Of a stretch of DNA of 64,000 bases, positions 1-64,000 are shown piece after piece; position 1 is the first letter of the stretch; each line of letters starts with the position of its first letter. Below the pieces are notes generated by a model. It had not been told where the DNA came from. It was given only the letters and a program-made list of their open reading frames with translations, and made no database searches. Source of the DNA: Bacteroidia bacterium (GTDB lineage: Bacteria; Bacteroidota; Bacteroidia; Bacteroidales; Paludibacteraceae); the NCBI GenBank assembly GCA_009929375.1, contig SAAO01000020.1:1-64000 (forward strand). Reading direction: 5' to 3'. The position numbers were made by a program, and so were the translations under genes.

Positions 1-1
1 C

Positions 2-46
2 GAGCTCAAAAAAGTTATCCTCGATTTTTTCGCCAAACATACTTAA
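2..46 (+). CDS. C-terminal tail of an upstream protein (partial)
   Basis: Frame 2 reads ELKKVILDFFAKHT followed by a TAA stop, which looks like an ordinary amphipathic protein C-terminus. The other frames of this stretch look less protein-like. The gene starts outside the window, so no function can be given. The 284 bases between this stop and the next start are AT-rich and hold only a promoter-like box. Confidence 0.4.
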   Translation, partial: ELKKVILDFFAKHT

Positions 47-182
47 TGAACTAAAAAATTAAAAATAACTAAAGTTGCATTTACAACTTGAATTTAGCAA
101 ATAAGAAAACAGGCAGATTCAAAAAAATAACAAATCAGCTAATTTGAAACTACATTTTAATCGATTTTCAAATAAATGTTAT

Positions 183-190
183 TACATTTG
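183..190 (+). promoter_or_regulatory. Promoter -7 box for the DUF4105-kdsB pair
   Basis: TACATTTG matches the Bacteroidota TAnnTTTG -7 element about 140 bases before the chosen start of the DUF4105 gene. No clear TTG/TTTG -33 element sits 19-20 bases upstream, so this is a motif match only. Confidence 0.4.
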
Positions 191-330
191 TACACATTTT
201 ATTATAAACTGCATTAAATCAGACATTGAGAAACGCCGGTTTATGCTTAATTTCGCAACGAATTCATGTCCTGCGACAAACGGCTTTTGAAACCGTTTTT
301 CTGTTTTGTATCAAAAAAAAGAACACGAGA

Positions 331-1557
331 ATGAAAAAAACACTTCTGATTATTCTGGCAACCATAATGCTGACGACAATGAAAGCGCAGGAAATGCAAT
401 TCAGCGACTCAGCGGTTATCAGCTTACTGACCTGTTCGCCAGGACAGGAAATATATGCAAAATTCGGGCACTCGGGCATCAGAATTAATGATCCTGTTAC
501 AAAAAACGATCTTGTTTTCAACTATGGAATTTTTAGTTTTAATACCGAAAACTTTTATTACAAATTTATAAAAGGAGAAACCGACTATTATCTCGGCGTT
601 CACCCCACCGACATGTTTCTGTTTGAATATGATGAGCGAAACTCAATGGTTTGGGAACAAATTCTCAACCTGACTCCTTTAGAAAAACGAAAAATTATCG
701 ATGCACTTATCGATAATTACCGGCCTGAGAACCGCATTTATAGATATAATTACGTGTTTGACAACTGTGCAACTCGCCCGAGAGATAAAATTCTGAATAA
801 TGTCACAGGTTACGTACAATTACAAAATACCACCGAATCGAAAACCTTTCGTCAGTGGGTTGGTGGATACGTAGGTCACGACACATGGCTAAAGTTTGGT
901 ATTGATATGGTATTTGGCATGGCAGCCGATAAAACCACTCAACAATACGAAAGTTTATTTCTGCCCGAAGTGCTGATGAACGAATTCGAAAGAGCTAAAA
1001 TCATCACAAAAAACAATGAAAATAACCGTAATCTGGTAAAAGAAACCCGGATTATCGTGAATTCCGATGTTACAGAATCGCAATCTTCTATGCTGATTAC
1101 CAAACCATTTGTTGTATTTTCGGCACTTTTATTACTTGGAATTCTGCTTTCACTTTACGAACAGAGAACTAAAAAATATTATACCATACTTGATAGTATT
1201 CTCCTTTTGGGAACAGGTCTGGCAGGAATTATTGTGTTTTACCTTATGTTTATTTCATTACATCCTCTGGTAAAAAACAACTTAAATATACTGTGGCTAA
1301 ATCCCTTTAACATAGTAGCAGCAGTTCTGATATGGATTAAACCATTGAGAGTGTATATGTTTGTTTATCAGATATTCAACATAATGCTACTTGTACTTTC
1401 ACTTATTGCTCTTGCATTATCCATGCAGGATTTCAATGCGGCAGTATTCCCTCTGATAGTACTCATTTTTATCCGCTATTCACTGTGGGTGGTTCGCATT
1501 AAACATCGCATCTTCCGCAAAGCAAAATTCTTAATTAAAAGTAAACCAGGCAACTAA
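331..1557 (+). CDS. DUF4105 (Lnb N-terminal periplasmic domain) membrane protein
   Basis: A 408-residue envelope protein. The start at 331 is chosen because it begins a clean signal peptide (MKKTLLIILATIMLTTMKAQ); the frame stays open upstream to 226 but that extension is not protein-like. The DUF4105 domain covers roughly residues 25-250 and shows GQEIYAKFGHSGIRI (His47) and YNYVFDNCATRPRD (Cys146). These are the conserved His and Cys that make the family look like a permuted NlpC/P60-type thiol hydrolase. About four hydrophobic segments follow at roughly residues 260-395. The family is common in Bacteroidota, and its substrate is not established. The stop is 4 bases before kdsB, so the two are probably co-transcribed, which hints at an envelope role. 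Confidence 0.85.
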   Translation: MKKTLLIILATIMLTTMKAQEMQFSDSAVISLLTCSPGQEIYAKFGHSGIRINDPVTKNDLVFNYGIFSFNTENFYYKFIKGETDYYLGVHPTDMFLFEYDERNSMVWEQILNLTPLEKRKIIDALIDNYRPENRIYRYNYVFDNCATRPRDKILNNVTGYVQLQNTTESKTFRQWVGGYVGHDTWLKFGIDMVFGMAADKTTQQYESLFLPEVLMNEFERAKIITKNNENNRNLVKETRIIVNSDVTESQSSMLITKPFVVFSALLLLGILLSLYEQRTKKYYTILDSILLLGTGLAGIIVFYLMFISLHPLVKNNLNILWLNPFNIVAAVLIWIKPLRVYMFVYQIFNIMLLVLSLIALALSMQDFNAAVFPLIVLIFIRYSLWVVRIKHRIFRKAKFLIKSKPGN

Positions 1558-1561
1558 CCAG

Positions 1562-2311
1562 ATGAGCGATTTAAAATTTGCAGGAATTATTCCTGCAAGG
1601 TTTGCATCCACACGTTTTCCGGGCAAACCATTGGCATTGATAGGTGGCAAAACTATGATACAAAGAGTGTACGAAAAAGCCTCCTCTGTGCTTAAACATG
1701 TCTACGTAGCTACCGACGACGAACGAATTGCCAATGCGGTAAAAGAATTCGGCGGGAATGTAATTATCACATCGCCAAATCACCAAAGTGGCACTGATCG
1801 CTGCTACGAAGCATTATGCAATACCGGAGAAAAGTTCGATGTGGTTATAAACATTCAGGGCGACGAACCTTTTATCGATCCATCACAAATAAAAGCCTTG
1901 ATGGATTGTTTCGACGATTCGCAGACTCAGATTGCAACAATGGCAAAAAAGATAAGCCCGAAAGATGGAATGGCTTATCTCGAAAATCCGAATCATCCAA
2001 AATTAGTGGTCAATAGCAAGGACGAAGCCATGTATTTCAGTCGCTCTGTAATTCCTTACCTCAGAGGCACTGACAAAAACGAATGGTTATCCAAACATGT
2101 TTATCTGAAACATTTGGGTATTTATGCTTATCGCGCTGATATTTTGGCCCAAATCACATCCCTCACTCCTTCAACACTTGAATTAGCCGAATCGCTTGAG
2201 CAACTGCGCTGGCTCGAAAATGGATTCAGAATTAAAATATGCTATACTGATATTGAAACCATTGGTATTGATACACCAGAAGATCTTGAGAAGGCAAATT
2301 TACTTTTGTAG
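1562..2311 (+). CDS. kdsB: 3-deoxy-manno-octulosonate cytidylyltransferase
   Basis: Activates Kdo with CTP to give CMP-Kdo, the donor for the inner core of lipopolysaccharide, in the cytoplasm. The 249-residue length is normal for KdsB. The N-terminal nucleotide-binding signature IIPARFASTRFPGKPL (residues 9-24) is intact, as is the metal and substrate motif QGDEPFI (99-105). The C-terminal part has the family's SLEQLRWLENGFRI segment. It follows the DUF4105 gene after 4 bases. Kdo activation fits the LptD and lipid-envelope genes found elsewhere in the window. Confidence 0.95.
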   Translation: MSDLKFAGIIPARFASTRFPGKPLALIGGKTMIQRVYEKASSVLKHVYVATDDERIANAVKEFGGNVIITSPNHQSGTDRCYEALCNTGEKFDVVINIQGDEPFIDPSQIKALMDCFDDSQTQIATMAKKISPKDGMAYLENPNHPKLVVNSKDEAMYFSRSVIPYLRGTDKNEWLSKHVYLKHLGIYAYRADILAQITSLTPSTLELAESLEQLRWLENGFRIKICYTDIETIGIDTPEDLEKANLLL

Positions 2312-2352
2312 CATTATTTGTTGATTTTGTAGTATTTTTTAGTACAAAATAT

Positions 2353-2383
2353 AAACAATAATGATCCTCATGTGTTATTGTTT
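2353..2383 (+). terminator. Possible terminator after kdsB
   Basis: AAACAATAA and TTATTGTTT form a 9-bp stem around a 13-base loop between kdsB and the OmpA gene. The stem is AT-rich and the T-tract is short, so termination is uncertain. Confidence 0.35.
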
Positions 2384-2427
2384 GTGATATCTGCGATATT
2401 CATATTGTAAATTTTATCAGAACAAAA

Positions 2428-3792
2428 ATGAGGCGAATTGCAACAAGCATTTTAGTACTTTTCATTACTACCGTAACCTTTGCTCAGGGTGTTTCAAATT
2501 CAAAATGGTCGGCCACATTCGAGGCCGGCTTTAATCAGTTCGATGGCGACATGACACCAGCCGTCACAAAAACATCATTCGGCGCGTCGGTTGAATATAC
2601 CATTTCGCCCACCTGGGGAATTGGTGTTGAATACTACTATTTTCCTTTACAAGCCGGAAAAACAGCCGAAAGCATGACCAGCAAAATGCATCACATAAAC
2701 CCTTACATCTCTTTGAACATGCTTAATCTGCTGTCGCCTGACATCAACACAAAATGGGGAATTTGGGCAACAATAGGAGGCGGTTTGGGGCTTTACAATA
2801 CCACACATTACAAAAACAATCTGTTTGTCAACGAAACAAAAAACGGAATGGCGATTACAGTTCCCGTTGGTGGATTAATCGAATACAATCTGACATCTTC
2901 ATTAGCTATCGGAGCGAAAGTGCAGTACCGATCGCACAATCAGGACAGTATTGAAGCTGCTGAGCGTTATAGTGGCGTGACCAATGATTTTATTTCGATG
3001 GGAACTTTGCAGTTGCGCTGGAAGTTTAATGCTAACAAATCGAAAAAACACACCCGAAACATCAACACCACCACTTTCAGTCCTGACGAAGCCATTCTTC
3101 CCGCACGCCGGGCACAGGCAAAAGCCGACTCGCTGCAAAATGTAGTCAACAAACTTCAGAATGAAATTAATGAATTAAAGCCGCAACTTGGCAAAATTGA
3201 TGCGCTTGAAAACAAGCTTAACGAGGTTCAGAAAATTGCAGAAAACGCAGGTAGTCGCACAGTGTATGTACCACAATATGAAGGACAGGGCAATAACGCA
3301 ATAAATACGAACAACCTAAGTCCCAAAACCAACTTTGCTGCAGTGGGACGCAATAGTAATGCCGACAGTGACGGAGATGGAGTTCCAGATCATCGCGACA
3401 AAGAACCTCAAACACCCGCAAATACGCCTGTCGACTTTTGGGGACAAACCATTAGCAACAGCAAAACAAACGGGTTTGCAAGCGTTTATTTCGACTTCGA
3501 CCGCACCGACCTCGATGCTGATGCATTGAAAACAATTGAAACTGTAGCCGCAAAGCTAAACGAAAATCCGGAATTAATGGTGGAAGTACGCGGTTACGCT
3601 GACTATGTAGGTAACGAGAACTACAACAAGGATTTAAGTCTTCGTCGCGCCGATAAAGTAAAAAGTGAGCTTGTAAATAAATTCAACATCAATCCATTAC
3701 GCATTATTTCGAATGGTAAAGGAATTGTGCTCGAGCCCAAAAGTGCTTACAGACTTAATCGTCGCTGCAATTTCTTTTTTAGCGAAGAATGA
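2428..3792 (+). CDS. OmpA-family outer-membrane protein with TSP3-like repeat
   Basis: A 454-residue outer-membrane protein that ties the outer membrane to peptidoglycan. It has a signal peptide (residues 1-20, ending FAQ), an N-terminal beta-barrel-like domain to about residue 200, and a Lys/Glu-rich coiled-coil stretch around 225-275. A calcium-binding thrombospondin type 3 motif (DSDGDGVPDHRDKEP, about 313-327) follows, then a C-terminal OmpA/MotB domain (about 350-454). That domain starts with YFDFDRTDLDADA and contains the peptidoglycan-binding pattern around LSLRRADKVKSEL. The protein is a typical Bacteroidota OmpA and stands alone after kdsB. Confidence 0.9.
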   Translation: MRRIATSILVLFITTVTFAQGVSNSKWSATFEAGFNQFDGDMTPAVTKTSFGASVEYTISPTWGIGVEYYYFPLQAGKTAESMTSKMHHINPYISLNMLNLLSPDINTKWGIWATIGGGLGLYNTTHYKNNLFVNETKNGMAITVPVGGLIEYNLTSSLAIGAKVQYRSHNQDSIEAAERYSGVTNDFISMGTLQLRWKFNANKSKKHTRNINTTTFSPDEAILPARRAQAKADSLQNVVNKLQNEINELKPQLGKIDALENKLNEVQKIAENAGSRTVYVPQYEGQGNNAINTNNLSPKTNFAAVGRNSNADSDGDGVPDHRDKEPQTPANTPVDFWGQTISNSKTNGFASVYFDFDRTDLDADALKTIETVAAKLNENPELMVEVRGYADYVGNENYNKDLSLRRADKVKSELVNKFNINPLRIISNGKGIVLEPKSAYRLNRRCNFFFSEE

Positions 3793-3886
3793 TAAAACTG
3801 GTAACTCTTTTTAAGCAGATTACTTACTTTTAAAATTTACAACACACAACAAAACAACTACTAATCAAACAGTTAGGATTCAGAGT

Positions 3887-5218
3887 TTATTCACTTAAGA
3901 GTTCGTGTATTATTCTGTTTTTATAATCATAAAGTCCTGTAAACTTTAATTGCTTTCCATCATATTTTCTACGCGTCAATGCAACTCCATTTTCATTATT
4001 TACCAGATTATTATTTGAATTCCAATAACTTTCTTCAATAATATTATAATCATTATCGTAAACATATTTCACAGAACAAACACCCTTACTTAATAAATTA
4101 TTATTGTTGTCATAGTAGAATTCTGCAATTTTATTTAAGTTATTATCATATTTAAACTCAATAGAGGCACATTCATTTTTAAAGAGATAAGCGTACCTAT
4201 ATCCATAAGGGTTCATCTCTTCAGGAAAAACACAATAATCACTATCTACGGCCTTAAATTCATTTTTAAGTCTTGTAATTCTTGTAACAAGACCCAACGA
4301 ATCGCACTCTTCTCTGTAAACAGCATCCTCTAAATGTGCTAAAGCAGAGTTTGATCTCGAATAGAAACATCTGTGTAAAGACTCAGTAGAATTACCGTAT
4401 TTGTTATACTTACATTCAAATTGAATAACACGAGTAACAAAACGACCAATTACAGAGTCATAATAACACACCAGATTGCCTTTCAAATCATACTTATAGT
4501 CTTTTTTTGCAATCAGTCCTTTATCTCCTCCGATATAGCTGACACTACGTTTAAGCACTCTATTTGTATTAAGATCTATGATTTCAACAGCTTTCTTATT
4601 AAGTTTCTCTGACTTTAGTTTGTCTTTAAATCCAAAATATGTGGTACTGGTATGGGTTAGTAAGTTTTTATTTTCAGACCAGTTGTAAATTGTATGACTA
4701 CTACTATCACTAAACAAAATTGGTTTAAGGTCATCATTCACATACTGTTTCTTTATGATATTTTTTTGACTATCAAGCGTATATAGTACAATTGAGTATT
4801 TTCTACTTACAGGCTTACCATTGGCATCTAATTCTCTTACAATTATTCTATTTTTATCATTGAGTCGTTGAATACTTTCTGTAAAACAATTATAAATATT
4901 ATTATTCATATCCCTCTCACAAAACATTCTTTTTTCTATAAACCCTTTATATTCAATTTTCAAAATTGATTGTTCTCCAATATTGGCAAGTGGTTTACCA
5001 TGTCTGAGTTTTTCAATTTGAACCGGTCTATTAGTTTTATCGAAAGTCACACGATAACATTCTGTCTTCCTAAGAATCGAAGTATCAACCGAATTGATAA
5101 ATTTTATCCTGCAGTTACGTTTATCTTCTGAAAAAGATCTGAAATATTTTACACTTTGACTATAAACGTTAAATGAAAACAAACAGAATACTGTTAATAC
5201 AGTGATTTGATTTTTCAT
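3887..5218 (-). CDS. Exported hypothetical protein with YD-like repeats
   Basis: 443 residues, with a signal peptide (residues 1-20, ending VYSQ). The body holds repeated strand motifs such as YKYDLKGNLVCYYDS, FKYDNNLNKIAEFYYD and YVYDNDYNIIEESYW. These resemble the YD repeats of RHS-type proteins and of cell-surface beta-solenoids. I do not recognise a named family. The coding region is visibly richer in A and T, and its protein in Asn, Lys and Tyr, than the genes on either side. That could mean recent acquisition or a fast-evolving exported protein. It starts 56 bases after the stop of the inositol monophosphatase on the same strand and could be transcribed with it. Confidence 0.6.
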   Translation of the reverse strand: MKNQITVLTVFCLFSFNVYSQSVKYFRSFSEDKRNCRIKFINSVDTSILRKTECYRVTFDKTNRPVQIEKLRHGKPLANIGEQSILKIEYKGFIEKRMFCERDMNNNIYNCFTESIQRLNDKNRIIVRELDANGKPVSRKYSIVLYTLDSQKNIIKKQYVNDDLKPILFSDSSSHTIYNWSENKNLLTHTSTTYFGFKDKLKSEKLNKKAVEIIDLNTNRVLKRSVSYIGGDKGLIAKKDYKYDLKGNLVCYYDSVIGRFVTRVIQFECKYNKYGNSTESLHRCFYSRSNSALAHLEDAVYREECDSLGLVTRITRLKNEFKAVDSDYCVFPEEMNPYGYRYAYLFKNECASIEFKYDNNLNKIAEFYYDNNNNLLSKGVCSVKYVYDNDYNIIEESYWNSNNNLVNNENGVALTRRKYDGKQLKFTGLYDYKNRIIHELLSE

Positions 5219-5274
5219 GTTTTATAATTTAAGATGATTATTCTTGAAAAATTTATTTATTGCCTTCCATTCAA

Positions 5275-6063
5275 CTATGCGTTTAATCTATCAAGCAAAG
5301 TGGCCATAAACAAGCCATTTGAAGCCACAATTTCGCGACCAAACAAGTAATTATCACCGCCTGAATAATCACTTACCATTCCACCTGCTTCTTTTACAAG
5401 CAACGAACCGGCAGCCACATCCCAGGGCTTGAGGTCGTATTCCCAAAAGGCATCGAACCTGCCACAAGCCACATAAGCCAGATCGGCTGCAGCCGAACCC
5501 AACCTGCGTACGCCACGCGCATTTTTCATAGCCCATTTCAGAAATTCAATATATTCTTCGATGCGACTAAAATCAGAATATGGAAATCCGGTAGCCAAAA
5601 GTGCATCGTGAATATCACTCCTATCTGAAACTGTGATTTTCTCACCATTCAAATAAGCACCGCCATTTTTCCACGCATAAAAACATTCGTCGCGACCCAC
5701 TTCGTAAACTACGCCCACTACAAGTTCATCGCCATCGAGCAAACCAATACTTACACAGTAAACAGGCACACCCTGAATAAAATTAGTTGTTCCGTCAAGT
5801 GGATCAATTACCCAGTTAAAGCGTTCGCCACGCGTATCATTTGTTCCTTCCTCGGCAATAAAACCCGATTCGGGCAGAAGTTTTTGAAGCTCAGCAATGA
5901 TGCGTTTTTCCGACTCCTTGTCCACATAACTTACCAAATCGTGCATGCCTTTACTTTCAATCTTCGATGCATCGAAATTTTTACGTTCTTCGGCCATAAT
6001 TTTACCTGAATTACGGGCAATTTCGCAGGTTTGCAGGCAAAGGTCTTTGTAAGTATTCTCCAT
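5275..6063 (-). CDS. Inositol monophosphatase family protein
   Basis: A cytoplasmic Mg2+-dependent phosphatase of the IMPase/SuhB/CysQ fold; 262 residues is typical. Metal ligands are visible in FIAEEGTND, in the WVIDPLDGTTNFIQG motif, and in WDVAAGSLLVKEAGG near the C-terminus. The family hydrolyses inositol 1-phosphate, NADP or adenosine 3',5'-bisphosphate, and sequence alone does not decide which. CysQ-like activity would link it to sulfur assimilation, but no sulfate-reduction genes are nearby, so the general name is safer. A TAnnTTTG promoter box lies about 118 bases upstream. Confidence 0.88.
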   Translation of the reverse strand: MENTYKDLCLQTCEIARNSGKIMAEERKNFDASKIESKGMHDLVSYVDKESEKRIIAELQKLLPESGFIAEEGTNDTRGERFNWVIDPLDGTTNFIQGVPVYCVSIGLLDGDELVVGVVYEVGRDECFYAWKNGGAYLNGEKITVSDRSDIHDALLATGFPYSDFSRIEEYIEFLKWAMKNARGVRRLGSAAADLAYVACGRFDAFWEYDLKPWDVAAGSLLVKEAGGMVSDYSGGDNYLFGREIVASNGLFMATLLDRLNA

Positions 6064-6180
6064 AACTTTTTTATTTATCTCAAAATATTAACTGCGAATT
6101 ACACTGATTAAACGAATGATTATCGCGATTCAGGTTCTTTCGTTTTATTGAACAGGTCTGATATCTGAGGATTATTTTCA

Positions 6181-6188
6181 CAAAAATA
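6181..6188 (-). promoter_or_regulatory. Promoter -7 box for the inositol monophosphatase gene
   Basis: CAAAAATA on the plus strand reads TATTTTTG on the minus strand, a match to TAnnTTTG. It sits just downstream of the valS terminator, where a new promoter for the next minus-strand gene would be expected. Confidence 0.4.
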
Positions 6189-6211
6189 CAATTAAAGTTC
6201 CGACAATAAAA

Positions 6212-6235
6212 AAACCGCATTGAAAAATGCGGTTT
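6212..6235 (-). terminator. Terminator of valS
   Basis: AAACCGCAT and ATGCGGTTT form a perfect 9-bp stem. Read on the minus strand it is followed by a run of seven Ts. It begins 7 bases after the valS stop. Confidence 0.85.
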
Positions 6236-6241
6236 CTGTAT

Positions 6242-8857
6242 TTATTTTTTCAGCGAAGCAATGCTATCTTTCAGCGAAGCAATTTTGCTTTCGGCGTCAG
6301 CTTTCTTTTTGCGTTCAGCCTCTACAATTTCAGGTTTTGCATTCGCCACGAAACGTTCGTTTCCGAGTTTTTTCATTACCGACTCAATAAAACCTTCGTA
6401 ATAAACAATTTCTGCTTCCATTTTAGCAATTTCCTCTTCGGCATTGATTAAATTTCCCATAGGAATGGCAAATTCGGTAGTTCCTACAAGAAATGAAACT
6501 GAACCAGCAGCTTTTTCGGTTGTTTTTTCTATTGTTTCTAAATTTCCGAGTTTAGCTATCACAGCATCAAATGCGCCATTGTGTTCACCAATTATCTGCA
6601 AACTCAACACTTCTTTATTCGGAATATTTTTCTGCAAACGAACGGTACGAATTCCGGCAATAATTTCTTTGGCATATTCAAAATTTGAAATCAAAGCTTC
6701 ATCCACTTCAGTAGCTTTTGGCTGAAGTACCACCATGATACTTTCACCTTCTTTGCGATCTTCAAGCGCTTGCCAGAGTTCCTCAGTGATAAATGGCATA
6801 AACGGATGTAACACCTTCAGCAACGAATCGAAGAAACCAAGTGTAGCCTCGTAAGTGGTGCGGTCAATCGGTTTTTGATAAGCCGGTTTAGCCATTTCGA
6901 GGTACCATGAAGAGAATTCGTCCCAGAAAAGTTTGTAAACAGCCATCAACGCTTCCGACAAACGGTATTTCGAGAATAAATCGTCGATCTCAATAAGTGT
7001 TTTGTTCAGTTGCGCATCGAACCACTTCACTGCCATACGGGCCGATTCAGGTTGTTCGATATCGGCGACCTCCCACCCTTTTACAAGGCGGAATGCATTC
7101 CATATTTTGTTATTGAAGTTTCGTCCCTGTTCGCAAAGGCTGTCGTCGTAAGGTAAATCGTTTCCGGCTGGCGAAGTAAGCAACATTCCCAAACGCACCG
7201 CATCTGCACCAAAATGCGCAATCAAATCGAGCGGATCGGGTGAGTTACCAAGCGATTTCGACATTTTACGACCTAATTTATCGCGCACAATACCAGTCAA
7301 ATACACATTTTTAAATGGCATTTCGCCTTTATATTCGTATCCTGCAATAATCATACGAGCCACCCAGAAAAACAGAATTTCGGGAGCAGTCACCAAATCG
7401 TTGGTTGGATAATAATAGTTTATTTCTTCGTTTTCGGGATTGTTGATGCCATCGAAAACCGAAATCGGCCACAACCAGGACGAGAACCAGGTATCCAGAC
7501 AATCTTCGTCCTGACGCAGGTCATCAATTGACAGTTCATAGTTGACAATTGACAATGCTTTCTGGTAAGCTTCTTCTTTGCTCAAAGCCACCACCAAACC
7601 ACCCTGTGGCAGAAAATAAGCAGGAATTCGGTGTCCCCACCAGAGCTGACGCGATACGCACCAGTCCTTCACATTTTCCATCCAATGACGGTAAGTATTT
7701 TTGAATTTGGCAGGATAAAGCTGAATATCGTCATTCATAACCGCATCCAAAGCAGGTTTTGCAAGTTTTTCCATTTTCAGGAACCATTGCATCGAAAGTT
7801 TTGGTTCAATCACCACATCGGTACGTTCCGAAAAACCCACTTTATTGGTATAAGGCTCCGTTTTTTCGAGCAAACCTGCAGCTTCAAGATCCTTCTCAAT
7901 TTGCTTACGAACGTCAAAACGATCCATGCCGGCATATTGCGCACCATGCTCATTCAGCGTTCCATTATCATTAAAAATATCGATTGATTGCAGATTGTAT
8001 TTTTCGCCCAGCATATAGTCATTCACATCGTGAGCAGGCGTTACTTTCAGGCAACCTGTACCAAATTCCACATCCACATAATCATCCTCAATTACAGGAA
8101 TCGAACGGTTGATCAGCGGAACAATTACGTTTTTGCCTTTTAAATGTGCATTTTTCGGGTCATTCGGATTGATACACATTGCTGTGTCCCCCATGATAGT
8201 TTCCGGACGTGTTGTTGCCACAACCGCATAACCGTCTTCACCTTCAATTTTGTAACGGAGATAAAACAGTTTTCCTGTAATTTCCTTGTGAATCACTTCT
8301 TCGTCGCTAAGAGCTGTCAGCGCTTTCGGATCCCAGTTAACCATGCGCACACCGCGGTAAATCAGGCCTTTGTTGTACAAATCGACAAAAACTTTCAGCA
8401 CACTTTCCGAACGCAGTTCATCCATTGTAAAGGCTGTACGATCCCAGTCGCACGAAGCGCCAAGTTTTTTAAGCTGCTCGAGGATAATTCCACCATGTTT
8501 GTGCGTCCAGTCCCAGGCATGTTCCAGAAAAGCTTCACGGGTTAAATCAGTTTTTTTAATTCCTTCGGCAGCCAGTTTTCCAACTACTTTAGCTTCGGTT
8601 GCTATGGAAGCATGGTCAGTTCCGGGCACCCAGCAGGCATTCTTACCCTGCATACGCGCACGACGCACCAGCACATCCTGAATAGTATTGTTGAGCATAT
8701 GGCCCATGTGAAGCACACCCGTCACGTTTGGCGGCGGAATGACGACAGTGTATGGCTCACGACCATCAGGTTTTGAACTAAAAAAACCATTGTCTAACCA
8801 ATACTGATACCATTTCGACTCAATTTCCGTCGGGTTGTACTTACTTGCAAGTTCCAT
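6242..8857 (-). CDS. valS: Valyl-tRNA synthetase
   Basis: Charges tRNA-Val with valine in the cytoplasm. At 871 residues it matches other Bacteroidota ValRS. It has the class I signatures HMGH (residues 50-53, in [12 protein letters not shown]) and KMSKS (in [16 protein letters not shown]), the editing domain between them, the anticodon-binding helical domain, and a C-terminal coiled-coil arm ([12 protein letters not shown] onward). One oddity: residues about 434-444 ([11 protein letters not shown]), just before the conserved LRQDED motif, are encoded by a sequence of the same word family that fills intergenic regions here (see findings). The frame and flanking motifs remain intact, so the enzyme should work. 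Confidence 0.97.
7525..7556. repeat. Intergenic-type word repeat inside valS
   Basis: The stretch contains CAATTGACAGTT, GTTGACAATTGACA and their overlaps. It shares GACAATTGACAGTT-type words with the intergenic run at 24231. It is translated on the minus strand as [11 protein letters not shown] within ValRS. The coincidence of a whole 30-base word run in a coding region is what marks it. Confidence 0.55.
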
Positions 8858-8880
8858 ATTTTATATTTACAATTTAATTA

Positions 8881-8894
8881 TCCGCCACGGCGGA
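8881..8894. repeat. TCCGCCnnGGCGGA palindrome, copy 1
   Basis: TCCGCCACGGCGGA lies in the valS 5' region, flanked on both sides by TTTACAATTTA-type words. On the minus strand it is preceded by AACATG, comparable to AACTTG before the copies at 43269 and 53343. Confidence 0.6.
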
Positions 8895-8952
8895 CATGTT
8901 TTACAATTTATGATTGAGAAACAATATTTAATCAATTGTTTTCCAACGCAAT

Positions 8953-8977
8953 AAAAAAGCAAAAGAGCTGCTTTTTT
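8953..8977 (-). terminator. Hairpin in the valS leader or second upstream terminator
   Basis: AAAAAAGCA and TGCTTTTTT form a 9-bp stem with a 7-base loop, giving a T-run on the minus strand. It lies between a TATCTTTG box (8986-8993) and valS. It could be a back-up terminator for the upstream T9SS cargo gene or, if that box is the valS promoter, a hairpin at the very 5' end of the valS transcript. Confidence 0.5.
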
Positions 8978-8985
8978 CAAGAATG

Positions 8986-8993
8986 CAAAGATA
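8986..8993 (-). promoter_or_regulatory. Promoter -7 box for valS
   Basis: CAAAGATA on the plus strand is TATCTTTG on the minus strand, matching TAnnTTTG. The start codon is about 130 bases downstream. No -33 TTG is evident at the usual spacing. Confidence 0.4.
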
Positions 8994-9036
8994 ATGAAAT
9001 TTGAGGGTTTATAAAACTGTATTTTTGTGAAATAAA

Positions 9037-9070
9037 ACAACCTGTGCCGGATTTCTCCAACACAGGTTGT
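9037..9070 (-). terminator. Terminator of the T9SS cargo gene
   Basis: ACAACCTGTG and CACAGGTTGT form a perfect 10-bp stem with a 14-base loop. On the minus strand it is followed by TTTTATTT. It starts 22 bases after the stop of the gene at 9093-10328. Confidence 0.8.
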
Positions 9071-9092
9071 ACACAGACTAATTTATCAATTA

Positions 9093-10328
9093 TCAACGAA
9101 TAGCGACTTTTACAGTCTCACCATTAACTTTAAGCATATAAATTCCGGATTCAGGTCTGATACTAAATTCGTTTTCGTAAACACCCGAGTGAACTTTCTG
9201 ACCATTAATAGTGTAAAGTTCAACCTGTGATTTTGAATTTAAAACCACTTTTAATCCATCGTTTGTCACGATTCTGAAATTTTCGGTCAACTTCTCTGTT
9301 CCTGTACCCAAATCATAAGTAAATGTAGCTATGTAATTTGCAGAATTGTTGCTATCCCATAGCGTTGTTGCACCCTGTGTAGCATTAAACCACACTTTCA
9401 GCTGATAGGTTTCCCCCTTCGCCAGACTATAATCTGCAAACACATTCGTTCCTGAAGTACTTTTCCATTTTGAACTTGTAGCTCCATTATCGGAATCGTG
9501 TGGCAAGAGAACTTCTTTCACAGCAAGAACATTTACCTGATAAAACATTTTTACAACAACACCTTCCAGCACAGGTGCAGTGGTGATTTCAGCCCCAAGA
9601 TAAACAGGCGTGGTAACCGAACCAAGATTCTTTCCGTTGAAGTTCTCTGTTTGATAAGTAGCGCTTCCATTGTACCAAACAGCCGATTCGGGCGATTGAC
9701 CTACAAAAATATAAGAATTTGAAACAGCACTAAGCGTTGGAGTTGTTGATCCATTGGCAGTAGCAGTTGCAGCAAATGAAGCATAATCCAGTTTAATGGT
9801 ATGATTTCCGTTAGCTGTTACAGTCATGTCACTTGGGGTAATATCGTTCCAAACAATTTCTCCGTTTATATCTTTTACAATAAGTTTATAATTGCCACCA
9901 ACCACATCGGCAGTATAAGTGGCATCAGCAGCATTATTGGTCATAAGTTTGGCGTTGGCTAAACCCCAGCCTCCCACAGCAGCCCCAATCACATAGATTT
10001 CCTGTGCATCTGAAAAGAACAGAATCTGTGAACCATTGAGTTTCGCATAAAATTTCACCGTTTTTTCATCGGCAAGCACAATTTGTCTGTTTATAGCGGT
10101 ACCCGGACCATCCCACGTTCCGGTATTTAAAACCTTAAATTCATAGGTACCCGCCGGTAAGGTTTTTTCAAGCATATACACACCCGAAGATTCAATCTCG
10201 GTCATCTGATAATCCGGGTTTGAATTATTCCAGCTATTATCTGGGAAACTACCAGTAACAGTCAGATTTACTGCAAACATAAAACTTGGTATACACAATA
10301 CAAATAATAGGGTAAAGATTTTTCTCAT
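9093..10328 (-). CDS. Secreted protein with T9SS C-terminal sorting domain
   Basis: 411 residues. A signal peptide (1-19, ending MFA) is followed by two carbohydrate-binding-like beta-sandwich segments. The first (about 22-110) contains GVYMLEKTLPAGTYEFKVLNTGTWDGPG and the second (about 108-190) contains AVGGWGLANAKLMTNN. Both resemble the X25/SusE-type starch-binding modules. A third beta-rich region carries WNDI and GTNVFADYSLAKGETYQLKVWF. The C-terminus (about 345-411) has the type A sorting-domain pattern: QVELYTINGQKV, SIRPESGIYMLKV and a final VKVAIR. It is expected to cross the outer membrane by type IX secretion and be anchored at or released from the surface. The ligand is not known; glycan binding is inferred. 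Confidence 0.75.
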   Translation of the reverse strand: MRKIFTLLFVLCIPSFMFAVNLTVTGSFPDNSWNNSNPDYQMTEIESSGVYMLEKTLPAGTYEFKVLNTGTWDGPGTAINRQIVLADEKTVKFYAKLNGSQILFFSDAQEIYVIGAAVGGWGLANAKLMTNNAADATYTADVVGGNYKLIVKDINGEIVWNDITPSDMTVTANGNHTIKLDYASFAATATANGSTTPTLSAVSNSYIFVGQSPESAVWYNGSATYQTENFNGKNLGSVTTPVYLGAEITTAPVLEGVVVKMFYQVNVLAVKEVLLPHDSDNGATSSKWKSTSGTNVFADYSLAKGETYQLKVWFNATQGATTLWDSNNSANYIATFTYDLGTGTEKLTENFRIVTNDGLKVVLNSKSQVELYTINGQKVHSGVYENEFSIRPESGIYMLKVNGETVKVAIR

Positions 10329-10589
10329 AATGAATTGATTTAAAATTTGATAAATATGTGATTAATTGACCTCAAATCTATCAAAATAAACAATTTATTA
10401 TCATCCCATACAATAGAATTAACGTCACATTTCTACGCAATCGATTGCAAAACAGTATTATCTACACTGTAATCAATCAATTATACAAAAAAAAATAAGA
10501 TTGAAGTTACAAAAATAGAAGGACAGTTGATATTGGTGGCTTTTTATTATTTTTGTATCAGAATCAAATTTCAAATAAAAAGCATAATA

Positions 10590-10967
10590 ATGAAACGAAT
10601 TATCAACACAAGCAATGCACCGGCAGCCATTGGACCATATAGCCAGGCTGTAGAAGCCAATGGTACACTTTACATTTCGGGACAGTTGCCCGTAAATCCG
10701 GAGGTGGGAAAGATTGAAGCAACAGATGTCGCAGGACAGGCTGAGCAGGTTTTTGCGAACATAAAAGCCATATTAACCGAGGCAGGTTACAGTTTCAGCG
10801 ATGTCGTAAAATCAACAGTCTTTTTATCGGACATAGCCAACTTTGCCGGCATGAACGAAGTATACAAAAAGTATTATGCTACCGAATGCCCTGCCCGATC
10901 GGCATTTGCAGTAAAAGACTTACCACTCGGAGCTTTGGTGGAAATTGAAACCATTGCTGCAAAATAA
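10590..10967 (+). CDS. ridA: RidA family 2-iminopropanoate deaminase
   Basis: A small cytoplasmic trimeric enzyme that hydrolyses reactive enamine/imine products of PLP enzymes such as threonine dehydratase. The start at 10590 gives 125 residues, normal for RidA; the open frame upstream (from 10527) adds only unlikely sequence. Family hallmarks are present: NAPAAIGPYSQAVEANGTLYISGQLPVNP near the N-terminus and the substrate-binding end with CPARSAFAVKDLPLGALVEIETIA, including the Arg that binds the carboxylate. It converges with ssb across a shared terminator. Confidence 0.92.
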   Translation: MKRIINTSNAPAAIGPYSQAVEANGTLYISGQLPVNPEVGKIEATDVAGQAEQVFANIKAILTEAGYSFSDVVKSTVFLSDIANFAGMNEVYKKYYATECPARSAFAVKDLPLGALVEIETIAAK

Positions 10968-10993
10968 AAAAAGCGCTTTAAAGCGCTTTTTTT
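10966..10993. terminator. Bidirectional terminator between ridA and ssb
   Basis: A perfect palindrome of two 14-base arms, with seven As, GCGC core and seven Ts, lies 3 bases before the ssb stop and directly after the ridA stop. It provides a T-tract in both directions for the two convergent genes. Confidence 0.85.
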
Positions 10994-10996
10994 GTA

Positions 10997-11422
10997 TCAG
11001 AACGGAAGATCATCAGCTGCATGCGGAGGTGCCTGTACATCAGGCTCGGGTGCAGCCGCGACTGTTGCTGTATGCGATTCAACCGAATCGGGCTTTTTAC
11101 CAAGCATCTGAATGGCTTCAGCATAAATTTCGGTTGTGTAACGTTTAATACCTTCTTTTTCCCATGAGCGGGTCTGAATTTTCCCCTCTATGTACAAGTG
11201 CGCACCTTTGCGAATGTACTTCTCGGCCAATTCGGCCAATCCGCGCCAGGCGACGATATTGTGCCATTCAGTACGCTCAGGAACCTGAGTTCCGTTTTGC
11301 ATTGTAAATCCACGCTCGGTAGTAGCTAAGGTAAAGTTTGCAACTGCCACATTTTTTTCGAGGTAACGAACTTCGGGATCTTTACCCACATTTCCAACTA
11401 AGATAACTTTATTTACAGACAT
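10997..11422 (-). CDS. ssb: Single-stranded DNA-binding protein
   Basis: Coats single-stranded DNA during replication, repair and recombination. 141 residues. The OB fold spans about residues 4-105, beginning NKVILVGNVGKDPEVRYLEKNVAVANFTLAT, with the conserved EWHNIVAWRGLAELAEKYIRKG block. A short flexible linker then leads to the acidic C-terminal tip ADDLPF that recruits partner proteins. Length and tip are typical of the essential Bacteroidota SSB rather than a plasmid copy. Confidence 0.95.
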   Translation of the reverse strand: MSVNKVILVGNVGKDPEVRYLEKNVAVANFTLATTERGFTMQNGTQVPERTEWHNIVAWRGLAELAEKYIRKGAHLYIEGKIQTRSWEKEGIKRYTTEIYAEAIQMLGKKPDSVESHTATVAAAPEPDVQAPPHAADDLPF

Positions 11423-11500
11423 AAATACAGATTTTGAGGTTAAACATAAATAATTAACGGCATAAAAGTAAGGTTAATTCTGATGATTTGCAATAAAAAA

Positions 11501-11524
11501 CGGAAATATTTTAAAATATTTCCG
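11501..11524 (-). terminator. Terminator after the DEAD-box helicase gene
   Basis: CGGAAATATTTT and its exact complement form a 12-bp perfect stem. It is flanked on both sides by A or T runs, giving TTTTTT after the stem on the minus strand. It sits about 100 bases past the helicase stop. Confidence 0.7.
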
Positions 11525-11624
11525 AAAAAACTTTACAATCAACCTTTAAAGCTATTGTAGCTAATATTCATAATTATAGAATCAAAAAAAACGACATCAA
11601 TATCTATTATATGACACCTAATCA

Positions 11625-12851
11625 TTAACGCCGCGGACCTTTACGTTTAAAACGCCCTTTACCTGCCGAAAAAGTTTTACTTCCCCTCCGATGTAGTTCC
11701 GGATTATACTCAGGCGCCTCACCAAGTTCTTCGGGCATTGGTATTTTATAAATGGTTTTTTCCAGAAAATCTTCAATCTGTTTGAACTTGTACTGCTCAT
11801 CCTCCGACACTAAAGTAATCGACATTCCTTTGGCACTGGCACGCGCTGTACGACCAATACGGTGCACATAATCCTCAGCATCATGAGGCACATCAAAATT
11901 AATAACCAGCGAAATATCATCAATATCAATTCCGCGCGAAACGATATCCGTTGCTACAAGCACTGACACACGGTTATTTTTAAACTCGTGCATCACATGA
12001 TCACGTTGCGCCTGATCAAGATCGGAATGCATTTCGCCAACCGAAAGCCCCATTTGACGGAAAGTTTTATAAAGCTCTTTTACCTTTATTTTCGAACCTG
12101 CAAAAATAATGACTTTGGTCAGATTCTGATCGGCAAAAAGATGACGAACGATGCCTGTTTTCTGAGACTCATGACAAAAGTAAGCTGTCTGCATGATACT
12201 TTCAGGCGGACGCGACACTGCAATTTTCACTTCGACAGGATTATTCAGAATAGTTTTTGCAAGTTGTCGGATTTTGGGAGGCATGGTAGCCGAAAACATA
12301 ATGGTCTGACGTGTAGCAGGCAAACGTTTCACTACTTGCATAATATCATCAAAAAAGCCCATATCGAGCATTCGGTCAGCTTCGTCGAGAATAAAATATT
12401 CAACTCCGGAAAAATCAATATCGTACAAATTGATATGCGAAATAAGCCGACCCGGCGTGGCTATTACCACATCAGCACCTTTTTGCAGACCCCGGCGCTG
12501 CACATCCCATGCGGCAGCATCGTTACCACCATACACAGCTACCGAGGAAAACGAAGTAAAATATGAAAAACCTTCCATTTGCTGGTCAATTTGCTGAGCA
12601 AGTTCACGGGTCGGCGCCATGACAATTGCATTCACTTTGTCTTCTGCATGTGGTTTCGATTGCAGATTGTGTAGCAAAGGTAAAATGAAAGCTGCTGTTT
12701 TACCGGTTCCGGTTTGTGCACAGGCTATTACATCGCGTTTTTCCAGAATAACAGGAATTGTTTCGGCCTGTACAGGGGTGGCTTCTTTAAAATTCATCGC
12801 CTGCAAACCATCGAGCACAGCATCGCAAAGCGGAAGTTCGTCAAATCTCAT
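11625..12851 (-). CDS. DEAD-box ATP-dependent RNA helicase
   Basis: Unwinds RNA duplexes in ribosome assembly or mRNA decay. The start at 12851 (MRFDELPLCD, 408 residues) is preferred over 12875 because a TATCTTTG promoter box lies at 12877-12884, which would put the longer start at or before the transcript start. Helicase motifs are in order: Q motif with FKEATPVQAETIP, Walker A AQTGTGKT, PTRELAQQ, TPGRL, DEAD in FILDEADRMLDMGF, SAT in MFSATMPP, then VATDIVSRGIDID and HRIGRTARASAKG. A basic C-terminal tail (RRGSKTFSAGKGRFKRKGPRR) resembles RhlE-type enzymes. Confidence 0.93.
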   Translation of the reverse strand: MRFDELPLCDAVLDGLQAMNFKEATPVQAETIPVILEKRDVIACAQTGTGKTAAFILPLLHNLQSKPHAEDKVNAIVMAPTRELAQQIDQQMEGFSYFTSFSSVAVYGGNDAAAWDVQRRGLQKGADVVIATPGRLISHINLYDIDFSGVEYFILDEADRMLDMGFFDDIMQVVKRLPATRQTIMFSATMPPKIRQLAKTILNNPVEVKIAVSRPPESIMQTAYFCHESQKTGIVRHLFADQNLTKVIIFAGSKIKVKELYKTFRQMGLSVGEMHSDLDQAQRDHVMHEFKNNRVSVLVATDIVSRGIDIDDISLVINFDVPHDAEDYVHRIGRTARASAKGMSITLVSEDEQYKFKQIEDFLEKTIYKIPMPEELGEAPEYNPELHRRGSKTFSAGKGRFKRKGPRR

Positions 12852-12876
12852 ACTTTTTTCTATCGTTATTTGCATG

Positions 12877-12906
12877 CAAAGATACGCATTTTAACCCGAT
12901 ACACAA
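12877..12906 (-). promoter_or_regulatory. Promoter of the DEAD-box helicase gene
   Basis: On the minus strand TTG (12906-12904) is followed after 19 bases by TATCTTTG (12884-12877). This matches both Bacteroidota promoter elements at the usual spacing. It decides in favour of the 12851 start. Confidence 0.55.
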
Positions 12907-12924
12907 CTTATTACAAACAACAAA

Positions 12925-12956
12925 AAACGCCGTCATCTTTTACGATAACGGCGTTT
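12925..12956 (-). terminator. Terminator of the tRNA-Ser gene
   Basis: AAACGCCGT and ACGGCGTTT form a 9-bp stem whose minus-strand reading ends in TTTTTT. It begins six bases after the tRNA 3' end. Confidence 0.85.
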
Positions 12957-12961
12957 GTAAG

Positions 12962-13048
12962 CGGAAGCTACGAGATTCGAACTCGTGGTACGGTTGCCCG
13001 TACGTCAGTTTAGCAAACTGGTGGTTTCAGCCACTCACCCAAACTTCC
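12962..13048 (-). tRNA. tRNA-Ser(GCU)
   Basis: The minus strand folds as a class II tRNA of 87 bases. The acceptor stem pairs GGAAGTT with AGCTTCC (one G-U), and the discriminator base is G as in serine tRNAs. The anticodon loop is in CCAGTTTGCTAAACTG, giving anticodon GCU for AGC/AGU codons. The long variable arm is ACGTACGGGCAACCGTA-like, and the T-loop TTCGAAT closes on ACGAG/CTCGT. The 3' CCA is not encoded. A terminator follows immediately. Confidence 0.95.
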
Positions 13049-13233
13049 TTACTTCGCTTTTGCGGGTGCAAATATAGGAAAGAGTTTTGAATTATCAAAA
13101 CCAAAAATACATTTTCCTTTGCAGAATCCTGTATTTACAGCTAATCAGAACTGAATGTAAGTATATTAACCGAAAATAATTTTACATGTTTTTTGTTTTT
13201 AATCCCGAACAAATAAAATCCAAAACTATTGGT

Positions 13234-13241
13234 TATTTTTG
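13234..13241 (+). promoter_or_regulatory. Promoter -7 box for mltG
   Basis: TATTTTTG matches TAnnTTTG 70 bases before the mltG start. No -33 element is evident. Confidence 0.4.
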
Positions 13242-13310
13242 CAGGCGAAAACCGACAAACATTTTCGACTTATAAAACAAAAAAACAGCTTTCCAAACAT
13301 CGAAAACTGA

Positions 13311-14345
13311 ATGAAAAAGAACAAACGCACCAACTCCTTTCTGCTAAGCATTGCCATGCTTGCCGCCATTATTGTAATATTTGCTGTCTACGTATTTTTA
13401 GTTCCGAACAGTAATACAACCGGCAGCAAAAGTCAATATCTGCTCATACCGGATAATGCAACTTTTGAAACAATTACCGATCAGCTTGCCGAAACAGGAG
13501 CGTTGAAAAGCATTTTTACTTTTACGCTGACAGCAAAAGCCTACGGTTATAAAAATATCAAACCCGGACGTTATGAAATAAATCCGGGCATAAGCAATCT
13601 GCGTCTTGTACACAAACTGAAAACGGGCAGACAAAGCGCACTAAAACTCACTTTCAACAACATACGTACAAAAGAACAACTCGCGGGCAGACTTTCCAGA
13701 CAAATAATGGCCGATTCTGCAAGCATTCTGCAACATTTAAACGATTCTGCATTTCTTACAAAATACGAGCTTAACCCGAATACATCTGTGGCTTTGTTTA
13801 TTCCTGACACTTACGAAGTCTTCTGGGACATGGATGCTGAGGAATTATTTGAAAGAATGAAAAAAGAATACGATCGTTTCTGGAACGATGAACGTAAGGG
13901 AAAAGCCGCTCAAATACCTATGACTGCTGTGGAAGTGAGCACACTGGCTTCAATTGTGGAAGAAGAAACCAATAGCAAGTCCGAACGACCTATGGTAGCC
14001 GGATTATATATCAATCGTCTCAAAACGGAAATGCCTCTTCAGGCCGATCCTACCGTTAAGTTTGCGTATGGCGATTTTAGTTTGCGTCGTATTACAGGCA
14101 CACATTTACGCATACAATCGCCCTACAATACTTATAAAAACAAAGGGCTGCCTCCCGGCCCTATCCGTCTGGCCACAGCCTCAGGAATTGATGCAGTACT
14201 GAACTATTCAAAGCACAATTACATTTTCATGTGTGCCAAAGAAACGCTGAATGGTGAACATAATTTTGCAGCCACCTATGCCGAGCATCAGGTGAATGCA
14301 AAAAAATACCAGAAAGCGCTTGACGACAGAAAGATTTTTGAATAA
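13311..14345 (+). CDS. mltG: Endolytic murein transglycosylase MltG
   Basis: Cuts nascent peptidoglycan glycan strands, setting their length, from the cytoplasmic membrane. 344 residues, with an N-terminal membrane anchor (about 11-31, SFLLSIAMLAAIIVIFAVYVFL), a LysM-like subdomain (about 42-105) and the YceG catalytic domain. The catalytic Glu lies in STLASIVEEETNSKSERPMVAGLYINRL (about 210-237), followed by the family motif MPLQADPTVKFAYG. The ending YNTYKNKGLPPGPIRLATASGIDAVLN with FMCAKETLNGEHNFA is also diagnostic. It is convergent with murB. Confidence 0.93.
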   Translation: MKKNKRTNSFLLSIAMLAAIIVIFAVYVFLVPNSNTTGSKSQYLLIPDNATFETITDQLAETGALKSIFTFTLTAKAYGYKNIKPGRYEINPGISNLRLVHKLKTGRQSALKLTFNNIRTKEQLAGRLSRQIMADSASILQHLNDSAFLTKYELNPNTSVALFIPDTYEVFWDMDAEELFERMKKEYDRFWNDERKGKAAQIPMTAVEVSTLASIVEEETNSKSERPMVAGLYINRLKTEMPLQADPTVKFAYGDFSLRRITGTHLRIQSPYNTYKNKGLPPGPIRLATASGIDAVLNYSKHNYIFMCAKETLNGEHNFAATYAEHQVNAKKYQKALDDRKIFE

Positions 14346-14372
14346 AATCATTTACTGCAAACAAATAAAAAA

Positions 14373-15386
14373 TCAGCTGATAAAGTTTACCTCAGGCACG
14401 AGTTCAACTCCGAATTGCGCACGAACACTTTCTCTTATCTGTTCCGACAAACCAGCAATTTCGTATCCTGACGCACCTCCGCAGTTTACAATAACAAGCG
14501 CTTGTTTGTCGTGTACGGCTGCATTTCCAATGCGACGACCTTTCCAGCCACAACGATCAATAAGCCAGCCTGCAGGAATCTTTTCTTCTGTTTCAGACAC
14601 ATAATAATGAGGCATTTCAGGATATTTTGCCTGAAGTTCGAGAAAATGCTTTTTAGGCACCACAGGATTCATAAAAAAGCTTCCCGCATTTCCCAACACT
14701 TCAGGATCCGGTAATTTCGATTGCCGTACCGCAATTATCGTATTACGCACATTCTGCAAAGTAATGTTACCATTTTTAAGCACTTCGGCTTCCAAATGCT
14801 GATATGTCAGTTTAAATTCAGGAAGGAGGCTCAGTTTAAAAACTACTGAAGTAACAATAAACTTGCCTTTCAAACAACCTTTAAACACACTTTCGCGATA
14901 ACCATATTCACAATCAGCATTACTGAAAACAACTTCATTTCCAGTGGCAATCTCAACTGCATACACAGTTTCGATCAAATCCTTCACTTCAACCCCGTAA
15001 GCACCAATATTCTGCACCGCCGAAGCACCTGTTTCTCCGGGTATCAACGATAGGTTTTCTGCTCCGTACCAGTTATTATCCACACAAAACTGCACAAAAT
15101 CGTCCCAGACAACACCTGAACCAACCTTTACAGTCACAGAATCATTATCAGACGAAACCGGTTCAATACCTTTTATAACCGAGTGCAGAATGATGCCATC
15201 GTAATCTTTGAGAAAAAGCAAATTGCTTCCACCTCCGATATGCAGCATTTTATTTTCGGAAAGCATGCCGGATTCTAAAAAGCTTTTCAGTTCGTCAACA
15301 GAAGCATACTCAACAAAATAACGTGCTTTTACATCTATGCCGAAAGTATGATATTTTTTCAGAGAAATATTTTCAAAAACCTGCAT
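14373..15386 (-). CDS. murB: UDP-N-acetylenolpyruvoylglucosamine reductase
   Basis: FAD- and NADPH-dependent reduction of UDP-GlcNAc-enolpyruvate to UDP-MurNAc in peptidoglycan precursor synthesis. 337 residues. The FAD-binding PCMH region shows MLHIGGGSNLLFL and the SLIPGETGASAVQNIGAYGVEVKDLI block. The catalytic Ser is in LGNAGSFFMNPVV, and the C-terminus carries KIPAGWLIDRCGWKGRRIGNAAVHDKQALVIVN. The YxxR-type loop GYRESVFKG (about 166-174) marks it as type I, like E. coli. The miaA stop lies one base upstream of its start, so the two form an operon. Confidence 0.95.
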   Translation of the reverse strand: MQVFENISLKKYHTFGIDVKARYFVEYASVDELKSFLESGMLSENKMLHIGGGSNLLFLKDYDGIILHSVIKGIEPVSSDNDSVTVKVGSGVVWDDFVQFCVDNNWYGAENLSLIPGETGASAVQNIGAYGVEVKDLIETVYAVEIATGNEVVFSNADCEYGYRESVFKGCLKGKFIVTSVVFKLSLLPEFKLTYQHLEAEVLKNGNITLQNVRNTIIAVRQSKLPDPEVLGNAGSFFMNPVVPKKHFLELQAKYPEMPHYYVSETEEKIPAGWLIDRCGWKGRRIGNAAVHDKQALVIVNCGGASGYEIAGLSEQIRESVRAQFGVELVPEVNFIS

Positions 15387-15387
15387 A

Positions 15388-16308
15388 TCAATTATTTATT
15401 TTATTCTTTAAGTACTGAAAAACCGCATCCTTATCATCGGGATGAAACCATGCAATTTCTTTATCGCGATTGAACCACGAAAGCTGTTTCTTGGCATAGC
15501 GGCGTGAATCCTGCCTGATCATATTTACAGCAAAGTCCAGATCCCATTTACCATCCATATATTCGTAAAGCTCCTTGTAGCCAACCGTATTGAGCGTATT
15601 CAAATGCCTGAAAGGATAAAACTGTTCAGCTTCGGCAAGCAATCCCTCCTGCATCATTACATCTACGCGCTTATTAATTCGCTCGTAAAGTTCCTGTCTT
15701 TCACGAGTCAGTCCTAATTTTACAATATTGAACGGCCTGACTTTCTTTATGCCGGTTCGTATTTCCGAAAATGGTTTTCCGGCAATTGTGCAAATTTCAA
15801 GTGCATGAAGCACCCGTTTATAATTACGCAGGTCCACCTCATTGTAATGCTCAGGATCGAGCCGTTTCAACTCCTCCTGAATATATTCAAGGCCTTTTAG
15901 AGCATATTCATTTTTCCAGAATTCGCGGGTTTTAGCGTCCACAGTAGGAATATCGTCGATACCCTGACATACAGCATCAATATACATCATTGAACCACCC
16001 ACGAGCATTACCACATCATGCTCCAAAAACAAATTACCAAGCAAATCCATCACATCAAGTTCATACTGACCACAATTATATTCGTCGTGAATGGAGTGTG
16101 TGCCTATAAAATAATGCTTTACCGCGCTCAATTGGGCTTCGGTCGGAGCTGCCGTACCAATCTTCAGTTCACGGTAAAACTGACGCGAATCCGAAGAAAC
16201 AATGGGACATCCGTAGTGTTGGGCAATTTCGAGACTAATGTCCGTTTTCCCGACTCCAGTAGGCCCAAGCACAACCAGCAATGTTTTATTCTTGAATAAA
16301 TTAATCAT
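15388..16308 (-). CDS. miaA: tRNA dimethylallyltransferase
   Basis: Transfers a dimethylallyl group to N6 of A37 in tRNAs that read U-starting codons. The start at 16308 (MINLFKNKTLLVVLGPTG, 306 residues) fits the family; the open frame continues 10 codons upstream. The P-loop LGPTGVGKTDIS, the SSDSRQFYRELKIGTAAPT substrate motif, NYKRVLHALEI and the C-terminal QDSRRYAKKQLSWFNRDKEI are all present. It lies one base upstream of murB on the same strand and is probably co-transcribed with it. Confidence 0.94.
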   Translation of the reverse strand: MINLFKNKTLLVVLGPTGVGKTDISLEIAQHYGCPIVSSDSRQFYRELKIGTAAPTEAQLSAVKHYFIGTHSIHDEYNCGQYELDVMDLLGNLFLEHDVVMLVGGSMMYIDAVCQGIDDIPTVDAKTREFWKNEYALKGLEYIQEELKRLDPEHYNEVDLRNYKRVLHALEICTIAGKPFSEIRTGIKKVRPFNIVKLGLTRERQELYERINKRVDVMMQEGLLAEAEQFYPFRHLNTLNTVGYKELYEYMDGKWDLDFAVNMIRQDSRRYAKKQLSWFNRDKEIAWFHPDDKDAVFQYLKNKINN

Positions 16309-16407
16309 ATTGAATTTGTCCGCACAAAATAACAACAAAAAAACAGAAAATAAGCTGCCTTATCTTCTGTTTTATGTAAATACTATATAATCTCCCTCAG
16401 CGGGACA

Positions 16408-16965
16408 TTAAAATTTCGGGTCGTCGTTGAAAAGCGCAGCATCGTCGAAATTCATATCTCCGAAGCCTTCTTCATCAAGCTCGTCGATATCAAAGTCTTC
16501 GTCGCCGTAAAAGTTCTCGTCAAGGCTTAGTTTCGGAGTTGAAGCTACAGCCTCATCGCTCAGCATTTGCAGGGGAGCTTTGCCTTCCGACACCATGCAT
16601 ACAGGTTTATCAACCGTTTTACCGGGGATAATTTCAGTGAGTTCCATAAAGAACGCTCTGTCCGAAATCATATCAAACACATAAAGCAATTTCTGCTTTT
16701 CGTCGGTAAAAAGTTCCTCCAGTTTGGTATCTTCCATTACCAGATTATCGTATTCCGAGCCCGAGTCCATTTCAACCAGAGTAATTTCCTGCTGCTTCTC
16801 CCAACTGTCACTACACATAAAAAAGGTAGTCATCAGATTCTTTTCGTAGTTTACCGAGTCAAGAATGGCATTATGCAGATCGAGGAAAGTTGCCTCCGGA
16901 TCAATCTTTATGACACGTACAAAATCGTCTATCTCATCGGATAGCAAAGTAAATTTATATACCAT
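16408..16965 (-). CDS. Plasmid pRiA4b ORF-3-like (IS1096 TnpR-like) family protein
   Basis: 185 residues. The first 120 residues match the pattern of the pRiA4b ORF-3 family: a strand-rich N-terminus (MVYKFTLLSDEIDDFVRVIKID), ATFLDLHNAILDSVNY, and KLLYVFDMISDRAFFMELTEI. The C-terminal third is a very acidic tail (GDEDFDIDELDEEGFGDMNFDD). The family is named after mobile-element proteins, but here no transposase or repeat ends flank it. It is a stable chromosomal gene type next to replication genes in Bacteroidota. The function is unknown. Confidence 0.75.
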   Translation of the reverse strand: MVYKFTLLSDEIDDFVRVIKIDPEATFLDLHNAILDSVNYEKNLMTTFFMCSDSWEKQQEITLVEMDSGSEYDNLVMEDTKLEELFTDEKQKLLYVFDMISDRAFFMELTEIIPGKTVDKPVCMVSEGKAPLQMLSDEAVASTPKLSLDENFYGDEDFDIDELDEEGFGDMNFDDAALFNDDPKF

Positions 16966-17047
16966 TGTTTTTCGTTTTTATTTCGCTTGTAAAAATAATA
17001 TTTTTTTTCGTTCCTGCATAGCAACAAGACTACATTATTCAAAAAAA

Positions 17048-17073
17048 AGACTACCCTTACGAAAAGGTAGTCT
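17048..17073 (-). terminator. Terminator of dnaA
   Basis: AGACTACC and GGTAGTCT form an 8-bp stem. Read on the minus strand it is followed by a T-run of eight. It lies 53 bases after the dnaA stop. Confidence 0.8.
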
Positions 17074-17125
17074 CTTTTTTAATAAGCTAAACATATATCT
17101 GTTTAATACTCAACAAAACAACAGT

Positions 17126-18511
17126 TTAACGTTTCAGTTTCTCTTCGATTTCTTTTACACTGGAGCGGAAATTTTTATCAATTTCCATCAAATCAGTGAC
17201 TATTTTACAGGCATGTAAAACGGTAGCATGGTCGCGCTGACCAATTGCAAAACCAATCGACGAAAGCGAGTTTTTAGTCATTTGTTTCGAAAGATACATG
17301 GCAATCTGACGAGCCTGTACAACCTCGCGTTTACGGCTTTTTGTCGAAATGGCATCCACCGAAAGTGAGAAATACTCACAAACAGCATCGCGGATTTTTT
17401 CAACTGTATTCACCTTACGTGTTACATTTACAATACGGCTAACCACTTTCTCAGCAAGCTGTACATCGATAGGCATGTCGGCCAGTGTGGAGTGTGCCAG
17501 CAACGACACAAGCGTTCCTTCGAGGTCACGCACATTGTCAACCACGTTTTCAGCTATAAAATCGACTACATCGGCAGGAATTTCAAGTCCATCGCGGTAG
17601 ATTTTATTTTCGAGTATTGCTTTTCGTAATTCAAAATCGGGCTTTTCTATTTCAGCTGACAAACCCCATTTAAAACGGGTAAGCAAACGCTGTTCAAGAC
17701 CGGCAAGTACAATTGGCGAACGGTCGGCAGTAAGCACAAGCTGCTTACCTGACTGATGCAAATGATTGAATATATGGAAGAATGTATTCTGAGTTCCTGT
17801 TTTTCCGGCAAATTCCTGAATATCGTCAACAATAAGCACATCAATAGTTTGATAAAAATTCAGAAAATCATTTACCGTATTGTTGCGTACAGCATCTGTA
17901 TATTGTATCTGAAAAGTATTAGCAGACACATAAAGCACGCGTTTTTCAGGATTTAGCTGTTTGGTCATTACACCAATAGCATTCGCAAGGTGCGTTTTTC
18001 CCACACCCGACTGTCCATACACGAAAAGCGGATTGAAAATGGTTTTTCCGGGTTCGTTTGCAATGCTTATACCTGCAGTACGGGCCAGTTTATTGCTGTT
18101 ACCTTCAATCAGATTATTGAAATTGTACGATGGATTGAGTTGCGGATCAATTTCGGGCAATTGCGGACGATGATACGGACTAATGTAGCCCGACATTTGC
18201 TGTTTGGGCTTTGGTTGTTCGTTGGCACTGGGTATTTGCGTTCCCTTACCACTGGTTTTGTCAATCAGCACACGATATTCGAGGCGCGTACCCTGCCCTA
18301 CCACACGGTAAAGCGTCATGCGCAGAAGATCGATGTATTTTTCTTCGATATATTCAACGAAGAACTGACTGGGAACCTGCAGAACAAAAACATTCTCCTC
18401 GTATTTGAGAGCTACTATAGGTGCAAACCAGGTATTGAAAGAAGCTTCACTGATGTTGTCTTTGATTACGCTAAGGCAGCGACTCCATAATTGTTCGTGA
18501 TGATTCGACAT
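17126..18511 (-). CDS. dnaA: Chromosomal replication initiator DnaA
   Basis: Binds DnaA boxes and opens the origin. 461 residues in four domains: an N-terminal interaction domain (about 1-85, LWSRCLSVIKDNISEASFNTWFAP), a short linker, the AAA+ domain and the C-terminal DNA-binding domain. The AAA+ domain has Walker A GQSGVGKTH and Walker B VLIVDDIQEFAGK. The C-terminal domain contains the signature GQRDHATVLHACKIV, and the box-VI/VII region is intact. The 427 bases upstream do not show an evident cluster of TTATNCACA boxes, so the origin need not be adjacent. Confidence 0.97.
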   Translation of the reverse strand: MSNHHEQLWSRCLSVIKDNISEASFNTWFAPIVALKYEENVFVLQVPSQFFVEYIEEKYIDLLRMTLYRVVGQGTRLEYRVLIDKTSGKGTQIPSANEQPKPKQQMSGYISPYHRPQLPEIDPQLNPSYNFNNLIEGNSNKLARTAGISIANEPGKTIFNPLFVYGQSGVGKTHLANAIGVMTKQLNPEKRVLYVSANTFQIQYTDAVRNNTVNDFLNFYQTIDVLIVDDIQEFAGKTGTQNTFFHIFNHLHQSGKQLVLTADRSPIVLAGLEQRLLTRFKWGLSAEIEKPDFELRKAILENKIYRDGLEIPADVVDFIAENVVDNVRDLEGTLVSLLAHSTLADMPIDVQLAEKVVSRIVNVTRKVNTVEKIRDAVCEYFSLSVDAISTKSRKREVVQARQIAMYLSKQMTKNSLSSIGFAIGQRDHATVLHACKIVTDLMEIDKNFRSSVKEIEEKLKR

Positions 18512-18938
18512 TTTTTATTTCAGTACAAAAAAAATTAATTACCAGAATTAGATAAACACAATCCTCATTTCAGATAGCTGAGGAGAATACTTTTCCTGAA
18601 AATAAAAAGCGTTTCAGCAACGGGCGACTTTCAGGACTACAAAAATCATAAACATTTTCGAGAAAAAAAAATGTAGTATTTTTTCCGACTTTATAATATT
18701 TTTCATCATCTTTATTTTCAGCAAATTACAAAAAGGCATTGTAAAACAGTAAATTAGTTGTAATAATTTTGAAATATCACTGATTCTAAAGATGTTAACA
18801 AATCGCAACTGATTTCAAGCATCAAGGGTTAAAAAATGCCGAAACTCTTGAAGTCAAAAGGTTTCGGCACTAAAAAATTTTTAATTTAAAAAATATGAGT
18901 GCTCTGCTCTATTTAAAATAATTCTAAATTATATCGTC
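18512..18938. other. Gene-free region upstream of dnaA
   Basis: 427 bases without a convincing ORF. The right end holds the terminator of the MlaD operon (18837-18869). The rest is AT-rich, as a dnaA promoter/leader would be. I looked for DnaA boxes and saw no cluster on either strand, and no TAnnTTTG box on the minus strand, so neither an origin nor a promoter is called here. Confidence 0.5.
18837..18869 (-). terminator. Terminator of the amidase-MlaD operon
   Basis: TGCCGAAAC and GTTTCGGCA form a perfect 9-bp stem with a 15-base loop. It is followed on the minus strand by TTTTTT and lies 70 bases past the MlaD stop. Confidence 0.85.
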
Positions 18939-19847
18939 TTAATTCTTTGATCCGAAAAGCGAAAAATGAACATAACGTTTCGGGCTTTGCTTCAGGTCGA
19001 TAAGAAGTTTATCGGCACTGGCAGCAGTACTGTTCAGATTGACATACAATGCTTTATCATTAAGCAACATTCCAAGCGAGCCTTCACCGTTATTAATTTT
19101 ATCTGTCATCAGATTGAGGTTGGCAATGGTATGATCGATAGAAGCAAATGTAGCTGCAAAGTCAACTTTTCTGAGGTTTCCTGTCACAGATTTCAGATCG
19201 GTAGTCACAACATTTACATCCGACATGATACGCGGCACATCTTTATTCATCATTCTTTTAAGCTGCGAAGAAGTCACAGCCAGATCAGCTGTTGTTTTTT
19301 CGATAGATGAAAGACTGTTCTGGAGTGCCTGACCTTCGATAACCACGCGTACAGCACGCAGAAGCGAATCGGCCTGCTCTGACACACTTTCAATTTTAGG
19401 CATTATGTCGGCCGAAAGCTGAGCAAGCAAACCATCACCAAGCTGCGATGGAATAGTATCGCCGGAGTGGTGTGCTTTCTGAGCTGTCATAGCCGGATCG
19501 AACACCAGCTGAATGGCTTTTCCGCCCATTAAACCATCGTCGAACAGTTCAATTTTGGCACCGTGAGGAACTTTAATATCGTTTGTCACTGAAATTTTTA
19601 CTACAAAAGAAGTAGCTTTAGCAAAGTCGTATTTTACTTCTTCAACCTGTCCCACTTTAAAACCTTTGATGTAAACAGGCGACGAAGGCACAAGACCGCC
19701 CACATTTTCGTATGTGGCATAATAATAATTGATAGGACTAAAAACATCAACTCCCTTGAGGAAGTTCAGACCAAAATATAACACAAAAATGGCCACTACG
19801 GCCATTATACCCACTCTTACTTCACGTGTAAAAAATTTTCTCTTCAT
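18939..19847 (-). CDS. MlaD/MCE-family lipid-transport protein
   Basis: A periplasmic, membrane-anchored MCE protein that binds phospholipid and delivers it to or from an ABC transporter. 302 residues. An N-terminal membrane helix (about 12-30, VGIMAVVAIFVLYFGLNFL) precedes one MCE domain (about 38-117, YYATYENVGGLVPSSPVYIKG and IELFDDGLMGGKAIQLVFDP), then long helices typical of the needle region (about 140-290). Its ATPase and permease partners are not adjacent. It follows the amidase gene after 35 bases and is likely co-transcribed. Confidence 0.9.
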   Translation of the reverse strand: MKRKFFTREVRVGIMAVVAIFVLYFGLNFLKGVDVFSPINYYYATYENVGGLVPSSPVYIKGFKVGQVEEVKYDFAKATSFVVKISVTNDIKVPHGAKIELFDDGLMGGKAIQLVFDPAMTAQKAHHSGDTIPSQLGDGLLAQLSADIMPKIESVSEQADSLLRAVRVVIEGQALQNSLSSIEKTTADLAVTSSQLKRMMNKDVPRIMSDVNVVTTDLKSVTGNLRKVDFAATFASIDHTIANLNLMTDKINNGEGSLGMLLNDKALYVNLNSTAASADKLLIDLKQSPKRYVHFSLFGSKN

Positions 19848-19882
19848 TTTTATTAGTTATACTGCATCGACAGCTATGTTGT

Positions 19883-21229
19883 TTATTTAATCAATTTTAA
19901 AGCATCTTTGGCCGACATTTTTTTATTACCTGCAAATGCAATAATAAAACAATCGGGAAATTTCGCCTTTAATTCTTTCTGAATATTTAAAATCTTATTA
20001 TAATCGGTTTCCGAACCTACCGTATATTTATATAGTCCGTTTTCGACAAAGAAATCAGCATTTTTCACCCCTTTCAACTCCGAAGAGTTTTTGCTGAGTT
20101 CCTTTGCACTTGCAAGAATCTGAACTTTAAAAACAGGCACATCATTGTTTGCCGTTACAACAGGTTTGTTTTCATTCTTTGCAATCCCGTTCTTTTTATC
20201 GGCAAAAGCACTATCCACCACATTTTTTGCTGATGATTCCTTTTTATCGGATACCTTTTTTCCGGACTCTTTACTTTCTGATTCCTTTTTGTTTTTCTTC
20301 TCGTCAGTTTTCGGCGACTCTTCGTTTTTCTGCTCTGTATTTTTCTTCACAGCAGTGTCGGGAGTTTCGGCCTGAACTTCGTCATCATCCTTTTCGTTTC
20401 TCGAAATCTCTTTGTACTGAGAAGCATTTCCGCTTAATCCTGATTTTTTATCGTGCTCATGTTTGAACTTTACAAAAGCATTGTAAACGGAGGTTGCAAG
20501 TTCTTTCTGTCCTTTGTCGCTGGCCAGAAAACGTTCTTCAGCAGGGTTAGAAATAAAGCCCAGCTCAATCAGCACACTCGGACAGGCTGAACGGTGCAGC
20601 ACCCAGAATCCGGCCTGACGAACACCACGATCGGAACGACGGGCATAGTTCACAAACTGTTTCTGAATATTCGAAGCCAGATCGATACTCTTATCGATAT
20701 ACTTATCCTGCATAAACTCGAACATGATGTACGAATCGACAGAATTCGGATCAAATCCCTTATATTTTGTTTTGTAATCGTCTTCGAGCAGAATTACCGA
20801 GTTCTCGCGCATGGCTACATCGAGATTGGCTTTTGACTTTGCAAGACCGAGCGTAAAAGTTTCAGAGCCATAGGCAGCAGAACTTTTAGCAGCATTGGTA
20901 TGTACAGAAATAAATAAATCAGCGTGATTGTTATTCACCACATCAGCTCTTTGCTGCAGTGTCAGATATTTATCGGTTTTGCGGGTGTAAACTACTTTTA
21001 CATCTTTGAAATTACTTTCGACCAGTTCACCCAAACGAAGTACAACCCCTAAATTAATATCTTTTTCCCGCGAAACGGCACCAATAGCACCCGGATCATG
21101 ACCTCCATGACCGGCATCGAGTACCAGAGTGAAATTCGTTTTCTGCGCTTTCAATCCGAAAGATGCCGAGAACAAAAAGGCAACAATAATATTCAGGAAT
21201 AAGAAAATTCGTTTGTATCTGAAAATCAT
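19883..21229 (-). CDS. N-acetylmuramoyl-L-alanine amidase with SPOR-like C-terminus
   Basis: A periplasmic zinc amidase that cleaves the peptide stem from peptidoglycan, usually at division. The start at 21229 (MIFRYKRIFLFLNII, 448 residues) gives a proper signal peptide; the 36 codons upstream lie beyond the promoter box and are not protein-like. The Amidase_3 domain (about 30-250) shows the zinc ligands in LDAGHGGHDPGAIG, SREKDINL and SVHTNA, plus the catalytic Glu in SVLIELGFISN. A long Lys/Glu/Ser-rich linker (about 265-360) leads to a SPOR-like domain (about 370-448) that would bind denuded septal glycan. Confidence 0.92.
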   Translation of the reverse strand: MIFRYKRIFLFLNIIVAFLFSASFGLKAQKTNFTLVLDAGHGGHDPGAIGAVSREKDINLGVVLRLGELVESNFKDVKVVYTRKTDKYLTLQQRADVVNNNHADLFISVHTNAAKSSAAYGSETFTLGLAKSKANLDVAMRENSVILLEDDYKTKYKGFDPNSVDSYIMFEFMQDKYIDKSIDLASNIQKQFVNYARRSDRGVRQAGFWVLHRSACPSVLIELGFISNPAEERFLASDKGQKELATSVYNAFVKFKHEHDKKSGLSGNASQYKEISRNEKDDDEVQAETPDTAVKKNTEQKNEESPKTDEKKNKKESESKESGKKVSDKKESSAKNVVDSAFADKKNGIAKNENKPVVTANNDVPVFKVQILASAKELSKNSSELKGVKNADFFVENGLYKYTVGSETDYNKILNIQKELKAKFPDCFIIAFAGNKKMSAKDALKLIK

Positions 21230-21273
21230 AGTGATTCCGTTTTCTGAATGGTAATTTTCAGTGAAATTATTTG

Positions 21274-21281
21274 CAAAAGTA
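21274..21281 (-). promoter_or_regulatory. Promoter -7 box for the amidase-MlaD operon
   Basis: CAAAAGTA on the plus strand is TACTTTTG on the minus strand, matching TAnnTTTG. It lies 45 bases upstream of the chosen amidase start, and supports it over the longer frame. Confidence 0.45.
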
Positions 21282-21377
21282 ATGTTTTTATCCCGTTTAA
21301 AGCACTTAGTGAATAAGTAATTATTCAAATTATTCATAAAAAAAAGTTATTACAATGTGACAGTACTGATTTTTCAC

Positions 21378-21385
21378 TAAATTTG
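21378..21385 (+). promoter_or_regulatory. Promoter -7 box for lptD
   Basis: TAAATTTG matches TAnnTTTG and overlaps the upstream TTG at which the lptD frame could open. The transcript would start near 21392, so the ATG at 21419 is the likely start codon. Confidence 0.5.
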
Positions 21386-21418
21386 CGTTCCGAATTTAAA
21401 AAACTATACACCCACCGG

Positions 21419-24223
21419 ATGCTAATCTGTAACCGTTTATATTTCAAGAGTAAAAGCCTATTAATAGTATTGCTTTTCTGGCTCTTTTTTGCATTCGCGG
21501 GCAACAGTCAGACCATTGAGCGTTCCGATTCGGTAGCAAATACTGCGTTGAAAGCCGACATTCCTGTTTCTGGAAACGATAGTTTAGCCCTACCCAAAGC
21601 CGACAGTTTAAACACAGCACCAGCCAAAGTGCAAAAACCGAACCAGATTGATGCCGAAATAAAATACATGGCCAAAGACTCTATCGTATTTTTGAGAAGT
21701 GGCACGGCATTCCTGCATGGAGAAACAGACATTACATACAAAAACATCAATCTGAAAGCCGATTTCGTGAGGGTAAAACTGGACAGCAGTCTGGTTTATG
21801 CACGTCCGACTATAGACAGTCTCGGAACAAAAATCGGCGAACCGGTTTTCAGCGAAGGAGAAAAATCATACACTTCGAGAGAGCTTACCTATAATTTAAA
21901 AACAAAAAAAGGATATATCCGTCAGGCTGTTACACAGGAAGGTGAAGGTTACATTATCAGCGACCGCACCAAAAAGTCGGACGAAGATGTACTCTGTATT
22001 GCCGGAGGAAAATATACCACCTGCGACAATCACGACCATCCTCACTTTTACCTGAGTCTTTCGAAAGGAAAAGTGAAACCCGGAGAATATATTGTAGCCG
22101 GACCTGCGCACCTCGTAATTGCGGATGTACCATTGCCGGTAGCTGTACCTTTTGGATTTTTCCCTTTTACCGACAAATATTCCTCAGGACTTTTGATGCC
22201 AAGCTACACAGACGAACTTAACCGTGGATTCGGTTTGCAAAACGGAGGCTGGTATTTTGCCATCAACGATTATGTGGATCTGGAAGTGCGCGGCGATGTG
22301 TACACCAAAGGAACGTGGGCTGTGCGCGGAACTTCATCTTACGTAAAAAGATATAAATTCCGCGGTAATCTGGGAATTGAATACCGTGAGGATGTGACCG
22401 GCGAAAAAGATATGCCCGACTACAACAACAGCAAAAACTTCAGTATACGCTGGTCGCACAGTCAGGATCAGAAAGCCAATCCGAACTTCAATTTTTCGTC
22501 GAGCGTAAACTTTTCGACCAGTGGATTTAACCGCAGCAACATCAACAGTTATGCGCGTCCTGAGCTGAATTCGCAAAACACCACAAGTTCAAGTATCAAC
22601 TTTACCAAACGTTTCCCTGACATTCCTTCGCTGAGTATTTCGGGAGGTATGTCGCTTACACAGCGTACAAAAGACTCGACCATCAGTATGAGTTTGCCAA
22701 ACATCAGCATTTCGTACAGCCGTTTTTATCCGTTCAAACGAAAAGTAATGGTGGGCAAAGAGCGCTGGTACGAGAAGATTTCGATGTCGTATTCGGGAAC
22801 AATTTCGAACAGCATCAATTCAATTAAGGAAAACGAACTGCTGACTTCGTCGTTGCAGCGCGACTGGAAAAACGGTATGCGACACAGTATTCCTGTTTCG
22901 GCCACCTTCAATCTGCTAAAGTATATCAACATTTCACCATCGATAAATTATACCGAACGCTGGTATTTGCAGTCGACAAAGAAACACTGGGATGCGCAGG
23001 AGCAAAAGGAAGTAAAAGAAACTGAATATGGTTTCAACCGCGTATATGATTTTAATATGGGTGTTTCGGCATCGACTAAATTATACGGATTTTTCCAGCC
23101 CATCAGATCTATTTTCGGAGATAAGATTGACCGTATCCGCCACGTCATGACACCAAGTATCGGTTTTGGCTACACTCCTGATTTCGGCGATGAGAGATGG
23201 GGATATTTTGATACTTATACAAAACTGGTACGTGATGCTGTAAATCCCTTGGTTTACACACAATCGGAAGTAGAATATTCGCGTTTCGAAGGCAGTTTGT
23301 ACGGAGCACCCGGCAGAGGAAAATCGGGTAATCTGAACTTTTCGCTTGGCAACAATGTGGAAATGAAAGTGCGTAACGACCGTGACACAACCGGTAACGA
23401 ACCTTTCAAAAAAGTCAGCCTGATCGATAACTTATCTTTGGGAGGAAGCTACAACATGGCTGTGGATTCGATGAACTGGTCGATGATTTCAGCCAGCATA
23501 CGTCTTAAGCTCACAAAATCGTATTCTTTGAGTCTCAGCACCTCGTTCGACCCTTATATGTACGGTCTTAACAGCAATGGAAATCCTGTACGTATCAACA
23601 AGCTTCGCTGGGAGAATGGTATGTTCCCACGCTTTCAGGGCACCAGCACTTCATACAGCTATACATTCAACAACGATACATTCAAAAAACTTTTTGGCAA
23701 AAAAACGTCAGAAAGCAGCTCAGGAAGCAGTGCAGAAGGCAATGCCACAAACGAAAATCAACCGGGAAGTGGCGATCAGGAAAATCAGGATGCTGAACTT
23801 GGTGGCAACAAAAATCCCGAAAAAGCAGAAATTACCGACGATGGATATGCAAAAGTGGCTATCCCATGGAGTTTTACGGCAAGTTATTCAATCCGATACG
23901 GAAACACACCCGAGTTCGACTTTAATAAAATGGAGTATAAAATGGATTTTACCCATAACCTGAGTCTGAACGGAAGCATAACGCTGACTAACAACTGGCG
24001 TATCACGGCTAACTCGTCGTACGATTTTAAAGCAAAACAATTCAGCTATACAAGTATCAACGTCAACCGCAGTTTGCACTGCTGGAGCATGTCGGCAAGC
24101 ATTGTACCTTTCGGAGCATACAAATCGTACAGTTTCCACATTGGTGTGAACTCAAGCATGCTGGCCGACCTGAAGTACGACAAACAGAGCGAATACGGCC
24201 GCAATGTGATTAACTGGTACTGA
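21419..24223 (+). CDS. lptD: LptD-like LPS-assembly outer-membrane protein
   Basis: Inserts lipopolysaccharide into the outer leaflet. The 934-residue frame from 21419 begins MLICNRLYFKSKSLLIVLLFW, with the signal peptide ending at FAGNSQ. The N-terminal OstA/LptA-like beta-jellyroll (about 80-220) has IKYMAKDSIVFLRSGTAFLHGETDITYKN-type repeats and CIAGGKYTTCDNHDHPHFYLSLSKGKV. A large barrel follows, beginning around VAGPAHLVIADVPLPVAVPFGFFPF. A low-complexity Gly/Ser/Asn/Glu loop lies at about 765-805. It is divergent from the amidase operon. Bacteroidota versions are longer than proteobacterial LptD. Confidence 0.88.
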   Translation: MLICNRLYFKSKSLLIVLLFWLFFAFAGNSQTIERSDSVANTALKADIPVSGNDSLALPKADSLNTAPAKVQKPNQIDAEIKYMAKDSIVFLRSGTAFLHGETDITYKNINLKADFVRVKLDSSLVYARPTIDSLGTKIGEPVFSEGEKSYTSRELTYNLKTKKGYIRQAVTQEGEGYIISDRTKKSDEDVLCIAGGKYTTCDNHDHPHFYLSLSKGKVKPGEYIVAGPAHLVIADVPLPVAVPFGFFPFTDKYSSGLLMPSYTDELNRGFGLQNGGWYFAINDYVDLEVRGDVYTKGTWAVRGTSSYVKRYKFRGNLGIEYREDVTGEKDMPDYNNSKNFSIRWSHSQDQKANPNFNFSSSVNFSTSGFNRSNINSYARPELNSQNTTSSSINFTKRFPDIPSLSISGGMSLTQRTKDSTISMSLPNISISYSRFYPFKRKVMVGKERWYEKISMSYSGTISNSINSIKENELLTSSLQRDWKNGMRHSIPVSATFNLLKYINISPSINYTERWYLQSTKKHWDAQEQKEVKETEYGFNRVYDFNMGVSASTKLYGFFQPIRSIFGDKIDRIRHVMTPSIGFGYTPDFGDERWGYFDTYTKLVRDAVNPLVYTQSEVEYSRFEGSLYGAPGRGKSGNLNFSLGNNVEMKVRNDRDTTGNEPFKKVSLIDNLSLGGSYNMAVDSMNWSMISASIRLKLTKSYSLSLSTSFDPYMYGLNSNGNPVRINKLRWENGMFPRFQGTSTSYSYTFNNDTFKKLFGKKTSESSSGSSAEGNATNENQPGSGDQENQDAELGGNKNPEKAEITDDGYAKVAIPWSFTASYSIRYGNTPEFDFNKMEYKMDFTHNLSLNGSITLTNNWRITANSSYDFKAKQFSYTSINVNRSLHCWSMSASIVPFGAYKSYSFHIGVNSSMLADLKYDKQSEYGRNVINWY

Positions 24224-24230
24224 TTCAGTG

Positions 24231-24290
24231 GACAATTGACAGTTGACAGTTAGTAGTTGGGAGTTGGGAGTTTAGAGTTGGTAAGTGAGG
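24231..24290. repeat. Intergenic word repeat: TTGACAGTTGACAGTT / GTTGGGAGTT
   Basis: The start of the lptD-slyD gap is made of overlapping near-copies of short words: GACAATTGACAGTTGACAGT, then AGTAGTTGGGAGTTGGGAGT. The same words occur inside valS at 7525-7556. No coding potential. Confidence 0.6.
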
Positions 24291-24338
24291 GTGGTTTTTA
24301 GGATTGTAATACAAATAAAGAATATTATAAAATCCTAA

Positions 24339-24360
24339 ATGCTGAACAAAGAGCGGGCAA
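24339..24360. repeat. CTGAACAAAGAGYGGSCAA repeat, copy 1
   Basis: ATGCTGAACAAAGAGCGGGC shares 16 of 18 bases with the copy at 28446. Both follow ATG by a few bases and end in a short frame with a stop, but the frames are too short to be called genes. Confidence 0.4.
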
Positions 24361-24430
24361 TATTAGTTTAATGGATATTGCCAAAAACCGGTATTGAAAT
24401 ATTTTTTTTTAAACAAAATAAAAACAGAAA

Positions 24431-25024
24431 ATGAAAATTACAGCAAACAAATCAGTGTCAGCAGAATACGAATTATATGTTGATGGCGAAAAAGAAGGCG
24501 AACTTGAACTTATGGAAAGAGCTACCGAGCAACAACCGTTGAGTTTTATCTACGGAGTTGGTATGATGTTGCCTAAATTCGAAGAAAATCTTTTCGGACT
24601 CGGAGCCGGAGATGCTTTCGATTTCACAATTGCTAACGAAGATGCTTACGGACCATACGAAGATGAAAATGTAATCGAACTCGATCGTTCAATTTTCGAA
24701 ATCGATGGTAAACTCGATACTGAAGTTGTTTTCGAAGGCAATGTAGTACCTTTGATGGACAACGAAGGACACCGCTTAAACGCTCAGGTTGTAAGCGTGA
24801 CCGACTCTCATGTAACAGTAGATTTGAATCACCCGCTTGCAGGTGAAAATCTGCACTTTAAAGGCAAAGTAATTGAAGTTCGCGAAGCTACCGAACAGGA
24901 AATCGCAGCACTTTACGGAGGCGGCGGTTGTGGCTGCGGAAGTGGCGGTTGTGGCGACGAAGGTTGTGGCTGCGGCGACGAAGAAGAAGGCGGAAGCTGC
25001 GGTTCAGGCTGCGGTTGTCACTAA
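24431..25024 (+). CDS. slyD: SlyD-type FKBP peptidyl-prolyl isomerase
   Basis: A cytoplasmic prolyl isomerase and chaperone. 197 residues. It opens with the split FKBP domain (GVGMMLPKFEENLFGLGAGDAFDFTI), carries the IF (insert-in-flap) chaperone insertion around residues 75-125, and returns to FKBP with LNHPLAGENLHFKGKVIEVREAT. The tail is made of Gly and Cys with Asp/Glu and a final His (CGCGSGGCGDEGCGCG, then GGSCGSGCGCH), ten or more Cys in about 30 residues. E. coli SlyD uses a His/Cys-rich tail to bind nickel; here Cys dominates, so the metal may differ. Confidence 0.92.
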   Translation: MKITANKSVSAEYELYVDGEKEGELELMERATEQQPLSFIYGVGMMLPKFEENLFGLGAGDAFDFTIANEDAYGPYEDENVIELDRSIFEIDGKLDTEVVFEGNVVPLMDNEGHRLNAQVVSVTDSHVTVDLNHPLAGENLHFKGKVIEVREATEQEIAALYGGGGCGCGSGGCGDEGCGCGDEEEGGSCGSGCGCH

Positions 25025-25044
25025 TCAGTTTTCAAAAAACTAAT

Positions 25045-25081
25045 AAAATGGATATCAGGTAAAAATCCCGGTATCCATTTT
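25045..25081 (+). terminator. Terminator of slyD
   Basis: AAAATGGATA and TATCCATTTT form a 10-bp stem followed by TT. It begins 20 bases after the slyD stop. Confidence 0.7.
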
Positions 25082-25119
25082 TAGTTAGTATAAAACTCCC
25101 CCGTTTTTAAGAAAAAATG

Positions 25120-25127
25120 TATCTTTG
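25120..25127 (+). promoter_or_regulatory. Promoter -7 box for aroC
   Basis: TATCTTTG matches TAnnTTTG 60 bases before the aroC start. Confidence 0.5.
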
Positions 25128-25186
25128 CAAATATAAACAGGTTTTGAGGAGATTTTCCAAAAAAAACAATATCTAATTTTTTCCAA

Positions 25187-26251
25187 ATGTCAAATACTAC
25201 TGGTAAACTTTTTACTTTCACATCATTCGGCGAATCGCACGGAAAAGGAATAGGTGGCATTATTGATGGTTGTCCTCCGGGCATCGAACTCGACGAAGCA
25301 TATATACAAAGTGAACTCGACCGTCGCAAACCCGGTCAGTCGAAAATTGCAACCCCACGCAAAGAAGACGACAAAGTAGAATTTCTATCAGGCGTGTTCG
25401 AAGGCAAAACCACCGGAACACCCATTGCATTTATTATTTGGAATCAGAATCAGCACAGCAAGGATTACGATCATCTGAAAGAAGTGTACCGACCATCGCA
25501 TGCCGACTTCACTTATCAGCAAAAATATGGCATTCGCGACCATCGTGGAGGTGGACGCAGCTCGGCCCGCGAAACAGCTGCCCGTGTGGTAGCCGGTGCT
25601 GTGGCCAAACTCGCATTACGTCAGAAAGGAATTGAGATCACCGCATTTACTTCGCAGGTGGGACATATAGCCATGACGCAAAGTACCACAGAAGCTGATT
25701 TATCGTTGATTGAAACCAATATCGTGCGCTGTCCGCAAACCGAAGTGGCCGAAAAAATGATCGATTATATTCAGGAACTAAAAAAAGACGGTGACTCTAT
25801 TGGCGGCATTATTTCATGTATTATAAAAGGAATGCCTGTAGGTGTGGGAAATCCTATTTTCGATAAATTGCAGGCACGATTAGCCGCAGCCATGATGAGC
25901 ATAAATGCATCGCACGGGTTCGATTACGGTCGTGGATTCGATGGCGTAGCGCTCAAAGGTTCGGAGATGAACGACGCGTTCGTAAAAGACGGGAACCAGA
26001 TAAGCACCCGCACCAACAACTCAGGCGGTATTCAGGGTGGCATTAGCAATGGTCAGGACATTTATTTCAGAGTACTTTTTAAACCGGTAGCCACTATTTC
26101 GAAAAAGCAGGATACATTGGATGTGAATGCCAACGAAATTGAGTTACAGGCCCGCGGGCGACATGATCCATGTGTTTTGCCACGCGCTGTACCCATTGTG
26201 GAAGCTATGGCAGCCATGACAATTCTGGACTTAATACTGACGCAAAATTAA
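25187..26251 (+). CDS. aroC: Chorismate synthase
   Basis: Last step of the shikimate pathway: converts 5-enolpyruvylshikimate 3-phosphate to chorismate with reduced FMN as cofactor. 354 residues, the usual length. The three family signatures are visible: [19 protein letters not shown] near residue 13, [20 protein letters not shown] (about 121-140), and [19 protein letters not shown] near the C-terminus. A TATCTTTG promoter box precedes it. The lipid-kinase gene follows on the same strand after 63 bases. Confidence 0.97.
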
Positions 26252-26314
26252 TTTTGCCGGAACAGAAGTGCTGCTTTTTCTCAGATGATTCTGCTCCGAC
26301 GCAAACAGAGGATT

Positions 26315-27250
26315 ATGGAAATCACAAACAATCACTGGGCAATCATTATCAATCCCAAATCGGGTAAAAAGAAATTTCGCCAACAAAGAAAATATCTTTT
26401 CGAAACACTTAAACACAACGAAATCGAATTCGACTATCGCGTCACCCGATTTGCAGGCCATGCCTCGAAAATCGCTGCTGCATTTGTCGAACAGGGTTAC
26501 AAAAACATTATGATTCTGGGAGGCGATGGCACTACCAGCGAAGTGATAAACGGGATTTTCTGCGCAGCTATTGAAAAAACCGACGATCTGAAAATTGCAC
26601 TTATTCCCCGTGGCACCGGCAACGACTGGGGCCGTTTCTGGGGACTGACAGCCGATTACAAAAAATCGATAGCTGTATTTCTGAAAGGCAAAACACAAAC
26701 TATTGATGTGGGCAAAGTGGAGTACGACATCGAAGGTAAAACAGAAGCGCATTATTTCATTAACTCCATAGGTCTCGGCCTCGATGCCGCAGTGGTTAAC
26801 CTCACACACAGACTGAAAGAAGTGGTGGGCAGCCACTCATTCCTTTATTCGGTGGCACTGCTAATGGCCGTGTTCACCTACCGTCCGCACAAACTGAAAG
26901 TCCATTCCGACGAAAAAACACTCAGCCACGGCATGTACACCATGAACATTGCCAACGGCTGCTACAGCGGTGGCGGACTGAAACAAAACCCTTATGCCCT
27001 ACCCTACGATGGACTTTTAGATGTAATGATAGCACGCACACCACGCTTTACCGACATTCTGGGTGCTCTCGTTTATCTGTTTCGGGGCAAGCTGCTCGAA
27101 CATCCGGTTATCGAATCGTTCCGCACCCGCGAACTACTGATTCAATGCGACAAAAAAGCACTTATGGAAGCAGATGGCATTATTGTTCATGGTTTTTCGC
27201 CCTTCAGGGTAAAAATTCTGCCGAATGCCATCAATATGATTGTGCCGTAA
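26315..27250 (+). CDS. Diacylglycerol/lipid kinase family protein
   Basis: Phosphorylates a lipid head group, probably diacylglycerol or a sphingoid-like lipid, at the inner membrane. The start at 26315 ([19 protein letters not shown], 311 residues) fits the family; the open frame extends 10 codons upstream. The DAGK catalytic domain has the glycine-rich [16 protein letters not shown] and [14 protein letters not shown] motifs. The C-terminal lobe has GVAxxG-like [11 protein letters not shown] and [21 protein letters not shown]. The substrate cannot be read from sequence. Confidence 0.88.
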
Positions 27251-27292
27251 AAGACACAATATCAACTACTAAAACAAACAAAAAACATCCGT

Positions 27293-27310
27293 ATACCATA
27301 AACATGGTAT
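27293..27310. promoter_or_regulatory. Operator-like palindrome upstream of cysK
   Basis: ATACCAT-AAAC-ATGGTAT is a perfect palindrome of two 7-base arms around 4 bases. Its centre is 54.5 bases before the first base of the cysK -7 box. The inner 16-mer TACCATAAACATGGTA recurs with one mismatch upstream of susC (30435-30450, reverse orientation) and in the 37.8-kb divergent region. It is a candidate binding site for a dimeric regulator, probably an activator given the position about 65 bases before the transcript start. Confidence 0.65.
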
Positions 27311-27332
27311 GCAATATACCCCATCGCTGCGA

Positions 27333-27363
27333 TTGCAGTATTTTGACAAGTGCAGTATTTTTG
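27333..27363 (+). promoter_or_regulatory. Promoter of cysK
   Basis: TTG (27333-27335), 20 bases, then TATTTTTG (27356-27363), so both elements of a Bacteroidota promoter are present. The transcript should start near 27370, leaving a leader of about 33 bases before the ATG at 27403 and excluding the longer in-frame ATGs. Confidence 0.65.
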
Positions 27364-27402
27364 CATCAACGAAAACGAACTCATTTTAAAAATATTACAG
27401 AT

Positions 27403-28350
27403 ATGGCAAAAATAGCAAAGAATCTGAACGAACTGATTGGTAACACTCCGCTGTTGCAACTCTCGAATTTTGCATCGAATAAAAATCTCGAAGCAAATGT
27501 AATTGTAAAGCTCGAATCGTTTAACCCTGCAGGTTGCGTAAAAGAGCGTATCGCACTGGCCATGGTCGAAGCAGCAGAAGCAGCAGGCATTCTGAAACCG
27601 GGTGTTGAAATTATTGAACCTACAAGTGGTAACACAGGGATCGGACTTGCCATGGTAGCAGCCGTGAAAGGTTATAAACTGACGCTGACAATGCCCGAAA
27701 CCATGAGCATCGAACGTCGCAACCTATTGAAAGCTTTCGGCGCTAACCTGGTGCTGACTCCCGGAGCGAATGGTATGAAAGGCGCTATTGCCCGTGCCAT
27801 TGAACTGCACGAAGAAAATCCGGCTTCGTTTATTCCGCAACAATTCGAAAATGCAGCCAATCCTGAAGTACATTACCGCACCACCGGCGCCGAAATATGG
27901 AACGACACCGATGGCAAAATCGATATTTTTGTAGCGGGTGTGGGTACCGGCGGAACTGTGAGCGGTGTAGGTAAATACCTGAAAGAAAAAAATCCTAATG
28001 TAAAAATAGTAGCTGTGGAACCTGCCGATTCGCCTGTACTGTCGGGTGGCGCTCCCGGTCCGCACAAAATTCAGGGCATAGGCGCAGGCTTTATTCCTAA
28101 AAATTACGATGGCAGCGTGGTGGACGAAGTGCTTCAGGTAAGCAACGACAACGCGATACTTACTTCGCGCCAGTTGGCACAACAGGAAGGTTTGCTCGTG
28201 GGTATTTCGTCAGGAGCAGCAGCTTATGCAGCTACAGTCCTGGCCCAACGTCCCGAAAACAAAGGCAAAAACATTGTGGCACTGCTTCCCGACACCGGCG
28301 AACGCTATCTGTCGACTTTGCTTTATGCATTTGAGGAATACCCTCTTTGA
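27403..28350 (+). CDS. cysK: Cysteine synthase A (O-acetylserine sulfhydrylase)
   Basis: Makes cysteine from O-acetylserine and sulfide, PLP-dependent, in the cytoplasm. The start at 27403 ([20 protein letters not shown], 315 residues) is fixed by the promoter just upstream. The PLP lysine is in [15 protein letters not shown]; the usual NPGGSVKDR is slightly altered, with Cys in place of Ser before VK. The phosphate loop [14 protein letters not shown], the [14 protein letters not shown] loop and the C-terminal [11 protein letters not shown] follow. It heads the cysK-osmC-metY block. The palindrome upstream is shared with the susC promoter, which implies common control by sulfur supply. Confidence 0.95.
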
Positions 28351-28354
28351 TTTA

Positions 28355-28433
28355 CAATTTATGGATTTACGATTGAAAGATCGGAGATCCTTTTAGGATT
28401 TACCATTTTTTCATTTACCATTTACCATTTAAA
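28355..28433. repeat. Intergenic word repeat: TTTACAATTTA / TTTACCATTT
   Basis: The cysK-osmC gap begins with TTTACAATTTATGGATTTAC and ends with ATTTACCATTTACCATTT, near-copies of an 11-base word that also flanks the TCCGCCnnGGCGGA palindromes. No gene is supported. Confidence 0.5.
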
Positions 28434-28445
28434 TGTTTCGTCTCC

Positions 28446-28463
28446 TGAACAAAGAGTGGCCAA
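28446..28463. repeat. CTGAACAAAGAGYGGSCAA repeat, copy 2
   Basis: CCTGAACAAAGAGTGGCC matches the copy at 24339-24360. It sits between two word-repeat tracts in the cysK-osmC gap. Confidence 0.4.
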
Positions 28464-28469
28464 GGTAAC

Positions 28470-28540
28470 GCGGAACTCAAAACACGGAACACGGAACCCG
28501 AAATTTTCAAATCTTCAAATTCTCAAATCTTTAAATAAGA
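28470..28540. repeat. Intergenic word repeat: ACACGGAACACGGAAC / TCAAATCTTCAAATTC
   Basis: Two word families in tandem: AACACGGAACACGGAACCCG, then TTTCAAATCTTCAAATTCTC. Both recur elsewhere in the window, the first at 30521 and, inverted, at 43204 and 56795; the second at 53310 and 55190. Confidence 0.6.
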
Positions 28541-28547
28541 ATTATTT

Positions 28548-28988
28548 ATGGCTTCAAAAGATTTAAACTTCAGCGTCAACGGCAAAAGGGTTGGTGCAAC
28601 CAAATATCAGGGTTTTGCCCGCAGTTTTGAACTTGTAGTGGACGAGCCCGAAATGTTGGGCGGCGAAGACTCAGCAGCCAATCCGGTGGAATATCTGCTG
28701 GCAGGCTATGCCGGATGCCTGAATGTGGTTTTTGGCATTGTGGCCAAAGAGTTGAAAGTGGAAATAAAAAGCCTCGATATCAACATTGATGGAGACATTA
28801 ATCCTGAGAAATTTCTGGGCATTTCGGACAACGAACGCACAGGTTTCAAATCGATCAATGTAAATATCGAACTCAGAACCAATGCCGACAAAGCCACCGA
28901 AGCATTGCTGATAGAAAAGGTAAAAAGCCGCTGTCCGGTCAACGACAACTTAGCCAACCCCACTCCTATTCACTATTCATTCAATTAA
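28548..28988 (+). CDS. OsmC family peroxiredoxin
   Basis: A small cytoplasmic thiol peroxidase of the OsmC/Ohr fold. 146 residues. The two redox cysteines are visible in LLAGYAGCLNVVFGIVAKEL and in VKSRCPVNDNLANPTPI, with a conserved Glu in the first half (MLGGEDSAANPVEYLL). It probably reduces organic hydroperoxides, although this subgroup is not characterised in detail. Its place between cysK and metY, all on the plus strand, suggests a thiol- or sulfur-related role. Confidence 0.85.
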   Translation: MASKDLNFSVNGKRVGATKYQGFARSFELVVDEPEMLGGEDSAANPVEYLLAGYAGCLNVVFGIVAKELKVEIKSLDINIDGDINPEKFLGISDNERTGFKSINVNIELRTNADKATEALLIEKVKSRCPVNDNLANPTPIHYSFN

Positions 28989-29009
28989 TAAAAAGAAAAA
29001 ACTCAATAA

Positions 29010-30359
<1,350 letters not shown>

Positions 30360-30378
30360 ATCCAATTTTCTGTTCAAT

Positions 30379-30409
30379 AAAAGCATTCTCTCAAAAGGAG
30401 GATGCTTTT
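30379..30409 (+). terminator. Terminator of metY
   Basis: AAAAGCAT and ATGCTTTT form a stem that extends inward by CTC/GAG past a mismatch. It is followed by TTTGTTTTC. It begins 20 bases after the metY stop and closes the cysK-osmC-metY block. Confidence 0.75.
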
Positions 30410-30434
30410 TTGTTTTCTCATCTCTCCCCTTCCC

Positions 30435-30450
30435 TACCTTGTTTATGGTA
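30435..30450. promoter_or_regulatory. Operator-like palindrome upstream of susC
   Basis: TACCTTGTTTATGGTA is, in reverse complement, TACCATAAACAAGGTA, 15 of 16 bases identical to the cysK palindrome. Its centre lies 54.5 bases before the first base of the -7 box, exactly the cysK spacing. The equal spacing is the strongest argument for a shared regulator. Confidence 0.65.
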
Positions 30451-30496
30451 GAAGATTTGCCCTATACAGGGTATTTCAGGGATATATCGCACAGCT

Positions 30497-30504
30497 TATT
30501 TTTG
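30497..30504 (+). promoter_or_regulatory. Promoter -7 box for the susC operon
   Basis: TATTTTTG, preceded by C-T and followed by CA, is nearly identical to the cysK -7 box. No TTG sits at -33, which fits an activator-dependent promoter. The transcript would start near 30511. Confidence 0.6.
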
Positions 30505-30520
30505 CAAAAGGAAATTTGAA

Positions 30521-30568
30521 CCCGGAACACGGAACACGAAACACGAAACTCGAAACCCGAAACACCCA
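30521..30568. repeat. Intergenic word repeat: GGAACACGGAACACGAAACACG
   Basis: CCGGAACACGGAACACGAAA and CACGAAACTCGAAACCCGAA are successive near-copies of a 7-8 base word. The tract lies between the predicted transcript start and the leader ORF, so it would be transcribed. Confidence 0.6.
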
Positions 30569-30643
30569 ATGTCAAACAACAATTCAAATATAATGTGTAT
30601 GTGCTGCTGTAAAACTTATGGTCGGCTCATTTCCCGTGTATAA
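30569..30643 (+). CDS. Cys-rich leader peptide of the susC operon
   Basis: A 24-codon ORF too short for standard gene calling. From its ATG it reads Asn/Ser-rich residues to the run IMCMCCCKTYG, then RLISRV and a TAA stop. The six residues MCMCCC use TGT, TGC, TGC and TGT for Cys. A second in-frame ATG at 30593 would give a 16-residue form beginning MCMCCC. Sulfur amino acids make up the critical run, as Trp or His do in the leader peptides of trp and his operons. It sits 28 bases before a terminator hairpin and carries the antiterminator segment (30619-30627) within its own coding sequence. The function is inferred from architecture. Confidence 0.65.
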   Translation: MSNNNSNIMCMCCCKTYGRLISRV

Positions 30644-30706
30644 CAAATCAAAAGAAATACAACAATGAAAAGGCTGATCAACGAAAGTTTATCGGTCTTT
30701 ATTTTT
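30619..30706 (+). promoter_or_regulatory. Attenuator: antiterminator segment and terminator hairpin
   Basis: The terminator is GGCTGATCAAC, a GAAA tetraloop, and GTTTATCGGTC (30672-30697): 10 of 11 positions pair, counting two G-U, then the tract TTTATTTTT. Its left arm (30672-30680) can pair instead with TGGTCGGCT at 30619-30627 inside the leader ORF: nine contiguous pairs, three of them G-U. The two folds exclude each other. A ribosome waiting at the Cys codons would leave the upstream segment free to form the antiterminator and let susC be transcribed. Confidence 0.65.
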
Positions 30707-30745
30707 AAAAATAAAACAGTATTTATCAATTAATAAAACAAGCAA

Positions 30746-33700
30746 ATGAAAAGATTAAGGTTAGAAAAGATTACATTCGTTTTGTTGCTGAGCCTGCTGA
30801 TTACCGGAGTTTCGGCGCAGACCAAAGCCCTGCTCAGCGTGACCGGAAAAGTGACCGATACCTCGGGTACCGAACTGGCAGGAGTTACCGTATTGCACAA
30901 AGATGCAAAATCAGCCGGAACCATTACCGATGCTCAGGGAAAATTCAGCATCAGCATTCCCCGTGGCGAGTATCTTGTTTTCTCGTACATTGGGTTCGAA
31001 ACACAGACTGTTCAGGTAAACACCGACCGACAGATCAACATACAACTAAAAGAAAGCTCCACTTATCTGAACGAAGTGGTCATTACCTCGCTCAATATTC
31101 CACGTGAGAAAAAAGCGCTGGGATATTCGGTGCAGGGCGTTAGCGATGAAGCCTTTCAGACTCGTCCAACCAATGCACTGAGTGCATTGACAGGTAAAAT
31201 TGCAGGTTTGCAGGTGATCAGCAGCGGAGGAAACCTCGGAGGTTCATCGCGCATAACACTGCGTGGTATCAACTCCATTACCGGAAATAACCAGCCACTT
31301 TACGTCATTGATGGTGTGCCCCTTGACAATACCGACCTGAACACTTCGTCGACAATCAACGGTAGCGCCGGAAAAGATGTGGGAAGCACCATTCAGGACA
31401 TTAACCCTGACGACATTGCCGATGTGAGTGTGCTCAAAGGCCCTTCGGCAGCTGCACTTTACGGTTCGCGGGCAGCCAACGGTGTGATTCTGATCACCAC
31501 AAAAAAAGGCTCGGGAACATCAGGTAAGCTAAGCGTAGAACTTAACACAGGCATTGAATTCGAAAATGTGGTGCGACTTCCCGAACGGCAGAAACTTTAC
31601 GGAGGCGGATATAACACCACTTTCTCCACAGCAAACATTAATGGAACAACCTATAATATTGTGGATTATGCTTCGGACGAAAGCTGGGGTCCTAAACTCG
31701 ACGGAACACCTGTGCTTCACTGGTACAATCTCGACCCTGAATACCCGGCCGACTATCTGAATCCCGAACCCTGGCTGTATCCTGAAAATGATGTGAACTA
31801 CTTTTTCAGAACGGGCGTTGCCAACACCAACAATATTTCGCTGTCGCAAACAACCGACAAAGCATCGTTCCGCATATCATTGACAAACAAAAATGTAAGA
31901 GGAACAGTGCCCAACTCGTCGCTGAGTCGTAATGCAGTAAATATATCAGGTAGCACCAATGGTAAGTTTATTTCGTTCTTTGGAAATGCCAATTATCTGA
32001 AAAACAAATCGCTTGGTCGCCCATGGACAGGTGCTTCGAACCGGAATATTATCCTTGAAGCCTTTCAATGGGGAGCTGTGCAGGTGGATTACAAAAAGCT
32101 GGAGGAATATAAACGTCCCGACGGTACACCCCGTGCATGGAACCGAACAGGATATGCAAACACCGTGGGAGATGAAAAAACAAGATACATCGACAATCCC
32201 TACTGGTCGGCTTACGAAAGTTATCTTGAAGAAGACCGCGACCGCCTTTACGGAAATGTGGGAGTAAAAATCACGCCTGCAAGTTGGTTAACGGTAACCG
32301 GGCGCATCAATGGTGATATTTATCAGTACAATGCGCAGGACAGAATTGCGGTTTACTCGCGTTCGCAGTCGCAATACTCCGAATACCTTCAGAAGTACAA
32401 TGAGTTTAACTACGAGTTGATAGCCACTGCCAACAAAAGCTGGGGTGCACATTCGCTGGTGGCCAATCTGGGAACCAACTACCTGCAACGTTCGCGCCGT
32501 GTGAGCGATATAGTTACTTCAGGCGGACTTATTATTCCGAATTTCTACAGTCTGAGCAATGCCACTTCCACCATCATTGGTTCGTCGACAGGTATTTACA
32601 ACAAAGCGCTGGCTTCGGTATTCGGAAGTTTCTCCTACGGTTGGAACAGCACTTTCTACCTCGATGGAACTTTGCGTAACGACTGGTCGTCCACACTGCC
32701 CGAAGCGCACAATTCCTATCTGTATCCTTCGCTGACCTCATCGGTGATTCTGAGCGAATTGCCCGGACTAAAAAATCAGCAATGGCTTTCGTTCGCTAAA
32801 TTCCGTTTGGGATGGGCGCAGGTGGGTAACGATACTGATCCTTATCAGCTTTACAAGGTGTACGAATCGGTTACCGCTATCAACGGCAACATTGCCTACT
32901 CCCTGCCGGGGCAGCTCAACAACCTGAACCTGAAACCAGAAATCACATCTTCGATCGAAACAGGTATTCAGTTGCAATTATTTAAAAACCTGATTGGGTT
33001 GGATGTGACTTATTACAACAATAACAGTCGCAATCAGATTATTTCATTACCGACTTCGGATGCCTTTGGCTATAATTCGAAACTGATTAATGCCGGCGAA
33101 ATAAACAACCAGGGGATTGAAGTTACTTTGACTGCAAATCCGGTAAAAACACGTGACTTCGACTGGAACTCAAGCATCAACTTTTCGAAAAACACAAATA
33201 AAATCGTAAAACTGTCTGATGCCGTTTCCAAACTTGACCTTAGCAACACACTCGTAAGTCTTGTGGCTCAGGAAGGTGAAAGTTACGGACAATTGCAGGG
33301 TTACGACTTTGTGTATGCTCCTGACGGACAAAAAGTAATCGGAGCAGATGGACTTTATGTGCGTACGCAGCAACTTAAATCACTCGGCAGCGTGTTGCCC
33401 GATTTCCTTTGGAGTTTTCAGAATCAGTTCCGCTACAAGGATTTTACTTTCGGTTTCCTGATTGATTCGCGTGTAGGCGGAAAATTCTTCTCGCAAACCT
33501 ATAAAGTGGCCATGTACTCAGGTATTCTACCCGAAACGGCAGCCAACGGCATCCGCGAAACTGGAGTTGTGATTGATGGGGTGACCGGCGATGTAACTTT
33601 CAATCCTGATGGTTCATACACAGTGAGCAACACAGCGCCAAACACTAAAAACGTAAGTGCACAGGCCTGGGCACGTAATCATTACAATGGCCCTACTACT

Positions 33701-33952
33701 TTCGATATTTTTGATGCCAGCTTTATAAAACTGCGCGAAGTGACACTGGGTTACGACCTGAAACTTCCCAAAGGCAGCGCCATCGAAAGCATCAACACTT
33801 CAGTGTATGCCCGTAATCTGTTTTATCTGTTCCGCGAAAGTAAAACAATTGACCCCGAATTGACTAACAGCGGTGGAAACGTGCAGGGAATTGAAGGTGG
33901 AAACATGCCTACTCCGCTTACTTACGGTCTGAACATCAGCTTTAAATTTTAA
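30746..33952 (+). CDS. SusC/RagA-type TonB-dependent outer-membrane transporter
   Basis: An outer-membrane importer energised by TonB that works with the SusD lipoprotein next to it. 1068 residues. Signal peptide (about 1-25, ending GVSAQ), carboxypeptidase-D regulatory-like domain (about 30-112, with VTDTSGTELAGVTVLHKDAKSAGTITDAQGKFSI split over two strands), and a plug with ALTGKIAGLQVISSGG and the SusC signature LKGPSAAALYGSRAANGVILITTKKG. A beta-barrel ends in an aromatic residue (ISFKF). The substrate class is not readable from sequence. Position beside cysK/metY, the shared palindrome and the Cys-rich leader point to a sulfur compound rather than a glycan. Confidence 0.95.
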   Translation: MKRLRLEKITFVLLLSLLITGVSAQTKALLSVTGKVTDTSGTELAGVTVLHKDAKSAGTITDAQGKFSISIPRGEYLVFSYIGFETQTVQVNTDRQINIQLKESSTYLNEVVITSLNIPREKKALGYSVQGVSDEAFQTRPTNALSALTGKIAGLQVISSGGNLGGSSRITLRGINSITGNNQPLYVIDGVPLDNTDLNTSSTINGSAGKDVGSTIQDINPDDIADVSVLKGPSAAALYGSRAANGVILITTKKGSGTSGKLSVELNTGIEFENVVRLPERQKLYGGGYNTTFSTANINGTTYNIVDYASDESWGPKLDGTPVLHWYNLDPEYPADYLNPEPWLYPENDVNYFFRTGVANTNNISLSQTTDKASFRISLTNKNVRGTVPNSSLSRNAVNISGSTNGKFISFFGNANYLKNKSLGRPWTGASNRNIILEAFQWGAVQVDYKKLEEYKRPDGTPRAWNRTGYANTVGDEKTRYIDNPYWSAYESYLEEDRDRLYGNVGVKITPASWLTVTGRINGDIYQYNAQDRIAVYSRSQSQYSEYLQKYNEFNYELIATANKSWGAHSLVANLGTNYLQRSRRVSDIVTSGGLIIPNFYSLSNATSTIIGSSTGIYNKALASVFGSFSYGWNSTFYLDGTLRNDWSSTLPEAHNSYLYPSLTSSVILSELPGLKNQQWLSFAKFRLGWAQVGNDTDPYQLYKVYESVTAINGNIAYSLPGQLNNLNLKPEITSSIETGIQLQLFKNLIGLDVTYYNNNSRNQIISLPTSDAFGYNSKLINAGEINNQGIEVTLTANPVKTRDFDWNSSINFSKNTNKIVKLSDAVSKLDLSNTLVSLVAQEGESYGQLQGYDFVYAPDGQKVIGADGLYVRTQQLKSLGSVLPDFLWSFQNQFRYKDFTFGFLIDSRVGGKFFSQTYKVAMYSGILPETAANGIRETGVVIDGVTGDVTFNPDGSYTVSNTAPNTKNVSAQAWARNHYNGPTTFDIFDASFIKLREVTLGYDLKLPKGSAIESINTSVYARNLFYLFRESKTIDPELTNSGGNVQGIEGGNMPTPLTYGLNISFKF

Positions 33953-33979
33953 TTTCAAACACGATAAAAAATAAAAGTT

Positions 33980-35518
33980 ATGAAACTCAAAACAATATAT
34001 ACACTTATTATTTCGTTGACTGTAGCAGGTTTTAGCTCCTGCATCGACGAGGATCTGAACATTGATCCAAACCGTCCCTCGGCTGTGCCAACCACTTCGC
34101 TTATTGTAACTGCCGAAAAACGCCTTGTCGACAATCTCCGCAGTGAGAATATTTCTCTGCGTGGCTCAGCACTCTTTGTGCAGCAACTGGCGCTGAACAC
34201 ATACACAAGTCAGTCGCGTTACGACATTCCGTTCAGCTACTCAGCCGATTACTGGAGCGGACTTTACAAGGTGTTGAACAACCTTCAGGAAATCATTAAT
34301 CTGAACACAAATCCGGCCACTAAAGACATAGTAACAGCCAACGGTGCGGGACGTAATGCTAATCAGATAGCCATTAGCCGCATTCTGAAATCCTATGCTT
34401 TTTATGCCCTTACCGATGTATTTGGCAATGTTCCCTACCATTCGTACGGTAGCAACGATCCGGACTTTCAGGCTTTACAACAAAACCCCGATAATATCAC
34501 CCCTAAATATGCTTCGCAGGAGAAAATATATGCCGACATTCTGAAAGAGCTGAAAGAAGCCGGAGATACGCTGCTGAAATATTCAACTGAAAAAACATTT
34601 GGTAACTCGGACATAATTTATGCCGGCGATAATGCCAAATGGGCAAAATTTGCCAACTCATTGCGCCTGCGTTTTGCCACCCGTTTGAAAGCTAAAAATC
34701 CGACTTTGTATCAGAGTCATTTTGCCGATGCGCTTGCCAAAGGTGTATTTACAAGCAATGCCGACAATGCTGTGTACAAATATGCCAGCTCGTCGCCCAA
34801 CGAAGCACCACTCTACCGTGCCACAGTAACTGCCAATCGTAAAGACTTTGCCATTTCGCATGTATTTATCGGATTGTTGAATGGCGAAAATCCGCAACTT
34901 CCCGTGGCTGATCCACGCCTGGCAATATTTGCTTCGAAAAACAGTGCCGGAAATTATGTGGGATTGCCTTACGGACTTACCGAAGGTCAGGCAGGTAAAT
35001 TTTCCGCCACAGGAGTAAGTCTGCCGGGTGCTGTGTACAATGCTGCAAATTTTGGCGAAGTACTTCAGGAATACAGCGAAGTGGCTTTTCTGATTTCGGA
35101 ATATAACAACTGGAGTCAGGCCGATTATGAAAAAGCTGTAAGAGCATCACTCGAAAAATGGGGAGTTTCCGCTGCTGACGTAAATACTTACATTGCTGCT
35201 TTACCTTCAGCCGGTGAACAAAGTGTATTGAACCAGAAATACATTGCGCTGTTTACGCAGTTTCTCGAAGGCTGGAGTGAATATCGCCGTACAGGCTATC
35301 CGAATTTCCTGATCAAAAAAGACGATGTGGTATTCAGCGGAACCATCGAAGGAACACCGGTCACTTATACGTTCAGCCCTTTATTTGGTGATGGAGGCGT
35401 ACCCGCACGACTTTATTATCCTGTAAAAGAACAAACAGTGAATAAAGCCAGTTATCAGGCGGCCATTGCGGCTCAGGGAAATGATGTGATAGAAACCGAT
35501 TTGTGGATATTTGAATAA
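33980..35518 (+). CDS. SusD/RagB-family (SusD-like 2) surface lipoprotein
   Basis: The lid protein that captures substrate above the SusC barrel. 512 residues. A lipoprotein signal ends at SLTVAGFSSC (Cys20), followed by acidic IDEDLNIDPNRPSAVPTTSL. The helical TPR-like SusD fold shows AISRILKSYAFYALTDVFGNVPYHSYG and GDNAKWAKFANSLRLRFATRL, both typical of the SusD-like 2 subfamily. That subfamily is found with transporters for non-glycan substrates as well as glycans. The gene starts 27 bases after susC and ends before a strong promoter that lies in its last codons. Confidence 0.93.
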   Translation: MKLKTIYTLIISLTVAGFSSCIDEDLNIDPNRPSAVPTTSLIVTAEKRLVDNLRSENISLRGSALFVQQLALNTYTSQSRYDIPFSYSADYWSGLYKVLNNLQEIINLNTNPATKDIVTANGAGRNANQIAISRILKSYAFYALTDVFGNVPYHSYGSNDPDFQALQQNPDNITPKYASQEKIYADILKELKEAGDTLLKYSTEKTFGNSDIIYAGDNAKWAKFANSLRLRFATRLKAKNPTLYQSHFADALAKGVFTSNADNAVYKYASSSPNEAPLYRATVTANRKDFAISHVFIGLLNGENPQLPVADPRLAIFASKNSAGNYVGLPYGLTEGQAGKFSATGVSLPGAVYNAANFGEVLQEYSEVAFLISEYNNWSQADYEKAVRASLEKWGVSAADVNTYIAALPSAGEQSVLNQKYIALFTQFLEGWSEYRRTGYPNFLIKKDDVVFSGTIEGTPVTYTFSPLFGDGGVPARLYYPVKEQTVNKASYQAAIAAQGNDVIETDLWIFE

Positions 35519-35530
35519 TTCTTATTTTTG
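35500..35530 (+). promoter_or_regulatory. Promoter within the 3' end of susD, facing tlpA
   Basis: TTTG (35500-35503), 19 bases, then TATTTTTG (35523-35530): the best consensus promoter in the window. The transcript would start at about 35537, precisely at the base of the hairpin listed next. Confidence 0.6.
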
Positions 35531-35537
35531 TCGAACC

Positions 35538-35583
35538 AATATGCAAAGCCTGCGAAACAGTTTTTCGCAGGACTTTGCATATT
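35538..35583 (+). ncRNA. 20-bp stem-loop at the predicted 5' end of the tlpA transcript
   Basis: AATATGCAAAG-CCTGCGAAA pairs with TTTCGCAGG-CTTTGCATATT, 20 bp with a single bulged A and a 5-base loop. There is no T-tract after it, so it is not an ordinary terminator of susD. Because a consensus promoter ends eight bases earlier, it may be a protective 5' stem-loop of the tlpA mRNA or part of a small RNA. Confidence 0.45.
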
Positions 35584-35605
35584 GCCGAAATAGTAAATCG
35601 TAAAT

Positions 35606-35859
35606 TCTTAAATCAATGTCGTTAAGATAAGGATTCTTCCTGATATTAAGCCCGAAGGGCTTGAATAAGATTAGCCACAGGTGAAACCTGTGGTTGAAGT
35701 GAATCATAAATTTGGAAACCCTGAAAGGGTTTAATTAAAATAGAAGTGATATTAAACCCTTACAGGGTTTGGGTAAATCAGTCTTAAATTCCATGGGTTG
35801 CACCCATGGTTAATCAAATTCAAGCCCTTCGGGCTTAACTTAACGGCATTGATTCTTAA
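35606..35859. mobile_element. MITE-like element of six hairpins
   Basis: Terminal inverted repeats ATCAATGTCGTTAAG (35612-35626) and CTTAACGGCATTGAT (35839-35853) match at 14 of 15 positions. A direct TCTTAA lies immediately outside each end (35606-35611 and 35854-35859), as a target-site duplication would. Inside are six hairpins, at 35648-35662, 35675-35693, 35716-35732, 35754-35770, 35791-35809 and 35822-35836. The outermost two (AAGCCCGAAGGGCTT and AAGCCCTTCGGGCTT) are inverted copies of each other. No ORF is inside, so it would need a transposase in trans. It fills the susD-tlpA gap. Confidence 0.6.
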
Positions 35860-35875
35860 ATAGTAAATTTCTGTT

Positions 35876-37096
35876 ATGATAAAGAAAATTAGTTTTTTAT
35901 TACTGATCATTTCAGTATTTTTTATTTCGTGCGGACATCAGCATTCGCGGGATGGCATCTGGCGTGGCGAATTGCAGGTGCAGGATCAACAGGCACCTTT
36001 TCTGTTCGAACTGAAAGGCACTCAGAGCGATTCAGCTTCAGCCACACTGATCAATGGCGAGGAAAAAGTAGAACTCACGGGAGTTTCACTCCGCGGTGAC
36101 ACCCTTCTTATTCCGATCGATGCCTATGACGCGTACATTACCGCCATTATTTCGAATGATAAAATGGAAGGCCGTTTTATCAAAAACTATATCGAGAATG
36201 ATTCGGGAGTACCCTTCAGAGCCGACTTTCACACAAAAAGCCGTTTCGAAGCAGTTGAAAAACAGCCTGCAAACAACATCGAAGGCAAATGGGACATTCT
36301 GTTTATTTCAGAAAACGGCGACACAACCAAAAACGTGGGCATCTTTACATCGGCCAATGGCATTGTCACCGGTTCGGTGCTGACTCGCTCGGGCGACCTG
36401 CGTTTTCTCGAAGGCGCTTATACAAACAAAGGTGTGGAACTTTCGGCTTTCAGCGGATTAAGTCCTTATTATTTGCAGTTTACATTCAGTGGAGCGAACA
36501 ATTTCGAAGGATATTTCTATACAACAAGAAATAAAACCAGACTTGTAGCCACCCGAAACGACAAGGCCGGACTCTCCGACCCTTACAATATTGCAAAAAT
36601 GAAACAGGGTGTTTCGTCGCTCGGATTCAGCCTTCCAAATCTCGAAGGTCGTCAGGTTTCACTTCAGGACGAACGCTACAAAGGCAAGGTGGTCATTGTG
36701 TCCATTCTTGGCAGCTGGTGCCCGAACTGTCTCGATGAAGCTGAGTTTCTGGCACCCTGGTACAAAGCCAACAAACAACGCGGTGTGGAAATTATCGGAC
36801 TGGGTTTCGAGCGCAAGGACGATTTTGAATACTCCAAAGCCACTCTCAACCGACTGAAGACGAAATACGGAATTGAGTACGATGTTTTGTTTGCCGGCAA
36901 AGCCGATCCGGAAGGCGTTGCAAAAGTGCTACCCGAAGTCGAGAATTTCTCAGGCTATCCCACCACCCTGTTTATCGACAAAAAAGGCAATGTGCGCAAG
37001 ATTCACACAGGCTTCACCGGACCAGCCACAGGGCTGTTTTACGAGGATTTCAAAAAGGAGTTTAATGCCCTGATTGATTCGCTACTGGCTGAATAA
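35876..37096 (+). CDS. TlpA-like thioredoxin-fold lipoprotein
   Basis: A periplasm-facing thiol-disulfide protein. 406 residues. The lipobox ends at FFISC (Cys19). The N-terminal 230 residues form a beta-rich domain with two similar halves (GIWRGELQVQDQQAPFLFEL and GKWDILFISENGDTTKNVGIF). The C-terminal AhpC/Redoxin domain (about 242-400) contains ILGSWCPNCLDEAEFLAPW with the CPNC redox pair (Cys282 and Cys285), and the cis-Pro region in GYPTTLFIDKKGNV. Such proteins reduce disulfides or process peroxides. After SusC/SusD, reductive release of an imported disulfide such as cystine is an attractive but unproven role. Confidence 0.88.
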   Translation: MIKKISFLLLIISVFFISCGHQHSRDGIWRGELQVQDQQAPFLFELKGTQSDSASATLINGEEKVELTGVSLRGDTLLIPIDAYDAYITAIISNDKMEGRFIKNYIENDSGVPFRADFHTKSRFEAVEKQPANNIEGKWDILFISENGDTTKNVGIFTSANGIVTGSVLTRSGDLRFLEGAYTNKGVELSAFSGLSPYYLQFTFSGANNFEGYFYTTRNKTRLVATRNDKAGLSDPYNIAKMKQGVSSLGFSLPNLEGRQVSLQDERYKGKVVIVSILGSWCPNCLDEAEFLAPWYKANKQRGVEIIGLGFERKDDFEYSKATLNRLKTKYGIEYDVLFAGKADPEGVAKVLPEVENFSGYPTTLFIDKKGNVRKIHTGFTGPATGLFYEDFKKEFNALIDSLLAE

Positions 37097-37121
37097 CATC
37101 TACAAATTCTTCAAATAAACG

Positions 37122-37155
37122 AAATGCCCTTTCTGAAAATTCAGAAAGGGCATTT
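37122..37155. terminator. Bidirectional terminator between tlpA and the hydrolase
   Basis: AAATGCCCTTTCTGAA and its exact complement TTCAGAAAGGGCATTT form a 16-bp perfect stem with a 2-base loop between the convergent tlpA and hydrolase genes. T-tracts are short on both sides. Confidence 0.7.
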
Positions 37156-37177
37156 AATATTAATCGCAACAATACTT

Positions 37178-37726
37178 TCAGTCAGAATGAATATCTACGG
37201 CCACAAGCTCATTCAGCAACTCCAGGCCTTGCTCCCATTCATAATGACCTGAGGCTGCATTGATATGACCTGCATTCCCTATGTTGACAAAACGGCTACC
37301 CCATTTGCCGGCATATTGTTGAGCAACTTCAATTGCCGACCACTCATCGTTACTACTCGACACGACAAGTGTTGGAAAATTCAGTTTCAAAAAAGGATTT
37401 TCCTGAAAAAGTCTGCGCTGAAGTTTCTGCTGAAGAGTTTCAATATCGGGTGGAGCCACCAGAAAAGCAGCTTTCACACTTTTATTGTAGCTCCGAAACC
37501 ACTCTGCCACCGTGAGGCAACCCAGACTATGAGCAACAAGCACCACATTGTCAGCTCCGTATTTCTCCACATAATTATTCAGTGTTTCCACCCAGCTGTC
37601 CATATCCGGCTCATCCCAGTTCTGTTGCTCCACTCTTACAAAATAAGGCTGCGTATTTTCGAGCCAGCTTTGCCAGTGCAATTCTCCGGAGCCACCAAGT
37701 CCGGGTATAATTAAATAATTCAGCAT
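37178..37726 (-). CDS. RBBP9/YdeN-family serine hydrolase
   Basis: A small alpha/beta hydrolase, 182 residues, cytoplasmic. Oxyanion and nucleophile regions are visible: MLNYLIIPGLGGSGELHWQSWL at the N-terminus, nucleophile Ser in VVLVAHSLGCLTVAEWF, acid Asp in SSSNDEWSAI, and catalytic His in NIGNAGHINAASGH. The substrate is not known for most members. Upstream (37805-37820) lies a copy of the cysK/susC palindrome. A near -7 box (GATATTTG on the minus strand, 37759-37752) sits 53.5 bases from its centre, so this gene may belong to the same regulon. Confidence 0.88.
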   Translation of the reverse strand: MLNYLIIPGLGGSGELHWQSWLENTQPYFVRVEQQNWDEPDMDSWVETLNNYVEKYGADNVVLVAHSLGCLTVAEWFRSYNKSVKAAFLVAPPDIETLQQKLQRRLFQENPFLKLNFPTLVVSSSNDEWSAIEVAQQYAGKWGSRFVNIGNAGHINAASGHYEWEQGLELLNELVAVDIHSD

Positions 37727-37792
37727 AAATTATAGATAAAATTTTAAGTTACAAATATCTGATGAATTACATATTTGAGAAATAACCGCAAA

Positions 37793-37820
37793 GTGGTAAA
37801 TTACTACCACAAACATGGTA
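37793..37820. promoter_or_regulatory. Operator-like palindromes in the divergent hydrolase-glycosidase region
   Basis: TACCACAAACATGGTA (37805-37820) matches the cysK palindrome at 15 of 16 positions. It overlaps a second palindrome, GTGGTAAATTACTACCAC (37793-37810), with two 6-base arms. The distance to the minus-strand near -7 box of the hydrolase gene is close to that seen at cysK and susC; the distance to the glycosidase -7 box is about twice as long. Confidence 0.55.
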
Positions 37821-37924
37821 AATTTCATCGTTAGAGTATCACTTTTCGAACTTTCATTGTTTATATTGTTATTTCGTTTCCCTCTTTGACAAATTTATAC
37901 ACCACAAAAACCTTATTTTCGGCA

Positions 37925-37932
37925 TATATTTG
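37925..37932 (+). promoter_or_regulatory. Promoter -7 box for the glycosidase gene
   Basis: TATATTTG matches TAnnTTTG 24 bases before the ATG at 37956. The leader would be very short, and the alternative TTG start at 37941 would lie at the transcript start. Confidence 0.5.
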
Positions 37933-37955
37933 TAAAAATATTGCAACCCACTGAT

Positions 37956-40742
37956 ATGAAGATAAAAAACACGCTTTTTGTAATTGCTTTTACAACAATT
38001 TTTCTGATAACAAAGGCCATCGGCCAAACCAGCGAAATACAAAGTAACTCCGACTTTCTGGTGGCCCAGCCTGCTGCCGACCGCACCGTAAGTTTTAATG
38101 TGAGTGATACGGGTGTATACAAACCCATTATCTGGGGACTTGATCTGGCCTGGCTAAGCGAATCAAATATTCGTCGTGGTATTGCATTTATGGGAGCCGA
38201 TCGTGTGGATGTGGTCAGAGCCTCATTTCAACCCACACTTCCTTTGGTGAATGGCGACTTACAGGCAGCTCAAATTGCAGATCTGAATGCCCGCATAAAC
38301 CTTATAAACCTCACAGGCAGTAAAACACTCGTGGCGCTTAACTGCGATCATCCGACAGTAGATGCCTGGTATGCAGGGAATGCCGAACGTTGGGCACAAC
38401 TGATTGATGTCACCACACGCCGTGTACAGGAACGCGGAAGGAAAGTAATTACCGTGTCACCATTCAACGAACCAGACTTTGGTTGGGGGCAGGGCACAGT
38501 AACTGACTTCTACAATATTGCCGGAGAATTACGCAAAAATCCACGCTTCGACACCATTCGTATTTCGGGCGGCAACACACTGAATTCCGACCAGGCACTT
38601 CCCTGGTACAATCAGCTTAAAAGTCGTCTCGATGAAGGAAATACACATCAACTGGCCGGAAGTTTCGATAATTTTGCCAGTTTCTACAAAACAGTGCGTG
38701 CCAACGGTCATCATGCCACAGGCGACGAGCTTCATAACGTAATGGAAGCCATGGTGGGCGTGGAATATGGTATGCAGACGGGCATTTGGTGGGGAACTGC
38801 CGAATATGCGCGAGGCGAATTTGTAAAAGCCAGTGATGGACGCCGGCTTGCTTATGCTGAACACCGTCCGAACTGGACTGCTGCTTCAGTCTATCGCAAT
38901 CCGGAAGGAAAAGTTCAGGCTTTTGGCGGAACTTCCGAACGTCAGGCAGTCACTACTTCCTACAGTTTTTTATCAAAAGAGAAAAGTGTATTCTTCGATG
39001 GAAAAGGTCCTCAACGCACATACACGATGGTTTTACCGGGCGGAACAGCTTATCAGACAGGGCAAACAAATGCCGAAGCTGTGGTCAATATCAGTTGGGG
39101 AGACGATGTGCAACCTGTCATAAACGGAAAATATGTACTTGTAAACCGCCTCAGCAAAAAGGTAATGGAAGTGGCCTTAGCATCGACAGCAGCAGGAGCC
39201 AATGTCCGCCAAAATGCATACACAGCAGGAGCCACACATCAGCAATGGGAAGTACGTCCTGTGGATACCCGCATTGGAGGTGATTTTAGTTACTTTACTT
39301 TTGTTGCAGCACACAGTGGAAAAGCTATCGACTTACTCAACTGGTCGCTCGACAACGGAGGAAACTTAATTGTATGGGATGACGTCAAAGGTGAAAATCA
39401 ACAGTATTATCTGGAATATGTGGAAGATGGGTGGTTCCTGATTCGCAGTCGCCACAGTGCAAAATGTGTGGAGGTGGCCAACAACAGTAGTGTCAATGGC
39501 GCCAATGTGCAACAATGGGATGTGGATGGCGGCTTTAATCAGCATTGGCGTTTTCTACCGATCGATGCTGCTATAGAATTTGTGGCTCCCACTACTCCTG
39601 CCACACTAACTGCAGCTCCTGGCACATATTTCAACACGCTCGAATGGCCGGCAAGCCCCGAAAGCGATGTGGTTGGTTATACCATTTTCAGAACTGAAAC
39701 CACAGGACAGAACTACGAGATAATTGCTCGAAATGTAACTTCAACAACATTTGTCGACAACGACGTTGAAGCAGGTAAAGAGTATTACTATGTTGTGAAA
39801 GCAGTGGATAAATCGCTGAACCGTTCGGCTTATTCACCCGAAGCCAAAGCAATTGCTACAGGTGGAAATGTACTTCTGGCACAGTATCAGTTCGAAGACA
39901 ATTCGAAGGATAATTCAGCACAACTTTTGCATGGAGCGGTATTTGGTACAGCTACCTATACCACAGGAAAAACCGGAGCAAAAGCCATTATTTTAAATGG
40001 TACAAATACAGCTATTCAATTACCATCGAATATTGCAAACAGCAGCAATATCACTGTGGCTGGCTGGGTTTATCCGCGTTCGACAAACACATGGCAGCGC
40101 ATTTTCGATTTCGGAAACGGTGACAGTCAGTATATGTTTCTGACGCATCGTGCGAGTACCGGACAGTTACGCTTTGCTATTAAAAACGGAGGCGCAGAGC
40201 AAATACTGAACGCTACTTCACTCACCCTTAACAAATGGTCGCACATAGCCGTAACGCTCGACGAAACTTCCGTAAAAATCTATGTAAACGGACAACAGAT
40301 GGCAGCATCAAACAGCATAACCATTCGCCCAGCCGATTTCAAACCGCTTCTGAATTATATCGGACGTAGTCAGTATCCCGATCCTTTACTCAATGGCTAT
40401 ATCGACGATTTCAGAATTTACAATTATGCATTACCAAGCGAAGACATAATGAAATTAACCGAAGTGGTATCGGGTATCGAGAATATACGCGCAGAAAGCA
40501 AAAACCTGAAAATTTGGCCTTCGCCTGCTACTCTTGAATTTAAAATGAAATACGAAAACAGTGCTTATTCGGGGAAGTCAACAGTGCGAATTTTCAATAC
40601 AGGTGGCCACATTATGTTACAATCTGAGATAAGCGGAAATTCAGAAAATAGTTTTAACATTAAAGAGTTACCTGCAGGTATCTATTTTGTAAAAATATCG
40701 AATCCGCAGGAAAGTATAATTCAAAAACTGGTCGTAAAATAA
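37956..40742 (+). CDS. Secreted multi-domain glycoside hydrolase with T9SS tail
   Basis: 928 residues from MKIKNTLFVIAFTTIFLITK. After the signal peptide comes a TIM-barrel-like domain (about 45-350) that resembles clan GH-A enzymes of the GH30/GH5 type. The likely acid/base Glu is in VSPFNEPDFGWGQG (about 175), and a second acidic candidate is in AEYARGEF or LAYAEHRP. A ricin-B-type lectin domain follows (about 390-545, with repeats of QQW and HWRF), then a fibronectin type III domain (about 550-635), a LamG-like domain (about 640-840, DDFRIYNYALPSEDI) and a T9SS type A sorting tail (about 855-928, ending IIQKLVVK). It should act on a polysaccharide outside the cell. The GH family is inferred. 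Confidence 0.8.
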   Translation: MKIKNTLFVIAFTTIFLITKAIGQTSEIQSNSDFLVAQPAADRTVSFNVSDTGVYKPIIWGLDLAWLSESNIRRGIAFMGADRVDVVRASFQPTLPLVNGDLQAAQIADLNARINLINLTGSKTLVALNCDHPTVDAWYAGNAERWAQLIDVTTRRVQERGRKVITVSPFNEPDFGWGQGTVTDFYNIAGELRKNPRFDTIRISGGNTLNSDQALPWYNQLKSRLDEGNTHQLAGSFDNFASFYKTVRANGHHATGDELHNVMEAMVGVEYGMQTGIWWGTAEYARGEFVKASDGRRLAYAEHRPNWTAASVYRNPEGKVQAFGGTSERQAVTTSYSFLSKEKSVFFDGKGPQRTYTMVLPGGTAYQTGQTNAEAVVNISWGDDVQPVINGKYVLVNRLSKKVMEVALASTAAGANVRQNAYTAGATHQQWEVRPVDTRIGGDFSYFTFVAAHSGKAIDLLNWSLDNGGNLIVWDDVKGENQQYYLEYVEDGWFLIRSRHSAKCVEVANNSSVNGANVQQWDVDGGFNQHWRFLPIDAAIEFVAPTTPATLTAAPGTYFNTLEWPASPESDVVGYTIFRTETTGQNYEIIARNVTSTTFVDNDVEAGKEYYYVVKAVDKSLNRSAYSPEAKAIATGGNVLLAQYQFEDNSKDNSAQLLHGAVFGTATYTTGKTGAKAIILNGTNTAIQLPSNIANSSNITVAGWVYPRSTNTWQRIFDFGNGDSQYMFLTHRASTGQLRFAIKNGGAEQILNATSLTLNKWSHIAVTLDETSVKIYVNGQQMAASNSITIRPADFKPLLNYIGRSQYPDPLLNGYIDDFRIYNYALPSEDIMKLTEVVSGIENIRAESKNLKIWPSPATLEFKMKYENSAYSGKSTVRIFNTGGHIMLQSEISGNSENSFNIKELPAGIYFVKISNPQESIIQKLVVK

Positions 40743-40748
40743 AATGAG

Positions 40749-40775
40749 AAAAGTTCTGCTATTTGCAGAACTTTT
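40749..40775 (+). terminator. Terminator of the glycosidase gene
   Basis: AAAAGTTCTGC and GCAGAACTTTT form an 11-bp stem with a 5-base loop, followed by further Ts. It starts 6 bases after the stop. The remaining 200 bases to the next promoter are AT-rich with nothing recognisable. Confidence 0.85.
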
Positions 40776-40994
40776 TTTTTGATTAATGGTTCATAGATTT
40801 AATGTATATGTTATAATCCGAAAACCAAAAACAAAATTCAGCCGGAATACCGTTATTATCATATTGATAAACAATAAAATTTATATGTTATTTTACAGCA
40901 ACCAAAGGGCTCAATAACAATTTTTTATCCACAAAACACAACTTATATATTTATCAATCAATATATAGAGCCGCTACATTTACAGAAAATTATA

Positions 40995-41002
40995 TATCTT
41001 TG
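40995..41002 (+). promoter_or_regulatory. Promoter -7 box for the M3 peptidase gene
   Basis: TATCTTTG, matching TAnnTTTG, 41 bases before the start codon. Confidence 0.5.
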
Positions 41003-41042
41003 TCACATATTTGTACCAAACACATAAAAACAAATTTGTAAA

Positions 41043-43139
41043 ATGAAAAAACTAGCATTCATCATTATGTCAGGAATCCTGCTGGTGGGATGTGCAAAAA
41101 CCGATAATCCGTTTTTTGCCGCGTACGAAAATGAGTACGGCGCACCACCTTTCGAAAAAATTAAGACCGAACATTACCTTCCCGCTTTCAAAGAAGGAAT
41201 CAAACAACATCAGGCTGAAATAGAAGCTATTGCCAACAATACAGAAGCTCCGACTTTCGCCAATACCATCGAAGCACTCGACTTCAGCGGTGAACTGCTT
41301 TCGAAAGTTTCGTCGGTATTTTTCAACCTTTATTCGGCTGAAACAAACGACCAAATGGCTGAAATTGCCAACGAAGTATCGCCAATGCTTACCGAGCACA
41401 GCGACAACATGTACCTCAACGACAAGCTTTTCGAACGTGTAAAAACACTTTACGAAGGCCGTGCATCGCTGGGACTCACTACCGAGCAGGATCGTTTGCT
41501 CGAAAAATACTACAAAAACTTTGTACGAAGCGGTGCTGCTTTGTCGGCTGATGACAAAGAAAAACTGCGCGCTATCAACAAAGAACTCGGACTGGCTGAA
41601 CTTGCTTTCGGACAAAATGTATTGGCCGAAACAAACGCCTACTCGAAAATTGTGGACAAAGAAGCTGATCTCGCCGGATTGCCCGAAAGCGTTCGTCAGG
41701 CTGCTGCCGAAGAAGCAAAAGCTGCCGGACACGAAGGTAAATGGTTATTCACTACTCAGAAAGCCAGCTTTATTCCTGTGCTTCAGTACAGCGAAAACCG
41801 TGAACTTCGCAAAGAACTTTTGATGGCTTATGCAAATCGTGGCGACAACGACAATGCCAACGACAACAAAGCGGTGATCAACAAAATCATGAAACTGCGT
41901 GTACAACGTGCTCAGTTGCTTGGTTTCGACACACCTGCTGCCTTTATTCTCGACAACACAATGGCCAAAACACCTCAGGCTGTGTACGACTTCCTGAAAA
42001 CAGTTTGGGAACCTGCTGTAAAACAGGCTAAAGTGGAAGCTGCTGAACTTCAGAAATTGATGGACGCCGAAGGAAAAGGCGAAAAACTCGAAGCCTGGGA
42101 CTGGTGGTTCTATGCCGAAAAACTTCGCAAAGCAAAATATGATCTTGACGAAGAACAACTCCGTCCGTACTTTAAACTCGACAATGTACGCAAAGGTGCA
42201 TTCGATCTGGCCGGTAAACTCTGGGGTCTGAAATTCAAAAAACTCGAAGGCATGCCTACATATCATGCTGATGTGGAAATGTTTGAAGTAACCGATGCTG
42301 ATGGTTCGCTTATTGGTGTGCTTTACACTGACTATTTCCCACGTCCCGGAAAACGTGCCGGCGCATGGATGAATAACATTACCGAACAGTTTGTAAAAGA
42401 TGGAAAAAACCATCGTCCTATCATTGTAAATGTAGGTAACTTCACCAAACCAACTGCCGACAAACCTTCGTTGCTCAACATGGACGAAGTGGAAACTCTT
42501 TTCCACGAGTTTGGTCACGCATTGCACGGATTGCTTTCACAAACCAACTATATTTCGGTAAGTGCTACCAATGTATCGCGTGACTTTGTGGAACTTCCAT
42601 CACAAATCATGGAAAACTGGTGCTTCGAACCTGAAGTAATGAAAACTTATGCGCTTCATTACGAAACAGGCGAAGTAATTCCGAACGACCTTATCGAAAA
42701 AATTCAAAAAACAGGTACTTTCAATCAGGGATTTGTGATGACTGAACTTCTTTCGGCTTCTCTGCTCGACATGGATTATCACATGCTGAAAGACACTGCA
42801 AACTTCGATGTACGCGAGTTTGAGAAAAAATCGCTCGAACGTATCGGCATGATTCCTGAAATCATTGTACGCTACCGCAGTACTTATTTCAACCACATAT
42901 TCGGTGGTGGCTATGCTGCTGGTTATTACAGCTACACATGGGCCGAAGTACTCGATGCAGATGCTTATCAGGCATTTGTGGAAACAGGCGATATCTACAA
43001 CAAAGAAGTCGCAACTGCTTTCCGCAAAAATATCCTTGAAAAAGGAGGTTCTGACGATCCAATGAAACTGTATCGCACCTTCCGTGGTGGTGATCCAAAT
43101 CCTGAAGCACTGCTTCGCAAACGTGGATTTATCCAATAA
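41043..43139 (+). CDS. M3-family peptidyl-dipeptidase lipoprotein (Dcp-like)
   Basis: A zinc metallopeptidase that removes dipeptides from the C-termini of oligopeptides. 698 residues. The signal ends in a lipobox, GILLVGC (Cys17), so the enzyme is anchored in the envelope, unlike the cytoplasmic E. coli Dcp. The zinc site is TLFHEFGHALHG (HEFGH at residues 488-492), with the third ligand Glu about 27 residues later in RDFVELPSQIMENW. The C-terminus has the substrate-binding tyrosines in GGGYAAGYYSYTWAEVLDADAY. Peptide scavenging is the expected role. Confidence 0.94.
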   Translation: MKKLAFIIMSGILLVGCAKTDNPFFAAYENEYGAPPFEKIKTEHYLPAFKEGIKQHQAEIEAIANNTEAPTFANTIEALDFSGELLSKVSSVFFNLYSAETNDQMAEIANEVSPMLTEHSDNMYLNDKLFERVKTLYEGRASLGLTTEQDRLLEKYYKNFVRSGAALSADDKEKLRAINKELGLAELAFGQNVLAETNAYSKIVDKEADLAGLPESVRQAAAEEAKAAGHEGKWLFTTQKASFIPVLQYSENRELRKELLMAYANRGDNDNANDNKAVINKIMKLRVQRAQLLGFDTPAAFILDNTMAKTPQAVYDFLKTVWEPAVKQAKVEAAELQKLMDAEGKGEKLEAWDWWFYAEKLRKAKYDLDEEQLRPYFKLDNVRKGAFDLAGKLWGLKFKKLEGMPTYHADVEMFEVTDADGSLIGVLYTDYFPRPGKRAGAWMNNITEQFVKDGKNHRPIIVNVGNFTKPTADKPSLLNMDEVETLFHEFGHALHGLLSQTNYISVSATNVSRDFVELPSQIMENWCFEPEVMKTYALHYETGEVIPNDLIEKIQKTGTFNQGFVMTELLSASLLDMDYHMLKDTANFDVREFEKKSLERIGMIPEIIVRYRSTYFNHIFGGGYAAGYYSYTWAEVLDADAYQAFVETGDIYNKEVATAFRKNILEKGGSDDPMKLYRTFRGGDPNPEALLRKRGFIQ

Positions 43140-43151
43140 ATCGTAAAAATC

Positions 43152-43177
43152 AATGCCCGGTCTGAACACCGGGCATT
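43152..43177 (+). terminator. Terminator of the M3 peptidase gene
   Basis: AATGCCCGG and CCGGGCATT form a 9-bp stem followed by TGTTTTTC, 12 bases after the stop. Confidence 0.85.
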
Positions 43178-43203
43178 TGTTTTTCATTACACTTTTGTTT
43201 ATT

Positions 43204-43262
43204 TTGTGTTTCGCGTTTCGTGTTTCGCGTTTCGCGTTATTTGGCTCAATTGTAAATTGTAA
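43204..43262. repeat. Intergenic word repeat: GTGTTTCGCGTTTCGTGTTTCG
   Basis: GTGTTTCGCGTTTCGTGTTT and CGCGTTTCGCGTTATTTGGC are near-copies of GTTTCGYG, the reverse complement of the ACGAAAC words at 30521. AATTGTAAATTGTAAAAC follows, leading into the palindrome at 43269. Confidence 0.6.
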
Positions 43263-43268
43263 AACTTG

Positions 43269-43282
43269 TCCGCCGCGGCGGA
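43269..43282. repeat. TCCGCCnnGGCGGA palindrome, copy 2
   Basis: TCCGCCGCGGCGGA preceded by AACTTG and followed by TGAATAAATTGTAAAT. Same arrangement as the copies at 8881 and 53343. Confidence 0.6.
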
Positions 43283-43306
43283 TGAATAAATTGTAAATAA
43301 AGAATA

Positions 43307-44371
43307 ATGTCTCTCCACCCCTACTCTCAGATTCTTCAAAACTGGTATCACATTTACAAACGTGATTTGCCCTGGCGTGATGTTTCCGATCCTTATCTGA
43401 TATGGATTTCTGAAATCATCCTTCAGCAGACCCGTGTGGCTCAGGGAATGGATTATTATCTGCGTTTTGTAACACGTTTTCCGAATGTACTTTCGCTGGC
43501 AAAAGCCGAAGAGCAGGAGGTTTTGAAATACTGGCAGGGACTGGGTTATTATTCGCGTGCTCGAAATCTGCACAAAGCTGCACGACAAATTGCGGAAAAT
43601 TATGGAGGGCAATTTCCACACGTACATACTGACATTCTGAAACTATCGGGCATTGGCATATATACTGCTGCTGCCATTGCTTCGTTTGCCTATGGTCAGC
43701 CATACGCAGTGGTGGATGGAAATGTATATCGTGTACTGTCGCGAGTTTTCGGCATCGACAGCCCCATTGACAGTCCCCGCGGACAGAAGGAATTTGCAGC
43801 GCTGGCCGCAGAACTGCTCGATTCAGAAAATGCAGGAACGCACAATCAGGCCATTATGGAATTCGGTGCTTTGCAATGTGTGCCTGTAAACCCCGATTGT
43901 GGAATTTGTCCGCTAAAGGACAATTGTGTGGCTCTGAAAACGGCTTCGGTAGACAAATTGCCGGTAAAAGAGCGGAAAACCAAAATCAAAGCACGCTATT
44001 TCAATTATCTGTTTATAAAACATGAGAATCAAACATATCTGCAAAAAAGAGAAAGTCAGGATATCTGGAAAAACCTATACGAATTTCCACTCATCGAATC
44101 AGACAGATTATTTACTGTAGACCAATTAATTGAGCAGGATGAATTTAAAACACTTTTTCCCGACACAACGGCCTTAAAAATCAGCAGTATATATTACGAT
44201 TTTAAACACATACTTACCCACCGGCATATTTTTGCCCGTTTTTTCATGATAGAAACCGACAAAACAAATAGTCATTATAAAAAATTCGGTAAAACGCTCA
44301 TCGACAATATGGATCATTTGCCAATCTCGCGTCTTACCGAACTGTTTCTTGAAAAAATATTTACCCGATAA
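43307..44371 (+). CDS. mutY: A/G-specific adenine glycosylase
   Basis: Removes adenine mispaired with 8-oxoguanine. 354 residues. It has the helix-hairpin-helix in VHTDILKLSGIGIYTAAAIASFAYG, the catalytic Asp in the following VVDGNVYRVLSRVFGI and the N-terminal RDLPWRDVSDPYLIWISEIILQQTRV. A [4Fe-4S] ligand set has the exact spacing C-x6-C-x2-C-x5-C in CVPVNPDCGICPLKDNC. The C-terminal NUDIX-like domain (about 225-350) recognises 8-oxoG. Its last 11 bases overlap the end of the convergent acetate-transporter gene. Confidence 0.95.
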   Translation: MSLHPYSQILQNWYHIYKRDLPWRDVSDPYLIWISEIILQQTRVAQGMDYYLRFVTRFPNVLSLAKAEEQEVLKYWQGLGYYSRARNLHKAARQIAENYGGQFPHVHTDILKLSGIGIYTAAAIASFAYGQPYAVVDGNVYRVLSRVFGIDSPIDSPRGQKEFAALAAELLDSENAGTHNQAIMEFGALQCVPVNPDCGICPLKDNCVALKTASVDKLPVKERKTKIKARYFNYLFIKHENQTYLQKRESQDIWKNLYEFPLIESDRLFTVDQLIEQDEFKTLFPDTTALKISSIYYDFKHILTHRHIFARFFMIETDKTNSHYKKFGKTLIDNMDHLPISRLTELFLEKIFTR

Positions 44372-44915
44372 TTTTCTTGCCCATAGGCAATACGGTTTTT
44401 CCCGCTAAATCGTTGATAATAATGCCTGCCATCATATACCATGCAGCAAAAGCGCACACAATCAGATCGATAGCAGCAAGCGTTTTAAGCTCCGGAAAGT
44501 AAAAATGCTCAAGCACCAGCAGAATAAATCCGGCAAGCAATGTTCCGAAAGTAAAAGTCATTGCTTTGTGCACACGGAACGAAGCAATAAACATAATTAC
44601 AGTGTAAAGCGTCCAACCCAAAAGGTAAAAACCCACATCAGTAGTTGACGAAGGATACACATTGAAATGATTGAGAAGTTTGATAATACTCAGTCCGATC
44701 CAGAAAGCACCATACGACACAAAAGCGCTGTAACCAAAGTTATTACCCATTTTTTGTTCCTGAAAGCCGGCAATCAACTGAGCCAAACCACCAAAAATAA
44801 TTCCCATGCCGAGCACAGGTCCCCAGCCTATCAGGCCAAGATTGTGTAACTGAAGAAGAAATGTGGTCATACCAAAACCGGCCAGACCAACCACTGCGGG
44901 ATTTCCGTTTTTCAT
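44361..44915 (-). CDS. GPR1/FUN34/YaaH-family acetate uptake transporter
   Basis: A six-helix inner-membrane channel or symporter for acetate and succinate. 184 residues. The family signature NPAPLGL appears as NPAVVGLAGFGMTTFLLQLHN at the N-terminus, and AGFQEQKMGNNFGYSAFVSYGAFWIGLS matches the conserved middle. A TTG-N20-TACTTTTG promoter precedes it. It converges on mutY with an 11-base overlap and no visible terminator between them. Confidence 0.9.
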   Translation of the reverse strand: MKNGNPAVVGLAGFGMTTFLLQLHNLGLIGWGPVLGMGIIFGGLAQLIAGFQEQKMGNNFGYSAFVSYGAFWIGLSIIKLLNHFNVYPSSTTDVGFYLLGWTLYTVIMFIASFRVHKAMTFTFGTLLAGFILLVLEHFYFPELKTLAAIDLIVCAFAAWYMMAGIIINDLAGKTVLPMGKKIIG

Positions 44916-44943
44916 TTTTTTAAATTGTTTTTAATTTCGGGCG

Positions 44944-44974
44944 CAAAAGTACTACAATAAATCATTCTCCGCAA
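44944..44974 (-). promoter_or_regulatory. Promoter of the acetate transporter gene
   Basis: On the minus strand TTG (44974-44972), 20 bases, then TACTTTTG (44951-44944). Both elements at consensus spacing, 29 bases before the start codon. Confidence 0.6.
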
Positions 44975-45076
44975 CCTATAGATTGACAATGTTTTAAACA
45001 AAAATCAATTAGCATTTGTTATGTTTTACAATCTATACAAATTGCATTACAGTAAACTGAAAAAGAGGCTAAGCTA

Positions 45077-45107
45077 TTGTTTTTTCGGTACTATATACAT
45101 ACATTTG
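45077..45107 (+). promoter_or_regulatory. Promoter of the DUF1801 gene
   Basis: TTG (45077-45079), 20 bases, TACATTTG (45100-45107). The transcript would start near 45114, which supports the nearby GTG start at 45140. Confidence 0.6.
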
Positions 45108-45139
45108 TAACCGTAGAATTCTAAAAAAAAATAAAGATC

Positions 45140-45508
45140 GTGAATACAGCGACTGATATCGACCAATATATAGCAGGATTTTCACCCGAAATAAAAGAAC
45201 TGCTGCACAACATACGCGCCTGCATCCGTAAAGCAGCACCCGAAGCCACTGAGAAAATTTCGTATGGCATGCCCACATTTGTTCACAATGGCTTATTGGT
45301 ACATTTTGCCGTCAATAAAAATCACATCGGATTTTACCCCGCCCCTTCGGGTATTGAAGCATTTAAAGACAGACTTATTGATTGGAAATTCTCAAAAGGT
45401 GCCATACAATTTCCGCTAAACAAAGAAATTCCATACCATCTAATTGAAGAAATTACCGCATTCAGATATTCAGAGAATTCAGCAAAAAAACAGAAAAAAG
45501 ATCGTTAA
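45140..45508 (+). CDS. DUF1801/YdhG-like domain protein
   Basis: A small cytoplasmic protein of 122 residues with a GTG start. It matches the DUF1801 (YdhG/YjbR-like, iron-chaperone frataxin-like) pattern: DIDQYIAGFSPEIKELLHNIRACIRKAAPEATEKISYGMPTF split over the first half, then VHFAVNKNHIGFYPAPSGIEAF and the KGAIQFPLNKEIPYHLI ending. The family has been linked to iron handling in Firmicutes; the role here is unknown. Confidence 0.85.
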   Translation: MNTATDIDQYIAGFSPEIKELLHNIRACIRKAAPEATEKISYGMPTFVHNGLLVHFAVNKNHIGFYPAPSGIEAFKDRLIDWKFSKGAIQFPLNKEIPYHLIEEITAFRYSENSAKKQKKDR

Positions 45509-45550
45509 AAAATAATCCGGATTACAATAAAACAATTAAACTCAATCTTT

Positions 45551-47407
45551 ATGAAGAGCTTATCGAATTTTACCATCATATTACTTTTATCCATATCCTC
45601 CATTTTAAATGCGCAAAACGACTCCATCGACAAGCAGAATGCAAACCTGCTCGAAAAGTATAAACAAAAGTTCGAACAAATTGAGCAGCAAAGGCTTAAA
45701 GATTCGGTGCGTAAAGCTGAACTTGAAAAAAGAATTGAAGCCCTGAGTATAAGCGACCTGACTACAAGGCAGTACTTACAAAAACAGCTGACTGATATCG
45801 AACGAGATGAAGCTCAGCTTCTGAATAAAAAGAAAAAAAGCATCGATTCGCTGCGCACAACTGCTGTAGCATATCCGGTAATTGTAGGTGGTACCGATAC
45901 CATTTACCATATATATACCAAACTTGGAGCAACGACACCGCGCGAAAGAGCCGATAATATCTCAAAAAAAATAAAGCTGCTCGTCGAAGACGATTTTTTC
46001 CGTCCGGATTCACTACTCATTATACCTGCCGAAAATGCACACGACATTGTATATGGCGAAATTATTATAATGAGCATATCCGAAACCGATGCCATGTGGT
46101 ACGATAGCGATTCGAAAACTTTGGCAAACAGTCTGCGCGAAGATATTCTTCTGACAGTACAGAAAGCCAAAGATGAGAAAAGTGTTTTAAAATTACTAAA
46201 ACGTATCGGACTCGTTTTATTAGTACTGATTTTGGCGTTTTTTTTGTTGAGAATTATTCGGTTAGGTTTCAGAAAAACGCTTGAATATATCGATCTGAAA
46301 AAAGACAAGTGGCTACGGAAACTAGCTTATAAGGATTATACATTTCTTACAGAAGAACAGGAGCTCAGAATTTTATTTTTTCTGTTTAAAATCTTCCGTT
46401 GGTTCGTATATGCCATTTTGCTATACATTATACTTCCTATTATTTTTAGCATTTTTCCGTTTACAAAAGGGTGGGCCGACACACTTTTCGGACTTATTTG
46501 GTCACCTTTCAAAGTTGTACTGATCGCCGTATGGGAGTATCTGCCCAATCTGTTTAGCATTCTGGTCATATATATTGTTATGAAGTACTTTATTCGCTTC
46601 GTAAAATATATATTCTCGGAAATTGAGAGCGGAAACCTCAAAATTTCCGGATTTCACGCCGACTGGGCCATGCCTACGTACAGCATTTTGCGCTTCCTGC
46701 TTTATGCTTTTATGTTTATAATGATTTTCCCTTATCTGCCCGGATCCGACTCCGACATCTTCAAAGGCGTTTCGGTTTTCATGGGTGTATTGTTCTCTCT
46801 CGGATCATCTTCGGCCATTGCCAACATTGTAGCAGGCCTGGTGATAACTTATATGCGACCTTTCAAAATCGGCGATCGTATTCACATTGGCGATGCAACG
46901 GGTATTGTGCTCGAAAAAACACTGCTTGTCACCCGTATGCGCAACATCCGAAACGAAATCATCACTATTCCCAACTCATCGCTACTCACTGGTAATACCG
47001 TAAATTACAGTACCGAAGCCGAAGAAAAAGGACTCATCATTCACACTTCAGTCACCATTGGGTACGATGTTCCGTGGCGCGATATGCATCAGGTGCTGAT
47101 CGATGCAGCCAACAAAACGAATCTGATTCTGAACGATCCGCCACCATTTGTATGGCAAACATCGCTCGAAGATTTTTACGTGAGTTATCAGATTAATTGC
47201 TATACCAATGCTCCCACCAAAGTTATGGACATTTATTCGGAATTGCATCAGCACATACAGGACATTTGCAACGAAAGAGGCATTGAAATTATGTCGCCTC
47301 ACTACCGTGCAGGGCGCGATGGCAGCCAAACAACCATTCCGGCCGATTACCTCCCAAAAGATTATAAAGCTCCGGGATTTAACGTAAATGTAACTCAGAA
47401 AAAATGA
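45551..47407 (+). CDS. MscS-family mechanosensitive channel
   Basis: Opens under membrane tension to release solutes. 618 residues. A signal peptide (1-21, ending LNAQ), a periplasmic coiled coil (about 25-95), a first membrane helix near 220-240 and further helices around 275-430 precede the pore helix. The pore helix is VFMGVLFSLGSSSAIANIVAGLVITYMRPFKIGDRI split over TM3 and the beta domain. The beta domain shows TGIVLEKTLLVTRMRNIRNEIITIPNSSL, and the C-terminal alpha-beta domain ends at RAGRDGSQTTIPADYLP. The next gene overlaps its stop by 4 bases (ATGA), so the two channels are translationally coupled. Confidence 0.93.
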   Translation: MKSLSNFTIILLLSISSILNAQNDSIDKQNANLLEKYKQKFEQIEQQRLKDSVRKAELEKRIEALSISDLTTRQYLQKQLTDIERDEAQLLNKKKKSIDSLRTTAVAYPVIVGGTDTIYHIYTKLGATTPRERADNISKKIKLLVEDDFFRPDSLLIIPAENAHDIVYGEIIIMSISETDAMWYDSDSKTLANSLREDILLTVQKAKDEKSVLKLLKRIGLVLLVLILAFFLLRIIRLGFRKTLEYIDLKKDKWLRKLAYKDYTFLTEEQELRILFFLFKIFRWFVYAILLYIILPIIFSIFPFTKGWADTLFGLIWSPFKVVLIAVWEYLPNLFSILVIYIVMKYFIRFVKYIFSEIESGNLKISGFHADWAMPTYSILRFLLYAFMFIMIFPYLPGSDSDIFKGVSVFMGVLFSLGSSSAIANIVAGLVITYMRPFKIGDRIHIGDATGIVLEKTLLVTRMRNIRNEIITIPNSSLLTGNTVNYSTEAEEKGLIIHTSVTIGYDVPWRDMHQVLIDAANKTNLILNDPPPFVWQTSLEDFYVSYQINCYTNAPTKVMDIYSELHQHIQDICNERGIEIMSPHYRAGRDGSQTTIPADYLPKDYKAPGFNVNVTQKK

Positions 47408-48207
47408 TTGACAAAGACAGAATTTATAAAATAATATTCGAAAGCAACACAGCTAAAGGCAAACAGTTTGATGTAGCATTGCTTTGGGTAATACTTGTGA
47501 GTATAGTAGTAGCTGCTATCGACAGTATGCCGGCACTTCCATACTGGATCGATATCACACTCGATATTACAGAATGGCTGCTCACATTAGGCTTCACGGC
47601 CGAATACCTGACGCGTATATATGTAAGCCCAATGCCGCGAAAATACATTTTCAGTTTTTGGGGAATTGTCGATCTTATTGCAATTCTCCCGGGCTATTTC
47701 AGTCTTTTCTTTTTTGGCTATCAGTATTTATTGGTAGTGCGTGTACTCCGATTATTGCGTGTATTCCGTATTCTGAAACTTGTAAGGTTCAATACCGAAG
47801 CCATGTGGCTTATTAAATCGCTAAAAGCGAGCATATATAAAATCAGCATTTTCTTATCAGCAGTGTTGGTCACAGTCATCATTCTGGGTACTGTAATGTA
47901 TGTTATCGAAGGTGACAACAATGGTTTTAGCAGTATTCCGCAAAGTATTTACTGGGCAATTATCACTATAACTACAGTAGGCTATGGCGACATAGTGCCG
48001 CATACAATGCTCGGAAAGTTTGTTTCTTCGATAATTATGCTTATTGGGTATGCCATTATTGCAATTCCAACAGGCATTGTAACCGTTGAGATGTCGCGCC
48101 GACACGAACGTAAACAGATTTGCTCCTCATGTAACGAAAAAAACGACGAAAATGCCAACTATTGTAGTCAGTGTGGTTGCATGTTAGAAAGAAAATTGCA
48201 GAAATAG
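47404..48207 (+). CDS. Voltage-gated-type potassium channel with C-terminal zinc ribbon
   Basis: A six-helix cation channel of the Kv type. 267 residues. S4 carries regularly spaced arginines (VVRVLRLLRVFRILKLVRF, about 109-127). The selectivity filter is TTITTVGYGD (about 186-191 for TVGYGD), so it is K+ selective. After S6 the short cytoplasmic tail ends in a four-Cys zinc ribbon (CSSCNEKNDENANYCSQCG, about 240-258) in place of a TrkA-type regulatory domain. It overlaps the MscS gene by 4 bases, suggesting joint action in osmotic or electrical response. Confidence 0.92.
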   Translation: MIDKDRIYKIIFESNTAKGKQFDVALLWVILVSIVVAAIDSMPALPYWIDITLDITEWLLTLGFTAEYLTRIYVSPMPRKYIFSFWGIVDLIAILPGYFSLFFFGYQYLLVVRVLRLLRVFRILKLVRFNTEAMWLIKSLKASIYKISIFLSAVLVTVIILGTVMYVIEGDNNGFSSIPQSIYWAIITITTVGYGDIVPHTMLGKFVSSIIMLIGYAIIAIPTGIVTVEMSRRHERKQICSSCNEKNDENANYCSQCGCMLERKLQK

Positions 48208-48253
48208 TCAAAAAACTTATGCACCGGATAAAAAATATATAAAAATTCTTTTG

Positions 48254-48261
48254 TACTTTTG
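48254..48261 (+). promoter_or_regulatory. Promoter -7 box for the response regulator gene
   Basis: TACTTTTG matches TAnnTTTG about 155 bases before the start codon. Confidence 0.35.
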
Positions 48262-48415
48262 CCATAGGTTCATCCCAAAACAACAAATAAAAGTATTGTA
48301 TAAGCATTCTGAGCAATATTTTCGCCTCAGCATACAAAAGGAAATTCAATATTTTTTCTGCATAAATAAACAAAATCGGACATGTAATTGTTAAGACATA
48401 CAAAACCCCACAAAC

Positions 48416-49045
48416 ATGATTAGAGTTTTTATAGTTGACGATCACGAAATTATTCGTCAGGGCCTGAAAATGATCCTGAAAGAGGCACCGGATCTTACAG
48501 TTGTAGGCGAAGCTGCTGATGGAAATGAAGCACTTAAAAAGCTTAGAACTGCCGAATGTGATGTACTTGTACTCGACATGAACATGCCGGGGAAAAGTGG
48601 CATAGAACTTCTTACCGAAATAAAAGCGTTGCGCCCAAAACTTCACATCCTTGTACTGACAATCCACCCTGAAGACAAGTTTGCACTGAAAACTCTCAAA
48701 GCCGGCGCATCCGGCTATCTGTGTAAGGACACTGCGCTCGAAGAACTTGAAGTGGCAATTCGCAATATCTACAACAAAGGTCGTTACATCAGCAATACTC
48801 TTGCCGAACAATTAGCCTTCGAAGTAGTTCCCGACAACAAAGCGCTTCACGAACAATTGTCGCGACGCGAGAACGAAATTCTGATAAAAATTACCCGTGG
48901 CATGAAGGTGAAGGACATTGCTGCTGAGTTAAATCTGAGCATAAGCACTGTATTTACCTATCGTCTCCGCATTTTTGAGAAACTGAATGTAAAAAGCAAT
49001 GTGGAACTTACTCATTACGCTATTGAACACAAACTCATTAACTAA
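48416..49045 (+). CDS. NarL/FixJ-type response regulator
   Basis: A DNA-binding response regulator of 209 residues. The receiver domain (about 1-118) has the acidic pair D8/D9, phospho-acceptor D54 (VLVLDMNMPGKSG) and the Lys of ASGYLCKDTALEEL. The LuxR-type HTH domain (about 145-205) reads LSRRENEILIKITRGMKVKDIAAELNLSISTVFTYR. No histidine kinase is next to it, so it is an orphan here. It follows the two ion-channel genes by about 200 bases but has its own promoter-like box and terminator. Confidence 0.93.
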   Translation: MIRVFIVDDHEIIRQGLKMILKEAPDLTVVGEAADGNEALKKLRTAECDVLVLDMNMPGKSGIELLTEIKALRPKLHILVLTIHPEDKFALKTLKAGASGYLCKDTALEELEVAIRNIYNKGRYISNTLAEQLAFEVVPDNKALHEQLSRRENEILIKITRGMKVKDIAAELNLSISTVFTYRLRIFEKLNVKSNVELTHYAIEHKLIN

Positions 49046-49071
49046 CAACACTTTATTATAAAGTATAAAGC

Positions 49072-49105
49072 AAAAAAAAACCGGAAGAAATTCCGGTTTT
49101 TTTTT
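49072..49105. terminator. Terminator of the response regulator gene
   Basis: A run of nine As, CCGGAA, a GAAA loop, TTCCGG and a run of nine Ts give a strong symmetrical hairpin. It begins 26 bases after the stop. Confidence 0.9.
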
Positions 49106-49261
49106 GCTTTACACAGAAAAAAAACAGAATCCTATATTACTCTATTTTGGTAATTACTGATTTTATGACAACAAAAGAAGCCTACTGAGATGTAATTTTA
49201 CGAAAACGTTTACTATAACTCAACTGCATTTTATATTACAAAACCATAATTCAGGAAATAA

Positions 49262-49762
49262 GAAAACAAAAAAAAGGATAAAAACCCATCAGAATACGGC
49301 CTAATCAACAATACACAAATTTCGTTCAGAGCCGGGCAGGATACCGAATACAAACTGGAATTTACACATACAAATACAGAAACCAGATATGCTAAATTAT
49401 TCCTGCACGATATGGTAACCAACAAAGTCACCGACATAAGCGAAAGCGGCTCGGCATACTACTTTACAGCAGTTTCGACTCCTTCGGCAGTGAAGAGATT
49501 CAGAATTCTGACGCAACCGCTTTCTGAAGATATTGATAGCAATATTTCAATTTTCAATTCGCAGAACACCATCTATGTGCGAAATACAGGAAGCGAATAC
49601 GGGAAAGCTTATGTTTATGATATTGCCGGCCGTCTGATTGCTACTCAAAACATATCTCCGGCATCAGTCAATGCGTTCAACGTGACATATCACGAAGCTT
49701 ATATTGTAAAAGTAGACATGCCGACCGACAATGTGGTAAAGAAACTTTCAATCAGCAAATAA
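49262..49762 (+). pseudogene. Remnant of a T9SS-exported protein (C-terminal part only)
   Basis: An open frame runs from just after a TAA at 49259 to the stop at 49762. It reads like the inside and end of a larger secreted protein: SEYGLINNTQISFRAGQDTE, EYKLEFTHTNTETRYAKLFLHD, then SESGSAYYFTAVSTPSAVKRFRI. A T9SS type A sorting tail follows (AYVYDIAGRLIATQNI, AYIVKVDMPTDNVVKKLSISK). The first ATG is at 49412, in mid-domain, and there is no signal peptide. I read it as what is left after loss of the 5' part by deletion or rearrangement. The tail itself is well preserved, so the event may be recent. Confidence 0.65.
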
Positions 49763-49941
49763 CAGATTCAAAATACAGAAGTAGTGCATGCTATTTAATG
49801 AAATACTTTTCAACACATAGTGCACAGTAGTTTTGAAGAATTAAAGAAAAGACTAAGAACACATAGGATTATCCCGACAGCAGGATAATTTAAGAGTTGA
49901 GACTGTCTCTAAATACACTTTGATACAGCCAAACAGGATGA

Positions 49942-49978
49942 AAAAAGCCGTCGCACAAGTATTTGTACGACGGCTTTT
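49942..49978 (-). terminator. Terminator of the galE operon
   Basis: AAAAAGCCGTCG and CGACGGCTTTT form an 11-bp stem. It is followed on the minus strand by TTTTTT and lies 25 bases past the galE stop. Confidence 0.85.
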
Positions 49979-50002
49979 CAATTTATATAGCTGAATCAGC
50001 AA

Positions 50003-51037
50003 TTAAGCTTCAGAGGCACGCTTAGCAAGGTTTTGCTCCCAAGCCCAGGCACTACGAAGCGTTTCTTCAAGTGTTTCTGTAGCTTTCCATCCCAATTCAT
50101 TATTAGCATACGACGGATCTGCCCACACTTTTTCAATATCGCCTTCGCGACGTCCTACTATTTTATGAGCAACTTTTACGCCGTTTACACGTTCGAAGGT
50201 TTCAATAATCTCCAGCACCGATAAACCACGTCCGGTTCCCAGATTGAAAATTTCCACATTTTTCTTCGATTTACTTTCGAGTAACCGCTTTACAGCTACC
50301 ACGTGTGCTTTTGCCAGGTCGACCACATGAATGTAGTCGCGAATACAAGAACCATCAGGCGTATTGTAATCGTCGCCAAACACTTGTAATTGTTTGCGCA
50401 TGCCAATAGCAGTTTGCGTTACAAAAGGCATCAGATTGTTAGGAACACCGTTTGGAAGTTCTCCGATCTCAGCAGAAGCATGTGCTCCTACCGGATTAAA
50501 ATAGCGAAGAATAATGCTGTTCAAACCTGAATTTGCATAAATAGTGTCACGGATAATTTCTTCACCAATCTGTTTTGTATTGCCATAAGGCGATAAAGCA
50601 GGTTTGATAGGTGCATCCTCAGTCACAGGTAGAATATCGGGTTGACCATATACTGTACAAGATGATGAGAATACAAAGTTACGCACTTTATGTATTGGCA
50701 TCAACTGAAGAAGATTAATAAGCGACACCAGATTGTTGCGATAATACAACAGTGGTTTCTCAACCGACTCGCCTACAGCCTTGCTTGCTGCAAAGTGAAT
50801 AATAGCTTCTACATTGCTGTATTTTTCGAACATGCGATCCATACTCACATAATCCACACAATCGATATTTTCAAAAGCAGGACGAATACCTGTAATTTTT
50901 TCAATACCATTCAACACCTCAATGTTCGAGTTAGAAAGATTATCGACGATAATCACTTCGAATCCTTCTTTCTGCAATTCCACAACCGTATGCGAACCGA
51001 TATATCCGGTTCCTCCGGTTACTAATATTTTTGCCAT
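50003..51037 (-). CDS. galE: UDP-glucose 4-epimerase
   Basis: Interconverts UDP-glucose and UDP-galactose, NAD-dependent, supplying sugars for surface polysaccharide. 344 residues. The Rossmann motif TGGTGYIGSHTVVEL is at residues 7-21, the catalytic SSCTVYG with YGNTK (Tyr and Lys of the YxxxK) is in place, and the ending SYANNELGWKATETLEETLRSAWAWE is typical of GalE. The nucleotidyltransferase stop is 6 bases upstream of its start, so they form an operon that could make UDP-glucose and then UDP-galactose. Confidence 0.95.
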   Translation of the reverse strand: MAKILVTGGTGYIGSHTVVELQKEGFEVIIVDNLSNSNIEVLNGIEKITGIRPAFENIDCVDYVSMDRMFEKYSNVEAIIHFAASKAVGESVEKPLLYYRNNLVSLINLLQLMPIHKVRNFVFSSSCTVYGQPDILPVTEDAPIKPALSPYGNTKQIGEEIIRDTIYANSGLNSIILRYFNPVGAHASAEIGELPNGVPNNLMPFVTQTAIGMRKQLQVFGDDYNTPDGSCIRDYIHVVDLAKAHVVAVKRLLESKSKKNVEIFNLGTGRGLSVLEIIETFERVNGVKVAHKIVGRREGDIEKVWADPSYANNELGWKATETLEETLRSAWAWEQNLAKRASEA

Positions 51038-51043
51038 ATATTT

Positions 51044-51949
51044 TTATTTAAACAACTGCTTTGGATACACTCCTTTGCGAATTAACTCATTAATTTTCAA
51101 CACCACCTGCGGACGATCTTCAGCGTAAGTTACACCAAACCATTTCGAAGGAGTATCGAGTACCTCACAGGTAGCACGACCTTCAACGATCAGATTGTTT
51201 ACTGCCAGAGGAATGTAGAATTCCGATTTCAGTTTATCACCGTTTTCGGCCAGAAACTGTTTGAAATATTCAAGTGAATAATCGAAATAATCAGGAGTAA
51301 AGCCCCACATATTCATCGACACGGGAGTTTCAGCCGGAATAGACACTTCTTCTCCGTTTTCGTCGATAAAAATAATTGTACCGCCTTTTTCTTCAATGTG
51401 AGTACGTTCTACCACATTTTTAAGCAGATTATTCTCATCAACCACACAAACGCCACGACTTACCGAACCACTTTCCGAAAGCGTATTACCCACACGATAT
51501 CCTACCATGCAGTATTCGTTCGATTTTCCAACTACTGAACGAAGAAAATCTGCCAGAATAGCAAAGGATTCCTGTCCGTAAAAGTCATCGGCATTGATCA
51601 CCGCAAATGGCTCTTTGATCACACCACGGCCCATCAGTACAGCGTGATTAGTTCCCCATGGTTTTTCGCGTTCGGGATTGTAGGTACAACCTTCAGGCAC
51701 ATCAGTAATATCCTGAAATACAACCTCTACATCGATCAGATTTTTAAATTTATTTACAACGACAGCACGAAAATCAGCTTCAAAACTTTTACGTATTACA
51801 AATACCACTTTGCCAAATCCGGCTTTAATGGCATCGTAAATCGAATAATCCATAATAGTTTCTCCGTTTGGGCCTAAGCCATCGAGTTGCTTCAGACCAC
51901 CGTAACGGCTACCCATTCCTGCTGCTAATACAAATAAAGTTGGTTTCAT
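51044..51949 (-). CDS. Sugar-phosphate nucleotidyltransferase
   Basis: Forms an NDP-sugar from a sugar 1-phosphate and NTP. 301 residues. The nucleotide-binding start is PTLFVLAAGMGSRYGGLKQLDGLGPNGE and the metal-binding region is FAVINADDFYGQESFAILADF. Being co-transcribed with galE suggests UDP-glucose pyrophosphorylase activity or a related role, but the family also includes other specificities. A leader with a repeated ACATGTAA stem lies upstream. Confidence 0.85.
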   Translation of the reverse strand: MKPTLFVLAAGMGSRYGGLKQLDGLGPNGETIMDYSIYDAIKAGFGKVVFVIRKSFEADFRAVVVNKFKNLIDVEVVFQDITDVPEGCTYNPEREKPWGTNHAVLMGRGVIKEPFAVINADDFYGQESFAILADFLRSVVGKSNEYCMVGYRVGNTLSESGSVSRGVCVVDENNLLKNVVERTHIEEKGGTIIFIDENGEEVSIPAETPVSMNMWGFTPDYFDYSLEYFKQFLAENGDKLKSEFYIPLAVNNLIVEGRATCEVLDTPSKWFGVTYAEDRPQVVLKINELIRKGVYPKQLFK

Positions 51950-51973
51950 CTGTTTATAATTTGTTTTTAATTG

Positions 51974-52019
51974 TCACATGTAAAGCATCCCGTTAGTGTG
52001 AGGACTCGTTACATGTAAA
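51974..52019 (-). promoter_or_regulatory. Stem-loop in the leader of the nucleotidyltransferase-galE operon
   Basis: On the minus strand ACATGTAA pairs with TTACATGT about 25 bases later, giving an 8-bp outer stem. The inside can pair further (GTCC with GGGA-type contacts). The two arms are also near-direct copies because the word is self-complementary. It lies between a TAATTTTG box (52050-52043) and the start codon, so it would be in the mRNA. Confidence 0.4.
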
Positions 52020-52042
52020 ATTTTAGTTTTTATTTTAAGCTG

Positions 52043-52050
52043 CAAAATTA
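52043..52050 (-). promoter_or_regulatory. Promoter -7 box for the nucleotidyltransferase-galE operon
   Basis: CAAAATTA on the plus strand is TAATTTTG on the minus strand, matching TAnnTTTG 94 bases before the start codon. Confidence 0.4.
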
Positions 52051-52174
52051 GACAAATGTTTTCAAATAATAAATTTATTTACAAACCATTTTCAATTGTA
52101 TTTTCAACATTATTATACTGAGTTTGTTAGCCCAAAGCAACTGTAAATTGTTGATAACTTCAAAGGACTATAAC

Positions 52175-52205
52175 TTGCAGGGGCTTATTGTAATTTTTAT
52201 CTTTG
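52175..52205 (+). promoter_or_regulatory. Promoter of the DUF5715 gene
   Basis: TTG (52175-52177), 20 bases, TATCTTTG (52198-52205): both elements at consensus spacing, 20 bases before the start codon. Confidence 0.6.
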
Positions 52206-52224
52206 TGACTTAAAGCCATGTTTT

Positions 52225-52983
52225 ATGAATGTAAAAAAACTTATTGCTCAAAGAAATCTCATTATTTATGCTCTTATCGGACTGATATTCATGATAGTAA
52301 TCATTCTTGTAAAAGCGCCAGAAAAAGAAAAATCTGTTGAAAAGAAAATCAGCTACGCCGAATGCGATCATATATTGTATGCAAACGCCCCGATTACTCC
52401 TTCTGATAAGTTAAATGACAAAAACGATATTCATCTGATACATGCAAGTAAAAATGGTGTGACACCATTCGCAAGCAATGAGGAATTTGAAAGTAAAAAA
52501 GCCAAACTGACAGAGAACAACAAATTAATGCTCGTCGAAAGTAACGAATATTTTAAAATTAAAAAACTCACCCATTCCCTCCCCTACCTTACGCCGGATG
52601 CTGTAGAAATGGTAAACGAAATTGCGCGCCGTTTCAACCTGAAAATTCAGGAATATAAAGTTGACGATTACCGCATAATGCTGACTTCACTTTTGCGCAC
52701 TGAGGAAACACAGACAAAACTAAGTCACCGCAACCGGAATGCCACCAAAAGCAAGTCGGCTCATTTGTACGGCACAACAATCGACATATCATATAAGGAT
52801 TTTTATAATGTAGAGAAAGATACTGTAGAGCAAAACTGGGAAGCCATTCAGGCGCTTAGCAAAGTACTTGTGGAAATGCGAAAGGAATGTAAATTTGTGG
52901 GCGTTCGCGAGCGCAAACAGTCATGCTTTCACCTGACAGTGGTGGTTTGCGATCCGGAGTATAAAGAGGATTTGAAGATGTGA
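52225..52983 (+). CDS. DUF5715-family membrane-anchored protein
   Basis: 252 residues with one N-terminal membrane helix (about 11-30, NLIIYALIGLIFMIVIILV). The C-terminal two thirds resemble DUF5715, a Bacteroidota family with a peptidase M15-like (D-Ala-D-Ala carboxypeptidase) look: RIMLTSLLRTEETQTKLSHRNRNATKSKSAHLYGTTIDISYKDF and FVGVRERKQSCFHLTVV. The SAHLYGTTIDI segment corresponds to the metal-binding SxHxxGxAxD of M15 enzymes, with a second His in CFHLTV. A cell-wall role is an inference. The last codons (DLKM) and the stop lie at the edge of a word-repeat tract. Confidence 0.75.
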   Translation: MNVKKLIAQRNLIIYALIGLIFMIVIILVKAPEKEKSVEKKISYAECDHILYANAPITPSDKLNDKNDIHLIHASKNGVTPFASNEEFESKKAKLTENNKLMLVESNEYFKIKKLTHSLPYLTPDAVEMVNEIARRFNLKIQEYKVDDYRIMLTSLLRTEETQTKLSHRNRNATKSKSAHLYGTTIDISYKDFYNVEKDTVEQNWEAIQALSKVLVEMRKECKFVGVRERKQSCFHLTVVVCDPEYKEDLKM

Positions 52984-53390
52984 TGATTAAATGATGTGGT
53001 GATGTGCCGATGAGATGATTTATGAATTTGAAGATTTGAAAATTTCGTATTCAGGAAGGGTTTCTGGTTCCGTGTTCCGTGTTGGGCAATTAGGGATGGT
53101 TTTTGCAATAAATCAGATGACCGTTGTTACCTTGTTTCCTCGTGTAATTAAAGTAAAGAATAAAGACAAACAGCAGTAATTCGTAGCCAAAATTCTTCTG
53201 TGGCAATCTGTGAAATTTGTGGATAAAAAATTATTGCAAAGCAATAAAAACAAGATCAAAGAATAAAGATTGTGAATCGCTATATCAAATACGACTAACT
53301 TCCGAAATGCACAATCTTCAAATTTTCAAATTCCAAAACTTGTCCGCCGTGGCGGATTTTCAAATCTTTTGACAAGTACAAAATGCGGTA
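52984..53390. repeat. Gene-free spacer built of word repeats
   Basis: 407 bases without a supported gene. The left part is GATGATTAAATGATGTGGTG, then GAATTTGAAGATTTGAAAAT, then TTCCGTGTTCCGTGTT (to about 53085). The right part (53310-53375) is ATCTTCAAATTTTCAAATTC and the third TCCGCCnnGGCGGA palindrome. The middle (53090-53300) is AT-rich without recognisable features. No terminator hairpin was found for either flanking gene. Confidence 0.6.
53343..53356. repeat. TCCGCCnnGGCGGA palindrome, copy 3
   Basis: TCCGCCGTGGCGGA preceded by AACTTG, as at 43269. It is flanked by TTTTCAAAT-type words on both sides. Confidence 0.6.
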
Positions 53391-55106
53391 CTAAAACCCA
53401 AAATTCACTCCGGCACTGATAACAAGATTTTTGCCATGTAGGTAAGGATTTGTAAATCTGTTGAGATAGTCTGCTGCTGTTTTTTTGGTTTCGAAAGCTA
53501 TGGCTGAGGTGGAATCGTAGGCTCTGATATTGCTGTAGGCTGCACCAAAATTGCAAAACACATTATTGAATACTTCGTACTGCGCATTGAAGTTTAAAGC
53601 AGTGGAATGCCATACTATATCCCCCATCACTGGTTGACTGATAATCTGACGAATCACATTTACATTGCCTGCTCTTCGCACATATTCAAAATCATTTCCT
53701 TTGCGGGCATCTGTAAAACTAAGCTTTAAATCCAACCCACGTATAGGCTTGTAAAGCAATGCAAGATACATTTCGGCTGAATTGTCACCCAGATAATGCC
53801 CCAGATTATAACTGTTTGAAGCGTAAGTAAGCGTATTGAACGAATGCTTATAAGTAATAATATTGGTATAAGTATATTCAGCTACTGCAGTCAGATTTTT
53901 CACAGGAAAATTGCTCAACGCGCCACCAATTTTCAGCGACATGGGGTTTTGCTCCTTATTGTCAGGCAGAAAACGTGAGAAACTTACCTCATCGAACAAT
54001 ACCGACGCAAACAGATGCAAATGCTTTATATTCCGCGAACTGATATTGAAATAAACCTGTGAATTCTGATTTTCCGTTCCGGTTCCTTTCGTCAGTAAGT
54101 GATCGATGGATTTATAAAAAACTATTGGGATCAGATATCCAGCCTGAATATTCCTTTCGGCATAAATAATCGAATTACCAAATGACACTTTTAACCGTGG
54201 CAGTGGAGTAAAAGTAAACATATTCGCAGCCATAAACTTATTGGCCGGACGGTAATATATCCGGTTTGTATTATCAGTATAAAAATTGGTACTGTCAGCC
54301 ACATTAGAAATCAGCCAGCCATGGAAATAATTCAGCTCAAACCATTTCACAGGCTGTAATTTCAGGGTAATCATGGGAAACGAAGGCGTACGTCCCGACA
54401 GTATATTGGCACTTTGGTAACTGTCGCCCCAAACAGGATTGTCCTTTACCAAACCTACAGCTCCCCAACTGTCAGACAATACAATTCCACCACGCGAATC
54501 GCTGAAATCGCCTCCGTAAGTAGCTTCCTTATACTCGTAACCGGGTAAATTGTTCAGATAATTGTAACTTGTAAGCGTGTCACCTTTTACCGAAATATCG
54601 CGCAGACTTCCATAAACAGCTAAATGTTTGCCAATAGTTGTCTGAAATTCGGCTCCGAACCAGCGTTTATCAATTAACGGACTTACTGCCCTGCTATTGT
54701 AAGTTAGTTGCAAACCCAAAAGCGGTGTAATACGTGCTGTAAAATTTGAATCGGCATAATGAAAAGCCGGTGGCACAATGGCAGCTTTTGAATGTTCATT
54801 TTTCCAGATATGAAAACGTGCTTCGGGCAACTGACGGTATTCGGGTGCAAACTCCTGAATAAAGAACAAAACCTCTTCTTTCTGGCGCTTGCTTAAAGCC
54901 TCGTTTTCGACAACTGATTTAAGCTGTTCCGCAATAAATGCACGACTAAATGGCTTTACAGTAGTATTTATATCAATAAACCCATCCGCAGCAAGTTCGT
55001 CGAGCAAATCGTACACACGGTTATACGACACATGATGCGGTATAAACTGAGCCTGTAATGACGACAAGACAAGCGACAATATAAGTAAAAGTATTGACCT
55101 TTTCAT
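53391..55106 (-). CDS. Wzi-like capsule assembly outer-membrane protein
   Basis: 571 residues with a signal peptide (1-19, ending LQAQ). The N-terminal helical bundle (HVSYNRVYDLLDELAADGFIDINTTVKPFSR) and the following beta-barrel pattern fit the capsule assembly Wzi family. It includes SRGGIVLSDSWGAVGLVKDNPVWGDSY and a C-terminal strand ending VISAGVNFGF. Wzi helps attach capsule to the cell surface. Its place downstream of the sugar transferase on the same strand supports a role in polysaccharide export or anchoring. Confidence 0.78.
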   Translation of the reverse strand: MKRSILLLILSLVLSSLQAQFIPHHVSYNRVYDLLDELAADGFIDINTTVKPFSRAFIAEQLKSVVENEALSKRQKEEVLFFIQEFAPEYRQLPEARFHIWKNEHSKAAIVPPAFHYADSNFTARITPLLGLQLTYNSRAVSPLIDKRWFGAEFQTTIGKHLAVYGSLRDISVKGDTLTSYNYLNNLPGYEYKEATYGGDFSDSRGGIVLSDSWGAVGLVKDNPVWGDSYQSANILSGRTPSFPMITLKLQPVKWFELNYFHGWLISNVADSTNFYTDNTNRIYYRPANKFMAANMFTFTPLPRLKVSFGNSIIYAERNIQAGYLIPIVFYKSIDHLLTKGTGTENQNSQVYFNISSRNIKHLHLFASVLFDEVSFSRFLPDNKEQNPMSLKIGGALSNFPVKNLTAVAEYTYTNIITYKHSFNTLTYASNSYNLGHYLGDNSAEMYLALLYKPIRGLDLKLSFTDARKGNDFEYVRRAGNVNVIRQIISQPVMGDIVWHSTALNFNAQYEVFNNVFCNFGAAYSNIRAYDSTSAIAFETKKTAADYLNRFTNPYLHGKNLVISAGVNFGF

Positions 55107-55260
55107 TTACAATTTATTCATTTACAATTTACAATTTGAATACAGCATCTCGTAAAACAGGAATTTTCGAAACTTGTTCAGAGTGCCGTATCCTCAAATT
55201 TCAAATTTTCAAATCTCAAATCTTCAAATTGAAACCCTGAAACACAAAACACAAAATAAA
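55107..55260. repeat. Word-repeat spacer between sugar transferase and wzi genes
   Basis: Starts with TTTACAATTTATTCATTTAC and ends with CTCAAATTTCAAATTTTCAA, TCTCAAATCTTCAAATTG and CCCTGAAACACAAAACACAA. These are the same word families as at 28470 and 53310. Confidence 0.6.
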
Positions 55261-55266
55261 AAACCG

Positions 55267-56790
55267 TCACGCGCTTCTTGCTTTTTTGAAAAATATATTT
55301 CTCAGAATCAGTATCAGATATTTGACATCTGTGGTAAAGGAACCATGTTTCTCACAACTACGAAGATATTTCATTTCCGAAGCCTGAATTTCGTCCATTG
55401 TTTTGGGCATATCGGCATAAAAAGGTGGTAGCAAACCGGGCTTAAACTTCACCCTCAGGTTTTGTAGTTCTTCTGAATACAGACTGAAATAATGTGCACT
55501 CAAAGGTCTCACTCCTACAAGTTTCATATCGCCCATCAACAGATTAAAAATCATGGGTAACTCGTCGAGCCAGTATTTACGCATAAAACGACCCAGAGTT
55601 GTGACACGAATATCTTTATTAAACTTACCACCTTCCTGCAGACTATTGCGTTCATATATATAAGCCTGCAGATATTCAGAATAAGGGTGCATTGTACGCA
55701 TTTTGTAAACTTCAAATATCTCACGGTTCTTACCCATACGACGCAACTTAATCAGAGGGCCATAACTTTTCTTTGTTTTGGGTTCCGGTTGCTTTATACG
55801 ACGGGCAGTCACATAGGTGAGTTTACCTATTTTCTTCTCATTTACAATCTCATAGCCACAGTAATAAAGCCGGCCGAGCACCTCTGTCTTCGACAGAATA
55901 CGGTTTTTACCTTTTGTGATATCGTAATAAAGTCTGCGTGTAAGAAATATCTTTGGAATAAAACGTTTGAACACAAAATCAATCGTGTAAAACAGATAAT
56001 TTACAACCGGAGGATATTTAGCCAGAATACGTTTTTTTCGGGTACTTTTCGATTCAAAACAACATACCATAAGCCCGTTATCCGGTAATTTGGCATTTAC
56101 AGTACAGAAAAGCGTATTAATACCACGCATATTATTCAGCCTTTCGAGCTGAATGATGGTTGAATACTTATAATTTTGTTTTGCTTTTATATCAAGATGT
56201 CCGGACGAAAAGTTCACCAGGGTATTTCCACTTCTCAGATCAAATCTGGAATTCAGTGCCTCCATTACCTTTACACCCGAATGCTGTACGATAGCTTCAC
56301 AAAGCTCTCTGTAACTATCTTCATCAAGTGCAGTAGCCGGACGTAACTGAGCATTTTCTCTGATTTCGGGTTCGACCTTAGCCTTTTCATCATCGTAATC
56401 CACTGCATACAGAAGCGCAAAATAAAGCATATAAAATGCAAAATACACTCCAAAGGCAATGGTCGTAAATGTAAAAATCACATAAATAGAATATGTGCCA
56501 TTATAAAAATAATACGAAATACCCCAGGCCAGCAAAAATACGAGAGTAGTCACATAAACCAAACGGAATGAAGCTTTCAGGTATTTTTGAAGATGTAAGG
56601 GCTTATAACGCCCGAACAAATACGACAACAACATCCAGGCAAATGTATATACCAAACCCGCTCCATCATACTTCTCGTACGGAGTCTGCGTGGTAAGCGG
56701 AAACCATTCCAATACAATTACCGCTGATAATATCAATATCATCAGATCGATAATTATACTTAATAAAGAAGGGCGGTAGAAAAGTTTCAT
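55267..56790 (-). CDS. Polyprenyl glycosylphosphotransferase (sugar transferase)
   Basis: Transfers the first sugar-phosphate to undecaprenyl phosphate to start a polysaccharide repeat unit at the inner membrane. 507 residues. Four or five N-terminal membrane helices (about 8-125) precede a soluble middle region. The catalytic bacterial sugar-transferase domain is C-terminal (about 340-500): IFEVYKMRTMHPYSE, GGKFNKDIRVTTLGRFMRKYWLDELPMIFNLLMGDMKLVGVRPL (in two parts) and FKPGLLPPFYADMPKTMDE. The usual central hydrophobic helix before the catalytic core is weak, which is unusual for this family. Confidence 0.85.
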   Translation of the reverse strand: MKLFYRPSLLSIIIDLMILILSAVIVLEWFPLTTQTPYEKYDGAGLVYTFAWMLLSYLFGRYKPLHLQKYLKASFRLVYVTTLVFLLAWGISYYFYNGTYSIYVIFTFTTIAFGVYFAFYMLYFALLYAVDYDDEKAKVEPEIRENAQLRPATALDEDSYRELCEAIVQHSGVKVMEALNSRFDLRSGNTLVNFSSGHLDIKAKQNYKYSTIIQLERLNNMRGINTLFCTVNAKLPDNGLMVCCFESKSTRKKRILAKYPPVVNYLFYTIDFVFKRFIPKIFLTRRLYYDITKGKNRILSKTEVLGRLYYCGYEIVNEKKIGKLTYVTARRIKQPEPKTKKSYGPLIKLRRMGKNREIFEVYKMRTMHPYSEYLQAYIYERNSLQEGGKFNKDIRVTTLGRFMRKYWLDELPMIFNLLMGDMKLVGVRPLSAHYFSLYSEELQNLRVKFKPGLLPPFYADMPKTMDEIQASEMKYLRSCEKHGSFTTDVKYLILILRNIFFKKARSA

Positions 56791-56794
56791 TAAT

Positions 56795-56960
56795 TTATTT
56801 TGTTGTTTCGCGTTTCGTGTTTCGTGTTTCGTATTATGCGTTTCGTGTTTCAGGGTTTCAGAGTTGATTAGTTAATTAGTTAGTTATAGATGACGGCTCT
56901 ATTAAATGGTAAATTGTAAATGATTAAATTGTAAATTGCTCCTATTTCCACGTCATCTCA
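56795..56960. repeat. Word-repeat spacer upstream of the sugar transferase gene
   Basis: GCGTTTCGTGTTTCGTGTTT, then GTTTCAGGGTTTCAGAGTTG, then TTAGTTAATTAGTTAGTTAT, GGTAAATTGTAAATG and CATCATCACATCATCTCATT. Five word families lie side by side in about 165 bases. The last one runs into the 3' end of the deacetylase gene. Confidence 0.6.
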
Positions 56961-56976
56961 TTATCACATCATCACA

Positions 56977-57729
56977 TCATCTCATTACCCACCTTTTCAC
57001 CACATTCTTCAAATTCTGCATCACCCATTCGATCAACCACTCAACAGGGTTATCTGTCCAACGCTGCGGGTGAGTGGTTATCATAATGCGTGGTGGCAAT
57101 GTTCCGTTTTGTGCTGCACGGATAATATCATTAGTACTGTGATAACTTTGTGTAAACGACGATTTCACTTTATCGCGCACACTGTATTTATCGCCATCCC
57201 AGCAACGCCCTGTATCAGTCAGATAAAACACATCCTCAAAATCCACATCAAAATACGGCTCTCCGATAATGCCGAAATCACGGTAATTATAATGTTTCCA
57301 CAAATCACGGTTATCATATTTCGAAGCCGGACTGCCATGCATACAAACAGTACGGACAGGGTAAAATTGCCGGAAATGGGCAAGATTTGATGAAAATGAG
57401 TCTATTGCTTTCTTCACAGTTCCATTAGCCTGCACCAAATCATCATAATGATATCCTATCTCATGATTACACTTAACAATTTGCTCAATCAACAACCTTT
57501 GATTAATAAAAGTTTTTGATTGAAAGAAAAAAGTTGATCTGGCTTTATAATAACAATCAATCTTAGCAATCTCCATTGCCTTTTTCGGCATCCTATCAAT
57601 ATCGTGTCTTAAAATCACAAACTTTCCCTTTGGACTCAGATCGCAATACTCTTCGAATGTAACAAACTTGTATCCCGCATTTTGAAGAGCCGACAAAAGT
57701 TGTTTGTATATTTTGAGTGTAAAGTCCAT
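56977..57729 (-). CDS. Polysaccharide-deacetylase-like protein
   Basis: 250 residues of the NodB/polysaccharide-deacetylase fold. The first catalytic motif is FVILRHDIDRMPKKAMEIA (HDID in place of TFDD), the zinc-binding H-E-x-G-Y-H is CNHEIGYHYDDLV, and PVRTVCMHGSPASKYDNRDLW gives the later conserved His. These motifs occur in a subfamily found in capsule and O-antigen loci, where the substrate is a sugar or lipid-linked sugar. The last residues (NLKNVVKRWVMR) are encoded by the start of a word-repeat tract, so the original C-terminus may have been altered. Confidence 0.75.
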   Translation of the reverse strand: MDFTLKIYKQLLSALQNAGYKFVTFEEYCDLSPKGKFVILRHDIDRMPKKAMEIAKIDCYYKARSTFFFQSKTFINQRLLIEQIVKCNHEIGYHYDDLVQANGTVKKAIDSFSSNLAHFRQFYPVRTVCMHGSPASKYDNRDLWKHYNYRDFGIIGEPYFDVDFEDVFYLTDTGRCWDGDKYSVRDKVKSSFTQSYHSTNDIIRAAQNGTLPPRIMITTHPQRWTDNPVEWLIEWVMQNLKNVVKRWVMR

Positions 57730-57782
57730 GCGTTTGTTTTGGGGTTCGGAGTTTCAGGTTCCAGAGTTTCAGAGTTTATCTA

Positions 57783-57815
57783 TTGTAACGGCCGTTACAG
57801 TAACCGCTGTTACAA
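57783..57815. repeat. Nested GTTAC/GTAAC palindromes
   Basis: GTAACGGCCGTTAC (57785-57798) and GTAACCGCTGTTAC (57800-57813) are two adjacent hairpins. The pair is enclosed by TTGTAAC and GTTACAA, so the whole 33 bases also form one larger palindrome. It lies upstream of the deacetylase gene after the word tract GGGTTCGGAGTTTCAGGTTC. Confidence 0.5.
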
Positions 57816-57825
57816 TTCGACATGT

Positions 57826-58926
57826 TTATTTAAAGCGATACTGATAATCGGGGTTGGAGCGCATAACATTTGCACTATCGGGATAATTCTCAATAAACCA
57901 TGTAAAAAACGCAGTCACATCAATTTTATCAGTAAGCATTTTTTGTCGCCGTTGCTGAAAAACGGTCTTCAAATCGGGCAATACTAACAATTCATCTAAT
58001 TTGGCAAATAGTTTTTCAGGTTCGGATGAATGAATGCCGTATGTCAGTTGGTATTTAGTTTCCAATTCATTTAGCACGCTAATTTTTCCGGCAAAGTCAT
58101 TGAAACGAACCGAAGGAGTACCCAACATCGCAGCCTCCACCGACATACTCTGACTGTCGCCAATATAAAGTGTGGCAAAAGCCATTAGATGATGAATATC
58201 CAGTGGATTAATATTCAAACGATACTTTTCGAACTCCTCAGGTAATTCTCTTTCGGAACTTATATATACATTTCCAAGTTTTTCAAGACGTTGAATTATT
58301 TTTCTGGCAATATCATTATTCAACCCTTTTACACCATTATCGTGATGTGCATTTAATTTAGCAAACCGAATAAGAAAATATGGCTTATCTGTAGAAATAT
58401 AATTTTCTACAACTTCAAAATTAGCATTAAAGTAGTCCGGGTACAAATAAGTAAGTTTCTGGAAACCATGATATTTTATTGACTTCTGTTCCCATTGACC
58501 ATTATTACAACTAATTGGAGAAAGAATGACAGATGCAAAAGGATAAACTAATTTTGCATATTTAGGAATAACAATAGCATCATCCTCAGCAGTAACAATA
58601 ACATGTTTTCCGCAAATAATTCTGACTGCAAAAGATAAAGTTGAACCTATTAGAATATCAATTTTATTCTTTCTAATAAATTTAATCATTTCAAATTCCA
58701 TTTGCAAAACTGATTTTATCAAACCAATTTTACTATCTGAACGGTCTTCCCTAATTACAGTATAATTTAAGCCACTCTGCTTTAGCAACTCCTCAAGAAT
58801 ATCCTTCTTCTTTATGACAATATGTATGCTTTTCCCTGATTCAACAATATTATTTATCAAATTTCTAAACATATAGAAATGTGCAGGATGACCAAGAAAT
58901 ACTGCTATTCTCATATTAAATTTCAT
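57826..58926 (-). CDS. DUF354 glycosyltransferase-like protein
   Basis: 366 residues of the DUF354 family, a GT-B-like fold related to MurG and UDP-GlcNAc 2-epimerase. The N-terminus MRIAVFLGHPAHFYMFRNLI (from the second Met) has the GHPAH nucleotide-binding loop. FATLYIGDSQSMSVEAAMLGTPSVRFNDFAGKISVLNEL gives the C-terminal donor-binding part. It probably transfers or modifies a sugar for the surface polysaccharide. Its first codons overlap the deacetylase stop by 11 bases. Confidence 0.8.
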   Translation of the reverse strand: MKFNMRIAVFLGHPAHFYMFRNLINNIVESGKSIHIVIKKKDILEELLKQSGLNYTVIREDRSDSKIGLIKSVLQMEFEMIKFIRKNKIDILIGSTLSFAVRIICGKHVIVTAEDDAIVIPKYAKLVYPFASVILSPISCNNGQWEQKSIKYHGFQKLTYLYPDYFNANFEVVENYISTDKPYFLIRFAKLNAHHDNGVKGLNNDIARKIIQRLEKLGNVYISSERELPEEFEKYRLNINPLDIHHLMAFATLYIGDSQSMSVEAAMLGTPSVRFNDFAGKISVLNELETKYQLTYGIHSSEPEKLFAKLDELLVLPDLKTVFQQRRQKMLTDKIDVTAFFTWFIENYPDSANVMRSNPDYQYRFK

Positions 58927-59824
58927 TAATTCTTTTAAACTCGTAATTCTTTTTTTTCCAGAACAACAATTCCATTCTATAAAGCTCCAAAGCCGGGACT
59001 CCTAAATTTCTCACCTTTAGTTTAGATCTCAGCACATCTGCTAGCAAGTACTTCAAAATATTCCCTGAGCGTCTTTCAAGTTTTTCATCCAATTTTTCTT
59101 CTTCGATTAGTTCATTTGGATGTATTAGAAAATTCACTACCTTATTACTATTCTTTGTTTCAAAGTACAATAAATTTCTTGTGATATTATTCAAAAATGG
59201 CGAGACACGCATTGTAGTGCCAATATATGGAATACCAAAAGAAGAAACCGGAACTTCTTTTAAAATAGAACTTCCTTTCCTAGCAAGATTTTTCTCATTT
59301 ACAAAATATGGATTTCTGGGTGCTCCTAACCATTGAAGCTTGTTTTTACTGCCTAATGTCAGGAAAATATCAAGTCTTTGAGGTGCAACCGAACTATCAA
59401 ATTTAAAACCGGTATCGATTAATGCTTTTGGTGTAAATTGATTTACTCTTAAAGCGGGTGCACGAAAAGAAACGACTTCCTGACCACTAATATCCTCTAA
59501 TATTATTTTTGATTTTTGAAGATGTAGAAATTGGCTCTCATAATCCATAATATCAAATGAGAATTTATAATCATGAGTTAAGCCATGACAGGCAACCTCA
59601 TGACCATAAGGCAACACCATTTTCACAATTTCAGGAAATTCCTGAGCGAAATCAGCAATAAAGAAGAAAGTTGATTTGACATTAAACTCAGAATAAAGAT
59701 CCAACAATCGCGGCAAACCTTCCTTCCAAACCTTAATTCCTGTTTCGTTTCTCAGGCCACCATTAAGAATAGAAGTTGTTTCAACATCATTTGTTAGTAA
59801 ACATATCTTTTTCATTTCGGTCAT
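58916..59824 (-). CDS. Polysaccharide deacetylase family protein
   Basis: 302 residues (a start three codons later, at 59815, is equally likely). It is a NodB-type deacetylase. Motif 1 is CLLTNDVETTSI, motif 2 is GHEVACHGLTHDYKF (His-x3-His zinc site), and motif 3 is EVVSFRAPALRVNQFTPKALIDTGFKFDSSV (split by short gaps). Such enzymes remove N- or O-acetyl groups from glycans or lipid-linked sugars. It is the second deacetylase of the locus and overlaps the DUF354 gene by 11 bases, indicating a tight operon. Confidence 0.82.
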   Translation of the reverse strand: MTEMKKICLLTNDVETTSILNGGLRNETGIKVWKEGLPRLLDLYSEFNVKSTFFFIADFAQEFPEIVKMVLPYGHEVACHGLTHDYKFSFDIMDYESQFLHLQKSKIILEDISGQEVVSFRAPALRVNQFTPKALIDTGFKFDSSVAPQRLDIFLTLGSKNKLQWLGAPRNPYFVNEKNLARKGSSILKEVPVSSFGIPYIGTTMRVSPFLNNITRNLLYFETKNSNKVVNFLIHPNELIEEEKLDEKLERRSGNILKYLLADVLRSKLKVRNLGVPALELYRMELLFWKKKNYEFKRINEI

Positions 59825-59828
59825 AATA

Positions 59829-60824
59829 TCATATTTTCAGCACTACTCCACCCCATGAATATCCCACTCCAAAACCGGCCAGCAATATATTTCCATTTAA
59901 TTTATCCTCTTTGCCGGCTTCGTACAAAGCAATAGGAATAGTAGAAGAAACAGTATTCCCAACTTTCTCAAGATGGATATAAAATTTTTCCTGATCGATA
60001 TCAATCAGTTTGCGCAAATAATTCATCATATATTTGTTTGCCTGATGAAATACAAACAGATTTATCTCATTCTGTTTTAATTCGTTTTTATTCAATACTT
60101 CTGAAACTAAAATCGGTACAGCTTCCGAAGTAAAATTAAATATCTCACCGCCATTCATAAACAAGAAGTCGGACGATTTTGGATTACCTGATTCATCAAA
60201 AAACAAGTCATTCTTGGCGTCAGCTTGACGCATCGCACCTTTTTTCACAATCAGATTTTCAGCACCACGCCCATCTGTACCCAGTGAGAAATTTCTGATT
60301 TCAGCAAATCCTTCGGTTGATACAAGTGTGGCTGCTGCTGCATCACCAAAAATAGTGCGGTTGCCTTTGTCGCGGGGATGCAAGTGCTTGCTGTAAGTTT
60401 CGGAAGTGATGAGCAATATATTTTGAGCTATGCCGCCAGCAATCAAGCCTTTGGCCAGGGAAAGTCCATATACATAACCCGAGCAGCCTAGATTAAAATC
60501 GAGCGCTCCGATATTGGTACGTAAGCCTAATTTTTCCTGAATCAGACAAGCAGATGTTGGTAAAAAATAATCGGGGCTCTGCGTACAGAACAATAGAAAA
60601 TCGACAACACTTCTATCGATTTGATGTTCTGCAAAAAGCTTTTCAGCAGCTTTTGTTCCCATATCGGCAGCTGTTTCGTCTTCGGCTGCAATATGTCGCT
60701 TAGTGACCCCAACTTTCGAGGCCACCTTTTCCACAGTCCACTCTGGAAATTCTGCCACAAGCGCTTCATTAGTAAGCACTTTTTCGGGAAGATAATACGA
60801 AATTGCGTTTATATATGCGTTCAT
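59829..60824 (-). CDS. 3-oxoacyl-ACP synthase III family protein
   Basis: A FabH-like ketosynthase of 331 residues; the start at 60824 (MNAYINAISYYLPEKVLTNE) is chosen because the 14 codons before it are part of a word-repeat tract. The catalytic triad is complete: Cys in DFNLGCSGYVYGLSLAKG, His in LFVFHQANKYMMNYL, and Asn in KVGNTVSSTIPIALYEA. Together with the SDR and ACP genes it forms a small fatty-acid-like unit inside the polysaccharide cluster. It probably makes or transfers an acyl group that decorates a sugar, rather than serving general lipid synthesis. Confidence 0.85.
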   Translation of the reverse strand: MNAYINAISYYLPEKVLTNEALVAEFPEWTVEKVASKVGVTKRHIAAEDETAADMGTKAAEKLFAEHQIDRSVVDFLLFCTQSPDYFLPTSACLIQEKLGLRTNIGALDFNLGCSGYVYGLSLAKGLIAGGIAQNILLITSETYSKHLHPRDKGNRTIFGDAAAATLVSTEGFAEIRNFSLGTDGRGAENLIVKKGAMRQADAKNDLFFDESGNPKSSDFLFMNGGEIFNFTSEAVPILVSEVLNKNELKQNEINLFVFHQANKYMMNYLRKLIDIDQEKFYIHLEKVGNTVSSTIPIALYEAGKEDKLNGNILLAGFGVGYSWGGVVLKI

Positions 60825-60839
60825 CTGTAAATAATTTGC

Positions 60840-60885
60840 TAATACGATAATACGATAATATGCCAATGTGCCAATTACTAGTCTG
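60840..60885. repeat. Intergenic word repeat: AATACGATAATACG / CCAATGTGCCAAT
   Basis: TAATACGATAATACGATAAT and GCCAATGTGCCAATTA occur next to the ketosynthase start. The rest of the gap to 61072 is AT-rich with no supported gene. Confidence 0.5.
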
Positions 60886-61072
60886 TGAAAGGTCTTAAAA
60901 ATTTTGCGACTTTAATATTCTCAAAGTCTTTAATGCACATTGTGTATAAATGTTTAATGTGTTATTTTAGCCACTAACCCCTTAAAGGAGGAAAGCTGGT
61001 CAAGTTCAAATATATCTAAAATGCCCGAATTAAACTTAACGCCTTTTCGCCTATACAAACTCCTATTCACCC

Positions 61073-61816
61073 TTATTGGAGCGTATAGCCACCATCGATC
61101 AAAATACTACTACCCGTCATCCAGCGCGTGGCATCCGACAACAAATAAACCGCAGCCCAGGCCACTTCTTCAGGTTTACCGTATCGTTTCAAAGGATATT
61201 TTTGTTTATCCTTGTCAAGTTCATCCTGCGAAATATTTCCATCTTTAAGCAATTCGGTTTCTATCATACCCGGCTCAATGCTGTTTACTCTGATACCTTT
61301 AGGCGCTAATTCCAACGCTGAGGCTTTCATAAAACCTGTCAGCATAGCTTTTGAAGCTGCATACAAAGTACTTCCGATATAGGCACAGCGATTTCCGTTG
61401 ATGGAAGAAGTAAATACCACCGAAGCATCTTTCTTTAGTTTTTTCTCCTGTAAAAGCAAACGCGTCAGGTGAATTACCGATATTGCATTGGTATTGAGTG
61501 TTTCTTCCACATCCTGTTTCTCTACAAATTGAAGCATGAGTGGATTAGCAATACCTGCATTGCTGACAAGTCCATCTAATTTGGGAACAAAATCCACCAA
61601 AGCGGCAAGTTCATCTTCATTTGTCAAATCGGCCACACACATACTATGCCCTTCACCATGTAATAGTTGAAGCGTTTCGGACAATCGCTCTTTATTCCTT
61701 CCCGAGATAACAAGCAACGCACCCGCTTCGGCACAGGCAATGGCCATAGCCCGACCAATTCCCGAGGAAGCTCCGGTTATTAGAATAGTTTTTCCTGTCA
61801 GACTAAATGCCTGCAT
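61073..61816 (-). CDS. SDR-family oxidoreductase (FabG-like)
   Basis: NAD(P)-dependent short-chain reductase of 247 residues. The cofactor loop is TGASSGIGRAMAIACAEAGA, then NAG in VSNAGIAN. Catalytic Ser is in VVFTSSINGNR, the YxxxK pair is in LYAASKAMLTGF, and the end GSSILIDGGYTLQ is classical. It lies between the ketosynthase and ACP genes, so reduction of a 3-oxoacyl group on the ACP is the simplest role; a sugar or amino-sugar substrate is the alternative. Confidence 0.88.
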   Translation of the reverse strand: MQAFSLTGKTILITGASSGIGRAMAIACAEAGALLVISGRNKERLSETLQLLHGEGHSMCVADLTNEDELAALVDFVPKLDGLVSNAGIANPLMLQFVEKQDVEETLNTNAISVIHLTRLLLQEKKLKKDASVVFTSSINGNRCAYIGSTLYAASKAMLTGFMKASALELAPKGIRVNSIEPGMIETELLKDGNISQDELDKDKQKYPLKRYGKPEEVAWAAVYLLSDATRWMTGSSILIDGGYTLQ

Positions 61817-61822
61817 ACTGTA

Positions 61823-62053
61823 TTATTTTTTTGAAAGTACCAAATCGTATAATTCCTGAATAGTCTGAGTAGGTTTCATTTCATCAGGCAGGATTTTTAT
61901 TCCGTATTTTTTTCCAATCATATTCAACACAGCCAATGCATTGAGCGACGACCATTCTTCCAACTCTCTGAAACGGGTTTCGGGAGTAAAAGTACTAACA
62001 TCGGTATCATCGAATTGCTGACCAAAATTCTTTATAAAATCATTCATTTCCAT
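61823..62053 (-). CDS. Acyl carrier protein
   Basis: 76 residues, acidic, four-helix pattern. The phosphopantetheine Ser is expected in REWEEWSSL-like context: here LEEWSSLNALAVLNMIGKKYGI, where the usual Asp-Ser-Leu is Ser35-Ser36-Leu37. The loss of the Asp before the modified Ser is seen in specialised ACPs. It lies 6 bases upstream of the SDR gene and is likely co-transcribed with it. It is a pathway-specific carrier rather than the housekeeping AcpP. Confidence 0.82.
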   Translation of the reverse strand: MEMNDFIKNFGQQFDDTDVSTFTPETRFRELEEWSSLNALAVLNMIGKKYGIKILPDEMKPTQTIQELYDLVLSKK

Positions 62054-62065
62054 ATCATTTACTTT

Positions 62066-62623
62066 TTATTGATACATATATTCAAAATCTGTTACTTTCT
62101 TCATTGGGTTTCCTCTGACAACTGTGAAGGGAGCCACATTGCGATCGACCACAGTACCGGCGGACACAATGGCATTTTTTCCAATTACAACTCCTAATAA
62201 AATTACAGCTTTCACACCAATCCATGCCCCCTCTTCAATTACTATCGGTGCGACTTTCGACTCCACCACAGGTGCAAAATGTGCATAAGGATTTGAATGT
62301 GCAATGACTGAAACCTCACCTGCCAGCGATACATTATCACCAATTAAAATATATTCCGGATAGGCATTATCAATCACACAATGCTGACCAATATATACAT
62401 TCTTACCGATATTCACTCCACGCCAGCGATGCATTTTTACCCGCCAACCATTCAGCGGACAAAAATAAGCCAAACGATGCAAAAGGATATTTCTGATTTT
62501 ACGCAAGGCGAATTGCAGAGGACTCATCTTCCTGCGTGTACCTGAATTACGGATTGTTTTCAGAAGCTTCTTATCGTGATCGAAATAAGGAATATTTTGA
62601 GATTCACGTATAGTATCATTCAT
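62066..62623 (-). CDS. Hexapeptide-repeat acyltransferase (WcaF-like)
   Basis: 185 residues. The C-terminal two thirds form a left-handed beta-helix of hexapeptide repeats (VNIGKNVYIGQHCVID, YILIGDNVSLAGEVSVIAHS, IVIEEGAWIGVKAVILLGVVIGKNAIV with TVVDRNVAPFTVVRGNPMKKV). The catalytic His is in VIAHSNPYAHF. Such enzymes transfer an acetyl or longer acyl group to a sugar hydroxyl or amine. With the dedicated ACP 12 bases downstream, an acyl-ACP donor is possible. Confidence 0.88.
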   Translation of the reverse strand: MNDTIRESQNIPYFDHDKKLLKTIRNSGTRRKMSPLQFALRKIRNILLHRLAYFCPLNGWRVKMHRWRGVNIGKNVYIGQHCVIDNAYPEYILIGDNVSLAGEVSVIAHSNPYAHFAPVVESKVAPIVIEEGAWIGVKAVILLGVVIGKNAIVSAGTVVDRNVAPFTVVRGNPMKKVTDFEYMYQ

Positions 62624-62688
62624 AATTATTATGCCAATCTGAATTTAAGGGAATGTTTAAAGACAAGGATGTCAATCTCAACAATAAA

Positions 62689-63677
62689 CTATAATCTTCT
62701 TAATGCTAAAATTACTTTTCCTGTAAAATATAAAAACGGACTACAAATATACAAAAACCTGCCGTGTTCCACGAGTTTTCCACCAAACCTTGCTTTAAAA
62801 TCGCGTACTCCGTATTTACTGTCAGGCTTACCGGCTCCCATAAAGTCAAACATTCGGTAGCCATTGTTTACTGCATATTCTATACCTGCCCGCGTAGCCA
62901 TTACCGAAGGGTAAACCTTAGGCAGTTCTCCATCGTCGCCACATACAAACCACTCGTACAACACATTGCCATCGCCCACACACAAGATGCCCCCCAGTAT
63001 TTTATCTTCACTTTTTACAACGAGTAAGCTTCCATAAGCTTTTGAGACTATGGTTTCAAAAACTCAAACGGGAACAAAGGTAGTTTTAGTTTTCTGCTGT
63101 ATGTCTGCTGTAAAATACTGTAAAAAGCCCGTACATCTTCTATTCTATCCGTTTCCTCACAGACAATACCTTCAGCCAAGGATTGTTTTATCTGTCGCTT
63201 CCGGTTATCGCTGAAATTAGCAAACACCTCATCGCCACTGTGAATGGAAATCTGATAATTTAAATGAGCCTGATATTCAAAATCGGCTTTCTGAAAAGCA
63301 CCCTTATAAGCACTGTAATCGTGCAAATTACGAAGTTCAATATAAATGGCTTTTCTCTGCAAATCAGTTCTGAGTTCTGAGAGTAATAGCTCAAGCGCCT
63401 CCTCACTGATATCATTTGCAAGCAATACTCCACCCGGAATAATAGCCCTGCGGCTAAAGTAACTTTTTAAAAGTCCTTTTTCTGCAACAAGATATCCGCA
63501 CACCAAAGCTTTTAGCTCTCCCTCCTCTTCTACCGCATATACAAATGGAGTAAAAAAAGATAGTTCTTTGTAAAAACGGTAGCAAGCCGGACTTTGAAAA
63601 AAGGTGGCAAACGAAGAACTTTTGTAAAGCTGTTCCCATTTATCTGTAATAATGTCCTTTCCTTTCAGAATTCTCAT
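62689..63677 (-). pseudogene. GNAT/FemAB-like acyltransferase gene broken by a frameshift
   Basis: Two frames continue one another. The first (63677-63048, 209 residues) starts MRILKGKDIITDKWEQLY and ends FPFEFLKP. The second resumes as FETIVSKAYGSLLVV and runs to 62689, with PSVMATRAGIEYAVNNGYRMFDFMGAG and DFKARFGGKLVEHGRF. Together they give a complete FemAB/GNAT-type protein of about 330 residues. The break is at the run of five As at 63058-63062 (plus strand); a sixth base would restore FEFFETIV. It is either a recent mutation, a phase-variable homopolymer or a sequencing error. The intact product would transfer an amino acid or acyl group in the polysaccharide pathway. Confidence 0.75.
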
Positions 63678-63683
63678 CGGGAA

Positions 63684-64000
63684 CTATTTTACAAGCGACA
63701 TATAAATTGTTTTAATCTTTTCTGCCACTGATTCTGCAGCAAGGCCTGATTCACTTATTTTTTTATTTCCATCCGGACGGACTGAGATACGCAACAAGTC
63801 ATTCAGATTTTCTGAAATCATATTTGCATCCCTCTCCACAATTCTACAATTTTCAACTCCATCTAATAACTCCTCCACATCACCCACATTCACTGAAACT
63901 ACCGGACAATTACAGGCCAAAGCTTCTTTTACAAACTGAGGTGATCCTTCGGTATGACTGGTCATAAGGCAAATATCCACTGCATTCATCAACTCTGCAA
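63684..64000 (-). CDS. Glycosyltransferase family 4-like protein (C-terminal part, cut by window edge)
   Basis: The frame is open to the window end and reads AELMNAVDICLMTSHTEGSPQFVKEALACNCPVVSVNVGDVEE (in pieces). This is the donor-binding E-x7-E region of GT-B group 1 glycosyltransferases: the first Glu in TEGSPQ, the second in KEALACNCPV. About 105 residues are visible. The gene continues beyond the window. It lies 6 bases upstream of the frameshifted GNAT gene, so it is in the same operon. Confidence 0.85.
   Translation of the reverse strand, partial: AELMNAVDICLMTSHTEGSPQFVKEALACNCPVVSVNVGDVEELLDGVENCRIVERDANMISENLNDLLRISVRPDGNKKISESGLAAESVAEKIKTIYMSLVK

Follow-up and report, generated by a model that had tools for sequence, protein, structure and literature searches.

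The forward strand of the window, by which we mean the whole 64,000-nucleotide stretch of DNA that was analysed, carries cysK, an OsmC-like gene, and metY, followed by susC-susD-tlpA. The cysK gene at 27403..28350 encodes cysteine synthase A (TIGR01139), and metY at 29070..30359 encodes an O-acetylhomoserine/O-acetylserine sulfhydrylase (TIGR01326) and lies directly upstream of the leader region considered here. On the other side of the leader, susC at 30746..33952 codes for a SusC/RagA TonB-linked outer-membrane protein (TIGR04056), susD at 33980..35518 for a SusD-like_2 lipoprotein (PF12771), and the third gene at 35876..37096 for a TlpA-like thioredoxin-fold protein that matches PF00578 (AhpC-TSA) and falls short of the cut-offs of the ResA and TlpA models. 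A terminator scan places a terminator-like hairpin at 30379..30409 on the same strand, just past metY, and the leader hairpin is thus a second, distinct one. TAnnTTTG is the consensus of the Bacteroidota -7 box, and a motif scan with this consensus detects the similar forward-strand motif TATTTTTG at 30497..30504; the sequence suggests a transcription start near 30510. Past the putative promoter and upstream of the leader ORF, 30526-30565 is taken up by a repeat of low complexity (GAACACGGAACACGAAAC type), and similar stretches are scattered at ~18 other places in the genome.

Operator-like palindromes of the form TACC-N8-GGTA are also present on the forward strand. One of them, TACCTTGTTTATGGTA, lies upstream of the promoter-like motif of the leader (30435..30450), and another, TACCATAAACATGGTA, lies 109 nt before cysK (27294..27309); these two fit the susC and cysK promoters, respectively. 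Two additional copies are located inside susD (34436-34451) and before the ORF at 37941 (37805-37820). The window thereby has four matches against 0.29 expected, a number reached in 0 of 100 shuffles. In 20 loci the palindrome occurs 23 times, 12 times before genes of interest and 11 times elsewhere. The 12 placed copies precede cysK (window, G001, L025), the metY leader (G001, L025), susC or a paralogue (window, G001, L027, L035-L037), and a carbonic-anhydrase-like gene (L025). Among the same 20 loci, those of Proteiniphilum and Sphingobacterium have no TACC-N8-GGTA before cysK, metY, or susC. The shared palindrome thus links susC with the sulfur genes in the genus of the window, independently of the leader. 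Its spacing equals the 7-2-7 spacing of NarL-type regulator sites. Reading the L025 sequence by eye, two LuxR-type-looking genes are seen near the cluster, and the carbonic-anhydrase-like gene (13121-13702), with the palindrome before it, is found between tlpA and metY.

Leader ORF and alternative helices

The leader peptide ORF MSNNNSNIMCMCCCKTYGRLISRV at 30569..30643 (+) encodes 24 residues that include Met-Cys-Met-Cys-Cys-Cys, as read from the sequence and placed in the peptide alignment. The control codons TGT ATG TGC TGC TGT (Cys-Met-Cys-Cys-Cys) occupy 30596..30610, with the Cys codons at 30596-30598 and 30602-30610. No NCBIfam model matches the leader peptide. The exact DNA pattern coding for MCMCCC, which is too strict for use, occurs in the window only, among 101 family genomes.

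The core of the leader hairpin (30672-30697) begins 28 bases past the stop codon of the ORF and is paired at 10 of its 11 positions, with a mismatch between C30679 and T30690 and a GAAA loop. Its stem extends to 30669..30700 and constitutes the putative terminator, segments 3:4, on the forward strand, and the T-rich tract TTTATTTTT follows at 30698..30706. Segment 3, the left arm of the terminator (AAAGGCTGATCAAC, 30669..30682), is placed by alignment and folding. Segment 2, the candidate antiterminator strand TGGTCGGCT at 30619..30627, lies inside the ORF and forms nine contiguous pairs, G-U included, with GGCTGATCA at 30672-30680; it is placed by folding and by the helix counts over 17 leaders given below. 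A third hairpin, 1:2, at 30603..30626 appears in the predicted centroid fold, pairs the Cys codons with segment 2, and would be the protector form in the absence of a ribosome. The peptide, the hairpin with its spacing, loop, and T tract, and the nine-pair alternative to its left arm had all been described in an earlier note on this DNA, and every coordinate, the translation, and the pairing were reproduced.

Folding of the stretch 30660-30710 gives -13.3 kcal/mol and a z of -4.39, and 0 of 200 shuffles are as good; the stability of the entire window leader is unremarkable (z -1.0). The terminator of the window has the highest, that is the weakest, energy among 17 leaders (-12.3) and an interrupted U tract; the hairpin is also absent from the list produced by a simple terminator scan of the window. 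Structure in the 5' region of a transporter gene could also point to a metabolite-binding RNA or a tRNA-binding T-box that controls the leader. However, cmscan at the Rfam gathering score finds no family in the leader, its sole match in the window being a distant tRNA; Bacteroid-trp RNA (RF01692), SAM riboswitches, and T-box leaders do not match the window at this score, and 12 related loci likewise have no family apart from one tRNA. Moreover, the conserved structure seen consists of two exclusive helices and an ORF, and control by a metabolite-binding RNA or a T-box appears highly improbable.

Distribution and conservation of the leader

The comparison covers 46 susC orthologues with at least 57% identity over the first 400 residues, window included, obtained from SusD and SusC searches of sampled families, among the loci listed. 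A Cys ORF followed by an intrinsic terminator 13-26 nt past its stop is present in 17 of the 46, namely in the window, in L025, and in 15 loci of the Proteiniphilum acetatigenes family. The gene directly upstream is cysK in 11 of these leaders and metY in the other six, which agrees with the earlier suggestion that the flanking cysK and metY fit a cysteine or sulfur signal. Among the 10-kb loci, the leader is present wherever cysK or metY immediately precedes susC (window, L025, L029-L032, L034, L042) and absent wherever neither was found upstream (L026, L027, L035-L041); L028 and L033 were left out of this comparison since their upstream part is too short. The 29 orthologues without a leader of this type include the genus-mate L027 (G136, Paludibacter sp. 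47-17). They also include nine loci of the Dysgonomonas type (L035-L037, L086, L088-L092), in which a short promoter region takes the place of the leader. The remaining 19 are Petrimonas-type or belong to Sphingobacteriaceae, and 11 of them have a Cys-cluster ORF of another kind. Within 350 nt, Cys-cluster ORFs occur in 23 of 46 orthologues versus 4 of 24 paralogues (Fisher p 0.009), with shuffled rates of 15% and 14%, respectively. The SusC paralogues (~36-49% identity) thus have no Cys-ORF excess, at 4 of 24 versus 14% shuffled.

For 15 of the 17 leaders, the distance from the stop codon of the preceding gene to the ORF start is 13-44 nt, and a search of the 350 nt ahead of the ORF for TAnnTTTG and TACC-N8-GGTA detected neither motif. 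Because of this short gap and the lack of both motifs, the leader of these 15 loci probably lies within a cysK/metY-susCD transcript. The window differs from them in that its leader has a promoter-like region of its own.

The peptide alignment comprises 15 leader peptides, with the near-identical L030 and L084 left out. Its sole invariant column is a Cys, and none of its Met columns is invariant. The control site has a single Cys in 5 of 17 rows (L029-L032, L084). Sensing of methionine, or of both sulfur amino acids, instead of cysteine alone could be proposed from Met-rich peptides beside the Cys run, such as MMVMYMITMKNCCC and MHMMMCC, and from the role of metY, which makes homocysteine for methionine. 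The invariant Cys column and the lack of a Met one argue against it. In addition, inspection of the folds places many of the Met codons within segment 1, with ATG paired to CAT near segment 2, and structure may thus explain these codons; we regard methionine sensing as quite improbable. In the ORF part of the alignment, each of the 35 gaps has a length divisible by 3, though gaps are common to clade-mates. A coding test by synonymous excess gives no signal in these leaders, the fraction being 0.18 in frame and 0.23 and 0.14 out of frame.

The terminator, with 10 pairs in 17 leaders, is paired in 170 of 170 cells and has two-sided changes at 3 pairs. The alternative 2:3 helix, with 7 pairs in 17 leaders, is paired in 114 of 119 cells (95.8%), compared with 6.7-53.8% when it is slid by 1-3 columns. 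Columns 98-103 of segment 2 contain only transitions, and all of them keep the pairing (A/G opposite U, C/U opposite G, U/C opposite A/G). In the seventh segment-2 column, an A breaks the pair in five leaders, and the columns neighbouring segment 2 have transversions as well. Segment 3, which serves both partners, hardly varies. The expectation that orthologous leaders would keep the Cys codons and both helices with covarying pairs is borne out for the most part: the Cys column, the two helices, and the two-sided terminator pairs stand, whereas 29 of the 46 orthologues lack a leader of this type and the 2:3 helix has 0 two-sided pairs among the 17 leaders, with 0 to 2 arising by chance in slid versions.

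A search of 35 genomes with a covariance model built from the 17 leaders recovers all of its training loci and, below E 1e-5, a single new match of full length. The new match, in the genus-mate G001 (E 2.3e-6), stands before metY and not susC, in the arrangement cysK, leader (MNSLFMYMYMCCCHYHFNDRSRRLCIFVK and a terminator), metY. Four of the many weaker matches of this search (L146-L149) show no convincing leader. With the G001 metY leader (L145) added, the terminator is paired in 180 of 180 cells with 6 two-sided pairs (0 of 500 shuffles). The 2:3 helix is then paired in 120 of 126 cells with 2 two-sided pairs, both of which rest on one sequence (L145); 75 of 500 shuffles have as many, and so does the -3 slide. 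A rebuilt model, searched in 200 family genomes, gives three matches below E 1e-10 (window, G001, and G1121, which is by sequence the genome of L025); all are training members, and no new case was found. Seven of its nine weaker matches (E 7.6e-6 to 7.3e-4), that is those besides L239 and L241, have no convincing leader. The candidate L235, with MLMCCPGLREI and a terminator, was dropped as it lies between convergent genes.

The genus-mate L025 also has a metY leader, in which MKYISVNMIMCCFMCRKQ (13812-13868) is followed by a terminator of unrelated sequence. The left arm of this terminator can pair with bases around and past the stop codon, and the leader appears to be analogous, with similar logic in a different sequence. 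A strict scan of 60 metY loci, those listed from 92 genomes with a match, gives 0 with a Cys cluster and terminator and 0 in the antisense control, under a Cys rule that detects only 12 of the 17 known leaders. With a looser hairpin rule, the same 60 loci yield two weak candidates, L161 and L192.

Predicted effect of ribosome position

The effect of a ribosome on the fold was modelled for a polymerase that has just transcribed segment 3. The predicted probability that segment 3 pairs upstream is 0.84-0.99 for a ribosome at the first Cys of the cluster and 0.02-0.46 for one at the stop codon. In the window, with the Cys codons occupied by the ribosome and the right arm unmade, the value is 0.99, and shuffled coding parts average 0.59 (p 0.02). 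For the representatives, shuffling of the coding stretch gives mean upstream pairing of 0.44-0.71, with p 0.005-0.22 per leader and a combined Fisher p of 5.5e-6 over 7 representatives, which are lineage representatives chosen by the author and are assumed to be independent. When the coding stretch is recoded synonymously, so that the peptide is kept, p is 0.06 for the window, 0.06-0.24 for single leaders, and 0.006 for the 7 representatives combined. The spacing from the first base of the last Cys codon to segment 2 is 5-18 nt, and that from segment 2 to the stop is 4-24 nt. At equilibrium, the terminator is predicted to win in the full RNA of all 17 leaders (0.80-1.00), and the switch would therefore have to be kinetic; antitermination in trp is also held to be kinetic. 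In predicted folds of bare leaders, upstream helices with the Cys codons or segment 2 are seen by inspection, as expected of the protector form.

The equilibrium folds and the weak recoding test leader by leader would also suit a hairpin that is the plain terminator of the upstream cysK or metY, with the short ORF and the alternative pairing as by-products. The closeness of the ORF to the upstream stop in 15 of 17 leaders, with neither motif in the preceding 350 nt, and the way in which leader presence tracks the cysK/metY neighbourhood point in the same direction. In contrast, the window has a terminator-like hairpin of its own after metY (30379-30409) and then a promoter-like region. Moreover, a plain terminator would not predict gaps in multiples of 3, an invariant Cys column, or segment-2 variation compatible with pairing, and we consider it unlikely.

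A Cys-codon leader ORF, a terminator before the structural genes, and an exclusive, suitably placed antiterminator are found together at this locus. The leader is very probably a classical ribosome-mediated transcription attenuator reading the supply of Cys-tRNA, a prediction made from sequence comparison and modelled folds. When charged tRNA-Cys is plentiful, the ribosome would reach the stop codon and cover segment 2, which leaves 3:4 to form the terminator ahead of susC. If charged tRNA-Cys runs short, the ribosome would stall on the Cys codons and cover segment 1 with segment 2 free. A segment 2 that is free as segment 3 emerges would form 2:3, and the polymerase would read into susC-susD-tlpA. 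Without translation, 1:2 would form and the terminator would follow. We infer that the leader ORF is translated, that the ribosome stalls, and that readthrough results, and also that the importer takes up a sulfur-containing nutrient. The attenuation logic of the trp and his type, which the earlier note had read from one sequence, gains support from the orthologue Cys column, both helices, and the metY leader of G001.

Short ORFs of other kinds that contain Cys codons were also seen. ORFs ending in RMCC-stop lie before metY in L201, L202, L204, L205, L207, and L208, and upstream of susC in L101, L102, and L104; a related ORF in L145 (8302-8364) ends in RMGCCM. The gene downstream of an ORF of this group is metY, susC, or a paralogue of susC. 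For the six ORFs ahead of metY, a small hairpin involving the Cys codons, TGTGCTG-N4-CRGCACA, can form. From their sequences, the RMCC-stop ORFs resemble cysteine leaders of a second kind, one that has no intrinsic terminator. The pattern gives 22 matches in 395 Bacteroidota genomes versus 16 in the reversed control, hence no enrichment, and one of the 22 (L211) precedes a SusC-like gene. Petrimonas-type loci (L026/L064, L028/L065, L096) have an ORF of the form ..HETSCCCCRLSVF.RMCL ~230 nt before susC, with no terminator seen by eye. Sphingobacterium-type susC leaders (L038, L039, L040, L106, L108-L112) have an ORF ending in R-M-x-x-G-x-x over a hairpin, for example GGAGATAATT/AATTGTCTCC. By inspection, the eighth pair of this hairpin is G-C in L108-L110 and A-T in the others, and each of the nine peptides contains at least one Cys.

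The end of the ORF lies inside a small hairpin in the RMC(C)-stop type and over a conserved hairpin in the Sphingobacterium type. A broader reading, which we find possible but somewhat short of probable, is that Bacteroidota have repeatedly brought one sulfur cluster, made up of cysK, metY, and a single SusCD-TlpA importer family, under the control of cysteine-codon leaders, as the terminator, RMC(C)-stop, and Sphingobacterium RM.(L/I/V)G.. types. The importer would then be a dedicated transporter of cysteine or a thiol nutrient set by tRNA-Cys charging, atop a regulator acting at TACC-N8-GGTA.

Comparison with known attenuators

SusCD importers are hallmark nutrient transporters of Bacteroidota, and, to our knowledge, the cargo of most of them is only guessed. 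A Cys-codon attenuator would name the signal of one importer family from its sequence and thus point to the cargo. The trp and his attenuators of enteric bacteria work with four segments, the control codons lying ahead of segment 2. The proposed leader is similar in this four-segment logic; it differs in the amino acid and in the genes, which are for biosynthesis in trp and his and for outer-membrane import here.

Cysteine leaders have been described before. The uORFC-8-2 motif in the cysS leader of Rhodobacterales is described, in the available part of the report, as a proposed cysteine attenuator with a terminator stem (PMC8632094). It resembles the present leader in its short ORF, tandem Cys codons, Cys-codon stem, terminator stem with a U run, and proposed ribosome-mediated attenuation. 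In contrast to that motif, which precedes cysS in Alphaproteobacteria, the leader here stands before susC or metY and behind cysK or metY in Bacteroidales. Mycobacterial polycysteine leaderless ORFs are called cysteine-responsive attenuators in the title of Canestrari 2020, as cited in PMC13236596. They likewise have Cys runs in a leader ORF and, according to the passages available in PMC13236596, precede cysteine genes and act by translation attenuation of cysteine biosynthesis, whereas here an intrinsic terminator and an importer are concerned. In Actinobacteria, Cys leader peptides precede cys operons or cbs (PMC1262725, as far as its text was accessible). These share the runs of Cys codons, but in the portion available their Cys run is described as close to the stop codon and a conserved terminator hairpin as lacking, unlike in the window, and they are closer to the RMCC-stop leaders than to it.

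Within Bacteroidota, the Bacteroid-trp RNA RF01692 is a cis-regulatory candidate (PMC2864571, from its accessible part), as the window leader is, and does not match the window at the gathering score. Clues of leader-peptide attenuation have been reported before amino-acid biosynthesis operons of Flavobacterium psychrophilum; this is also a member of Bacteroidota, but the cases are biosynthesis operons, and the accessible text of PMC9723704 gave no cysteine or SusC case. Excerpts of a study on 5' regions of B. thetaiotaomicron mention short ORFs reminiscent of attenuation (PMC7366714). No report of cysteine attenuation at SusCD or another TonB-dependent importer was found among the matches listed in the literature searched, with subscription papers mostly outside its scope, and within the same bounds the earlier statement that attenuation had not been described for SusCD holds. 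The cysteine attenuator is thus a known mechanism, and its target gene, a SusCD importer, is of a new sort. Amino-acid attenuation, which is usual at biosynthesis and tRNA-synthetase genes, would thereby be extended to outer-membrane import.
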